From Akkermansia muciniphila (lineage in GTDB: Bacteria; Verrucomicrobiota; Verrucomicrobiia; Limisphaerales; UBA1100), in contig CAMDOH010000016.1 in the NCBI GenBank assembly GCA_945903605.1, forward strand, positions 1 through 43,660: 43,660 nucleotides of DNA, given 5' to 3'. The translations under genes and the position numbers were made by a program. The notes beneath the pieces are model-generated. The model had not been told where the DNA came from. It saw only the letters and a program-made list of their open reading frames with translations, and did no database searches. Below are positions 1 through 43,660 of the stretch, one piece after another (positions within the stretch are counted from its first letter, which is position 1; every line of letters starts with the position of its first letter).

Positions 1-73
1 CAAGCTTGCGGATTTCGTGCAGCACGGCAGATTCTTGCCGACGAGAGTTGCTGGACGCGCAATCGATGATCAT
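1..73 (-). CDS. possible 5' end of a truncated minus-strand gene
   Basis: An ATG at 73 opens a minus-strand frame with no stop to the window edge, about 24 codons beginning MIIDCASSNSRR. It would diverge from the SurA-like gene. No family can be recognised from so few residues, there is no clear Shine-Dalgarno sequence, and 24 open codons can occur by chance. A plus-strand frame is also open here as far as about position 170, so the strand is not settled. Confidence 0.25.
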   Translation of the reverse strand, partial: MIIDCASSNSRRQESAVLHEIRKL

Positions 74-188
74 AATTTTCTGTTTATCGGTGGCAGGCGT
101 TTGATAGAACCAAGATGCAAATCGCGGAGGCACATTGGCCAGGGCCAGAAATCAGGCATTGTGAACCGCACTTAATCAAAATTGAAAT

Positions 189-1322
189 ATGGTAAACGGA
201 CTCAGTTTCACGTGGCAGCAAGTTAACGATGCGAAGGGAACGGTCAAGTCGCGAGCAGCGCGGTTTTGCACGGGACTCGCGTTGGGCTTTGGCCTGCTCA
301 TGTGCGTCGATTACTGCAGGGGCCAGAGCGATACTGGCGGCGCAGTGCGTGTGAACAGCCTGAAGGCAGTTGTGGGGCCGCGTTACATCACCGAAGGGGA
401 CAGCTTGCGCGTCACAGAAAATCAATTGGCTGAATTGAAAACGCAGGCGCGACGAAGGCACGAGGCGTTGCAGGCTCGCCACGCCAGTGAGGTTGCCGCA
501 GGAAAGACGGCGGAGGCAGCGCGAACGCAGAAGCAAATTGATGAGCTGCGGACTGAAGTGGAAAAGGCGGCGAACACGATGATCGCAATCGAGCAACGGC
601 GACTGGTAGATAACGAGGCGCTATTGCAGGAGATTAAGACGCAGCCCGGATTTTTCGAGCCGCCGGGTTTGATGGATGAGTTGGTGGAGAATGAAATGAC
701 ACGGCTCAAACTTTCGCGCAGGCAGCTTTTCGATCAACTGGTTCGCAGTGGAAGGACGATGCAGGAATTCCGCGATGAATTGTTCAACGATTTTCTGCTG
801 GGCTCAATTCTGAGGCAGAAGCCGACCATCATATCGCCCGCTAAAATTGAGGAATATTACAAATCCAATTTGAAGGCGCGTTATGAAAAAGGTCCGTCGG
901 CATTGCTATACCTGTTGCAAATACCCAAGAAGGATTTGCCGCAATCGGATGCAGAAAAGCTGGCTGCGTCACTCAAGTCCGTTGCGGCTTTCAATGCCAA
1001 GGTGACCGAATTGAAAGTCGAACAGCCGGGCTTGAGAGGGTGGATTAATGCGGCGCACTCGGGTTTGCGAAAAGAACTCGTGGCCGAAGCTCTCACGATG
1101 AAAGCTGGCGATACGGCGTTGGTGGGCTTGGACGATTATTGGTTCATTTTGTTTGTCGCTCAAGTAGACGCCAACCGCGTGGTGCCGATCGAGGACGCGC
1201 GGCGTGGCACTGAAAACGAGGTTGGCATCGAAGATTTCTTGCGCGATCTGGTTTTGGCACAACAACGCCAGCGCCGCATCGAGAAAGCCGTGAATGCAGT
1301 GGGAGTGTTTCTCCGTAACTGA
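189..1322 (+). CDS. SurA-like periplasmic peptidyl-prolyl isomerase/chaperone
   Basis: Probable periplasmic folding factor for outer-membrane proteins. A hydrophobic stretch at residues 26-44 (FCTGLALGFGLLMCV) fits a signal or anchor, so the true start may lie somewhat downstream of this ATG. A SurA-N-like helical region follows, with a charged coiled-coil insert at about 75-135 (repeated E/K/Q/R), then the segment LVENEMTRLKLSRRQLFDQL typical of SurA N-domains. The C-terminal 110 residues look like one shortened, poorly conserved parvulin domain (LYLLQIPK, GDTALVGLDDYWFI, FVAQVD). The full parvulin signature is not obvious, so isomerase activity is doubtful. pdxA follows 47 bases later, the surA-pdxA pairing known from E. 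coli, and this supports the call. SurA-like is well supported; catalytic function is inference. Confidence 0.72.
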   Translation: MVNGLSFTWQQVNDAKGTVKSRAARFCTGLALGFGLLMCVDYCRGQSDTGGAVRVNSLKAVVGPRYITEGDSLRVTENQLAELKTQARRRHEALQARHASEVAAGKTAEAARTQKQIDELRTEVEKAANTMIAIEQRRLVDNEALLQEIKTQPGFFEPPGLMDELVENEMTRLKLSRRQLFDQLVRSGRTMQEFRDELFNDFLLGSILRQKPTIISPAKIEEYYKSNLKARYEKGPSALLYLLQIPKKDLPQSDAEKLAASLKSVAAFNAKVTELKVEQPGLRGWINAAHSGLRKELVAEALTMKAGDTALVGLDDYWFILFVAQVDANRVVPIEDARRGTENEVGIEDFLRDLVLAQQRQRRIEKAVNAVGVFLRN

Positions 1323-1369
1323 TGGATGCCACTTCCAACCCGGAAGTGATCGGCGTATTGGCCTGAGTT

Positions 1370-2320
1370 ATGCGAATCGGTATATCGCTGGGTGACCCGA
1401 CTGGGATTGGACCGGAAGTCACGCTGAAGGCTGTTGCGGCCGAGCTGGAGAAATCGGGCGATCACTTCACCCTCTTCGGAAGTAGCGGGTTGATTGCGCA
1501 GCAGAACGCCCAGTTCAAAACGGGTTTCAGTTTTGATAAACCGGATACGCGAGTGTCTCTCGTGGATATCAACGAGGCTGACCCTGCGCGCGCAGCCATC
1601 GCTAGTCTTCGTTCGGGCGCGGAATCCTGTTTGCGCGGCGAACTTGATGCGTTTGTCACTGCGCCGGTAAACAAGGAGGCGATTCAGAAAACTGGAATTC
1701 CATTCGTCGGTCAGACAGAATTCTTGGCGGAACTTTCTCACTGCGATCGCTACGCGATGATGTTGTTGGGATGCGACGATCGCGAGCGTTGGCTTCGAGT
1801 TGTGTTGGTGACGAGGCATCTGCCACTACGACAGGTGCCCGACTCTATCGATGATGCGTCGGTGCAGTTGGCCATCGAGATGGCACATCGAGCTTGTGTG
1901 GAACTTGGCTTGCAGCAAAAACGGATCGCCGTCTGCGGACTCAATCCACATGCAGGCGAGGGCGGTCGATTCGGAATGGAGGAGGATTTGGTGATTGCTC
2001 CGGCGATTGCGGCTTCGGCGCGCAAAGGAATTCAGGTTGCAGGTCCATTCGCGGCAGACAGTTTGTTTCATCAGGCGTATCGCGGGCGATTCGATGTGGT
2101 CGTTGCGATGTATCACGATCAAGGATTGGCACCACTCAAGACGATTGGATTTGATCGCGGGGTGAACTGGTCGGTGGGCCTGCCCTTCATCCGCACTTCG
2201 CCCGATCACGGAACGGCGCACGACATCGCTGGCAAAGGCGTGGCCAATCCAGAGAGCATGTGCGCAGCGATTGGGTTGGCCCGACAGTTGGCGCAAGCAA
2301 AGTCGCGTGGCTCAAAATAG
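1370..2320 (+). CDS. pdxA: 4-hydroxythreonine-4-phosphate dehydrogenase PdxA
   Basis: Oxidises 4-phosphohydroxy-L-threonine with NAD(P)+. The product is used by PdxJ in the deoxyxylulose-5-phosphate route to pyridoxal phosphate. The 316-residue length is usual. Recognisable blocks are GDPTGIGPE (8-16), TAPVNKEAI (97-105), TRHLPLR (148-154), CGLNPHAGEGG (189-199), AMYHDQGLAPLK (246-257) and RTSPDHGTAHDIAGKG (275-290). The three metal-ligand histidines of the family are present as H150, H194 and H249. The usual GHTE substrate-contact motif reads GQTE here (Q115). It lies downstream of the SurA-like gene and is probably co-transcribed; pdxJ is elsewhere in the window. Cytoplasmic homodimer in known relatives. 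Confidence 0.95.
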   Translation: MRIGISLGDPTGIGPEVTLKAVAAELEKSGDHFTLFGSSGLIAQQNAQFKTGFSFDKPDTRVSLVDINEADPARAAIASLRSGAESCLRGELDAFVTAPVNKEAIQKTGIPFVGQTEFLAELSHCDRYAMMLLGCDDRERWLRVVLVTRHLPLRQVPDSIDDASVQLAIEMAHRACVELGLQQKRIAVCGLNPHAGEGGRFGMEEDLVIAPAIAASARKGIQVAGPFAADSLFHQAYRGRFDVVVAMYHDQGLAPLKTIGFDRGVNWSVGLPFIRTSPDHGTAHDIAGKGVANPESMCAAIGLARQLAQAKSRGSK

Positions 2321-2361
2321 CTGCGCTTGTTTCGCGGAACCGATTGCCATAACTTCATAGC

Positions 2362-3834
2362 GTGAACGCACTCAGAATTTCTGGTTGGTTGATTTTGTCG
2401 GTGAGCTTCGTTTTGTCGGCTGATACGATTGATCAACTCAAGGTCAAGGCGGAGAAGGGCGAAGCCGAAGCTCAGTATCAACTGGGTGAGGAATACTACG
2501 ATGGAATCCGGATCGAGGTCGATTTTGCGCTGGCCTTGAAATGGGCGCAGTCGAGCAAACTGGTCAAAGCGAAATATCGACTCGCTGCATTGTACGCTGA
2601 AGGCAAAGGGGTGGAGGCTGCGCCGGAGAAGGCCAAGAACATGTTCACGGCCCTTCAACCCGAGCTGCTCCAACTGGCAGAGAAGGGCGATGCTGATGCG
2701 CAGAATAAGTTGGCGAAGATTTTTTTCCTCGGCGTCACTTCAAAACCCGATCCTACCAACGGGATTGTTTGGATGCGCAAATCTGCGGATTTGGGCTGGG
2801 CAAAATCGCAGGTGGAACTGGCGCAGGTTTATTTCAATGGTCATTCGGGGGCAGGTGTTCAACGGGATTTGAATCTGGCGATCAGTTGGTTTCAGAAAGC
2901 GGCCAATCAGGAAAATCCAATCGCACGGCTCGCTTTGGCGGCGATGAATGCCGAGGGGCTTGGCATGGCGCGCAACCTGAATGCGGCAAAATCGTTTGCC
3001 AATCTGGCTGGAAAAAAACCTTCACCCGTTGCGGGTCAAGTGAAGGCAGTGCTGGAACGGATTGATGAGTTGTCGAAGTTGCCCGTCGATCCGAATCTTC
3101 TGGATTTGAAAGCCGTGTTGGCTTTGGCAGAAAAAGGAGATGCGGCGGCGCAATTTGATCTGGGCATGCGCAGTCGTGAGGGGATGCAAACGGTGCAGGA
3201 TTATGGGACGGCTCAAAAGTGGTTGGAGAAATCGGCCGTGCAGGGGCATCCCATGGCGAGTTATCATTTGGGTGGGCTGTATTTCTACGGCCAAGGTGTG
3301 GCGAAGGATCGGAAGCGGGCTGTCAGTTTTTGGAAAATAGCGGCGGATGCGGGTGTGGATGGCGCGCAATCCGATCTTGGGCTGACGTTGGTTCGTGCCG
3401 ACGGCGTGGAGAAAGATTTGATTGAGGCCTATAAATGGTTTGCGATTTCGGCGCGGTCGAACAATCCGGACATCGCGTCGAAATCAGGATTCATGCGTGA
3501 AGATTTGGCCAAGAAGATGGAGTTGGAACAAATCTTCGAAGCGCAGAAGCGTGTACGTGAATTTGAACCGTCCAGAAAGTTTGCAATCTCGCGTATCTTA
3601 AAAGCTGCTGCGAAGGGGGAATCTGATGCGCAGTTTGTACTGGGGCGCGCGTATCTTCTCGGCGAGGGAATGAAAAAGAACGAGGCGGAGGCGTATTACT
3701 GGTTTGCGCTCGCGGCGTTGCAGGGACAAAAACAGGCCGAGAAGATTCAGAATGAAGTGGCGGACAAATTGTCGATCGAGAAGTTGATCGAGATCAAAAA
3801 ACGGGTGAAGGAGTTCAAGCCGGCCAAGGAGTGA
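2362..3834 (+). CDS. secreted or periplasmic Sel1-repeat (TPR-like) protein
   Basis: Starts with GTG. The first 20 residues (LRISGWLILSVSFVLSA) form a signal peptide. The rest is a solenoid of about eight Sel1-like repeats of roughly 36 residues, each with the A-x-x-x-L-G-x-x-Y-x-x-G pattern (AQYQLGEEYYDG, ASYHLGGLYFYGQGV, AQFVLGRAYLLGEGM). The repeats fall in three blocks separated by linkers near residues 225-255 and 390-415; each block restarts with A-x-K-G-[ED]-[AS]-x-A-Q. Sel1 repeats mediate protein-protein contacts and no catalytic domain is visible. The gene follows pdxA by 41 bases and ends only 4 bases from the convergent kinase gene. Partner unknown. Confidence 0.85.
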   Translation: MNALRISGWLILSVSFVLSADTIDQLKVKAEKGEAEAQYQLGEEYYDGIRIEVDFALALKWAQSSKLVKAKYRLAALYAEGKGVEAAPEKAKNMFTALQPELLQLAEKGDADAQNKLAKIFFLGVTSKPDPTNGIVWMRKSADLGWAKSQVELAQVYFNGHSGAGVQRDLNLAISWFQKAANQENPIARLALAAMNAEGLGMARNLNAAKSFANLAGKKPSPVAGQVKAVLERIDELSKLPVDPNLLDLKAVLALAEKGDAAAQFDLGMRSREGMQTVQDYGTAQKWLEKSAVQGHPMASYHLGGLYFYGQGVAKDRKRAVSFWKIAADAGVDGAQSDLGLTLVRADGVEKDLIEAYKWFAISARSNNPDIASKSGFMREDLAKKMELEQIFEAQKRVREFEPSRKFAISRILKAAAKGESDAQFVLGRAYLLGEGMKKNEAEAYYWFALAALQGQKQAEKIQNEVADKLSIEKLIEIKKRVKEFKPAKE

Positions 3835-3849
3835 TTCGTCATCGCTTGG
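3823..3849. terminator. weak stem-loop at convergent stop codons (Sel1 gene / kinase)
   Basis: Arms AGTGAT (3830-3835) and ATCGCT (3841-3846) pair around a TCGTC loop with one G-T pair. A further CCA/TGG pairing is separated by a 3-base bulge. The structure covers both opposing TGA stops. There is no T-run on either side, so intrinsic termination is uncertain. Confidence 0.2.
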
Positions 3850-6346
3850 CGAGGTCGTGGGTTTTCCAGAACGATTCAGCTCGCTCCACTTTCGTTGAAT
3901 CGGAGTCGTACTGATATGAGATGCGTTTGAGCTTCGGCATCTGTCGCAGAAAATCGATGGGGCCGTGATTGGGTGGAAGGATGAGTTGCTCGAGTTCCGA
4001 GCAGGCCGCCAGTGCGCGGAGATCTTTTAATCGCTCGCAACCATCGAGCCGCAATTCGCGCAGGGGAATTCCTGAAAGCGGGGTGATGTCGTCCACAGGG
4101 GTCCGGTCGAGGTGCAGGCTTTGCAGGGTGAGGTTTGACAGCGGGCCGAGGTCCGTCACTTTTGTGCCGCTGAGGTGGAGATAAATCAGCGGCATTCCGC
4201 GCAGGGGTTCGATGCCGGACACGGGGGAAAAGGAGACGGTGAGAGCGCTCATGGGCATCCCGCGCAACGGTTCCAAGTCCGATACCCCGGTGAAGGCCAG
4301 ATAAAGTTCTTGAAGCGGCATTCCTCTCAACGGCCGGAGATCCTGAACTTTGACTTCCCAAAGGTTGAGCGAGATCACGGGAAGTTGAGTGAAGGTTCGG
4401 AGATCGCGCAGAGGAGTGCGGGAGAGATTGAGTTTGAGGTAGCCGAAATTGTCGCGGGTGATTCGGGAGAAGCCGAAGGGCTTGATGCCTTCATTCGCGC
4501 GGGTCCACGCGGAGTTTTTTTCTTCTTCAATGCGCGGTGCGATCAACTGGCTTTCGGCGGTGCGTTGTTGTTGGATCAACTGTCTTTGGAGTGCGTGCAG
4601 GAGATGCAGTGGAATGTGGGCTGCGGCCTGTGCTTCGTTGGCGAGCCGGTCGCTTAACTGGTGATTGAGTGCCGTCTGCGGCGAGGTGTCGCCGAGGCGA
4701 ATGGCTTCGGCGTAGGTGGTTTTGGCGAGAGCAAATTGGAGGAGGGTTTGTAGAATGTCGGCCTTGAGTCGCCGATGTTCAGCGACGGCGGGTTCAAGTT
4801 GAATGGCGAGATTGATTTTTTCCAGCGCTTCGGCGGGTAGTCTTTCGTTTAAACTCTGGCGGGCGATTTGGTGGTAGAGCGGCGCGGCGTGGCGGAGCTG
4901 GCCGATGGTTTCATTTGAGTCGACGGCGCGTTTGGCAAAAATGGCTGTGGCGGAAATCGTGAGCAGAATAGTGATGGCGGCGACGGAGGCGAGAGTGGGA
5001 TGACGCCGTATTCCCAGTTGAAATTGTCGAAAGAAGCCGGCGCGTTCGGCGGTGGTCGCGTGGTCAGATTGGTAGGCGGCGACTTCGCGCTGGAGTTCGT
5101 CAACGGACTGATAACGTTTTTCTGGATTGTGACTCAGCGCCTTCATGGCGACTGCGGAGAGAGAATCGGGAATGTGCCCATTGGGGCAATGAATGAGCGC
5201 GATGGATTCTCGGCCTTTGGTTGGATTGTAGCTGGTCGGCGTGGCTGGATTGCCGGCCTTGATTTTGACGAGCAGTTCTTGCTCGTTACTTGCGGTGAAC
5301 GGCGGTCGAAGCGTGAGGATGTCGTAAAGGATTGCGCCGAGGTTGAAGATGTCAGTGCGTTCATCCATTTGTTGAACACGGCCTTCGGCTTGTTCGGGCG
5401 ACATGAAATTGGGCGTGCCAATCATGGTGCCGAATCGTGTGTCCGAATGTTTGGTTGGCGCTTCTGTCGGCAGGTCGCATTGCGTTGGGTCCGGTTCGGG
5501 ATCGCTCAGTATTTTTGCAAGTCCCCAATCGAGCACCAACACTTCGCCAAAGCTGCCGACGAGAATGTTGGCCGGTTTTAGGTCGCGGTGGATGATGTGT
5601 TTGGAATGGGCGCAGGCGACGGCGTCGCAGATTTTCCGGAAGATGACGAGAAGCTCTGCAAGAGTGTAGCGGTTGACGACTTCAGCGCGGTTGGCTCGCA
5701 GCCCGGCCAGGATTTCCTTGAGCGTCAAGCCGGGGACGAATTTCATCGCATAGAAATTTCGTCCATGCGAATCGGTGCCGAGGTCGTAGATAGGGACGAT
5801 GTTTGGATGCTCGAGTCGACCGAGGATGAGTGCTTCCTGAACAAAACGGCGGACGATGTCGGGATGATCGCCGTGTTTGGGTGCAGCCATTTTCAGTGCG
5901 ACTGGCCGCTGAAATTGGCGGTCGAGTGCTTGGTAAACGATCCCCATCCCGCCTTGATTGAGGGTTTGCAGGATTTCGTAGCGCGGGATCACCGGTGTGG
6001 TCGGCGGTGGAGTGGAGTCGATGGCCAGTTGTGGCTGGCATTCTACGAAGGGTTGGATTTCGATCTCGGTTTTACCGAGCGTGATGAGTTGTCCAAATTG
6101 GATTTGAACCCGGCCGTGGATGCGTTTGTTGTCGATGAACGTCCCGTATCGGCCACCGACATCTTCGATTTCCAATCGGCCATCGATGAAAGTGAGTCTT
6201 GCGTGTTTTCGGGAAACTTCTGGGGAAGGGATCGGCACAGGGCAGGCTGGATCACGGCCCAGCAGATATTCTCCAGCTTCCAGTTGGCACTGGAAAAGAG
6301 TTGCACCGCCCTTGCGGACGGTTATCTGGATTGCTGTCTGGCTCAT
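3839..6346 (-). CDS. FHA domain - Ser/Thr protein kinase - TM - helical repeat - leucine-rich-repeat protein
   Basis: Membrane-anchored Hanks-type kinase of 835 residues. An N-terminal FHA domain (about 10-100) has GRD at 30-32 and SRKH at 45-48, the phosphothreonine-binding signature. The kinase domain (about 123-425) has the glycine loop NQGGMGIVY (130-138), K152, HRDLKPAN (253-260, catalytic D255), D273 in DWG instead of DFG, and SPE (316-318). A TM helix lies at 452-470, followed by a helical TPR-like part (about 485-600). The C-terminus has about six leucine-rich repeats of 22-23 residues (about 635-792; GMPLQELYL, GMPLIYLHL), presumably outside the cytoplasm. Catalytic residues are intact, so it should be active. 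AAGGAGGA abuts the start codon, closer than a normal Shine-Dalgarno. It diverges from the ABC/SPFH operon; substrates are unknown. Confidence 0.9.
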   Translation of the reverse strand: MSQTAIQITVRKGGATLFQCQLEAGEYLLGRDPACPVPIPSPEVSRKHARLTFIDGRLEIEDVGGRYGTFIDNKRIHGRVQIQFGQLITLGKTEIEIQPFVECQPQLAIDSTPPPTTPVIPRYEILQTLNQGGMGIVYQALDRQFQRPVALKMAAPKHGDHPDIVRRFVQEALILGRLEHPNIVPIYDLGTDSHGRNFYAMKFVPGLTLKEILAGLRANRAEVVNRYTLAELLVIFRKICDAVACAHSKHIIHRDLKPANILVGSFGEVLVLDWGLAKILSDPEPDPTQCDLPTEAPTKHSDTRFGTMIGTPNFMSPEQAEGRVQQMDERTDIFNLGAILYDILTLRPPFTASNEQELLVKIKAGNPATPTSYNPTKGRESIALIHCPNGHIPDSLSAVAMKALSHNPEKRYQSVDELQREVAAYQSDHATTAERAGFFRQFQLGIRRHPTLASVAAITILLTISATAIFAKRAVDSNETIGQLRHAAPLYHQIARQSLNERLPAEALEKINLAIQLEPAVAEHRRLKADILQTLLQFALAKTTYAEAIRLGDTSPQTALNHQLSDRLANEAQAAAHIPLHLLHALQRQLIQQQRTAESQLIAPRIEEEKNSAWTRANEGIKPFGFSRITRDNFGYLKLNLSRTPLRDLRTFTQLPVISLNLWEVKVQDLRPLRGMPLQELYLAFTGVSDLEPLRGMPMSALTVSFSPVSGIEPLRGMPLIYLHLSGTKVTDLGPLSNLTLQSLHLDRTPVDDITPLSGIPLRELRLDGCERLKDLRALAACSELEQLILPPNHGPIDFLRQMPKLKRISYQYDSDSTKVERAESFWKTHDLAKR

Positions 6347-6479
6347 TCCTCCTTGTGCGGTTCAGGAAAATCCGAGCCGCCCCGAATAGCTTTAGGAAAC
6401 GGCAAAGTGCGCTTGATGTCGAGCCATTAACACGATGTCGATCGAGTGACCGAAACCAGTAATCGAGCGCCGATGGGTT

Positions 6480-6507
6480 TTGAAGTTGCAAGTCGGGTGG
6501 CTATACA
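6480..6507 (+). promoter_or_regulatory. candidate sigma70-type promoter of the ABC-2/SPFH operon
   Basis: TTGAAG (6480-6485) and TATACA (6502-6507) with a 16-base spacer each match 4 of 6 consensus bases. This would place the transcript start near 6514, some 18 bases before the GTG start at 6532. It sits in the only sizeable upstream gap (6347-6531) of the operon. Found by eye only. Confidence 0.35.
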
Positions 6508-6531
6508 TATCATCGCGCACTTTATTACCGC

Positions 6532-7923
6532 GTGCGTGCTTATTGGATCATAGCGACGAATGCGTTCATGGAGCTGATTCGTCAGCCTGTGTTCCTCCTG
6601 CTTTTCACGGCATCGTCCAGCGCGTGTCTATTTCTGGCGTTGATTCCCTATGTTGGATTTGGCGATGACCCGAAGCTTGCCAAGGACGGCGCATTGGCCG
6701 TGATGTTTCTATCGGGCCTGTTTGGGGCTGTGATCAGCGCATCCTCATCTGTGGCGCAGGAAATTCAAACGGGCACGGCACTGGCAGTGCTCTCCAAACC
6801 TGTCAGCCGCCTGCAATTCATTCTGGGTAAATACACGGGGCTTGCCGCCGGGTTGACGGTGCTTTGTTACACCAACACGCTGAGTGTGCTGTTGGCAGGG
6901 AGAATGGCATTCGATGCCTATGGGAATCCGGACCTCGTTGGCGCAACGATTTTCTTTGGTGGCCTTGCTCTCGCCTACATGGCTGGCGGGGTGGTCAATT
7001 ACTTTCTCAACAAGCCGTTCGTGCCGTGGGCGGTGCTGTTCACGGTGCTCGCGATTTCGATTGGGTTTATTCTCATCTGCTCGATTGACAAGGAAACGGC
7101 GTGGCGTTGGGTGGATAACCGGCTTCAGGAGAATGAAGTCATTTCCTTTGCCGACCTCTGGGTCTTTGCCAGCAACAAGCCGGACATGAAGTTTGGTATG
7201 GGTGTCGATTGGCGCCTGTTCAAAGCCTGCATCCTGATTCTATTTGCGCTTTGGATTTTAGCCGCAGTCGCGCTGGCCTGTTCCACTCGCCTGTCGTGGA
7301 TGCCGAGTTTGATCATCTGCTCGTTGGTTTTCGTGATGGGCTTGATGTCCGATTACCTTTTCGGAAAGCAGGCCATCGGGGGCACATTTTTGAAGCCCGG
7401 TGAGCTGATACTTTGGCATCCACCGGCAGGGAAAGAAGGGGTGTTCACGTTGATGGAGCTAAAGACCGGCGGCGTTGTGGACGCCACCAATCGTCCGCTG
7501 TCCGTTCACGCATTCGTGACGGGCGTGACGAACGCCGTGGCGCCGCTTCCGCAGGAAGGCTCGATCATGGTGGGCGTGACGCAACCAGGGAAATCAATCG
7601 CACTGACATTCGAGCGTGTGCGTGACGAATTAAAATTGGGCAGGGGACGGGGGAACGAAGGTCACCTTTCATTTATGGTGTTGCCGAGCGGGGTGGGCAC
7701 ACTGGAGAAAAACAACCAGGTTGTGCCTGCGGGGTCGTGGTGGGGAAAAATGCTTTACGTTTTGGTTCCCAATTGGCAGCTTTTCTGGCTCGCGGATGCT
7801 TTAGGCCCCGACCAGAGCATTCCTTGGAAGTATGTGGGCACGTCACTTTTATATGTCATCGCTTATTTGAGCGTGATGTTGTGCCTGTCATTGGTGCTGT
7901 TTGAAGGTCGTGAATTAAGCTGA
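6532..7923 (+). CDS. ABC-2 type exporter permease, first of the operon
   Basis: Membrane subunit of an ABC-2 family exporter. The GTG start gives RAYWIIATNAFMELIRQPVF, the usual opening of these permeases. Hydrophobic segments lie near residues 17-37, 55-80, 105-120, 140-155 and 165-185, then around 230-280 and at the C-terminus (about 435-458). Between the last two is a soluble domain (about 285-420) rich in beta-prone sequence. The motif KPVSRLQFILGKYTG resembles KPIARWQVWIGKWLG in the second permease of the operon; both proteins are 463 residues. No ATPase is adjacent; the nearest is at 13985. It is followed after 4 bases by the first SPFH gene. Substrate unknown. Confidence 0.8.
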   Translation: MRAYWIIATNAFMELIRQPVFLLLFTASSSACLFLALIPYVGFGDDPKLAKDGALAVMFLSGLFGAVISASSSVAQEIQTGTALAVLSKPVSRLQFILGKYTGLAAGLTVLCYTNTLSVLLAGRMAFDAYGNPDLVGATIFFGGLALAYMAGGVVNYFLNKPFVPWAVLFTVLAISIGFILICSIDKETAWRWVDNRLQENEVISFADLWVFASNKPDMKFGMGVDWRLFKACILILFALWILAAVALACSTRLSWMPSLIICSLVFVMGLMSDYLFGKQAIGGTFLKPGELILWHPPAGKEGVFTLMELKTGGVVDATNRPLSVHAFVTGVTNAVAPLPQEGSIMVGVTQPGKSIALTFERVRDELKLGRGRGNEGHLSFMVLPSGVGTLEKNNQVVPAGSWWGKMLYVLVPNWQLFWLADALGPDQSIPWKYVGTSLLYVIAYLSVMLCLSLVLFEGRELS

Positions 7924-7927
7924 AATT

Positions 7928-9922
7928 ATGAATCGAAGCAGCAAGACAGCCGGCTTTTACAATTTGCTCGTGGCAACCGCTGCCCTTCTTTGCGGAATCA
8001 TCCTGGCCCTCGTGGGCGGCAAAGGATTCCCCTTCGGCGTCGTGCTGTTGATTCTGTTGGTGGTCGGATTCCTGATCGCCGTGATGGGTTTTTTCCACGT
8101 CTCGCTCAAATCACGCGAGCAATTGGAGGCGATGGAACTGGAAGAATTGCAACGGTCTTCGCGAGGCGCATCACTATTTGAAACTACGGAAGTGGAGGGA
8201 TTGCCCGCCCGTCGTTCGCGCGAACAATTCGAACACTGGGCAGTGCCTGTGTTCACCACGGCACTGTTCATCTTTGAATGCGTCGTGATTTTCTATGCCG
8301 TTCGATATCTGAGCGGAAGTTTCCAGACGCAGAGCGCCACAGTCGCAGCAGGGCAGGTCACGAAGTTTATCAGTATGGATTTGGCTTACGTGTTGATGGG
8401 GGGCGGCGCGCTGTTGGGTTTGGTGCTTTTCTTGTGGGGGCAATACACGACGAGATTTGCGCGGCTTTCTGGTGAGACGCTCCTGCAGCCAGCAGCGGAA
8501 TACCTTCTGTTGACTGGTTATTTCCTGTTCGGTTTGGTGTTGGTGGTGGGTGTCGGATTCCAGTTTCAGATGATTCATCTGTACGCCTCTTGGGCATTGG
8601 TTGGTTTCATTTCACTGATTGCCTTTGAACGTTTTCTCGCGCTGATTTTGGAGGGCTACCGTCCCAGAACGCGTGGCGAAAAGCTGCGGCTCATTTATCA
8701 GAGCCGGCTCGTGGGGCTGTTCTGCAAGCCGGAAAGCTTCTTCGTCACTGCTGCGCAAACGCTCGATTATCAATTCGGTTTCAAGGTCTCGGAAACTTGG
8801 GGGTACAAATTCCTGCAAGAACGCATTGGAATGATCGTACTGGGGCAGGCAATTTTATTCTGGCTGTCAACTTCGGTGACAGTGATCCACCCGTCGGAAG
8901 TGGGCGTCGTCGAACGGTTCGGACAACCCGTCGGTATTGTGTTGAACCCGGGCGCATCGTTCACGATGCCGTGGCCGATCGACAAGGTCACCCGATTCAC
9001 TCCGGACACGGTGCAATCATTTTACGTCGGACTTCCGCCCGATGAGGAAGAGCACGGACATTCCGACGGGCACGGAGACAACCATGAAAAGGCGCATTTT
9101 TGGTCGCAGCCACATCGTGTGAAAGATTATGAGCGGCTGATGGAAGTGGGTCTTCTCTATTTCTCCGTTGGCAGCACGAACAAAGATGTCGAATCCAACC
9201 TCATCTACGCGAGCATCCCCGTTCAGTTCCGGGTGAAAGACGTTCGTAAATGGATCACGGCCTATAACGACCCCGCGAAGTTACTGCGTACATTGGCCAC
9301 ACGCGAAGTGACCCGCCACTTTTTGAAGATAGATTTCGATGCCTTGATGATGCAGGAACGAGTATCGGCGATGGACACACTTCGCAGCAAGATTCAGGAG
9401 TCCGCCAATCAACACGGATTGGGTGTGGAAATCCTGATGCTCGGCCTCGGGGATATTCATCCACCCGCCGAATCACCGCGTGCGCTTGCCATCGTGGCCG
9501 ATGGGCCGCCACCGACCGGCCCCGGCGCACCGCCCGTCGCCGTCACTTATGAAGATCTGGTCAATGCCCGGCATGAAAATGTTCGGGACATTCGCTTCGC
9601 AAAAATGCGCCAGAAAAGCAACATGCGCGTGGCTGAATCTACCGTGGCGCAGATCAATGCCGATGGTGAGGCGAAGCTCAGAGAGATCCGCACTGGCGGC
9701 TTGGCGACGGCTGCTGCCTTCACCAATCAATTCGCGGCCTATGGATATTCGCCGAGGGTATTCCCGAATTATCTGTATCTGGACATGGTCGCGCGTGCGA
9801 TGCAGCAACCGCGCAAATACATTTTTGCCGTCACCAACGTCCACGACACTCTGGACATCAACCTCGAACAGCAACTCCGCAAAGGGCTGCTGGATATCGG
9901 TGTCGAAGTCCCGCCCAAATAA
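7928..9922 (+). CDS. SPFH/Band-7 (HflK-like) protein with N-terminal multi-pass membrane domain
   Basis: 664 residues, much longer than HflK (about 420). The N-terminal 320 residues hold about seven hydrophobic segments: near 10-31, 34-58, 103-125, 148-172, 190-212, 217-242 and 300-320. An SPFH domain follows from about 321: VIHPSEVGVVERFGQP, then PGASFTMPWPIDKVTRF. A histidine-rich insert at 373-390 has His at 376, 378, 382, 386 and 390. The helical part 540-640 includes AESTVAQINADGEAKLREI, typical of the SPFH coiled coil. SPFH proteins form oligomeric membrane scaffolds; HflK/HflC enclose the FtsH protease in E. coli. It is tightly linked to two more SPFH genes. The multi-pass domain is not recognised as a known family. 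Function is inference. Confidence 0.85.
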   Translation: MNRSSKTAGFYNLLVATAALLCGIILALVGGKGFPFGVVLLILLVVGFLIAVMGFFHVSLKSREQLEAMELEELQRSSRGASLFETTEVEGLPARRSREQFEHWAVPVFTTALFIFECVVIFYAVRYLSGSFQTQSATVAAGQVTKFISMDLAYVLMGGGALLGLVLFLWGQYTTRFARLSGETLLQPAAEYLLLTGYFLFGLVLVVGVGFQFQMIHLYASWALVGFISLIAFERFLALILEGYRPRTRGEKLRLIYQSRLVGLFCKPESFFVTAAQTLDYQFGFKVSETWGYKFLQERIGMIVLGQAILFWLSTSVTVIHPSEVGVVERFGQPVGIVLNPGASFTMPWPIDKVTRFTPDTVQSFYVGLPPDEEEHGHSDGHGDNHEKAHFWSQPHRVKDYERLMEVGLLYFSVGSTNKDVESNLIYASIPVQFRVKDVRKWITAYNDPAKLLRTLATREVTRHFLKIDFDALMMQERVSAMDTLRSKIQESANQHGLGVEILMLGLGDIHPPAESPRALAIVADGPPPTGPGAPPVAVTYEDLVNARHENVRDIRFAKMRQKSNMRVAESTVAQINADGEAKLREIRTGGLATAAAFTNQFAAYGYSPRVFPNYLYLDMVARAMQQPRKYIFAVTNVHDTLDINLEQQLRKGLLDIGVEVPPK

Positions 9923-9934
9923 TACCCCGCCATC

Positions 9935-10849
9935 ATGAAACGCAACTCAGCCTGGATCGTCGCAATCCTTCTCGTATTCATTTTCCTGTTCTTCATGTTC
10001 ACCTACACGGTGCGGCAGAATGAACTGGTGCTTGTCCAGCGAGGCAGCGACAGCACCGAAATTCGCACGCCCGGATTGAAATTCCGGCTGCCGGCTCCTT
10101 TCCACAAGATCTTCAAGTTCGACAACCGTACTTACCTGCTGGAGACAGATTACAGTCAGGTGAATGACACGGAAAAGACGCTGATGATGCAAGTGTACGT
10201 CGCCTGGAAAATTGACGGTTCCAACCCGAAGAAATTCCAGACCACATTTCAGGCGAACAACGAGCGGGGAATGCTCGATCTCGCCGAAGGCAGTCTGCGC
10301 AAGATTGTCGACACCGTTCGCAGCTCCGTTGTCGGTCAAAATCAGATCGGCTCGATCATCTCCAGCGAAGCGGGCTTGGCCAAAATTGATGAACTTGAAA
10401 ATAAGATGAGCGAGAAAGTCAAATTGCAGGCAAAGGAGAACTACGGGATTGATGTGCAATTCCTCGGCGTCCGGCGCGTTGGGTTGCCGAAGAGCAACAT
10501 CGACGCCGTCCTCAAAACGATGAGCGCACAACGATTGCTGATCGCCGAGAATATCCGACGCGAAGGCAGAGCCGAGGCCGACAAGATTCTGGCCACGGCC
10601 ACCAATGCTGCCTCCACATTGATTTCAGATGCGAAGGATCAATTGACGCGCGAGCGAGGCAAAGCCGACGCCGAACGCGCCGAGGCATTTCAACGGATGG
10701 AACGCAATCCTGAGCTGGCCGTTTTCTTGAAAAAACTGAAGGCACTTGAGGAATCCCTCAAAGGCAAATCGACTTTGATTCTGGACGATCGCACGCAGCC
10801 ATTCGATTTGTTGCGTGGATTCTCAACCAACTTCACCGGCAACAAATAA
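9935..10849 (+). CDS. SPFH/Band-7 protein, HflC-like
   Basis: 304 residues, the size of HflC. One N-terminal TM helix (about 7-27, WIVAILLVFIFLFFMFTYTV) precedes the SPFH domain (VRQNELVLVQRG, TPGLKFRLPAPFHKIFKFDNR). The C-terminal half is a charged helix (AENIRREGRAEADKILATA, DQLTRERGKADAERAEAFQ) expected to form the coiled coil of a ring or cage. The R-x-E-x-R-A-E-A-D-K pattern is shared with HflC and stomatins. It lies between two other SPFH genes with 12- and 7-base gaps, so the three products probably form a hetero-oligomer. A regulatory role on a protease, transporter or lipid domain is inferred from the family only. Confidence 0.85.
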   Translation: MKRNSAWIVAILLVFIFLFFMFTYTVRQNELVLVQRGSDSTEIRTPGLKFRLPAPFHKIFKFDNRTYLLETDYSQVNDTEKTLMMQVYVAWKIDGSNPKKFQTTFQANNERGMLDLAEGSLRKIVDTVRSSVVGQNQIGSIISSEAGLAKIDELENKMSEKVKLQAKENYGIDVQFLGVRRVGLPKSNIDAVLKTMSAQRLLIAENIRREGRAEADKILATATNAASTLISDAKDQLTRERGKADAERAEAFQRMERNPELAVFLKKLKALEESLKGKSTLILDDRTQPFDLLRGFSTNFTGNK

Positions 10850-10856
10850 TATACTC

Positions 10857-11960
10857 ATGTCGGCCAAAGACCCCCATCTGCATTCAGAAACAGTCTTGAG
10901 CGAGACGAGTTCTCGGGCATTGACCGAGGCGCTCAGTTCGAGTTCGACCGTGCTCAAAGTGGTGATCGCGGGCCTGCTCATTTATTTCGTGTTCTCAAAT
11001 TGTTTTCGCGTCAAGCCGGGCGAGCGTGCCCTCGTGCTCCGCTTCGGCCGTTCGTTGCAGACGGGTGAGTCGGAATTGTTGACCGAAGGAATCCGTTTTG
11101 CTTGGCCGTACCCGATTGATGAACGCGTGATCATGCCCGGTGGAAATCAAAAAGTGCGTGCGGCCAATGGCTGGTACACCACCGAGGCACCGCCACAAGT
11201 CAAAGATCCAATGGGGCAACCGGTCGTGCCGGCGTTTGATGCGGAGAAGGACGGATTTCTGATCACACGAGACTGGAACCTCATCCACGCAAAAGCCTCG
11301 TTCGAGTTCAAAGTGAAAAGCCCTGTGGATTACGCGTTCAAATTTGAAAAGCTCGATCAGATGCTAAAAATCACCATCGAGTCGGCGATGACGGGCGCGG
11401 CTTTTGAGATGAGCGCAGACGAAATTCTGGGTGATCAAAGTGTTTTTGAACGCAAGATTGAACAGCGGATGGAACGCATGATCGAGAGCCGAGGTCTTGG
11501 CGTTGGACTCGTGAGTGTCAAACTCGACAGTAAACCCATCGTGCCGCGACAGACCAAAGGCGCCTACGACAATGCCATGCGCGCTCCGACAGATGTCGAG
11601 GAAGCACGGGTTCGTTCTCTTGCTCAGGCGCAGACACTCACCAGTCAGGCTTCGAGCGAATCAGAACAAATCCTTTCCACCGGCCGCAGGGAAATCAAAC
11701 AGTTGACCAATCAAGCCAAGGCAGACGCTGACCGGATAGACGAGATTTTGCGAAAGAACGAGAGCCATCAGAAACTGTACCTCTTCATGCAGGAGCAACT
11801 CATGGACACACTCGCGCGAGTGATGAACAGTGCGGATATTGAGAAATGGCTTGTCAGCACGAAGACCGAGGGGCCACCAAGAGAGATTCGTATTCGATTG
11901 ACCCCTGAACCGCCCGAGCCGCGCAAGCAACCACAGCCGCCCACGCCTGCCCAGCCTTAA
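10857..11960 (+). CDS. SPFH/Band-7 protein, HflK-like
   Basis: The ATG at 10857, 7 bases after the preceding stop, is preferred over an in-frame GTG at 10815 that would overlap the upstream gene. The product is 367 residues. A TM helix at about 32-52 (VVIAGLLIYFVFSNCF) precedes the SPFH domain (RVKPGERALVLRFGRS, EGIRFAWPYPIDERVI), with a helical region from about 235 on (ARVRSLAQAQTLTSQASSES, QAKADADRIDEILRKNES). The tail is proline-rich (PEPPEPRKQPQPPTPAQP). It is the third SPFH gene in a row and is followed after 11 bases by the P1B ATPase. The predicted topology has a short cytoplasmic N-terminus and the SPFH domain on the far side, as in HflK. Partner proteins are inferred from the operon. 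Confidence 0.85.
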   Translation: MSAKDPHLHSETVLSETSSRALTEALSSSSTVLKVVIAGLLIYFVFSNCFRVKPGERALVLRFGRSLQTGESELLTEGIRFAWPYPIDERVIMPGGNQKVRAANGWYTTEAPPQVKDPMGQPVVPAFDAEKDGFLITRDWNLIHAKASFEFKVKSPVDYAFKFEKLDQMLKITIESAMTGAAFEMSADEILGDQSVFERKIEQRMERMIESRGLGVGLVSVKLDSKPIVPRQTKGAYDNAMRAPTDVEEARVRSLAQAQTLTSQASSESEQILSTGRREIKQLTNQAKADADRIDEILRKNESHQKLYLFMQEQLMDTLARVMNSADIEKWLVSTKTEGPPREIRIRLTPEPPEPRKQPQPPTPAQP

Positions 11961-11971
11961 AGATTAATTTC

Positions 11972-13951
11972 ATGCAGCCAAATCCATCCATCACAGGAGC
12001 GCCTTCCTGCACTGAACCCGATCAAGATCGCGGCAGCGTCAATTTGACGATGCTTTTCATCGGCCTGCTATTCGTGATCAACGGATACCTCGTCACATGG
12101 CTCAACAGAGACAATGCGAGCGTGGGCGATTACAGCGCACTGATAGGTTCGGTGCTGCTCGGTGCCCGGATTTTTCGCAACGCCATTCTCAATCTTGCCA
12201 AAGGTTCACTCACGACCAACGAACTGGTCGCCATCGCTGTGCTCGCTTCATTCGCCTCCGGGCATTATCACGAAGCGGGTCTTGTCGCATTTTTTATGCT
12301 GCTGGCCGAGATGATCGAGACGCGCACGGCTGCAGGCGCTCGCGCTTCCATTGAATCCCTCATCAAGCTCACCCCCACCCGGGCGCGGCGTATCATCAAT
12401 ACGGGCGAGGAAGAAGTGGCCGCCAAAGATTTACTTGTCGGCGACATCATTCGCGTACGTCCCGGCGACGTGATTCCTGCCGATGGAATGATCGACAAGG
12501 GCGCAGGCTCGATCAACCAAGCCAATATCACCGGAGAGTCCATGCCGGTGGATAAGAAATCGGGCGACGAAGTTTTTCAAGGCACGCAGAATATCACCGG
12601 CGTACTCGAAGTGCGCGTCACCAAAGCAGGCGAAGACACCACATTCAGTCGCGTTCGCGAACTGATTCTCGCAGCGGAAAAGACGAAGCTGCCGTTCATG
12701 AAAATTGTCGACCAATACATGGGCTATTATACGCCGCTCATCTTGGTCATTGGCGCGCTTGTCTGGGCTGTCACCAACGATCTGACTCGCGTCATCACCG
12801 TGTTCATCGTGGGTTGCCCCTGCGCATTCATCTTGGCAACGCCCACCGCCATCGTCGCTGCTCTATCGGCTGCCGCCCGATTGGGTGTGTTGATCAAAAA
12901 CGTGGGAGACATCGAGTTGGCCGCGAAAATCAACGCATTCATCTTTGATAAAACGGGGACGCTCACCACCGGTAAATTAGCTGTCAGTCGTCTTGCAAAT
13001 GCCGAAGGAATCAAGCCAGCCGAATTATTGCTCGCCGCTGCGACGGCTGAGAAATACAGCAATCATCCAACGGCAAAGGCACTGCAAACGCTCGCCGAAG
13101 AGGCTGGTTTGAAATTAGCTGATCCACAGGATTTCACAGAAGTGACTGGGCGCGGCGTCAAGGCGCGTGTGAATGGTGAATGGGTTTTGGTCGGACGCGA
13201 ACTCTGGATGCGCGAACAAAATGTCACCGGCGATTATTCATCGAAGGTGGATGTGAAAGAGGCCGAGGGATACAGTTTAGTGTTTGTCTCAGTCGGCGGC
13301 AAATTCATCGGATGGATTGGATTGACCGATCAGGTGCGAACAGAGGCGGCTTCGGCGCTTTTGGAATTGAAAGATGAAGGCGTGCGCCGGATGGCGATCG
13401 TTTCAGGCGACCTTCGGTTGGTGGCAGAGCGAGTGGGGCGCGAAATCGGATGTGAGGAAGTCATCGCCGAATGTCTGCCACAAAACAAAGTTGAGTTTGT
13501 GCGCCAGATGAAAGCCAAAGGCTATACGGTGGCAGTGGTGGGCGACGGTGTGAACGATGCTCCGGCGCTGGCTGCTGGCGACATCGGTATTGCGATGGGA
13601 GCGGCGGGCAGCGAAGTGGCCATCAATAGCGCAACCATCGCGCTCATGAATAACGATCTGAAACGACTGCCGTTCTTGGTGCGCCTTTCGCGTGTGACGC
13701 GTTCGGTGATCAATCAAAACTTCCTGTTGGGCATTCTCTTTGTGGTCGGCGGTCTGGTGCTTGCCTCGCTCAAGCTGATCAATCCAGTTTTGGCGGCCTG
13801 CCTACACGTCGTGGGATCGATGATCGTGGTTTTCAACAGCGCTCGACTCGTACGTCAAGGCGAGGAGCTGGAACCATTTTTGAAACCATTGTCGCCGGCA
13901 CCGACAACGCCGACAGAAGGAGCTTCGGCACTTTCTCCGAAGACGGCTTGA
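11972..13951 (+). CDS. P1B-type heavy-metal translocating ATPase lacking an N-terminal metal-binding domain
   Basis: Membrane pump for a transition-metal cation. The landmarks are TGES (187-190), the membrane motif CPC (282-284), the phosphorylated Asp in DKTGT (D326), the nucleotide-binding HP (365-366) and GDGVNDAP (524-531). Two TM pairs precede the A domain. No HMA metal-binding domain or CxxC precedes them, although Cys13 lies in the N-terminal tail. In the last TM helix, where Zn/Cd pumps usually have D-x-G, this protein has H612-V-V-G-S616, reminiscent of the HEGG[ST] motif of P1B-4 (Co/Fe-type) pumps, but those usually carry SPC rather than CPC. Metal specificity therefore cannot be assigned. 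It lies between the SPFH trio and the ABC ATPase. Confidence 0.92.
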   Translation: MQPNPSITGAPSCTEPDQDRGSVNLTMLFIGLLFVINGYLVTWLNRDNASVGDYSALIGSVLLGARIFRNAILNLAKGSLTTNELVAIAVLASFASGHYHEAGLVAFFMLLAEMIETRTAAGARASIESLIKLTPTRARRIINTGEEEVAAKDLLVGDIIRVRPGDVIPADGMIDKGAGSINQANITGESMPVDKKSGDEVFQGTQNITGVLEVRVTKAGEDTTFSRVRELILAAEKTKLPFMKIVDQYMGYYTPLILVIGALVWAVTNDLTRVITVFIVGCPCAFILATPTAIVAALSAAARLGVLIKNVGDIELAAKINAFIFDKTGTLTTGKLAVSRLANAEGIKPAELLLAAATAEKYSNHPTAKALQTLAEEAGLKLADPQDFTEVTGRGVKARVNGEWVLVGRELWMREQNVTGDYSSKVDVKEAEGYSLVFVSVGGKFIGWIGLTDQVRTEAASALLELKDEGVRRMAIVSGDLRLVAERVGREIGCEEVIAECLPQNKVEFVRQMKAKGYTVAVVGDGVNDAPALAAGDIGIAMGAAGSEVAINSATIALMNNDLKRLPFLVRLSRVTRSVINQNFLLGILFVVGGLVLASLKLINPVLAACLHVVGSMIVVFNSARLVRQGEELEPFLKPLSPAPTTPTEGASALSPKTA

Positions 13952-13984
13952 ATCCGGTGAGTCGGGCGAACTCCCCCAATTACT

Positions 13985-15175
13985 ATGGCTGACAATAAAC
14001 CAGATGCAGCGCCGGAGAATGTGGTGGTCGTGCGCGGCTTGTCGAAAGTCTTCAAAGATTTCTGGGGTCGATCGAAGGCCAAGGCGGTGGACAATGTGAA
14101 TTTCGAAGTGCGCCGTGGCGAAGTATTTGGGTTGCTCGGACCGAACGGGTCCGGAAAATCCACCACCATCAAAATGCTTCTTGGATTGCTGGATCCAACT
14201 CAAGGCTTGATCCAGGTTTTCGGCAAGGAACCGCACGATGTGAAGACAAAAATGCGCATCGGTTATCTGCCCGAGGAATCCTATCTTTACAAATATCTCG
14301 ATTCAGGTGAGACGCTGGATTTTTTTGGGAACCTGTTTTCATTGAGCAGCGAGGAGCGAAAGAAACGATCCACCCAACTTCTGGACATGGTGGGGTTGAC
14401 TCGCACTCAGAACAGAACGGTGGGCGAGTTTTCTAAAGGAATGCAGCGGCGCATCGGCTTGGCGCAGGCGCTCATCAACGACCCGGACCTGATCATTCTC
14501 GATGAACCGACTGCGGGAATGGATCCGATTGGTTGCCGTGAAATCAAGGATCTCATCCTCACGATGGCGCGCCGTGGAAAGACGGTGATCCTGAGCAGTC
14601 ACTTGTTGTCGGATGTGGAAGATGTCTGCGACCGCGCTGTGATTTATTATGGCGGAAAGATTCAGGCGATCGGCAGCTTGAAAGATCTGCTTTCGGAGCG
14701 TGACACGATCCGGATCACAACGCCGGCATTGACGAAGGAGCGTCTCCAGGAAGTGCTCGCAGTCATCGGCAAGGATGTGGCCGAAGATCGGATTCGCATT
14801 GATAACCCGACACAGAATCTGGAGGGATATTTCCTCAATATCGTCAATCAAGCGCGCAAGACCGAAGAGACATCGGGTGCGACTTCGGGAAGTCAAGTGG
14901 CCGAATACTTACGCGGGAACGGTGGGCCTGTGCAATCATCCGATAAGATGCTGGACCGACTATCGGTTTCGGCGCCTGTGAAGGAGGCTGAAGTGATCGT
15001 GACGGCTGCGGTTATCGACACTGTGGATCATGCCAAGCTCACGGGATTGGCTACGCAACAACCCGCCGCTCCGATCGTGGTCGCGCCTGCGGTGGCACAG
15101 GAAGATTTGAATGTGGCAGACCAGAAGTTGAAGGGACTGCTGGGCGACGGCGGTCATTCCAAACCTTCCAATTAG
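13985..15175 (+). CDS. ABC transporter ATP-binding protein (ABC-2 exporter type)
   Basis: Drives the ABC-2 permease or permeases encoded in the same operon. Walker A is GPNGSGKST (52-60), the signature is FSKGMQRR (149-156) and Walker B is LIILDEPTAGMDP (169-181), followed by the switch histidine in SSHLLSDVEDVCDRA. After the ABC core (about 15-240) there is an unusually long C-terminal part of about 155 residues. It contains a conserved-looking segment (TLTKERLQEVL, LEGYFLNIVNQA) and then a low-complexity tail rich in Val, Ala and Pro. Typical exporter ATPases of this class have about 300 residues. The second permease starts 12 bases downstream and the first is 6 kb upstream. Cytoplasmic face of the inner membrane. 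Confidence 0.92.
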   Translation: MADNKPDAAPENVVVVRGLSKVFKDFWGRSKAKAVDNVNFEVRRGEVFGLLGPNGSGKSTTIKMLLGLLDPTQGLIQVFGKEPHDVKTKMRIGYLPEESYLYKYLDSGETLDFFGNLFSLSSEERKKRSTQLLDMVGLTRTQNRTVGEFSKGMQRRIGLAQALINDPDLIILDEPTAGMDPIGCREIKDLILTMARRGKTVILSSHLLSDVEDVCDRAVIYYGGKIQAIGSLKDLLSERDTIRITTPALTKERLQEVLAVIGKDVAEDRIRIDNPTQNLEGYFLNIVNQARKTEETSGATSGSQVAEYLRGNGGPVQSSDKMLDRLSVSAPVKEAEVIVTAAVIDTVDHAKLTGLATQQPAAPIVVAPAVAQEDLNVADQKLKGLLGDGGHSKPSN

Positions 15176-15187
15176 GCGGACACGATC

Positions 15188-16579
15188 ATGCGTCCGACTC
15201 TCGCGATTGTCTGGCTCACGTGGAAAGCAGCGTGGCGTTTTCGTCTTCTCTGGGTGTTGGCTGTTCTGTTGGTTTTCGCTGTGGGCGTTTTGCCGATGAT
15301 CGTCCGTCACGATGGGACTGGCAAAGGGCTGATGCAAATTGTCCTGACTTACACCATGTCGATGGTCATGGCGATTTTGGGGACGTTTACCCTTTGGCTT
15401 TCCTGCGGCACGTTGGCGAAAGACATCGAGGAATGCCAGATGCAGATGGTGTGCGTAAAACCCATCGCGCGATGGCAGGTGTGGATCGGTAAATGGCTCG
15501 GAGTGATGTCGCTCAACTTGATGTTGCTCGGCGCAGCAGGCGTGATTGTGTATGGCACCGTCATGTATCGCGCATCCAAACTGCCGGAAAGGCAGCTTGC
15601 AATTTTGAATCAGCAGGTGCTCGTGGGGCGCGGTTCGGCGAAGCAGGACAACACAGCCATCCATAAAAGCATCGAAGAAGACGTTGAGAAGAACATGAAG
15701 ATCGCCATCGCGCAGGGAAAGGTGGACGCCTCCATGGATCAACAGTCGCTGAGTCGGGTGGCCGATTCGTTGCGAGAAGAACTCAAGGCGCGTCGTGAGA
15801 TTTTGCTTCCGGGCGTTGCCCCGCGCGAGTGGACGGTGATCGTCCCCGGTGCGAAGGATTTCAAGATCGGCCACGTCGTCGTGCTGCGCGTGAAATTCCA
15901 AACACCGTCACCCGTGGATTCGAATGTGTATCGGACGCGTTGGGAATTCGGTCCTGGCACGGTACAGGCGGTGGGGGCACCGCTCACCCCTCATGCTTTT
16001 CATGAAATCCCCGTGCCGGTGGAAGCCTTTGCTGGAGGGGACGTGTTGAAGGTGCGGATGTACAATTTCCCCGACAACCCTTCGATGTTCAGGCTTCCAC
16101 TGGAGGACTCATTGGAAGTGTTGTATCGCGAATCGAGTTTCGCTTTGAACTTTGCGCGCGGAATGGCGCTCCTGTTTTGCTGGATTGGTGTACTCGCAGC
16201 GATGGGATTGGCAGCGGCCAGCTTCATGTCATTCTCCATGGCGGCATTTGCCTGCATGGGTTTGTTGATCGCTTCTTTTTCAACGCCCTTGTTGAAGGAG
16301 GTCGTGAAAGATTCGACCATCATGCAGAGCCATTCGCACGATGGGAAACGTAACACGTCCTTGCTGGACAAATTTGCGATCCCCGCATTTCAGCTTCTTT
16401 TGACCGTCATGGAACCGATCAAGGATTATTCGCCGATCGAATCGCTGAGTGCTGGGCGCAGCATCACTTGGGGCCAGTTGCAAAAGGCATACTTTTTTGT
16501 GTGGGGAATTTGTGGCGGAGCGATGGCCTGTTTTGGCATAGTCGTATTCCAACGAAAACAACTGGCACTGCCAGGTTGA
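15188..16579 (+). CDS. ABC-2 type exporter permease, second of the operon
   Basis: Membrane subunit encoded directly after the ABC ATPase. TM segments are near residues 17-37, 55-78, 112-130, 320-342, 346-368 and 435-455. Between 140 and 315 is a large soluble domain. Its first part is helical and charged (HKSIEEDVEKNMKIAIAQGK); its second part is beta-rich with aromatic residues (VLRVKFQTP, YRTRWEFGPG, VPVEAFAGGDVLKVRMYN) and may be outside the cytoplasm. It has the same length as the first permease and shares the pattern K-P-x-x-R-x5-G-K-x-x-G, so the two may be distant paralogues forming a heterodimer. The following gene starts within a few bases of its stop. Substrate unknown. Confidence 0.8.
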   Translation: MRPTLAIVWLTWKAAWRFRLLWVLAVLLVFAVGVLPMIVRHDGTGKGLMQIVLTYTMSMVMAILGTFTLWLSCGTLAKDIEECQMQMVCVKPIARWQVWIGKWLGVMSLNLMLLGAAGVIVYGTVMYRASKLPERQLAILNQQVLVGRGSAKQDNTAIHKSIEEDVEKNMKIAIAQGKVDASMDQQSLSRVADSLREELKARREILLPGVAPREWTVIVPGAKDFKIGHVVVLRVKFQTPSPVDSNVYRTRWEFGPGTVQAVGAPLTPHAFHEIPVPVEAFAGGDVLKVRMYNFPDNPSMFRLPLEDSLEVLYRESSFALNFARGMALLFCWIGVLAAMGLAAASFMSFSMAAFACMGLLIASFSTPLLKEVVKDSTIMQSHSHDGKRNTSLLDKFAIPAFQLLLTVMEPIKDYSPIESLSAGRSITWGQLQKAYFFVWGICGGAMACFGIVVFQRKQLALPG

Positions 16580-16580
16580 C

Positions 16581-18173
16581 GTGATGGAGACCCCTCAAAA
16601 AATGGACAGGTTTGCTGCTCGTGCTGCCGGCAGGAGGCGTGTGTTGGGTTACAAAGTGACGTTGCTGCTGGTGCTCGCCGTCTGTCTTGCCATCAGCGGT
16701 CTGGCTCAACATCAGCTTAATCGGCAGAGGTCGGAGTTGAGTGTTTCATTTCTTGAGCCGTTGCAAGATGCGCCACCGGTGCTGGCATTTGTGTCCACCT
16801 CGTTGGGCGGATTCAAAGGGCTGGTTTCGAGCTTGCTTTGGTTTCGTGTGAACGAACTTCAGAATGAGAAAAAGTACGCGGAGCTGGTACAGCTCACCGA
16901 TTGGATCACCAAACTGCAGCCATTCATTCCGATGGTGTGGACGGATCGTGCGTGGAATCTGACTTATAATATTTCTGTGGCGCATCCGAATCCGGTGGAT
17001 CGTTGGCACTACGTCTACCAAGGAATCTCTCTGCTGCGTGACGAAGGGCTGCGTTACAATCCGCAAGAGCCGCTGCTGTACCATGAGCTTTCGTGGCATT
17101 TTCAGCACAAGTTGGGACAGAACCTCGATCAGCACCATTTCTACTACAAGCAGCAATGGTTGAATCGAATGACCGAGGTGTTGTGGGATACGCCACAGGA
17201 AGCATCCGCATCCAAAGGTCGTCCCGATTTTGATAGGCTGATCAATCCTGATAACGAGAAGAGCGCCGCGCGCAGAAAGCGTCTGGTTGAGGAATACAAG
17301 ATCGACCCGATTCGCATGAAGGAAGTGGATACCATCTACGGGCCGCTCGAATGGAGGTTGCCTGAAGTCCACTCCATTTACTGGGCCTGGTTGGGGATGG
17401 AGAAATGCAAAGAGAATCCTGCGCGAAAGAATATCCTAAAAAAACTTCAGCGGAGTTTGTTTCAATCGATGCAGATGACGTTCGTGCGAGGTAAACTCGT
17501 CTTTGATCCGTACTCCAAAAGTTTTGATTACGGGGCAAACCTCGAGATCATCAAGAAAGCCAATCAGGCCTATGTGGACATGGCTGAGCAGCTCGAGGAA
17601 AAAGACATCAAAGAAGGAGTGTTTGATCATGCTCATTGGAATTTTGTCCGGCACGCCATCTCGCAGCTCTACCTGCACAATCAGCAGACTGAAGCGCGGG
17701 AATGGCTCAAATATCTGGTGAAGCATTTCCCGAAGAAGATCGATTTCGAGCCAACGTTCGTGAATGGCAATATCAACCTCGACGATTTTTGCCTGCATCG
17801 GATTGAAGAGGACATCAAATCTGGCGGTCAGGATCGCGCAAAAAGCCTAGTCGAGGGACTCATCGGCAACGCCTACTATTTCTTCACCATTGGTGAAGAT
17901 GGACAGGCCGAAGGCCACTTGCTGATGGCCAAGAGAGTTGTCGCCCGATATGAAGCGCGTTCCTCCACTGCTGAAACCGGCCGGGTTGATCTTCCTCCAT
18001 TCGAAGACTCCCAGAAACTTATTTTGCACCGGTTCCTTTACGATACGAACACGCCACCGGCCATGCAGGCTGCGCTTCGCTCTCGACTCGGCATCGGTGC
18101 CACTGAAAAAATCGCGCTGCCCCCTCCGCCCATTCGCACGTCCACCAATTCAATCGTCAAGCCGAAGCTCTAA
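16581..18173 (+). CDS. membrane-anchored helical-repeat (TPR-like) protein of unknown function
   Basis: Not a family I can name. The start is GTG at 16581 or ATG at 16584. One TM helix lies at about 26-42 (VTLLLVLAVCLAISGLA). The remaining 490 residues are helical and rich in Trp, Tyr and charged residues, with TPR-like spacing (WFRVNELQNEKKYAELVQL, WFQ/WL pairs such as AREWLKYLVKHFPKKIDFEP). The C-terminal tail is proline-rich (PPPPIRTSTNS). It is the last gene of the operon and is tightly coupled to the second permease. An accessory or assembly role for the exporter is suggested by position only. It ends 12 bases before the convergent oppC stop. Confidence 0.7.
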   Translation: MMETPQKMDRFAARAAGRRRVLGYKVTLLLVLAVCLAISGLAQHQLNRQRSELSVSFLEPLQDAPPVLAFVSTSLGGFKGLVSSLLWFRVNELQNEKKYAELVQLTDWITKLQPFIPMVWTDRAWNLTYNISVAHPNPVDRWHYVYQGISLLRDEGLRYNPQEPLLYHELSWHFQHKLGQNLDQHHFYYKQQWLNRMTEVLWDTPQEASASKGRPDFDRLINPDNEKSAARRKRLVEEYKIDPIRMKEVDTIYGPLEWRLPEVHSIYWAWLGMEKCKENPARKNILKKLQRSLFQSMQMTFVRGKLVFDPYSKSFDYGANLEIIKKANQAYVDMAEQLEEKDIKEGVFDHAHWNFVRHAISQLYLHNQQTEAREWLKYLVKHFPKKIDFEPTFVNGNINLDDFCLHRIEEDIKSGGQDRAKSLVEGLIGNAYYFFTIGEDGQAEGHLLMAKRVVARYEARSSTAETGRVDLPPFEDSQKLILHRFLYDTNTPPAMQAALRSRLGIGATEKIALPPPPIRTSTNSIVKPKL

Positions 18174-18186
18174 AGTTCGAGTCTTC
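18164..18186. terminator. weak stem-loop at convergent stops (operon end / oppC)
   Basis: GAAG-CTC (18164-18170) can pair with GAG-T-CTTC (18179-18186) with one bulged T and an 8-base loop that contains the TAA stop of the plus-strand gene. The opposing TAG stop lies at its other edge. No T-run follows on either strand. Confidence 0.2.
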
Positions 18187-19094
18187 TATCCGGCACGTGG
18201 ATCAAAGGCGTCGCGCAATCCATCGCCCACAAAATTCAACGCCAACAAAGTGCTCACCAGCGCCGTCGCTGGAAAAACGAGCAGCCACCAATAAACGCGG
18301 ATGGGGTTGAGTTGCGAAGCTCCCTCGGCAATGAGAGAACCCCAACTAGCCATCGGCGGCTGAATTCCCAGCCCCAGATAACTCAGGAAGGATTCGTAGA
18401 GGATGATCGCCGGAACCGTCATCGTCACATAAGTGATGATCACTCCCAGCACATTGGGCAGGATGTGATGAAGAATGATCCGACTATTGTTGGCGCCGAG
18501 CGCTCGGCTTGCGTCCACAAACTGGCGCCCACGCAATGTGAGCACTTGGCCGCGAACAATTCGCGCCATCGTCAGCCACGACACTGCGCCGAGGCCGACG
18601 AACAGAAACGCTGTCCTCGTGTAACGTCCCGCACTCGATCCAAATTGATCCACGATCCACTGCTTCACATGGGTGTCCAGCACAGTGATGAGCACGATGA
18701 CGAAGACAATCGCTGGTAACGCATACAGGATGTCCACCACGCGCATCATCCAACTATCGAAACGCCCGCCTAAATAGCCGGCCACCGCGCCCCAAGTGAC
18801 TCCGATGACAAGGGCGACCGTCGCGCCGACGAGTCCGACCATCAACGAAATGCGCGCGCCAAACATCACCCGCGTCATCAAATCGAAACCATGCACATCC
18901 GTGCCGAACCAATGTTTGCCATCCGGTGGTTGAAATTGTGTGGCCGCCATCTGATCGGGTTTGTATGGCGCGAACATCGGCCAGATCAGAATTCCAACAA
19001 GCAGTGCTGCGATGAAGATGAGGCTGAACACCGCTGGACGATTTCGTTTGAACCGTTCCCAAGCGCGCTGATTGGGTGTGAGGTTCCTACTCAT
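18186..19094 (-). CDS. oppC: oligopeptide-type ABC transporter permease (OppC/DppC family)
   Basis: Inner-membrane channel subunit of a peptide or nickel-type importer. A short cytoplasmic N-terminus (NLTPNQRAWERFKRNRPAV) leads to the first TM helix, then the characteristic WFGTDVHGFDLMTRVMFGAR block (about 63-82). Four to five more TM helices follow, with the ATPase-contacting EAA-like loop around GRQFVDASRALGANNSRIIL (about 190-209). The 302-residue length is normal. It overlaps the end of oppB by 8 bases, so translation is probably coupled. No OppD/OppF ATPase genes follow; the next gene is convergent. Confidence 0.9.
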   Translation of the reverse strand: MSRNLTPNQRAWERFKRNRPAVFSLIFIAALLVGILIWPMFAPYKPDQMAATQFQPPDGKHWFGTDVHGFDLMTRVMFGARISLMVGLVGATVALVIGVTWGAVAGYLGGRFDSWMMRVVDILYALPAIVFVIVLITVLDTHVKQWIVDQFGSSAGRYTRTAFLFVGLGAVSWLTMARIVRGQVLTLRGRQFVDASRALGANNSRIILHHILPNVLGVIITYVTMTVPAIILYESFLSYLGLGIQPPMASWGSLIAEGASQLNPIRVYWWLLVFPATALVSTLLALNFVGDGLRDAFDPRAG

Positions 19095-20001
19095 ATTTCA
19101 CGCGTGCGTCGAGCAGCCCGTAGCTGATGTCCACCAAAAGATTCATCACGAGCAGAAGCGTCGCGTAGAGCAGCACAAGGCCGACGACCATCGTGTAATC
19201 ACGATTCAGCGAGCTGTTCACCATGAAGACGCCGATGCCCGGGATATTGAAAATATTCTCCACGACAAAGGATCCCGTGAGCAGGTCGGCCAGTAACGGG
19301 CCGGAATAGGAAACGACAGGCAACACGGCGATGCGAAAGGCATGCCGCACAAGCACACGCGTTTCGCTCATTCCCTTTGCTCGGGCGGTGACGATGAATC
19401 CTTCCTGCAATGCCTGTGTCATTCCCTCACGCATCAGCCGCGAGATTCGTCCGGCAAAGAAAAGTCCCAACGCGAATGATGGAAGAATCGCGTGCCACGG
19501 AGTTTCCCATTGTGCCGGCGGGAAAATCTGCCAGCGAATAGAGAAGAACATGATGAGCAACGGGCCTACGACGAAGCCGGGAATGCAGATGGCGAGGATG
19601 GCAAAGAAACTACCGGCGTAGTCCGGCCAGCGTCCGCGACCGACAGCCGTGATGAATCCAAGTGGAATACCGATTCCCTGCGCGATCAGAAACGCGAGAA
19701 GTCCCAGTGTCAGTGAGACGGGCAGACCCTGCCTGATGATGTCGTTGACGGTGTGGTTGCGATATTTGAGCGAGGGGCCGAGGTCGCCATGGGAAAGGTC
19801 GCCCAGATAACGCAGGTATTGTTTCCAGACAGGTTCGTCGAGATGGTATTTCGCTTTGAGATTGCGCTCGATTTCGGGTGAAGCGGGTTTGCGTTCATTA
19901 TCGAATGGGCCACCGGGCGCGAGGCGCACCAACGCGAATGCCATGAAGGTGATCACCAGCAGGAGCGGGATGAGAAAAAGTGCTCGTTTGAGAAAGTACA
20001 T
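19087..20001 (-). CDS. oppB: oligopeptide-type ABC transporter permease (OppB/DppB family)
   Basis: Partner channel subunit of OppC. It opens with a TM helix (FLKRALFLIPLLLVITFMAF), then LVRLAPGGPFDNERK and the periplasmic segment KYHLDEPVWKQYLRYLGDL typical of OppB/DppB. Five further TM helices follow, with the EAA-like loop ALQEGFIVTARAKGMSE (about 197-213) and the C-terminal NIPGIGVFMVNSSLNRDY block. Its 304 residues are standard. It starts 3 bases after the oppA stop and overlaps oppC. Specific substrate cannot be read from the sequence. Confidence 0.9.
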   Translation of the reverse strand: MYFLKRALFLIPLLLVITFMAFALVRLAPGGPFDNERKPASPEIERNLKAKYHLDEPVWKQYLRYLGDLSHGDLGPSLKYRNHTVNDIIRQGLPVSLTLGLLAFLIAQGIGIPLGFITAVGRGRWPDYAGSFFAILAICIPGFVVGPLLIMFFSIRWQIFPPAQWETPWHAILPSFALGLFFAGRISRLMREGMTQALQEGFIVTARAKGMSETRVLVRHAFRIAVLPVVSYSGPLLADLLTGSFVVENIFNIPGIGVFMVNSSLNRDYTMVVGLVLLYATLLLVMNLLVDISYGLLDARVKYE

Positions 20002-20004
20002 GCG

Positions 20005-21630
20005 TCAGCGTTTGCGGCGGATGGGCCAGAGCGGATGTTCGTCGAGCAGGTTGAAATAAATGCCTTCGAATTTCGCGGGGTCGAAGAAGTTCACACCCGT
20101 CCGGAAGAAGAGTGGGATGATGGGAAGATCATCGTGCACCAGCAGTGTTTCAGCATCGCGCAACAACTCGGCGCGGCGGTTGAGGTCGGTAATCTGATTG
20201 GCATCACGCATCAATTGGTCATAACGCGGGTTCTTCCAGCCGGTGCGATTGTTGCCGTTGTTGCTCATGAACATGTCCAGAAAAGTGTTGGGGTCGTTGT
20301 AGTCGCCCACCCAGCCGCTCCGGCTCACATCGTAATTCAGCTCGGATTGATCGGTGAGGTACACCTTCCATTCCTTCTGAGCGATTTCGCAATGGATGCC
20401 CAATTCGCGTTGCCACATCTCTTGGATCTCGACAGCCAGTTGCACGGAAGTTTTGGTGTTTGACGTGAGGTAGATGAAGTTTGGAAATCCTTTGCCGTTT
20501 GGAAAACCTGCTTCGGCGAGCAGTTTCTTTGCAAGTGAGGGATCATGTCCCAGTCCGGCTGGAGGCAGATAATGAGCGGTGCCCGGCGGCGTGTAAGAGC
20601 TGGCAGTCTTTTCGCCGCCTTTGGTGATCTTGTCCACGAGCCGCTGTTTGTCGATGGCCAGTGCCAGCGCCTTGCGCACGCGCGGATCGTCGAATGGTTT
20701 TTTGGTCACGTTGTAGCGGATGAATTCCGTGCCGAGATAATCGAATGTGTGCATGTCGGGACGGTTTCGGAGCACATCGAGCAGTTCATTCGGGACAAGC
20801 CCTTTGTCCCAGATGATGTCGACTTGTCCGGTCGTGTACAAACTCAGTGCGGTGGTCTGCTGATCGATTGGCAGTAGATCGATGATTTCGTTTTGTACAT
20901 TGGCTGCGTCCCAGTAATACGGGTTTTTGCGGATTCGGATTTTGTCGCGGATGCGCCACGATTCGAGTGCGTACGGGCCGCTCGTCGGGACGGGCGGTGT
21001 GAGCAGCCAACGGTCGCCGTGCTTTTCAATCGCTGCACGCGGAACAATGGAGAGCGTCCGAAAAGCACAGAGATCCAGAAAGAACGGGCAGGGAGCATTT
21101 AATTCCACACGCAGTGTGTGTGTGTCAATCGCTCGAACGCCGAGTTGGGATAAGTCCTTGATCTTTCCCATGCTGATCGCTTCTGCATTTTGGACGAAGA
21201 ACAACTGGCCGGCGTATTCGGAGGCGGTGAGTGGATCGACAACTCGCCGCCACGAATAGATAAAATCTTCGGATGTGATGGGGGCGCCGGTGGACCACTT
21301 TGCATTCTTGCGCAGATGAAATGTGTAAAGTTTTCCATTGGTCGAGACGTCCCAACGTTCGGCAATGGCTGGCTCGGCTGTGGCCGTTTTCGGATTAAGA
21401 CGAGTGAGTCCTTCAAACAGGGCACCGGCGGCGCGACCATCGGGTTGACCGGTGATGATGGCTGGATCGAGCGATTGTGGCTCAGCTCCGTTGATGATGA
21501 CAATGTCGGCGCGCGGCTCTTTTTTGCCACATCCCAATAGGGATACTGCGAGAAGGAAGATCGTGCTGAGCAGACAGAACCGCATCAGATTCGATCGCGT
21601 CGGGGTCCGGTCATTGCCGAGCGCGTCCAT
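20005..21630 (-). CDS. oppA: oligopeptide-binding lipoprotein (OppA / SBP family 5)
   Basis: Extracytoplasmic substrate-binding component for OppBC. An ATG at 21585 would give MRFCLLSTIFLLAVSLLGC, a lipoprotein signal with lipobox LLGC; the ATG at 21630 adds 15 residues and sits 9 bases after the secG stop. The mature protein carries family-5 landmarks: GAEPQSLDPA, FEGLTRLNP, WSTGAPITSEDFIYSWRRV, RKNPYYWD, and DDPRVRKALALAIDKQRLV. Its total of about 540 residues is normal. Lipidation would use the lgt product encoded upstream on the same strand. Substrates may be peptides, but this family also binds other solutes. Confidence 0.9.
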   Translation of the reverse strand: MDALGNDRTPTRSNLMRFCLLSTIFLLAVSLLGCGKKEPRADIVIINGAEPQSLDPAIITGQPDGRAAGALFEGLTRLNPKTATAEPAIAERWDVSTNGKLYTFHLRKNAKWSTGAPITSEDFIYSWRRVVDPLTASEYAGQLFFVQNAEAISMGKIKDLSQLGVRAIDTHTLRVELNAPCPFFLDLCAFRTLSIVPRAAIEKHGDRWLLTPPVPTSGPYALESWRIRDKIRIRKNPYYWDAANVQNEIIDLLPIDQQTTALSLYTTGQVDIIWDKGLVPNELLDVLRNRPDMHTFDYLGTEFIRYNVTKKPFDDPRVRKALALAIDKQRLVDKITKGGEKTASSYTPPGTAHYLPPAGLGHDPSLAKKLLAEAGFPNGKGFPNFIYLTSNTKTSVQLAVEIQEMWQRELGIHCEIAQKEWKVYLTDQSELNYDVSRSGWVGDYNDPNTFLDMFMSNNGNNRTGWKNPRYDQLMRDANQITDLNRRAELLRDAETLLVHDDLPIIPLFFRTGVNFFDPAKFEGIYFNLLDEHPLWPIRRKR

Positions 21631-21639
21631 GTAAACGAT

Positions 21640-22104
21640 TTATTTCTTTGCCGGTTGATTGGTGGCTGCTGGAGAAATCTTGTTCGTTGATGGAGCGGAA
21701 TTGGTGGAAGGTTGATTGGTTGACGGTTGGTTCGTCGTGGCGGGCTTGTTCGTGCTCGACGGTGTCGGAAAGAACGTGCCTTTCTCAGTCGAGAACGGAT
21801 TTTCAGGAGTCTTCTTTGTGGAAGTATCTTTGGTTTTGAGTGAATCGGAAATCCCGCCGCCGAGCTTTGTGTTCAATACAGACAACGTCAGTGCCAGCCC
21901 CAAGAAAATGACGGCGGTCCACTTTGTCAATTTGGTAAGGATGTTGCCGGCCCCCGGCCCAAAGAGGGCGTCAGTTGTTCCTCCACCGAATGCTGTGCCG
22001 ATACCTGCATCCTTTTTGGGAAGTTGCAGCATGACGAGAAAAATTAGGATGATGGCGTCGAGCACCAGCACCAATGTGAGTAGTCCGATAAATAGTTTTC
22101 CCAT
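21640..22104 (-). CDS. secG: protein translocase subunit SecG with long low-complexity tail
   Basis: Small membrane subunit that stimulates the SecYE channel. Two TM helices (about 4-26 and 62-78) flank the conserved cytoplasmic loop QLPKKDAGIGTAFGGG...DALFGPGAGNILTKLTKWT. The core is about 80 residues. It is followed by a 75-residue hydrophilic tail rich in Thr, Asn, Pro, Ser and Lys, with the repeats TNQPSTNQPSTN, longer than in E. coli SecG (110 residues in all). It lies 9 bases after tpiA; the pgk-tpiA-secG order is common in bacteria. Confidence 0.93.
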   Translation of the reverse strand: MGKLFIGLLTLVLVLDAIILIFLVMLQLPKKDAGIGTAFGGGTTDALFGPGAGNILTKLTKWTAVIFLGLALTLSVLNTKLGGGISDSLKTKDTSTKKTPENPFSTEKGTFFPTPSSTNKPATTNQPSTNQPSTNSAPSTNKISPAATNQPAKK

Positions 22105-22113
22105 AATTCAAAT

Positions 22114-22878
22114 TCAAACTGTATTCTTGATGATCTCTACAAAACTGTTCGCGTCGAGCGATGCCCCGCCGACGAGTGCGCCATCCACATCCACCTGACT
22201 CATCAGTTCGCTGGCATTGGCCGGCTTGACGCTGCCACCGTATTGGATACGGACAAGCTTGGCAACCGTTTCGCCGAATTGCTCGGCCAGCCGACTGCGA
22301 ATGAACGCATGCACTTCCTGCGCTTGTTGCGATGTTGCCGTCCTGCCTGTGCCGATGGCCCAGACTGGCTCGTAGGCAACAATCGTTTCCTGCATCTCCT
22401 CATTGGTGAGTCCGGTGAGACTGTTTTTGATTTGAGTGCCAACAACTTCTTCAGTCTTGCCCGACTCGCGTTCGGCCAATGTCTCGCCAACGCAGACGAT
22501 CGGAATGAGCGAGGCTTGATGCGCCGTCTTTGCTTTTTTGGAAACCAATTCGTCCGATTCGCGTTGGAACTGTCGTCGTTCGGAATGGCCGAGGATGACA
22601 TAATGGACGAGCAGTTCGCGCAATTGTCCCGTCGCGATTTCGCCCGTGAAAGCGCCGTAAGGATGTTCGCTCACGTTTTGGGCGCCGAGCCACAGATTGG
22701 TGCCTTGAACTATTTTTGAAACATCCGCCAGTGCCGTGAATGGTGGGCAAATCACCATGTCCACGCTGGTCAGATGAGCCAGCTCGCGCTTGAGGTCGGC
22801 GACCAAGTCACACGACTCAGCCACGGTCTTATTCATCTTCCAGTTGCCAGCGATGATCAGCTTTCGTTCTTTGTTCAT
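22114..22878 (-). CDS. tpiA: triosephosphate isomerase
   Basis: Interconverts dihydroxyacetone phosphate and glyceraldehyde 3-phosphate in glycolysis and gluconeogenesis. 254 residues, standard for the (beta/alpha)8 enzyme. Visible signatures are AGNWKMNKT (10-18, Asn and Lys of the active site), GHSERRQ (electrophilic His), [11 protein letters not shown] (catalytic Glu and flexible loop), [13 protein letters not shown] and [12 protein letters not shown] near the C-terminus. It lies 12 bases after pgk and 9 bases before secG, so almost certainly in one transcript. Cytoplasmic. Confidence 0.97.
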
Positions 22879-22890
22879 TGCAAATCAAGA

Positions 22891-24147
22891 TTACTTGTCT
22901 GTCAAAACCGCCACGCCTGGCAGCACATTGCCTTCGAGAAACTCCAGACTCGCGCCGCCACCGGTGCTCATGAAAGTCACTCGATCGCCGAGTCCAGCCT
23001 TGTTGATGGCCTTCACGCTGTCTCCGCCGCCGATGATGCTTTTGGCTCCATTCTTTTGAGTGGCTTCAACGACAGATTGAGCTACCACATTCGTGCCTTC
23101 GCCGAATCGTTTATCCTCGAACATTCCCATCGGACCATTCCAAAGGATCGTTTTCGCGTTTCGTATGACCTCAGAAAATCGAGCCGCTGTCACTGGGCCA
23201 ATATCCAACCCTTCCTCGCTGTCGCTAATGTCCGATGAACTATTCACGCGAGGGTGCTGGAGGTCGAAAATGGGTCTGCCTTTCTTGTTCAACTTTCCGC
23301 TGTCCACGGGTGTTGCCACAATGTTGTCCGTGGGAATCAGGAACTGCACGCCGCGTTGTTTGGCTTTGGCAACGCAGGCTCTTGCGACTTCGACTTTATC
23401 GGGTTCAACGAGCGACTTGCCGACTTTGCGTCCATCGGCCAATCGAAATGTGTAGGCCATCGCGCCGCCGATTAAAATCGTATCGGCCTTTTCCAACAGC
23501 CGATCGATGACGAGAATTTTGTCTGAGACCTTTGCTCCGCCGAGGATGACCACAAACGGACGAGCAGGATTTTCCAGTTCTTCTCCGAGAAACTTCAGTT
23601 CGCGCTCCATCAACAGGCCAGCAGCACAAAGGCCACCGCGTTGGGAAATCACGCGAGCCACACCTTCTGTTGAAGCGTGAGCGCGATGAGCTGCGCCAAA
23701 AGCATCGTTCACATAGACGTCGGCTACACTGGCCAGTTTTACCGCGAAGATCGGATCGTTGGCTTCCTCTTCGTTGTGAAAACGTACGTTCTCCAGAAGC
23801 AATAGGTCTCCGTTCTTCAACGCGGAAGTGGCTCGCTCGACTTTGTCGCCAATGCAATCATCCACGAATGCAACGGGTCGATCGATTAACTTGGAAAGCA
23901 AGTCGGCGACGGGTCGCAGGCTCATCGACGCTTCGCGCTGTCCTTTGGGTCGGCCAAGATGAGCGGCCAGGATGATTCGCGCTCCCGCAGCAATCAGCCG
24001 TTCAAGAGTGGGTAAAGTCTCTTTGATCCGAGTGGCATCGTTGATCACCATCTGGCCATCGATCTCCTCCATCGGAACATTGTAATCCACGCGCACAAAG
24101 ACGCGTTTGTCGTGCAGATCAAGATCGTTGATTGATAGCTTAGGCAT
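22891..24147 (-). CDS. pgk: phosphoglycerate kinase
   Basis: Catalyses the ATP-forming step from 1,3-bisphosphoglycerate to 3-phosphoglycerate. The N-terminal domain has [12 protein letters not shown] (15-26), [11 protein letters not shown] and AAHLGRPKG. The C-terminal nucleotide-binding domain has [22 protein letters not shown] and [15 protein letters not shown], ending with [14 protein letters not shown] and [15 protein letters not shown]. Its 418 residues are slightly above the usual 390-400, with a short Ser/Asp-rich insert ([14 protein letters not shown]). It heads a pgk-tpiA-secG block and is separated from the rluD-like gene by 53 bases with no clear promoter. Cytoplasmic. Confidence 0.97.
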
Positions 24148-24200
24148 GTCCTAAAAGGCGGCGGAGCGTACCCGACGATACGAGCGAGTGAAAGTGAAAA

Positions 24201-25139
24201 CTAACCGGCGCGCAATGCTGTCAGCGTGTCCTGGAAATCCTTCGGTAACGGCGCTTCGAGCCTGATGATTTTGCGGGTTTTCGGATGGGTGAATTTGAGG
24301 CGCAACGCGTGGAGCATCTGGCGATTTGGAATTGGGAAATGATGCGCTGCAATTCGATTGGCGCGTTCGCCGTAAACCAGATCGCCCACCACCGGATGTG
24401 CGAGGTGATTGAAGTGAACACGGATCTGATGTGTGCGGCCAGTGTGAATCTGCGCCTCTACCAGTGTGGCGCCATTGAATCGTTCCTTCACTTCATAACT
24501 GGTGTGTGACTCCCGTCCTTTTGCTGAAATAGCCATTGTCTTTCGAAGCTTCGGATGACGCGCGATAGGTTCCCGAATATCCCCTTTTTCCTTGTGAAGA
24601 TTGCCGCAGAGCAGGGCGAGGTAAATCTTGGTGACATGGCGACCGGCAAATTGTCGGGAGAGATGGCGATGCGTTGAATCGCTTTTGGCGACGACGAGGC
24701 AACCACTCGTATCCTTATCAAGCCGGTGGACGATTCCCGGCCGTTCAACTCCACCAATGCCGCTGAGTTTGCCCGCGCAATGGTGTAGAAGCGCGTTGAC
24801 CAGCGTGCCTTTCCGATGACCCGCTCCGGGGTGCACGACGATGTCCGATTGCTTGTTCAACACCAGCAGATGCTCATCCTCGAATAGGATTTCCAACGGT
24901 ATTTCTTCAGGTTGGATTTCCGATGAAGTGGGTTCGGGCCATTCGATGGAGATGATCTCTGCGATTCTTGGTCGATGATTCTGCTTTGTCTCACATCCGT
25001 TGACGTGTACTTGCCCATCGCGAATCAGTCGCTGCCAAAGGACGCGCGATGTGTCCGGAAATCGTTCGCGAAGGAAGGCATCCAAGCGCATGTGCGCCGG
25101 ATGAGCCTCGATGATAAATTCCGTTCGGCGTGCGGTCAT
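24201..25139 (-). CDS. RluD-family 23S rRNA pseudouridine synthase
   Basis: Converts specific uridines of large-subunit rRNA to pseudouridine. An N-terminal S4 RNA-binding domain (about 15-75, MRLDAFLRERFPDTSR and LIRDGQVHVNG) is followed by the catalytic domain. The latter has LLVLNKQSDIVVHPGAG, HRLDKDTSGCLVVAKSD (catalytic Asp in HRLDKDTSG), and GRTHQIRVHFNHLAHPVVGD, all typical of RluA/RluD. Its 312 residues fit RluD. Which site is modified (RluD-type 1911/1915/1917 or another) cannot be decided from sequence alone. It starts 4 bases after the lgt stop. Confidence 0.9.
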   Translation of the reverse strand: MTARRTEFIIEAHPAHMRLDAFLRERFPDTSRVLWQRLIRDGQVHVNGCETKQNHRPRIAEIISIEWPEPTSSEIQPEEIPLEILFEDEHLLVLNKQSDIVVHPGAGHRKGTLVNALLHHCAGKLSGIGGVERPGIVHRLDKDTSGCLVVAKSDSTHRHLSRQFAGRHVTKIYLALLCGNLHKEKGDIREPIARHPKLRKTMAISAKGRESHTSYEVKERFNGATLVEAQIHTGRTHQIRVHFNHLAHPVVGDLVYGERANRIAAHHFPIPNRQMLHALRLKFTHPKTRKIIRLEAPLPKDFQDTLTALRAG

Positions 25140-25143
25140 GAAA

Positions 25144-25929
25144 TCAGGAGGGCTTCTGCGCGGCGGGGGCAGTCTTCGAATTCAGGAAATGGAGAGTGAT
25201 GCCAGCGCCAATCAAGGCGATGCTGATGAGTTGTGCGGAAGAAAAAGCGGGATGACCGGCGCCATCGCCACGGAAGTATTCGATGAGAAATCGAGAGACG
25301 CCATAAGCAACGAGGTAGATCGAGAAAATCTGGCCATCAAACTTTCGTTTTCGAAACAGCCAATACAATGTCGCGAACAAGGCGAAGTTCAATAGGGCTT
25401 CGTAGATTTGCACGGGGTGAAGCGGTCCGAATCGAGTGCAATGATCGGTGGCGGGCGATCGAGGATCGGTGAACAGAATTCCGATGGGCGACTTCGTTGG
25501 CGCACCATAGCAGCAGCCGGTCATCAAACAGCCGATTCGACCAAAGGCGTGGCCGAGAGCGATGCCGGGAGCAAGGGTGTCAGCTGTTTTCCACAGAGGG
25601 AGTTTATTGACGCGAAGAAAAACGGCGATGACGATGGCTGCGCCAATTAATCCTCCATGAAAAACAAACCCTGCTCGTTGTAGAAAAATCTTGCTCAGTG
25701 GTTGGCCTGCAAATTCGTCATTCCAAAATCGAGCCACGTACCAAATACGCGAACCGGCGATGCCGCCGATGAGGAGCCAGATCATCAGGTTGGCGATGTG
25801 ATCGGGATTGAGGCCGGCGTTGATAGCACAGCGTGTGGCTATTTTCATTCCGGCGAGGAAGCCAATGGCCATCAGGATTCCGTACCAATGAACCTCCAGG
25901 CCGCCCAGATTGAATGCGACAGGATGCAA
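25144..25929 (-). CDS. lgt: prolipoprotein diacylglyceryl transferase Lgt
   Basis: Transfers diacylglycerol from phosphatidylglycerol to the lipobox cysteine, the first step of lipoprotein maturation in the inner membrane. Family landmarks are LHPVAFNLGGLEVHWYGILM at the N-terminus, FVFHGGLIGA, LGHAFGRIGCLMTGCCYG and GPLHPVQIYEALLNF, with about seven TM helices. I place the start at TTG 25929, which gives 261 residues and begins where Lgt homologues begin. An upstream ATG at 26052 would add 41 unconserved residues and run into glnD. The downstream oppA product is a likely substrate. First gene of a long minus-strand run reaching oppC. Confidence 0.92.
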   Translation of the reverse strand: MHPVAFNLGGLEVHWYGILMAIGFLAGMKIATRCAINAGLNPDHIANLMIWLLIGGIAGSRIWYVARFWNDEFAGQPLSKIFLQRAGFVFHGGLIGAAIVIAVFLRVNKLPLWKTADTLAPGIALGHAFGRIGCLMTGCCYGAPTKSPIGILFTDPRSPATDHCTRFGPLHPVQIYEALLNFALFATLYWLFRKRKFDGQIFSIYLVAYGVSRFLIEYFRGDGAGHPAFSSAQLISIALIGAGITLHFLNSKTAPAAQKPS

Positions 25930-26021
25930 CCGGCGGACAATAGGGGCGTGTTCGGGTGGCTGCAAGCGGTTTGTCCCCCTGCCAGCTTGCGTTGTCGGCG
26001 CTTTCCCATAATTGTTCCGCC

Positions 26022-28808
26022 GTGCCTGGTTTGCTGGTTCAAATCGAAACAAGTGCGGCGTCGCGGCTTTCTCTGCCGGCGGGCAAAAAGCCCGGCGAGG
26101 AGCTGGCGCGCTATCGTCGTTATCTCAAGGTGGAAGCGCGTCGTCTTCGGATGTTGCACCGCAGTGGCGCCGGTGGATTAAAAGTCTGCGAGGCGCGTGC
26201 AGCGGTGATGGATGCGATGCTTCGTCACTTGGTTGAGGCGGTGGTTTTTCATGCGCCAGCAAAGCCGGCCGGGAAATCGTTCGGATTCGCACTCGTTGCT
26301 CTGGGGGGATACGGAAGGAGTGAACTCAATCCGCACAGCGATATCGACCTGATGTTCCTTCATGAGGAATCATTGATGGTCCGGTCGCTGCCAACTCCGT
26401 ATTTCAAGGCGATCATCGACGGAGTGTTGTACACCTTGTGGGACAGCGGGCTTAAGATCGGTCACTCGGTGCGATCGGTGGAGGATGCCGTGCGCGAGGC
26501 GAACAAGGACATTCAAACGAAGACTTCGCTGATGGAAGCGCGGCTAGTGGTGGGCGATGCCGTGTTGTTTGATAAGTTGAAAAAGGCAGTCTGGTCACGC
26601 GCCTTGGAGGGTAAAGAAGACGACTACATCGCCGCGCGATTGTCCGATCAATCCGATCGGCGTGGACGATACGGCAATTCCGTCACGTTGCAGGAGCCGA
26701 ATATCAAGAACGGTTGCGGCGGACTTCGCGATTACCAAAATCTATTGTGGATGCTTCTCTGCAAACATCACGTGAGAACTCTCGGCGAGATGGAGGCGCG
26801 TGAATGGATTTCCGCAACCGAATCCAGGCAGTTGCTCTCCGCATACGATTTTCTGTTACGCGCGCGGAGTGAACTTCATTACCAAGTCGATCGACCTGCG
26901 GATCAATTGTTGCGCGCTGTTCAGCCAGCGATTGCCTACCAACTTGGCTACAAGAGCCGGTCGATTCGGGAGCGGATCGAAGCGTTTATGCGCGATTATT
27001 ACAGGCATGCGCGCAACATCGATCTCATCGTCCGCAACATAGAAGAGCGTCTCGCGCTGGTGCCTGTTCCCACCGGATTTTCCTTGCGCCGACTTCTGCC
27101 GCGCAAGCGCGATGAAGAACCGCAAATCGTCGATGGGGTCGTGCTCGGTAAAGGTCAAATCACCGCACCGAACAAGCGCGTGTTTCGTGATCAACCGAGG
27201 CGATTGTTGCGCGTGTTCCTTTTGGCGCAGCGGCACAATCTCAGGGTCCACCCTGAATTGTCGCAGATGATTCGCCAGCAAGCCGCACTCGTCGACCGGG
27301 ATTTTCAGAAGGACGAACATGTGCGCGACACCTTTCTGGAAATTCTTAGCCAGCGCGGCAATGTGGCGCGGAGCATTCGCCAGATTCACGAGACAGGAAT
27401 TCTTGGTAAATATCTGCCTGAATTCGGCAGGTTGACTTGTCTGGTTCAGCACGAATTCTATCACCAGTACACGGTGGACGAACACACGCTCGTTTGTCTG
27501 GAGAAACTCGACCAATTATGGGACGGAAAAGCGGGGCTGGGTCGCCATTATCGCACCTTGTTTGAGCAAATCGAACGTCCACATATTCTCTACCTAGGCT
27601 TGTTGCTTCATGATGCTGGCAAGGGAGGCGAACATGACAAACATGAGGTAGCCAGCGAACTCGTGGCCGAGAAAATCTCCGATCGATTGAACCTTGAAAC
27701 TGCGGATGCCGAGACGCTGAGTTTTTTGGTCCGGCACCATCTTCTGATGGTTCAAGTCTCTCAACGACGTGACCTCGAAGACCCAGCGGTAATTCAGCAA
27801 TTCGTCAACACAGTCAACAGCCCCGAAAAGTTATCAATGCTGGTTCTGCTCACCGTGGCCGATTCACTTGGCACGAGTGAGAAACTGTGGAATGGATTCA
27901 AGGACGCCACACTCTGGGCGCTTTTCATCAAGGCGCAGCAATTGTTGAGTGGCCAATCTGCGTTGTCGGCGGAGATTTCAACCGATGCGCTCCATCAGAA
28001 ATTGTCAGATGAATTGAATGGTGATGTGAGCGCAGATGAAATTGATGCGCATCTCTCCACACTTCCCCAGCGTTATTTCAATATTTATCCCGTTGCAGAA
28101 ATCGTTGAGGACATTCGGCTCACAAATCGTTTTCTCGAATTGATGGTGAAAGGCGAAGAGGGCGACATGTTGACGCCGATTCTTCGTTGGCATCGAGACA
28201 AGGATCGTGGCTACGATGTCTTGAACATCTGTACTTGGGACAGGCCGGGATTATTTAGCCGCATCGCTGGCGCTCTCACAGCTTGCGGCTTAAACATTCT
28301 CAGTGCGCAAATCTTCACTCGCACAGATTCAGTCGTTCTGGATCGGTTCGCTCTCGTCGATGCTCGGACAGGTCTGCATCCCGAACGAGAAACCATCGCA
28401 AAATTTGAGTCCGTACTTTCAGCGGCATTGTCGGCAGAACAGCCGCCGGAATTGGAGATCAAAAAGATCACGACTGCGGGGCAGACCTTCGATCCCGTTG
28501 GCGACGAACGAATCCCGACAGTCGTCGAATTCGATTCCCAATCCTCGGATGATTGCACGTTGGTCGACCTGCAGTCCGAAGATCACGTCGGCCTGTTGTT
28601 CGTGGTGTCGAGCATCTTTGCCCGTATGCGGATCGTCATTCACCTTGCCAAAATCTGTACCGAGAAGGGCGCTGCCACCGACACATTTTATGTTCAGGAG
28701 ATTGATGGAAGCAAACTGTCTGAATCGCGCCGACATGAATTGCAGACGTTACTTGTCGAGTCGATTGACCGGCTGACTGCCAACGGTAATTCAACTCCGG
28801 CGACTTGA
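26022..28808 (+). CDS. glnD: bifunctional [protein-PII] uridylyltransferase / uridylyl-removing enzyme GlnD
   Basis: Nitrogen-status sensor that uridylylates PII at low glutamine and deuridylylates it at high glutamine. The GTG start at 26022 avoids overlap with lgt; an in-frame ATG at 25956 adds 22 residues without family similarity. Domain order is complete. The nucleotidyltransferase core has LGGYGRSELNPHSDIDL (Gly-Ser-type motif and D-x-D acids) and NGCGGLRDYQN. The HD phosphohydrolase domain has GLLLHDAGKGGEHDKHE. Two C-terminal ACT domains begin at DVLNICTWDRPGLFSRIAGA and at LVDLQSEDHVGLLFVVSS. About 928 residues, normal for the family. No glnB/glnK gene is in the window. Confidence 0.95.
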   Translation: MPGLLVQIETSAASRLSLPAGKKPGEELARYRRYLKVEARRLRMLHRSGAGGLKVCEARAAVMDAMLRHLVEAVVFHAPAKPAGKSFGFALVALGGYGRSELNPHSDIDLMFLHEESLMVRSLPTPYFKAIIDGVLYTLWDSGLKIGHSVRSVEDAVREANKDIQTKTSLMEARLVVGDAVLFDKLKKAVWSRALEGKEDDYIAARLSDQSDRRGRYGNSVTLQEPNIKNGCGGLRDYQNLLWMLLCKHHVRTLGEMEAREWISATESRQLLSAYDFLLRARSELHYQVDRPADQLLRAVQPAIAYQLGYKSRSIRERIEAFMRDYYRHARNIDLIVRNIEERLALVPVPTGFSLRRLLPRKRDEEPQIVDGVVLGKGQITAPNKRVFRDQPRRLLRVFLLAQRHNLRVHPELSQMIRQQAALVDRDFQKDEHVRDTFLEILSQRGNVARSIRQIHETGILGKYLPEFGRLTCLVQHEFYHQYTVDEHTLVCLEKLDQLWDGKAGLGRHYRTLFEQIERPHILYLGLLLHDAGKGGEHDKHEVASELVAEKISDRLNLETADAETLSFLVRHHLLMVQVSQRRDLEDPAVIQQFVNTVNSPEKLSMLVLLTVADSLGTSEKLWNGFKDATLWALFIKAQQLLSGQSALSAEISTDALHQKLSDELNGDVSADEIDAHLSTLPQRYFNIYPVAEIVEDIRLTNRFLELMVKGEEGDMLTPILRWHRDKDRGYDVLNICTWDRPGLFSRIAGALTACGLNILSAQIFTRTDSVVLDRFALVDARTGLHPERETIAKFESVLSAALSAEQPPELEIKKITTAGQTFDPVGDERIPTVVEFDSQSSDDCTLVDLQSEDHVGLLFVVSSIFARMRIVIHLAKICTEKGAATDTFYVQEIDGSKLSESRRHELQTLLVESIDRLTANGNSTPAT

Positions 28809-28826
28809 ATCCGGTCAGGATTCGAG
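28804..28826. terminator. stem-loop spanning the convergent glnD and acpS stops
   Basis: Arms CTTGAATCC (28804-28812) and GGATTCGAG (28818-28826) pair over nine positions, one of them G-T, around a five-base GGTCA loop. The glnD TGA lies in the left arm and the acpS stop begins in the loop. It is the best of the four convergent-junction hairpins. No T-run follows on either strand, so it may act on RNA stability or mark an attenuated bidirectional terminator. Confidence 0.35.
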
Positions 28827-29192
28827 AATCGCCGTCGCCGCCGCATATTCACTTGTGTGGCTAAGGCTCAAATGGACCATGCGCCCATTGCGCGTCGAGA
28901 GCAGCTTCAATCCGCCGTCATGAAGTATGACAAACGGCTCACCCGAATCGTGACGGCCCACTTCAATATCATGCCAGCCGAGCTGAGCGCCGATGCCCGT
29001 GCCGAACGCTTTCGAGACAGCCTCTTTTGCTGCAAATCGCGCAGCCAAGTGTGGAGCGGGAAGCCGGTGCGTCAGACAATACGCAATCTCGTCTTGGCGC
29101 AAGATGCGTTTGAGAAAGCGCTCGCCAAACTTTTCAAATGACTGCGCGATGCGCTTCACTTCAATGATATCAATTCCAGTGCCGAGAATCAT
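28815..29192 (-). CDS. acpS: holo-[acyl-carrier-protein] synthase
   Basis: Transfers 4'-phosphopantetheine from CoA to a serine of apo-ACP, activating it for fatty-acid synthesis. 125 residues, the family's usual size. The N-terminal GTGIDIIEVKRI holds the Mg-binding Asp; LAARFAAKEAVSKAFGTGIG holds the conserved Glu and Lys; the C-terminus HLSLSHTSEYAAATAI is characteristic. It follows pdxJ by 8 bases, reproducing the pdxJ-acpS pair of E. coli. Cytoplasmic. Confidence 0.95.
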   Translation of the reverse strand: MILGTGIDIIEVKRIAQSFEKFGERFLKRILRQDEIAYCLTHRLPAPHLAARFAAKEAVSKAFGTGIGAQLGWHDIEVGRHDSGEPFVILHDGGLKLLSTRNGRMVHLSLSHTSEYAAATAILES

Positions 29193-29200
29193 AATGCGCG

Positions 29201-29941
29201 TCAGGCTCTGTAACCCTTCATCAGCGCCAGCATCTCGTTCACCGCACGCGGAAGTCCGACAGTGATGGCGCGGCTGACGATGCTGTGGCCGATGTTCAAC
29301 TCCACGAGGTGCGGCACTCGGTGTAACACGGAAAGATTTGTGTAATTGAGGCCGTGCCCGGCGTTGATCTTCAATCCCGATCGGTGTCCCAATTCCGCAG
29401 CATCCACGAGTCGCCGCAACTCGGTATTGCGCCCACGTTTCATTTTGAATTGTTCAGAGTACTTCCCTGTGTGCAGCTCGATAAATTGCGCTCCGATTTC
29501 TGCTGAAGCTTCAACTGAGTCAGCATCGGGCGCGATGAAGAGGCTCACTTCAATCCCGGCATCATTCATCTTTCGTCGGGTCGTCGCGAGTGACTTGCGG
29601 TTTTTCATCACGTCCAACCCGCCTTCAGTCGTCACTTCCCGGCGACGCTCAGGAACAAGGCAGACGACATCGGGTTTTAATTTCATCGCGATGGTCACGA
29701 TCTCGGGCGCATTGGCCATTTCAAGATTCAGCCGGGTGCCGATGATTTTGCGTAGATTGAAAATGTCACGGTCTTGAATGTGGCGTCGGTCTTCGCGCAA
29801 ATGCGCAGTGATACCGTGGCAGCCGGCTTCGACGCAAAGAATCGCAGCGGCGACAGGGTCAGGTTCGCCATGATTGCAACCACGATAACGCGCCTCGCGA
29901 ATAGTGGCGACATGGTCGATGTTGATTCCGAGCTTCAGCAC
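29201..29941 (-). CDS. pdxJ: pyridoxine 5'-phosphate synthase PdxJ
   Basis: Condenses the PdxA product with 1-deoxyxylulose 5-phosphate to give pyridoxine 5'-phosphate. The GTG at 29941 opens directly with LKLGINIDHVATIREARYRG, the expected N-terminus, and gives 246 residues. An upstream ATG at 29992 adds 17 residues with no similarity. Other signatures are DPVAAAILCVEAGCHGITAH, HLREDRRHIQDRDI, ELHTGKYSE, LKINAGHGLNYTN and ELNIGHSIVSRAI. The divergent partner comEC starts 77 bases away. With pdxA at 1370 the window covers two consecutive B6 steps. Confidence 0.95.
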   Translation of the reverse strand: MLKLGINIDHVATIREARYRGCNHGEPDPVAAAILCVEAGCHGITAHLREDRRHIQDRDIFNLRKIIGTRLNLEMANAPEIVTIAMKLKPDVVCLVPERRREVTTEGGLDVMKNRKSLATTRRKMNDAGIEVSLFIAPDADSVEASAEIGAQFIELHTGKYSEQFKMKRGRNTELRRLVDAAELGHRSGLKINAGHGLNYTNLSVLHRVPHLVELNIGHSIVSRAITVGLPRAVNEMLALMKGYRA

Positions 29942-30018
29942 GGGGCAATCATACGGAAGACGAGTGCAATTGCCAATCTTGCTGGCGCGCAAGTTTGTCG
30001 TATGGTTTGAAGTGTCCT

Positions 30019-32454
30019 ATGAACGCGCCGCTGATATCGGTCGTCGCCGTTTACATCGCTGGCATTTTGATCGGTGCCAGTCTGGAGGTGGACTGGGTTG
30101 GTGTTTTCGCCTGCACAGGTTTTCTGTTGGTGCTTTCTTTGATTCTCAAATCTTACAGCGTGGCCTTGTTCTACTGCGCAATCTTCTTCACAGGCTGGGC
30201 GAATATAGCGCACCGAGTTTCAATAATTGCTCCGCACGATCTTCGAAACTTGTTCGGTGAAAATCCGGCCATCGTCACCATTCGTGGTGAGTTGTTGGAA
30301 TCGCCCATCATCAAGAACCCACAAAAGGGCGATCATGCTTTTTCACAAGCGATGATCAAAGTGAAGGCGGTTGAAGTTGATGGAATTAGGATGTCAACAT
30401 TTGGTCGGGTGATTGCTCGGACTTCTGGATCACTATCGACCAACTATTTTATCGGTCGCGAAGTTTCTGTGACAGGCGTGTTAAAAAAACCCAATGGTGC
30501 AACCGCGGAAGGTTTCTTTGATTATCAAAAATATCTTCGATGGCAAGGCGTCTACCACTTGTTGGAGTCGGCTGGGACGCATGAATGGGAACTAGCGAAT
30601 CCATCGGATTTGAGTGTCCCATATTCAGAACGATTCAATCGTTGGGCGCGTCGGGCACTCGTGCATGGTCTGGATGAGAAGGATTCAACATCGGGATTGA
30701 TGATCGCCATGGCATTGGGTTGGAGGCCGGGAATACCCGATGAACTCGCCGCGCCATTCATGCGTTCGGGCACAATGCATGTATTTGCAATCAGCGGACT
30801 GCACATCACTCTAATTGCGGGAATACTGTTGGCGTTATTCCGAGTCTTTCGATTGCCGAGTTTCGTTTGCGGGTTGCTGGTTCTGCCGTTGATCTGGGGT
30901 TACACAGGAGCGACTGGCTGGCAGTCATCAGCAATCCGGTCAGCCTTAATGGTGACATTTCTGATCGGTGGCTGGGCTATGAAGAAACCGTTGGGACTGC
31001 TGAACTCACTCTTGGCATCGGCTCTGTTGATTCTGCTGGTGGAACCACGCCAATTATTTCAAGCAAGCTTCCAACTTTCATTCTTTGTCGTGTTGAGCAT
31101 CGTGATTTTTACGCCGATGTTGGAGCCGTTGCGGCAGAAGATCACCGCAGGAGATCCGTTGTTGCCCGCGCAACTGCGGTCATTTTGGCGGCGCTGCTGG
31201 GATTCAATCATCCGATGGGTCTCTTTGATGGTTATCGTGTCGCTCGCAGCTTGGGTCGGATCCATTCCGTTGGTCGCGCATTATTTTCACCTGTTCACTC
31301 CATCGGGGATGGTTGCCAATCTCGTCGTTGTCCCACTGAGCGGTTTCGAATTGATGTGCAATGTTGGCACCCTCATCTGTTTCGCTTGGTCGCCGATTCT
31401 AGCGGAACTGTTCAACCACTCAGCATGGTTTTGGATGAATTGCATGGTTAGCGTCAGCGAATGGAGCGCGGAGTTGCCAGGCGGCTACTGGTTTGTGCGC
31501 GGTTTCACTTCATTCGAATTGATAGTTTACCATTTGGTTTTCACTGCCATCGCGGTCAATCTTTTCAAGCCGAAATCTCTGCGCAAATGGACGCTGGCAA
31601 TGCTTGGATGTTTGCTGATTCTCTGCACGTTTTTAAGAATGGAGCGCGTTGGCCGGCACGAATTGACGCTTCTATCAGGACACAACAGCATTCTTCACGA
31701 TGCGCCCGGCAATCAAAACGATCTATTGATCGACGTGAGAAATCCGCAGGCAGCTCGGATTGTGGTCAATCAATTGGTTCAGTCCAAGGGGATGAATCAG
31801 ATTCCCACCGTGCTCATCACGCATGCTGACAGTCAACATTACGGAGGGATTTCCGCACTCGCGGAGGAATGGCCAGATCTTCGGGTTTCAATCAGCGAGT
31901 CTGGTAAACAATCGGCCGCGTTCGCAAAGAGGCTTGCCTCAGTTGAGCAAATGGGAGGCCAGATTATTAAAATTCAACGCAATGATCACATTGGTGATTG
32001 GAGGATTTTGCATCCACCAACAGATGCCAATTATTCCCGGGCAGATGACAATGCGGTGGTTCTGTTTGGAGAGTTCAACGGCGCACGGATTCTTTTGTTG
32101 TCGGATTTGGGTGAGGCAGGACAAAAAGCGTTGCTCGCTGCAGAGAAAGATTTGCGGTGCGACATCGTCGTCGTAGGAATATCAAATCAAGGAGGAACAC
32201 TCGGGGAAGAACTCCTCAAGGCTACTCAACCGCAGTTTGTTTTGATTGCCGACGATGGCGATGCGCTGACCCAGCGTGCTGAACGACATCTGATGCTTCG
32301 ATTGCTTCAGTCAAATGCCACCGTCATTTCGTTGCGTAAATCGGGAAGTCTGACGATTGAATTGCGCAATCACAGTTGCGCGTTGAGAACGGTTGGCGGG
32401 CAGCGATACGAATTGGCGCGAACGGAATGGAATTCAGGATTACGGCAGCATTGA
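30019..32454 (+). CDS. comEC: ComEC/Rec2-family DNA-uptake channel protein
   Basis: Inner-membrane channel for single-stranded DNA in natural transformation. ATG 30019 is preferred over TTG 29995. An N-terminal part has two to three TM segments and an OB-like soluble region (about 25-170). The multi-pass competence domain (about 215-490) includes MHVFAISGLHITLIAGILLA and GYTGATGWQSSAIRSALM, the hallmarks of ComEC. The C-terminal metallo-beta-lactamase-like domain (about 545-790) keeps an HxDxxH motif in THADSQHYGG near residue 600, plus a later DDNAVVL segment. The 811-residue length is normal. Base composition seems somewhat more AT-rich than the downstream genes. The last 15 bases overlap the convergent beta-propeller gene. 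No other competence genes are in the window. Confidence 0.9.
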   Translation: MNAPLISVVAVYIAGILIGASLEVDWVGVFACTGFLLVLSLILKSYSVALFYCAIFFTGWANIAHRVSIIAPHDLRNLFGENPAIVTIRGELLESPIIKNPQKGDHAFSQAMIKVKAVEVDGIRMSTFGRVIARTSGSLSTNYFIGREVSVTGVLKKPNGATAEGFFDYQKYLRWQGVYHLLESAGTHEWELANPSDLSVPYSERFNRWARRALVHGLDEKDSTSGLMIAMALGWRPGIPDELAAPFMRSGTMHVFAISGLHITLIAGILLALFRVFRLPSFVCGLLVLPLIWGYTGATGWQSSAIRSALMVTFLIGGWAMKKPLGLLNSLLASALLILLVEPRQLFQASFQLSFFVVLSIVIFTPMLEPLRQKITAGDPLLPAQLRSFWRRCWDSIIRWVSLMVIVSLAAWVGSIPLVAHYFHLFTPSGMVANLVVVPLSGFELMCNVGTLICFAWSPILAELFNHSAWFWMNCMVSVSEWSAELPGGYWFVRGFTSFELIVYHLVFTAIAVNLFKPKSLRKWTLAMLGCLLILCTFLRMERVGRHELTLLSGHNSILHDAPGNQNDLLIDVRNPQAARIVVNQLVQSKGMNQIPTVLITHADSQHYGGISALAEEWPDLRVSISESGKQSAAFAKRLASVEQMGGQIIKIQRNDHIGDWRILHPPTDANYSRADDNAVVLFGEFNGARILLLSDLGEAGQKALLAAEKDLRCDIVVVGISNQGGTLGEELLKATQPQFVLIADDGDALTQRAERHLMLRLLQSNATVISLRKSGSLTIELRNHSCALRTVGGQRYELARTEWNSGLRQH

Positions 32455-33978
32455 AGATTTCAGTGGTGCTGAAAGATCGAAGCAGGCCATTTCGGCTGCG
32501 TTACGGATGAGAAGTTTTCCATCGGCAATCACGGGATGACTCCACGTTTTGCCTTTCAATGCCGGGAAGCGCGCGATTTCGTGATGGCGATCCGGATCCG
32601 CTTTCACCAAGGCAAGATCTCCATCGCCGCAGAGAATGATGATGTAGCCGTTAGTGAGCAGGATCTGACCGTATCCGTAGCGGCCCTCTTTCCAATTCCG
32701 TTTTCCAGTGGCCGCATCGAGGCACACCAGAATGTCTTCATCCAATCCGTAGAGATGTCCCTGCCAAAGTATGGAGCTGGTGAATTTATTTTTCATCTGC
32801 TTGTTTCGCCAGAGTTCGCTCGCCTCGAACGTGGTGCCCTTCTTCGAGATCTCAATGGCTACACAGCCTGCGCCGTATCCCGCCGAGAAAAAAACTTTGT
32901 CGCCACCCAACAACACAGGCTGCGCAATGTTGTTCCCGTAGGGGACAGCGAGTGCGAATTCCCACAGGATCTTCCCATCATTGGGGTTGATGCCGAGGGC
33001 GCGATTGGAAGCGCAGAGGAGGATCTGTCGCTGGCCAGCCAGTGTCACCAGCATCGGCGAACTGTACGCGAGCCGATCGGCGCTCGATTTCCAGATCGTT
33101 TTTCCGGTGACTTTATCGAGTGCGACAATCGTTGTGCCATCGCTTCCATCGGGGCGGCCAAGTGGGACAATCATCTTTTCGTCCACCATCAACGGCGAAG
33201 CGGACAATCCGAAATCAAGATTTCCAGATTGAAACTCGGTGAGGAGATTTCTTTGCCACAACGCTGCCCCGTTGGTTTCACTGAGACAGGCAAAATCCCC
33301 CTTCGCACCGAGTACATAAACGCGGCCGTCGTTCCATGTCGGCGTGGTGCGTGGGCCGATGCCGCCCATGTCATAATCGTCGTTGAACTTTGCTGGCCAG
33401 CCGTGCGACCACAGTTCGCGTCCGCTGGCGATGTCGTATGCCGTTGCAAATTCCATCTCGCGCCGTTGCTCGATCGTGAAAGCCCGTCCACGAGCGATGA
33501 CGAATGATGCGTAGCCGCCGCCGATGGGTTGACGCCACAATTCCTTTGGGCCGGATTTTGGCCAATCCGTCAGGACGGGTTGATGAGTGTAATGACCATC
33601 GCGATTCGGGCCGCGAAAATCCGTCCAGTAAACTGAGCCGGTTTGGGTCGGGTTGAGAAATGGAATTGAATTTGTCTGGAGCGCGCGATTGGCTTCGAGT
33701 TGATCGAAATTGGGTTTGACGCGACGGAATACCAAGCGCGGACCAAAACCACCTTTCCATTCTGTCTCGATGATTCCAGTCGCCAGCAGCAGGGCAATGA
33801 TTCCAGCAACATACAGAACCGAGTATAGGAGGATGGCGGTGGAGCGGGCACTGCGGCGCAACGTCGTTTCGTTTCGCTGCCAGACTTTCCACAATCCCAA
33901 TGGAGGGAAAATCAGTGCCCACATGAGAACTCGCGGCGGTTGCGAAGGGGTGTGCGACTGCATTCGTGCTTGATACAC
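32440..33978 (-). CDS. PQQ-like (BamB-type) beta-propeller protein with N-terminal membrane anchor
   Basis: 512 residues. The N-terminus has a hydrophobic patch (about 18-31) and one clear TM helix (about 49-67, ILLYSVLYVAGIIALLLATG). The outer part is a beta-propeller of PQQ-like repeats: TDFRGPNRDGHY, DIASGRELWSHGW, LSETNGAALWQRNL, LDKVTGKTIWKSSADR, INPNDGKILWEF, LDAATGKRNWKEGRYGYG. The opening WTDFRGPNRDG is common in planctomycete and verrucomicrobial members. Residues for true PQQ binding cannot be judged, and most such proteins bind no cofactor. A role in envelope assembly (as BamB) or in alcohol/sugar oxidation is possible. It overlaps comEC tail to tail by 15 bases. Confidence 0.85.
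   Translation of the reverse strand: MYQARMQSHTPSQPPRVLMWALIFPPLGLWKVWQRNETTLRRSARSTAILLYSVLYVAGIIALLLATGIIETEWKGGFGPRLVFRRVKPNFDQLEANRALQTNSIPFLNPTQTGSVYWTDFRGPNRDGHYTHQPVLTDWPKSGPKELWRQPIGGGYASFVIARGRAFTIEQRREMEFATAYDIASGRELWSHGWPAKFNDDYDMGGIGPRTTPTWNDGRVYVLGAKGDFACLSETNGAALWQRNLLTEFQSGNLDFGLSASPLMVDEKMIVPLGRPDGSDGTTIVALDKVTGKTIWKSSADRLAYSSPMLVTLAGQRQILLCASNRALGINPNDGKILWEFALAVPYGNNIAQPVLLGGDKVFFSAGYGAGCVAIEISKKGTTFEASELWRNKQMKNKFTSSILWQGHLYGLDEDILVCLDAATGKRNWKEGRYGYGQILLTNGYIIILCGDGDLALVKADPDRHHEIARFPALKGKTWSHPVIADGKLLIRNAAEMACFDLSAPLKSSMLP
32446..32471. terminator. stem-loop inside the comEC / beta-propeller overlap
   Basis: CAGCA (32446-32450) pairs with TGCTG (32467-32471), and inside it TGAA (32452-32455) pairs with TTCA (32459-32462) around a three-base loop. 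The structure covers the comEC stop. There is no T-run, so terminator function is uncertain. Confidence 0.2.
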
Positions 33979-34014
33979 GATGCGCGGATTTGAGTCAGCG
34001 CGAAATCGGATTGG

Positions 34015-35454
34015 TCACGCGAGAATCTCTCTCACCAATCTCGCCGGACGGTCGTTGGTGAGTTTCTGTTCGCGGCCGGCGTGATGGTAGATGAGGCGGT
34101 TGTGGTCCAAGCCAAAAAGGTGGAGCAGGGTGGCTTGATAATCGTTGGCGGTCACGCGGTCCACCACGGCGCGATGGCCGACTTCATCGGTCTGTCCATA
34201 CACGATGCCGGGTTTGAAACCGCCGCCCGCAACCCATGTGCTGAAGCCTTGCCCGTTGTGGTCGCGGCCGGGTTTGCTGCCGCGGACTTGGGTGAGCGGC
34301 AGGCGTCCAATCTCGCCGCCCCAATGAACGACGGTGGTGTCGAGCAGGCCGCGTTGTTTGAGATCGGTGACGAGCGCGGCGGCGGGTTGATCGGTGCGGC
34401 GACAGATTTTGGGAAGCGCCTCGCGGATATTTTCGTGGGTGTCCCACGGCTGGCCGGCGAGAAGAATCTGCACGAAGCGCACGCCGCGTTCCACCAGTCG
34501 CCGTGCGATGAGGCAGCGCGTGCCGTACTCGCGCGTTTCATCGTGGTCGAGGCCATAAAGTTTGCGTGTCGCTTCGCTCTCGCTGGTGATATCGAAAGCC
34601 TCCTTCGCGGCCGTCTGCATGCGCGCGGCCAATTCATAACTGGCAATGCGGGCCTCGAGCGCATGCTCGCCGGGCAGACGCGCGATGTGGTTTGAATTGA
34701 GCGAGGAGAGGAGTTCGAGATAATTGCGCTGCGCATTGCCTCGAAGATGCGCGGGCGGATCGAGGTTGAGCACGCGCGGTTCTTTTGCGCGCAGCACCGT
34801 GCCTTGATAGAGGCTGGGCAGCCAGCCGTTGCTCCAATTCGACATGGTGTCCACGGGATAACCGTTGGGATCGGAGAGCACCATGTACGCGGGCAGATTT
34901 TCAGAGGCGCTGCCCAGCGCATAAGTGAGCCACGAACCGAGACTCGGACGACCGATGACGGCGGGCACTCCGGAATTGATGTAGCGGATGGAAACCTCGT
35001 GGCCGTTGTGTCCACTGTGCATGGAACGGATGAGGCAGAAATCGTCCACGATGCGCGCGGTGTGCGGCAGCAGTTCGCTCAGCTCCGTGCCGCACTGGCC
35101 GTGCTTCTGAAATTTCCACGGGCTGCCCAGAAGATTGCGGCTGGCATCGCTCACAAAACTGTAGTCCACGTCGCCCGTATAAGTCTTGCCGTCCAGTCGC
35201 GTAAGTTCGGGCTTCGGATCGGTGAGATCCATGTGGCTGGGGCCGCCGTGCATGAAGAGCGAAATCATCGCGCGGGCCTTGGGCGCAAAGTGCGGATCCT
35301 TCGGCTTGAGATCGAAGCTGCGTTGCGCGCGTGGAATATTCGGTGGCGTGGCCAGCAGGTTGTCGCGTTGCAACATCGTGGCGAGCGCGATGGAGCCGAT
35401 GCCCAGCGCATGCCCAGCCAGAAATTCGCGGCGGGTGATGGCAGGCGGAGTCAT
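34015..35454 (-). CDS. DUF1501 secreted protein, copy A (Tat signal)
   Basis: 479 residues with a twin-arginine signal, TRREFLAG at 7-14, followed by a hydrophobic stretch to about 33. The DUF1501 core begins with FMHGGPSHMDLTDPKP and continues with SELLPHTARIVDDFCLIRSM, GRPSLGSWLTYALGS, LARRLVERGVRF, WDTHENI and HWGGEIGRLP. The family belongs to the alkaline-phosphatase/sulfatase-like fold by published classification, but its reaction is not established. The start overlaps the stop of copy B as ATGA, so translation is probably coupled. Third gene of the cytochrome-DUF1501-DUF1501 set. Exported folded through Tat by inference. Confidence 0.88.
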   Translation of the reverse strand: MTPPAITRREFLAGHALGIGSIALATMLQRDNLLATPPNIPRAQRSFDLKPKDPHFAPKARAMISLFMHGGPSHMDLTDPKPELTRLDGKTYTGDVDYSFVSDASRNLLGSPWKFQKHGQCGTELSELLPHTARIVDDFCLIRSMHSGHNGHEVSIRYINSGVPAVIGRPSLGSWLTYALGSASENLPAYMVLSDPNGYPVDTMSNWSNGWLPSLYQGTVLRAKEPRVLNLDPPAHLRGNAQRNYLELLSSLNSNHIARLPGEHALEARIASYELAARMQTAAKEAFDITSESEATRKLYGLDHDETREYGTRCLIARRLVERGVRFVQILLAGQPWDTHENIREALPKICRRTDQPAAALVTDLKQRGLLDTTVVHWGGEIGRLPLTQVRGSKPGRDHNGQGFSTWVAGGGFKPGIVYGQTDEVGHRAVVDRVTANDYQATLLHLFGLDHNRLIYHHAGREQKLTNDRPARLVREILA

Positions 35455-36902
35455 GCCAGAAGTTCCTTCACCACGCGCGCGGGCTGGCTGTCGGTGAGCG
35501 TCTGCTCGACGGCGTTGCGTTTATACACCAGCCGCGTGTGGTCGAGGCCAAAGAGGTGGAGCAGCGTGGCGTGATAGTCGTAATGGTTGACGATATCGCG
35601 CTCGGCGTTGACGCCCCATTCATCCGTGGCGCCGTGGATGTGGCCGCTGCGAATGCCGCCGCCAGCGAGCCACATCGAGAAGCCGTAGGTGTTGTGATCG
35701 CGGCCGACACGGGCGCGGCCGGTGTCGTTTTGGATGACGGGCAGGCGGCCCATCTCGCCGCCCCAATGGACGAGCGTGGAATCCAGAAGGCCGCGCGATT
35801 TCAGATCTTTCACGAGCGCGACGCTGGGCTGGTCAATCTTTTTGCACGCGGCGGGCAACGCCGTGAGGATGCTGCCGTGATGATCCCAGAATTGGTTCTG
35901 CGTGAAAATCTGGACGAACCTCACGCCGCGTTCGACCAGCCGGCGCGCGATGAGACAGCGCGTGCCAAATTCGCGAGTCGCCTCCTGATCGATGCCGTAG
36001 AGCTTTTTCGTCGCCTCACTTTCATTGCTGACATCCATCGCGTCGGCAGCGGCGGTCTGCATGCGCGCGGCAAGTTCAAAGCTGGCGATGCGCGCTTCGA
36101 GTTCCAATTCGCCGGGATGTTTTTCCAGATGCTCACGATTGAGTGCCCCCAGCAAATCCAGAAATTGCCGCTGCGGTTGGCCGCGCAGATGTTCGGGCGC
36201 ATCGAGATTGAGGATGCGCGGTTCGCGCGGGCGCACGACGGTGCCTTGATAGATCGATGGCAACCAGCCTGCCGACCAGTTGAGGACGCCGAGCACCGGC
36301 AGGTTCGCCGGATCTCGCAGCACCATGTACGCAGGGAGATTATCACTCTCGCTGCCCAACCCATAAGTGAGCCAACTGCCCAGAGCCGGACGACCGCTGA
36401 TGGGGCGGCCGCTGTTGAGCGCGTCGATGGATTGCCCGTGATTGTTGACGCCAGTGCGCATCGAACGGACGAGGCAGATGTCATCAGCGACAGATCCCAG
36501 ATGCGGCAGCAACTCCGAGAGCTCCATGCCGCACTGGCCGTGGCGCTGGAATTTCCAAAAGCTCGGCAGCACTTTTGCGCTGGCCTGCGCGGCGTTATCG
36601 TACTTGATCTGGCCGGGAAAAACCTGACCGGCGTATTTATCGAGGATGGGTTTTGGATCGGTGAGATCGATGTGGCTGGGGCCGCCCTGCATGAAAATGG
36701 AAATCATCGCGCGGGACTTGGGCGCAGCCGGCGGCACTTTGGGTTGCAGCGAGTGGGCCTCGCGCAGGAGGTCGGGCTTGATGGGATTGGCGAGGAGATT
36801 CTGCCGGTGCAGCAGCCAGGCCAACGCCGTGCCGCCGATACCCATCGCCTGGGTGGCGAGGAAATGCCGGCGCGTGGAAGTGCTGGCAGTCTCAATCGAC
36901 AT
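35451..36902 (-). CDS. DUF1501 secreted protein, copy B (Tat signal)
   Basis: 483 residues, clearly paralogous to copy A over the whole length. Twin-arginine signal STRRHFLATQAMGIGG at 9-24. Shared blocks are FMQGGPSHIDLTDPKP, SELLPHLGSVADDICLVRSM, GRPALGSWLTYGLGSES, YQGTVVRPREPRILNLD, RRLVERGVRFVQIF, WDHHGS and HWGGEMGRLPVIQ. The start overlaps the end of the PSCyt gene by 11 bases and the stop overlaps the start of copy A, so the three genes form a translationally coupled operon. Function unassigned; in this phylum such proteins accompany PSCyt/DUF1549/DUF1553 proteins. Confidence 0.88.
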   Translation of the reverse strand: MSIETASTSTRRHFLATQAMGIGGTALAWLLHRQNLLANPIKPDLLREAHSLQPKVPPAAPKSRAMISIFMQGGPSHIDLTDPKPILDKYAGQVFPGQIKYDNAAQASAKVLPSFWKFQRHGQCGMELSELLPHLGSVADDICLVRSMRTGVNNHGQSIDALNSGRPISGRPALGSWLTYGLGSESDNLPAYMVLRDPANLPVLGVLNWSAGWLPSIYQGTVVRPREPRILNLDAPEHLRGQPQRQFLDLLGALNREHLEKHPGELELEARIASFELAARMQTAAADAMDVSNESEATKKLYGIDQEATREFGTRCLIARRLVERGVRFVQIFTQNQFWDHHGSILTALPAACKKIDQPSVALVKDLKSRGLLDSTLVHWGGEMGRLPVIQNDTGRARVGRDHNTYGFSMWLAGGGIRSGHIHGATDEWGVNAERDIVNHYDYHATLLHLFGLDHTRLVYKRNAVEQTLTDSQPARVVKELLA

Positions 36903-39807
36903 AGATGAAGGCGTTGGAACTGATGAGTGCGTGGCAGTAGGTGGCCAGCGCTGTGAGTGGCGCTTCCTTGTCTTTCTGCTCGGTAAAAAGCGCGGTCTGC
37001 GTGGTCAGAAATGCGCGCGCGCGAGTGAGGTCGGCTGCGCCCGGCTCGCGGCACAGCGCGAGTTCCCAGGCGAGCGCGAGCTGGCGGTCGGGATTTTCCG
37101 GGTGCGCTTTTTGAAGGCGCAGAGCCATCGCGCGGGATTGGCCGATGATGAACTCATTGTTCATAAAGATCAACGCCTGCGGGGCGACGGTGGAGACGGT
37201 GCGCTTGGCGCAAGTCGGTTCCATGGCGGGCGCATCGAAGGCGTTAAAAAGCGAGAGCACGCGCGAGCGGCGGACTTGGATGAAGACACTGCGGCGATGT
37301 TGCTGGCCTTTGAGGTCCACGACCTGACCGGGTTTGCGTTCGCCATCGAGATTTTCTTTGCCGATGATGAATTGTCCCACTTCATCTTCCATCACCGAAA
37401 TGGGTTTGCCGAACATTTCCAGATTGAGCTGGCCACTGAGCGCAAGGGCGCTGTCGCGAATAATCTCAGATTCAATCCGGCGCACATTCATCCGACCGAG
37501 CAGCCGGTTTTCAGGATCGGCGTCGTCGAGTTGTTTCGTGCGCTGGGCGGTCTGCCGGTAGGCGTGGCTCGTCATGATGAGTTTGTGGAGCCGCTTGAGC
37601 TGCCAGCCATTTTGCGCAAAATCAAGCGCGAGCCAATCAAGCAATCCGGGGTGGGTGGGCAATTCTCCCAAGCGACCGAAGTCGCCGGGAGTGTCCACGA
37701 TGCCGCGACCGAAGTGGTGCAGCCAGATGCGGTTCACCAGTGCGCGGCCGGTGAGTGGATGGGTGCCGTCGGTGAGGCGTTTGGCAAGCGCAAGCCGGCG
37801 ACCGGATGAATGGATGGCGGCATCTTTTTCGGGAATGGAATGGGTGGGCAGCGAAACAACGGTGAGTTCGCCCGGCTTCACGGCGTCCCTGAGTTGCGCG
37901 TGGTCGCCGCGATGAAAAATATGAGTGAGGGGGAGGGCGCCGGCAGGTTCCGTGAGCGCGCGGATAAATTGCTCTTCGGGTTTGGTGTCGCGCACTTCCT
38001 TGGACTTGGCTGCCATGTCTTTTAGAATTTTCTCAGAGAGCATGTCGCGGAATACTTGGGCGCGGTCGGCGAGGGTCTTCATATCGGTGGCAGCAGCCGC
38101 ATCGAATTGCGCGAGGGAAGATTCCTCCACCGCCACAGCGGGGTGCGCCTTGAGCAGCTCTTTCTGTTCGGCGTTGCGTTTGTCGGGAAGGGCCTGACGC
38201 GCGGCATCGAGCAGTGCGCGCTTGTCTGCGGGGGCGGATTCGATGGCGCTTTTGCGGATGCGTTCGAGGTGCGCGGCGAGTTTTGTTTTACGCTCGTTGT
38301 CGCGCTTGGTGGCCTCGCCGCTATATTCGTTGTCGTAGAGATAGAGTGAGCCTGCGCTGATGTTGCCGATGCTCGGATGATCTTTGAGCAGCGACTTTTG
38401 CTCGGCCGTGCGATTGGCGTCGGGCAGTCGGTAGGCGGTGCCAAGTGCGGCGCGCAGATTTTCGGGCTGCTTGGTGAGCTGCCAATCCAGCGTGAGGCTG
38501 ATGAAGTGATCGACCTTTTTTGTGCGTTCAGTATCAAGCACCTTGGCTTGTTCCTCAATCGTGGCAGCCTTGGCGCGGTCGGCGTCGGTGTAGAGGGAAA
38601 TCTGTCGGGCGGCGGGGACGCGCCAGTTATTCCAATCCAGCGCGGGCGCAAAGACGGCGCGCATCCTGTAATAGTCCGCCTGCGGGATGGGATCGTAACG
38701 ATGATTGTGGCAGCGCGCGCAATCGAGCGTGAGGCCGAGGAGCGAAGTGCCGACGATTTGCAGCGTGCCAGCGATGGCTTCGTTGCGCGCGAGCATTTCA
38801 TCGCCACCCTGTCCGGTGCCATCGGGCGCCATGGCAAGGAAACCGGTGGCGGTGAGCTTGTCGATTTGTTCGGGCGAGAGATTGGTGTGGGGCGGCTTGA
38901 CCATCTCATCTCCGGCGAGTTGTTCCTGAACGAAACGATCGAAGGGCATGTCCCTGTTGAAAGCGCGGATGACATAATCGCGATAACGCCACGCCCACGG
39001 GCGTTCGCGGTCGGCCTCGGTGTAGCCCTCGGAATCCGCGTAGCCGGCAACATCGAGCCAGTGACGGCCCCATCGCTCGCCATATCGCGGCGAGGCCAGT
39101 AGGCGGTCGATGAGTTTTTCGTAGGCGTCGGACGCGGTGTCTTTCAGAAAAGCCTCGGTCTCCTCGGGAGTCGGCGGCAGTCCTGTGAGATCAAACGAGG
39201 CGCGGCGCAGCAACGTGCGTCTGTCAGCCGCCAGCGAGAAGGAGAGTCCCTTTTGTTTTAATCGGGCGAGCAGAAAGGCGTCGATGGGATTGGCGACGCC
39301 GTTGGCGGGGATCACCGGTTTGGCGAGCGGCTGAAATGCCCACCACGCGCGTTCCTCTTCGGTGATCAACGCGGCATTGGCATCCTCCGGTTCCGCGCGG
39401 GCGATGGGCGCGCCTTTGTCAATCCACGCGCGGACGGTGGCGATTTCTGCGGGGCTGAGTTTCTTGCCGCCTTTGGGCATCTCGCCGCTGACAATGTTTT
39501 TGTAGAGCAGGCTCGAATCGGGCCGGCCAGAAACAATCGCAGGCCCGTGTTCGCCGCCTTTTATGAGCAGCCGCTTGAGCCGCACATCCAGCCCGCCTTT
39601 TGTTTTGCCCTCCTCACCGTGACACTGAAAACAGTGCGTCTTGAAGATTGGCCGGATGTCTTTCTCGAATGTCAGCGCGGGTGCAGCGGCGATGGGGATG
39701 GCGCAAACGCCGGCCAGAACGAGGAACACAGCCAAGCGCGAAACTGGGGCGGACTTTGGAACCGAATCCATCGCCGTATTGACCTCCATTTTTACCGCTT
39801 CATTCAA
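36892..39807 (-). CDS. PSCyt1 - DUF1549 - DUF1553 secreted cytochrome-like protein
   Basis: 971 residues. The N-terminus has several possible starts (Met1, 7, 13) before a signal peptide (about 24-42, LAVFLVLAGVCAIPIAAAP). The planctomycete cytochrome c domain (about 46-135) has the heme motif CFQCH (59-63) and the distal GEMPKGGKKLSP. DUF1549 (about 173-380) includes RRASFDLTGLPPTPEE, YGERWGRHWLDVAGYADSEG and a second CxxCH, CARCH (363-367). A helical middle region (400-620) carries a duplicated motif (LPDANRTAEQKSLLKDHP and LPDKRNAEQKELLKAHP). DUF1553 (about 665-960) includes NRIWLHHFGRGIVDTPGDFG and MTSHAYRQTA. This architecture is typical of PVC bacteria; an electron-transfer role in polymer or organic-acid catabolism is suspected. 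First gene of the operon. Confidence 0.92.
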   Translation of the reverse strand: MNEAVKMEVNTAMDSVPKSAPVSRLAVFLVLAGVCAIPIAAAPALTFEKDIRPIFKTHCFQCHGEEGKTKGGLDVRLKRLLIKGGEHGPAIVSGRPDSSLLYKNIVSGEMPKGGKKLSPAEIATVRAWIDKGAPIARAEPEDANAALITEEERAWWAFQPLAKPVIPANGVANPIDAFLLARLKQKGLSFSLAADRRTLLRRASFDLTGLPPTPEETEAFLKDTASDAYEKLIDRLLASPRYGERWGRHWLDVAGYADSEGYTEADRERPWAWRYRDYVIRAFNRDMPFDRFVQEQLAGDEMVKPPHTNLSPEQIDKLTATGFLAMAPDGTGQGGDEMLARNEAIAGTLQIVGTSLLGLTLDCARCHNHRYDPIPQADYYRMRAVFAPALDWNNWRVPAARQISLYTDADRAKAATIEEQAKVLDTERTKKVDHFISLTLDWQLTKQPENLRAALGTAYRLPDANRTAEQKSLLKDHPSIGNISAGSLYLYDNEYSGEATKRDNERKTKLAAHLERIRKSAIESAPADKRALLDAARQALPDKRNAEQKELLKAHPAVAVEESSLAQFDAAAATDMKTLADRAQVFRDMLSEKILKDMAAKSKEVRDTKPEEQFIRALTEPAGALPLTHIFHRGDHAQLRDAVKPGELTVVSLPTHSIPEKDAAIHSSGRRLALAKRLTDGTHPLTGRALVNRIWLHHFGRGIVDTPGDFGRLGELPTHPGLLDWLALDFAQNGWQLKRLHKLIMTSHAYRQTAQRTKQLDDADPENRLLGRMNVRRIESEIIRDSALALSGQLNLEMFGKPISVMEDEVGQFIIGKENLDGERKPGQVVDLKGQQHRRSVFIQVRRSRVLSLFNAFDAPAMEPTCAKRTVSTVAPQALIFMNNEFIIGQSRAMALRLQKAHPENPDRQLALAWELALCREPGAADLTRARAFLTTQTALFTEQKDKEAPLTALATYCHALISSNAFIYVD

Positions 39808-39828
39808 GTTGAAACTGCAAGTTTTCTA

Positions 39829-39857
39829 TTTGCGAACGGCGCCGGTCTGACTAGAAT
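39829..39857 (+). promoter_or_regulatory. candidate promoter of the CehA/McbA-type gene
   Basis: TTTGCG (39829-39834) and TAGAAT (39852-39857; 5 of 6 consensus bases) are separated by 17 bases in the 64-base gap between the divergent cytochrome and metallohydrolase genes. The transcript would start only about 8 bases before the ATG at 39872, implying a near-leaderless mRNA. The -35 match is weak. Confidence 0.25.
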
Positions 39858-39871
39858 TCAGGCGTACCATT

Positions 39872-42166
39872 ATGAAAACAACCTCCCTCCTTTCCACACT
39901 CCTATTGTGCATTGCAACAATGGATGCCAAAGCGCACTTGGTGGCCGACATCGAGATCCAGCCGCTGGCCGCGCAGGTGCAGCGCGTGATCGAGGCGCTG
40001 AATTATCTGGGCGAGCCGATTCCAAAGGAAACGGGCGCGATGCTCGACAAGGCGCTGAAGCTGGGCGACGTGCAGGAGGTGCAGCGGTTGATGGATGCCC
40101 GCTGCCTTTACGTGGTGTCGATCAATCCAGAGATGCGCGTGAAAGTGGCGCAGGGGGCTGTCAAACCGGAGCTGGTGCAAAACGGCTGGCGACAATTTCT
40201 GGTGAAGGTGATTAACGAATCGGGCACGACGGCGGCATTGCGCGTGACCAGCCCGAATGCGCTGCGGCTTTTTAATTCGCCGCAGGCCGATGTGGCCGGT
40301 CGCTGGCTCGACTTGCAGTCGTATGATGCCCAGCCGCTACGTCCGACGCTCAGCGGGCTGGGGGTTGAGTATCGCATCATCCAACTCTACAGCCGCGACG
40401 CGGGTAAGCGCGAGGCGAAGATCGCCTTCAACGTGGGGCAAGGCACGCAGGACATCGGCTTCCGCAATGAAGCCGACGTGCTTTTCACAGCGCAGCCGCC
40501 GTTGGATGTGATCTTTGGTGTGAAAGACGAAAACGGCAGGCCGACCACCGCCTCATTCATCATCCGTGACGCGCAGGGCCGCACGTATCCATCGCAAGCC
40601 AAGCGGCTGGCACCGGACTTCGCATTTCATCCGCAGGTCTATCGCGAAGATGGAGAGAAAGTGAAACTGCCCGCTGGAGTTTACACGGTGGAATTTCAAC
40701 GCGGCCCGGAGTCGATCATCAAAAAACAAACGGTGACTCTCGATAGTGCAACCAAGCGACTGGATTTCAAAGTCGAGCGCTGGGTGGATCCTTCGAAGCT
40801 CGGCTGGATTTCCGGTGATCATCACATCCACGCCGCCGGTTGCGCTCATTACACCAATCCCACCGAGGGGGTCCACGCGCCGGACATGATGCGTCATATT
40901 CTCGGTGAGGATTTGAAGGTCGGCTGCAATCTTACTTGGGGGCCGTGCTTCGATTATCAAAAACAATTCTTCACCGGCAAAGACGACAAGGTCTCCACGT
41001 TTCCCTACATCCTGCGTTACGACATCGAGGTGTCGGGCTTCGGCTCGCATCAAAGCGGGCATTTGTGCCTGCTGCAACTCAAGGATCAGATGTATCCGGG
41101 CGGCGATTCGAAAAACCACTGGCCCACGCTGGGTTTGAACACCCTTCGCTGGGCGAAGAAACAGGGCGCCGTCGTCGGGCCTGCGCATTCGGGCTGGGGC
41201 TTGCAGCCTGTCGCACCGGGCAATAACGCGCCGGTTTCCAGCAAGACATCCGGCGAAGTACGCGCCGCCAGCGAAACGTTGCCCAACTACATCATTCCGC
41301 CCTTCAACGGCATCGGCGCCAATGAATACATCATGAATGTCACGCACACCGTGCCCGGCCCCGCCGGCAAGCTTGTGCCTGCGGTGGATTTTCTTTCGAT
41401 GGTGGACACGCCGCATTTGTGGGAGCTGAACATCTGGTATCACACACTCAACGTCGGCTTCCGCACGCGTATCAGCGGCGAGACGGATTTCCCCTGCATC
41501 TACGGCGAGAAGGTCGGGTTGGGCCGCAGCTACGTGAAACTCCCCGCGAAGTGGACTTATGAGGATTGGTGCGAAGGCATCCGCGCCGGCCGCAATTATG
41601 TGAGCGACGGCAAAAGTCATTTGATGGAAGTGAAGCTCAACAATCTGGCGATGGGCGAGAGCGGCAGCGAAGTGAAGTTGAGCGAAGCGGGCACCGTGCG
41701 GTTCACCGCCAAGGTCGCCGCGCGACTCAATGAACAGCCCAATCCCGCCATCAAGAATGCGCCGCAGAGCGCGAAGCCTTATTGGGATGTCGAGCGCGCA
41801 CGCATCGGCGAGACACGTGAAGTACCCGTCGAAGTCATCGTCAACGGCTATCCCGTCGCCAGAAAAAACATTCTCGCCGATGGCACCACGCGCGATGTGA
41901 CCTTCGATGTGAAGATCGACCAGAGCAGTTGGGTCGCGCTGCGTATTCTGCCAAGCGCCCACACCAATCCCATCTGGGTGATGGTGGGTGACAAACCCGT
42001 GCGCGCCTCCAAACGCAGCGCCGAGTGGTGCCTCAAAAGTGTGGACGTCTGCTGGTCGCAGAAAGAACGCACCTACAAAGCCGACGAAAAAGAACAAGCT
42101 GCCAAGGACTACGAACACGCCCGCGCCGTGTATCGAAAAATCATCAGCGAATCCAAATTGGAGTAG
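39872..42166 (+). CDS. CehA/McbA-family secreted metallohydrolase (PHP-like domain)
   Basis: 764 residues. The N-terminus (TTSLLSTLLLCIATMDAKA) is a signal peptide. Residues about 25-300 hold helical and beta-sandwich parts. The catalytic region starts at GWISGDHHIHAAGCAHYTNP (about 311-330), whose H-x-H pair is the metal site of PHP-type hydrolases; SGFGSHQSGHLCL (388-400) and GPAHSGWG supply further histidines. The family is named for carbaryl hydrolases CehA and McbA, but most members have unknown substrates and this one should not be assumed to cleave carbamates. C-terminal beta domain about 590-690. It diverges from the PSCyt/DUF1501 operon and probably shares its regulation. Confidence 0.85.
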   Translation: MKTTSLLSTLLLCIATMDAKAHLVADIEIQPLAAQVQRVIEALNYLGEPIPKETGAMLDKALKLGDVQEVQRLMDARCLYVVSINPEMRVKVAQGAVKPELVQNGWRQFLVKVINESGTTAALRVTSPNALRLFNSPQADVAGRWLDLQSYDAQPLRPTLSGLGVEYRIIQLYSRDAGKREAKIAFNVGQGTQDIGFRNEADVLFTAQPPLDVIFGVKDENGRPTTASFIIRDAQGRTYPSQAKRLAPDFAFHPQVYREDGEKVKLPAGVYTVEFQRGPESIIKKQTVTLDSATKRLDFKVERWVDPSKLGWISGDHHIHAAGCAHYTNPTEGVHAPDMMRHILGEDLKVGCNLTWGPCFDYQKQFFTGKDDKVSTFPYILRYDIEVSGFGSHQSGHLCLLQLKDQMYPGGDSKNHWPTLGLNTLRWAKKQGAVVGPAHSGWGLQPVAPGNNAPVSSKTSGEVRAASETLPNYIIPPFNGIGANEYIMNVTHTVPGPAGKLVPAVDFLSMVDTPHLWELNIWYHTLNVGFRTRISGETDFPCIYGEKVGLGRSYVKLPAKWTYEDWCEGIRAGRNYVSDGKSHLMEVKLNNLAMGESGSEVKLSEAGTVRFTAKVAARLNEQPNPAIKNAPQSAKPYWDVERARIGETREVPVEVIVNGYPVARKNILADGTTRDVTFDVKIDQSSWVALRILPSAHTNPIWVMVGDKPVRASKRSAEWCLKSVDVCWSQKERTYKADEKEQAAKDYEHARAVYRKIISESKLE

Positions 42167-42199
42167 CCGAATTTTGAGAGTGGAGAACGTGCCAGCAAT

Positions 42200-42234
42200 A
42201 ACGATTTGACACTTCGCGTGACGAATCGTTAATT
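42200..42234 (+). promoter_or_regulatory. candidate promoter with overlapping inverted repeat, upstream of the proline-rich gene
   Basis: A perfect TTGACA (42206-42211) is followed after 17 bases by TTAATT (42229-42234, weak -10). An inverted repeat AACGATT (42200-42206) / AATCGTT (42224-42230) with inner CAC/GTG embraces the -35 and spacer, as an operator might. It could instead be a terminator hairpin for the upstream gene, but no T-run follows. Confidence 0.4.
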
Positions 42235-42246
42235 AGTGTTAAGGAT

Positions 42247-43182
42247 ATGGCTGAAGCACCTCCGCCGGCAGCACCCGCAGTTAAAAAAAAGGCGACTGTA
42301 CGAATTGGGTTACCCCCCAAGCCATCAGCGAAACAAACCATTCGTATCAGCTTGCCGGGAAAGCCCGGCGTACCCGGCGCTGCACCGCCAGCCGCACCGC
42401 GCGCACCCGGCGCTGTTCCATCGGCCCCAATAACCGTTCGTCCACCCTCTTCGGCAACGACAGCTCCGCTCAAACCGCCGGGTGCTCCCGTTGCACCCGG
42501 TGTGCGACCACCCGGTCCACCTTCTGCTCCCACGGCGCCACCCGCTGCACCAGCGACGACTCGAGCCTCAGTACCTGCGCCGGTTGCGCCTCGTCCACCG
42601 GGAGTTGCTCCAGTTCCTGCTAAGCCACCCGGAGCAGTGGCCGATTCAGGCGTACCAACATCTAATAAAGTGCCTGTACCACCCAGAGCTGCAGTAGTGC
42701 CGGCCCGTCCGCCCGGCGCACCACCGACTGCGGTTGCTCCCGCTGCCCCTGCTACAAAACCTGCCGCTGCCGGACCACCAAGGCCAGGCGGACCTCCGAG
42801 ACCGGGTGGTCCGCCACGACCGGGTGGACCGCCACGACCGGGTGGCCAATCGCGTCCTGCTGGACCTGCCAAACCACCGGTTGCACGACCCACTCCAGTC
42901 CGCGCACCTGTACCCGTCGAAGAAGTGATGGAGGCCGAGGCTGTCGAGATCGAAGAGATTGAAGAGGTCGAAACCAAGCCACCTGCGCCAGTTTTCAAAG
43001 GCAAGCCCGGTGCGAAGCCGCCAGTAAAAGCAGGGAAGCCAAGGCCTGTCGTCACTGCGCCGGAAGATGAAGAAGTGCAAGCACCAGCTGGAGCGAACAT
43101 GTTGGACATGATTCTGGCAATTGTCGCTGCGTTGGTATCGATCGGCGTTTGTTTGGTGCTGCTTTTGAAGACTGCGCCCTAA
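42247..43182 (+). CDS. proline/alanine-rich protein with C-terminal membrane anchor
   Basis: 311 residues, not a family I can name. A short basic N-terminus (KKKATVRIGLPPKPSAKQTIRISLP) contains two related TxRIxLP motifs. Then follow about 200 residues of Pro/Ala/Gly/Val low complexity, including four PRPGGP-type units encoded by 18-base repeats at 42781-42852. An acidic cluster comes next (EEVMEAEAVEIEEIEEVE, about 220-237). A single TM helix ends the protein (LDMILAIVAALVSIGVCLVLLL, about 286-307). It looks like a tail-anchored protein with a long extended arm, possibly spanning periplasm or cytoplasm. It lies upstream of trxA with a 52-base gap. Confidence 0.75.
   Translation: MAEAPPPAAPAVKKKATVRIGLPPKPSAKQTIRISLPGKPGVPGAAPPAAPRAPGAVPSAPITVRPPSSATTAPLKPPGAPVAPGVRPPGPPSAPTAPPAAPATTRASVPAPVAPRPPGVAPVPAKPPGAVADSGVPTSNKVPVPPRAAVVPARPPGAPPTAVAPAAPATKPAAAGPPRPGGPPRPGGPPRPGGPPRPGGQSRPAGPAKPPVARPTPVRAPVPVEEVMEAEAVEIEEIEEVETKPPAPVFKGKPGAKPPVKAGKPRPVVTAPEDEEVQAPAGANMLDMILAIVAALVSIGVCLVLLLKTAP
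42781..42852 (+). repeat. four 18-base tandem repeats inside the proline-rich gene
   Basis: Units start at 42781, 42799, 42817 and 42835. The middle ones follow the pattern CGACCGGGTGGACCGCCA and encode RPGGPP. The outer units have diverged by several bases, so the array may be slowly changing in length by slippage while keeping frame. Confidence 0.85.
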
Positions 43183-43234
43183 TCGCAAACTAAGACTTTT
43201 CAACAAGGTCGGATTTGTTACCGTCCGTGCCGCT

Positions 43235-43576
43235 ATGGCATCTCAAACTGTTGTTCATGTCACCGACGCCAATTTTCAGGCCGAGGTAATCAATTCGGAA
43301 TTGCCCGTGCTGGTCGACTTTTGGGCGCAGTGGTGCGGGCCGTGCAAGATGCTCGGGCCTGTGCTCGATCAACTCGCGACGGATTATGCCGGCAAGGTGA
43401 AGATCGCCAAAATCGACATCGATGCCGATGAAGCCACCAAGACTCTCGCCATCAATCAAGGGGTCCAATCGATTCCTGCCCTCAAAGTTTTCAAGGCCGG
43501 AAAAATGGTGGATGAAACCATCGGAGCGCAGTCGAAAGCCAAACTCGCAGCGATGCTCGATCGCGCTCTCGCCTGA
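43235..43576 (+). CDS. trxA: thioredoxin
   Basis: 113-residue cytoplasmic dithiol reductant. The active site WCGPC is at 33-37, preceded by VLVDFWAQ. The buried Asp of VDFW, the cis-proline segment SIPALKVF and the C-terminal GAQSKAKL helix are all in place, so it should be redox-active. No signal peptide is seen. It is preceded by the proline-rich membrane-protein gene and followed by the start of another plus-strand gene 46 bases downstream. Confidence 0.95.
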   Translation: MASQTVVHVTDANFQAEVINSELPVLVDFWAQWCGPCKMLGPVLDQLATDYAGKVKIAKIDIDADEATKTLAINQGVQSIPALKVFKAGKMVDETIGAQSKAKLAAMLDRALA

Positions 43577-43622
43577 TCTGATTCTACTCGGCTTCGCAAA
43601 TCTCACGTCCTAGCATCGGCGC

Positions 43623-43660
43623 ATGACCCTCGCCGATTTGCATTCTGATGAGGCGCTGCG
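43623..43660 (+). CDS. start of a gene cut by the window edge
   Basis: ATG at 43623 opens a plus-strand frame MTLADLHSDEALR that runs to the last base. It follows trxA by 46 bases on the same strand. Too short to identify. Confidence 0.4.
   Translation, partial: MTLADLHSDEAL

Follow-up and report, generated by a model that had tools for sequence, protein, structure and literature searches.

The window, a 43,660-nucleotide stretch of DNA, contains an uninterrupted forward-strand open reading frame at positions 7928–9922, which encodes a protein of 664 residues (hereafter SPFH1) that combines a predicted CDF-fold membrane domain with an HflK-type SPFH protein, as judged from the ORF, its Band_7 domain, structural models and the protein family. 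On the same strand follow the genes for two SPFH proteins with one TM each, namely, the HflC-like SPFH2 (9935–10849) and the HflK-like SPFH3 (10815–11960), both assigned through profile matches and hydropathy, and for a P1B-type heavy-metal P-type ATPase of 659 residues (11972–13951). The forward-strand neighbourhood further includes, upstream, an ABC-2-type permease (permease 1; 6532–7923) that is nearly constant within the order and, downstream, a GldA/DrrA-like ABC ATPase (13985–15175), identified by profile matches and neighbourhood counts, a second ABC-2-type permease with a weak Pfam match (permease 2; 15188–16579), and p8 (16581–18173), a protein of 530 residues with a hydrophobic N-terminus, which co-occurs with permease 2 and matches no Pfam family above the cut-off. 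The ABC ATPase, permease 2 and p8 (13985–18173) travel together in an arrangement resembling GldA/F. Divergent to the operon, a reverse-strand gene at 3839–6346 has a relative in 13 of 80 loci, and its translation, read by eye, suggests an FHA domain and a Ser/Thr kinase with C-terminal repeats. No inverted repeat was identified upstream of the operon, and promoter-like sites are no more numerous there than expected by chance.

The hydropathy profile of SPFH1 displays seven hydrophobic segments (residues 13–31, 38–56, 104–122, 152–170, 193–211, 223–241 and 302–320), and the AlphaFold2 models place a helix at each of them. The only Pfam match is Band_7 (PF01145; SPFH/Band 7 superfamily), which covers residues 319–516 (8882–9475) with an E value of 5e-14 and a score of 53.2 bits (cut-off of 23.6); SPFH structures match residues 299–630 of the full-length model. 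Among the NCBIfam models, the closest is HflK (TIGR01933), at 60.5 bits, well below its cut-off of 159.4. Given that residues 299–600 of the full-length model align with residues 79–310 of Escherichia coli HflK (Z score of 14.5), the seventh helix (TM7; residues 302–320, 8831–8887) is predicted to be the counterpart of the single TM that anchors HflK. According to the models, the seven helices are thus to be divided into six CDF-fold helices (residues 1–254, 7928–8689), a delineation based on VIA-align, hhalign and the metal-ligand columns, and an HflK-type anchor, rather than forming a single seven-helix domain. The intervening linker (residues 255–301, 8690–8830), predicted from the alignments to be cytosolic, is modelled as short helices leading into TM7 and lacks a Pfam match to the cytosolic metal-sensing C-terminal domain of CDF proteins. 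In the N-terminal part of the protein, conservation is strongest at E234, YRPR (244–247), S259, R260 and LDYQFGF (279–285), and that of the linker peaks at LDYQFGFKVSETW (279–291). The SPFH domain includes a His/acid-rich insert (residues 371–396, 9038–9115), the last residue of which is the conserved H396 (codon 9113–9115), and a second conserved histidine, H511 (codon 9458–9460), located in a His-Pro-Pro motif at a position occupied by arginine in E. coli HflK. In the AlphaFold2 model, the domain is followed by a long helix of the SPFH coiled-coil type (residues 537–624, 9536–9799). The original prediction, made from the nucleotide sequence, held that a membrane domain of about seven helices precedes an ordinary SPFH domain and sets the protein apart from the single-TM topology of HflK. 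The multi-pass arrangement and the departure from HflK are borne out, with structure prediction yielding helices at all seven segments instead of a single one, whereas the notion of one seven-helix domain gives way to the six-plus-one division, the last helix being that of HflK.

To characterize the membrane domain, we modelled residues 1–324 with AlphaFold2 from an alignment of 45 sequences (pLDDT of 89.1, pTM of 0.83). The two structure alignments comprised 63 (A3) and 45 (A4) of 80 sequences (the window and 79 others), with L106, which has a short frame, among those left out. When the candidates collected by Foldseek were realigned with VIA-align, the first 18 PDB rows were all CDF/ZnT proteins, led by YiiP (8f6h; Z score of 19.4, 2.4 Å over 188 aligned residues, model residues 4–245); the Z scores were 13.6–19.4 for rows 1–12 and 8.2–9.6 for rows 13–18, and the first non-CDF protein appeared in row 19 (8.2). 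The full-length model (pLDDT of 80.8, pTM of 0.56) again retrieved YiiP as the top structural match (Z score of 18.8, residues 1–249). At the sequence level, hhalign comparison of 133 N-terminal sequences (a set without L047, L054, L055, L058 and L106) with 22 CDF membrane domains, including FieF, produced a global score of 31.6 and a probability of 68% across residues 1–258. In the same global mode, the score was 8.3 (0.3%) for the reversed CDF profile, no higher than 6.4 for 40 column-permuted sets and no higher than 17.8 for five other gene families from the operon. The signal comes mostly from the sequences of other classes, which alone reach 55.9%, compared to 2.1% for the order of the window alone and 0.7% for the five proteobacterial members alone. 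By itself, Foldseek returned no PDB match for the membrane domain at E ≤ 0.001, with YiiP ranking second (E value of 0.15, probability of 0.97) in a list that mixes GPCR, ExbB and YiiP; hence, the CDF assignment relies on VIA-align and hhalign. No match to Pfam Cation_efflux (PF01545) was obtained for SPFH1, nor is this family among the matches shown for 24 family members, which gave only weak and scattered names. A search of PDB-chain sequences with the membrane-domain profile pointed to VPH2 as the best candidate, which was rejected as unconvincing (E value of 0.054).

Taken together, these results make it likely that the membrane domain of SPFH1 adopts the CDF fold, and descent from a common ancestor with the CDF proteins (YiiP/FieF and ZnT; PF01545), with which it shares the predicted fold and helix order but only weak profile similarity, appears probable. 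Helical bundles by themselves tend to score high in such comparisons, a typical best Z score of 14 being quoted for five mostly helical models, and the sequence signal is weak, so that an unrelated six-helix fold resembling the CDF bundle by chance has to be considered; yet the best score of 19.4, the derivation of the first 18 rows from one family, the same result with a second model and the excess of the forward over the reversed hhalign score render this explanation improbable. The domain nevertheless departs from the CDF proteins. The cytosolic C-terminal domain of the latter appears to be replaced by the linker, the seventh helix and the SPFH domain, and the site-A ligands (DxxxD in TM2 and HxxxD in TM5) are missing: at the columns of D45, D49, H153 and D157, which we take to be the ligands of FieF, SPFH1 has L43, G47, Y192 and T196, and none of the residues listed at these columns across the 133 sequences is a matching ligand, save for one histidine in the D45 column. 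Modelled in this way, the domain appears to be a degenerate CDF fold devoid of the CDF metal site and, by the usual criterion, its sequence would not qualify as that of a working CDF; transport has probably been given up. It could be argued that, as befits a fold of transporters, the domain is still an active cation transporter, operating in series with the ATPase through another site, for instance, around E234 in predicted helix 6, the only charged residue of the membrane helices to be invariant across all 133 aligned sequences, the proteobacterial ones included. However, with the canonical ligand columns vacated and few other conserved polar residues in the membrane, such activity would come as a surprise. 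The mean number of Lys and Arg residues per loop (1.8, 8.2, 3.5 and 8.4 for the inside loops versus 0.2, 1.5 and 0.8 for the outside ones) indicates an internal N-terminus and seven membrane crossings, so that the SPFH domain is predicted to be periplasmic, like that of HflK.

The fusion is not confined to the window. Whole SPFH1 is found in 54 of the 58 genomes of the order, and the N-terminal 324 residues alone in 110 of the 288 genomes that sample the phylum. Beyond the genome of the window, matches to residues 1–324 are labelled as belonging to the same phylum, with none among the 20 same-class genomes listed; a further 158 genomes, outside this listing, are likewise devoid of a match. Upstream of the SPFH domain, 47 of 54 homologues display seven hydrophobic peaks and six display six, the remaining one, which is truncated, having two. 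A scan of contigs recovered 489 relatives, of which the best 80 were retained; most of these are titled as Verrucomicrobia-like, and bins of Verrucomicrobiales, Pedosphaera and Limisphaerales prevail among the nearest named ones; some titled Akkermansia muciniphila, Klebsiella or Proteobacteria are apparently mislabelled bins. Viral contigs yielded 14 pattern matches but no relative. The whole-genome search for the family covered two phyla, Verrucomicrobiota and Proteobacteria.

The conserved unit is a four-gene cassette consisting of SPFH1, the two ordinary SPFH proteins and the P1B metal ATPase. Downstream of SPFH1, among the loci of the order with sufficient room (80 loci in total), SPFH2 is present in 74/74, SPFH3 in 70/70 and the ATPase in 67/67, and among 20 loci from other classes the respective counts are 20/20, 19/19 and 19/19. 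The ABC genes follow a different pattern: the loci of the order have permease 1 upstream in 78 of 79 cases and, downstream, the ABC ATPase (55 of 59) and permease 2 (52 of 56), whereas the corresponding counts in other classes are 3 of 20, 17 of 19 and 10 of 18. The identical four-gene order was also identified on five plasmids, from Rhizobium sp. T1473, R. tumorigenes, Klebsiella aerogenes, Paraburkholderia sprentiae and Burkholderia ubonensis, on which the SPFH1 proteins have six or seven hydrophobic peaks and, where annotated, carry the RefSeq label ‘protease modulator HflK’. The ABC genes of the operon are not adjacent to the annotated proteobacterial cassettes; that of P. sprentiae adjoins genes for ZigA, a zinc ABC importer and PCu(A)C. 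Conservation of the fusion within the order, in other classes and on proteobacterial plasmids speaks against the accidental joining through an assembly error that the original prediction had allowed for, and SPFH1 is a real family, the product of neither chance nor misassembly. That prediction is partly supported overall: the membrane domain that it left unrecognized can now be named, on the strength of the models and a weak profile similarity, as CDF-like, but its suggestion of a channel or a lipid-organizing base finds no support in any of the results, which point instead to a predicted CDF fold lacking the ligands and to a P1B metal ATPase as the constant genomic partner. The gene order, the fusion and their conservation can be read directly from the sequences, and the identity of SPFH1, as judged from its sequence and the fold prediction, is reasonably firm, whereas we infer its function from the unvarying partners, from regulation in a single organism and from the co-loss described below.

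The ATPase of the window matches TIGR01525 with 536 bits (cut-off of 346) and contains the DKTGT and HP motifs, as well as a Cys-Pro-Cys motif in TM6 (residues 282–284, 12815–12823) and a histidine in TM8 (residue 612, 13805–13807). In a tree of 71 sequences that includes E. coli ZntA and CopA along with the other P1B ATPases of the relatives, all 41 cassette ATPases, that of the window among them, fall into one clade of 55 (support of 1.0); of the 14 further members of this clade, which come from relatives, 13 are encoded on a contig with an SPFH1 match and one is not. The TM6/TM8 motifs of 86 cassette ATPases are CPC/His in 71, SPV/N in six, VPA/H in four, CPV/Q in two and other combinations in three. 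Residues 1–60 contain a mean of 6.5 histidines in the CPC/H group compared to 0–2 in the other groups. Twelve ATPases outside the window, of the SPV, VPA and CPV groups, have neither CPC nor the His-rich N-terminus and belong to cassettes that keep the SPFH trio. The loss of CPC alongside a retained trio perhaps reflects a changed cargo.

Variation of the metal motif is partly mirrored in SPFH1. Across the 71 CPC/H cassettes, 51 columns of SPFH1 are at least 90% conserved, and the sole histidines among them are H396 (68/71) and H511 (69/71), with no conserved Cys or Met in this set. None of the six SPV/N and two CPV/Q cassettes retains either histidine, and only two more of the 51 columns are lost with them; in the SPV/N cassettes, H511 is replaced by arginine, matching E. 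coli HflK. By contrast, the four VPA/H cassettes and those with CPC/N, CPT/N and CPS/Y retain H396 and H511, so that both histidines are kept in 7 of the 15 cassettes with a motif other than CPC/H. Because the co-loss spans only two clades, the Fisher values associated with it overstate the evidence. Nonetheless, we regard this pattern in the sequences as a genuine hint that SPFH1, on its periplasmic face, may handle the metal of the pump.

Judging by published gene lists, the Pseudomonas aeruginosa cluster PA2439–PA2435, which comprises three SPFH genes and HmtA under the control of Zur, looks like the same cassette: in the published accounts, as excerpted, PaFlo5–7 and HmtA form one gene cluster of three SPFH genes and a P1B ATPase, as in the window, whereas the SPFH proteins are described as HflK/HflC-like and neither a multi-pass or CDF-like domain nor ABC genes are mentioned. 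The locus tags PA14_33070/33080/33110 given in the excerpts tie the PA2439 cluster to PaFlo5–7 (PMC9431628). According to the available passages, PA2437–PA2439 are upregulated 9–14 fold in a znuA mutant, in which hmtA (PA2435) also rises; the product of hmtA is termed an atypical Zn/Cu importer (PMC4542158), and import of Zn and Cu is reported for this P. aeruginosa protein only (PMC4542158, PMC8456098). In another excerpted study, Zur together with Zn binds the PA2439 promoter, and hmtA mRNA does not fall upon addition of Zn, for which the authors propose a role in copper handling (PMC8531726); upon Zn depletion, the PA2435, PA2438 and PA2439 proteins reportedly increase, with mixed significance (PMC11761036). 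The excerpts on the PaFlo5–7 triple deletion describe a decrease in biofilm of ~20% and a modest effect on virulence, and do not contain the terms HmtA and P-type (PMC13086221). Similarly, the terms P-type and Verrucomicrob do not occur in the portions available of the SPFH classification by Hinderhofer et al. (PMC2636767), and among the titles and passages retrieved from the open-access literature, no paper was found that ties SPFH to a CDF domain or describes the fusion.

Among the known systems closest to the cassette is the E. coli cage of HflK/HflC (TIGR01933 and TIGR01932), which modulates FtsH and shares with the cassette the SPFH domain, the anchor helix immediately preceding it, the long helix following it and the neighbouring SPFH genes, with E. 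coli HflK being the best SPFH-side structural match of SPFH1 residues 299–600. The differences are the six additional CDF-fold helices of SPFH1, the presence of three SPFH genes rather than two, a P1B ATPase in the place of hfq/hflX, and the two histidines, both absent from HflK, which also lacks the insert in which H396 resides. In QmcA–YbbJ and other SPFH–NfeD pairs, the SPFH cage has a partner in the membrane, as seen in structural matches, but there the NfeD partner is a separate protein, whereas the membrane domain of SPFH1 is fused and CDF-like. The likeness to HflK, together with hflC and hflK being the best models for SPFH2 and SPFH3, respectively, raises the possibility that the trio modulates FtsH as a complex of the HflK/HflC type, with the ATPase as a regulated client or a neighbour linked by chance and the metals incidental. 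We retain this explanation because the 2.68-Mb genome of the window encodes FtsH and only one further Band_7 protein, so that the trio may be its sole HflK/C-like set; still, it seems rather unlikely, given that all three SPFH proteins score below the hflK/hflC cut-offs, that a P1B ATPase occupies the fixed neighbouring position in every locus with room, that the annotated cassette regions name no FtsH gene and that P. aeruginosa, according to an excerpted account, has canonical HflK/C besides its trio (PMC13086221). Even less probable, in our view, is a membrane microdomain built by the trio for the ABC-2-type exporter of the same operon, with a secondary role for the metal ATPase: near-constant linkage to permease 1 and the ABC ATPase would fit such an arrangement in Verrucomicrobiota, but permease 1 is missing from 17 of 20 and permease 2 from 8 of 18 loci with room in other classes, the ABC genes do not flank the annotated proteobacterial cassettes, and the constant gene is that of the metal ATPase. 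The other Band_7 protein of the genome, encoded on contig C12, has ~334 residues and hydrophobic segments near its N-terminus.

The best reading of the cassette, to which we would give about an even chance, is an SPFH cage, walled by CDF-fold domains, that surrounds a metal pump. In such an assembly, SPFH1 would be an HflK-type ring protein with the six-helix CDF-fold domain ahead of its anchor helix, the three SPFH proteins would form a periplasmic cage resembling that of HflK/HflC, with the CDF-fold domains as its wall in the membrane, and the P1B ATPase would sit inside, as FtsH does in HflK/C. The LDYQFGF linker, predicted to be cytosolic, might provide the docking surface. On the predicted periplasmic side, H396 and H511 could hold or gate the metal moved by the pump. 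This metal would most likely be Zn(II) or Cu, and the direction of transport, by analogy with HmtA, would most likely be inward. More tentatively, and as a proposal that we would sooner doubt than assert, the whole may constitute a metal-handling compartment, in which the three-part cage and its site-less CDF wall enclose the P-type metal ATPase and the periplasmic histidines present the metal to it.

If such a compartment exists, it would represent a second type of enzyme-enclosing SPFH cage, dedicated to metals rather than proteolysis and common to Verrucomicrobiota and Proteobacteria, and some lineages would have switched it to a different cargo. SPFH cages are known around FtsH, and the P-type ATPase of the cassette is a testable candidate for a new client. 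A likely function would also emerge for the hflK/hflC-like genes that belong to the Zur regulon of P. aeruginosa, hitherto read as FtsH modulators in the excerpted accounts (PMC11761036, PMC9431628). A CDF fold that serves as a structural part and has no metal site would put a transporter fold to a new use. Within SPFH1, the paired loss of the histidines and the ATPase metal motif singles out H396 and H511. The window and the four VPA/H cassettes share a long form of the His/acid-rich insert (9038–9115) that ends with H396, with six to eight histidines, and in these VPA/H cassettes it is found together with ATPases that do not have a His-rich N-terminus.
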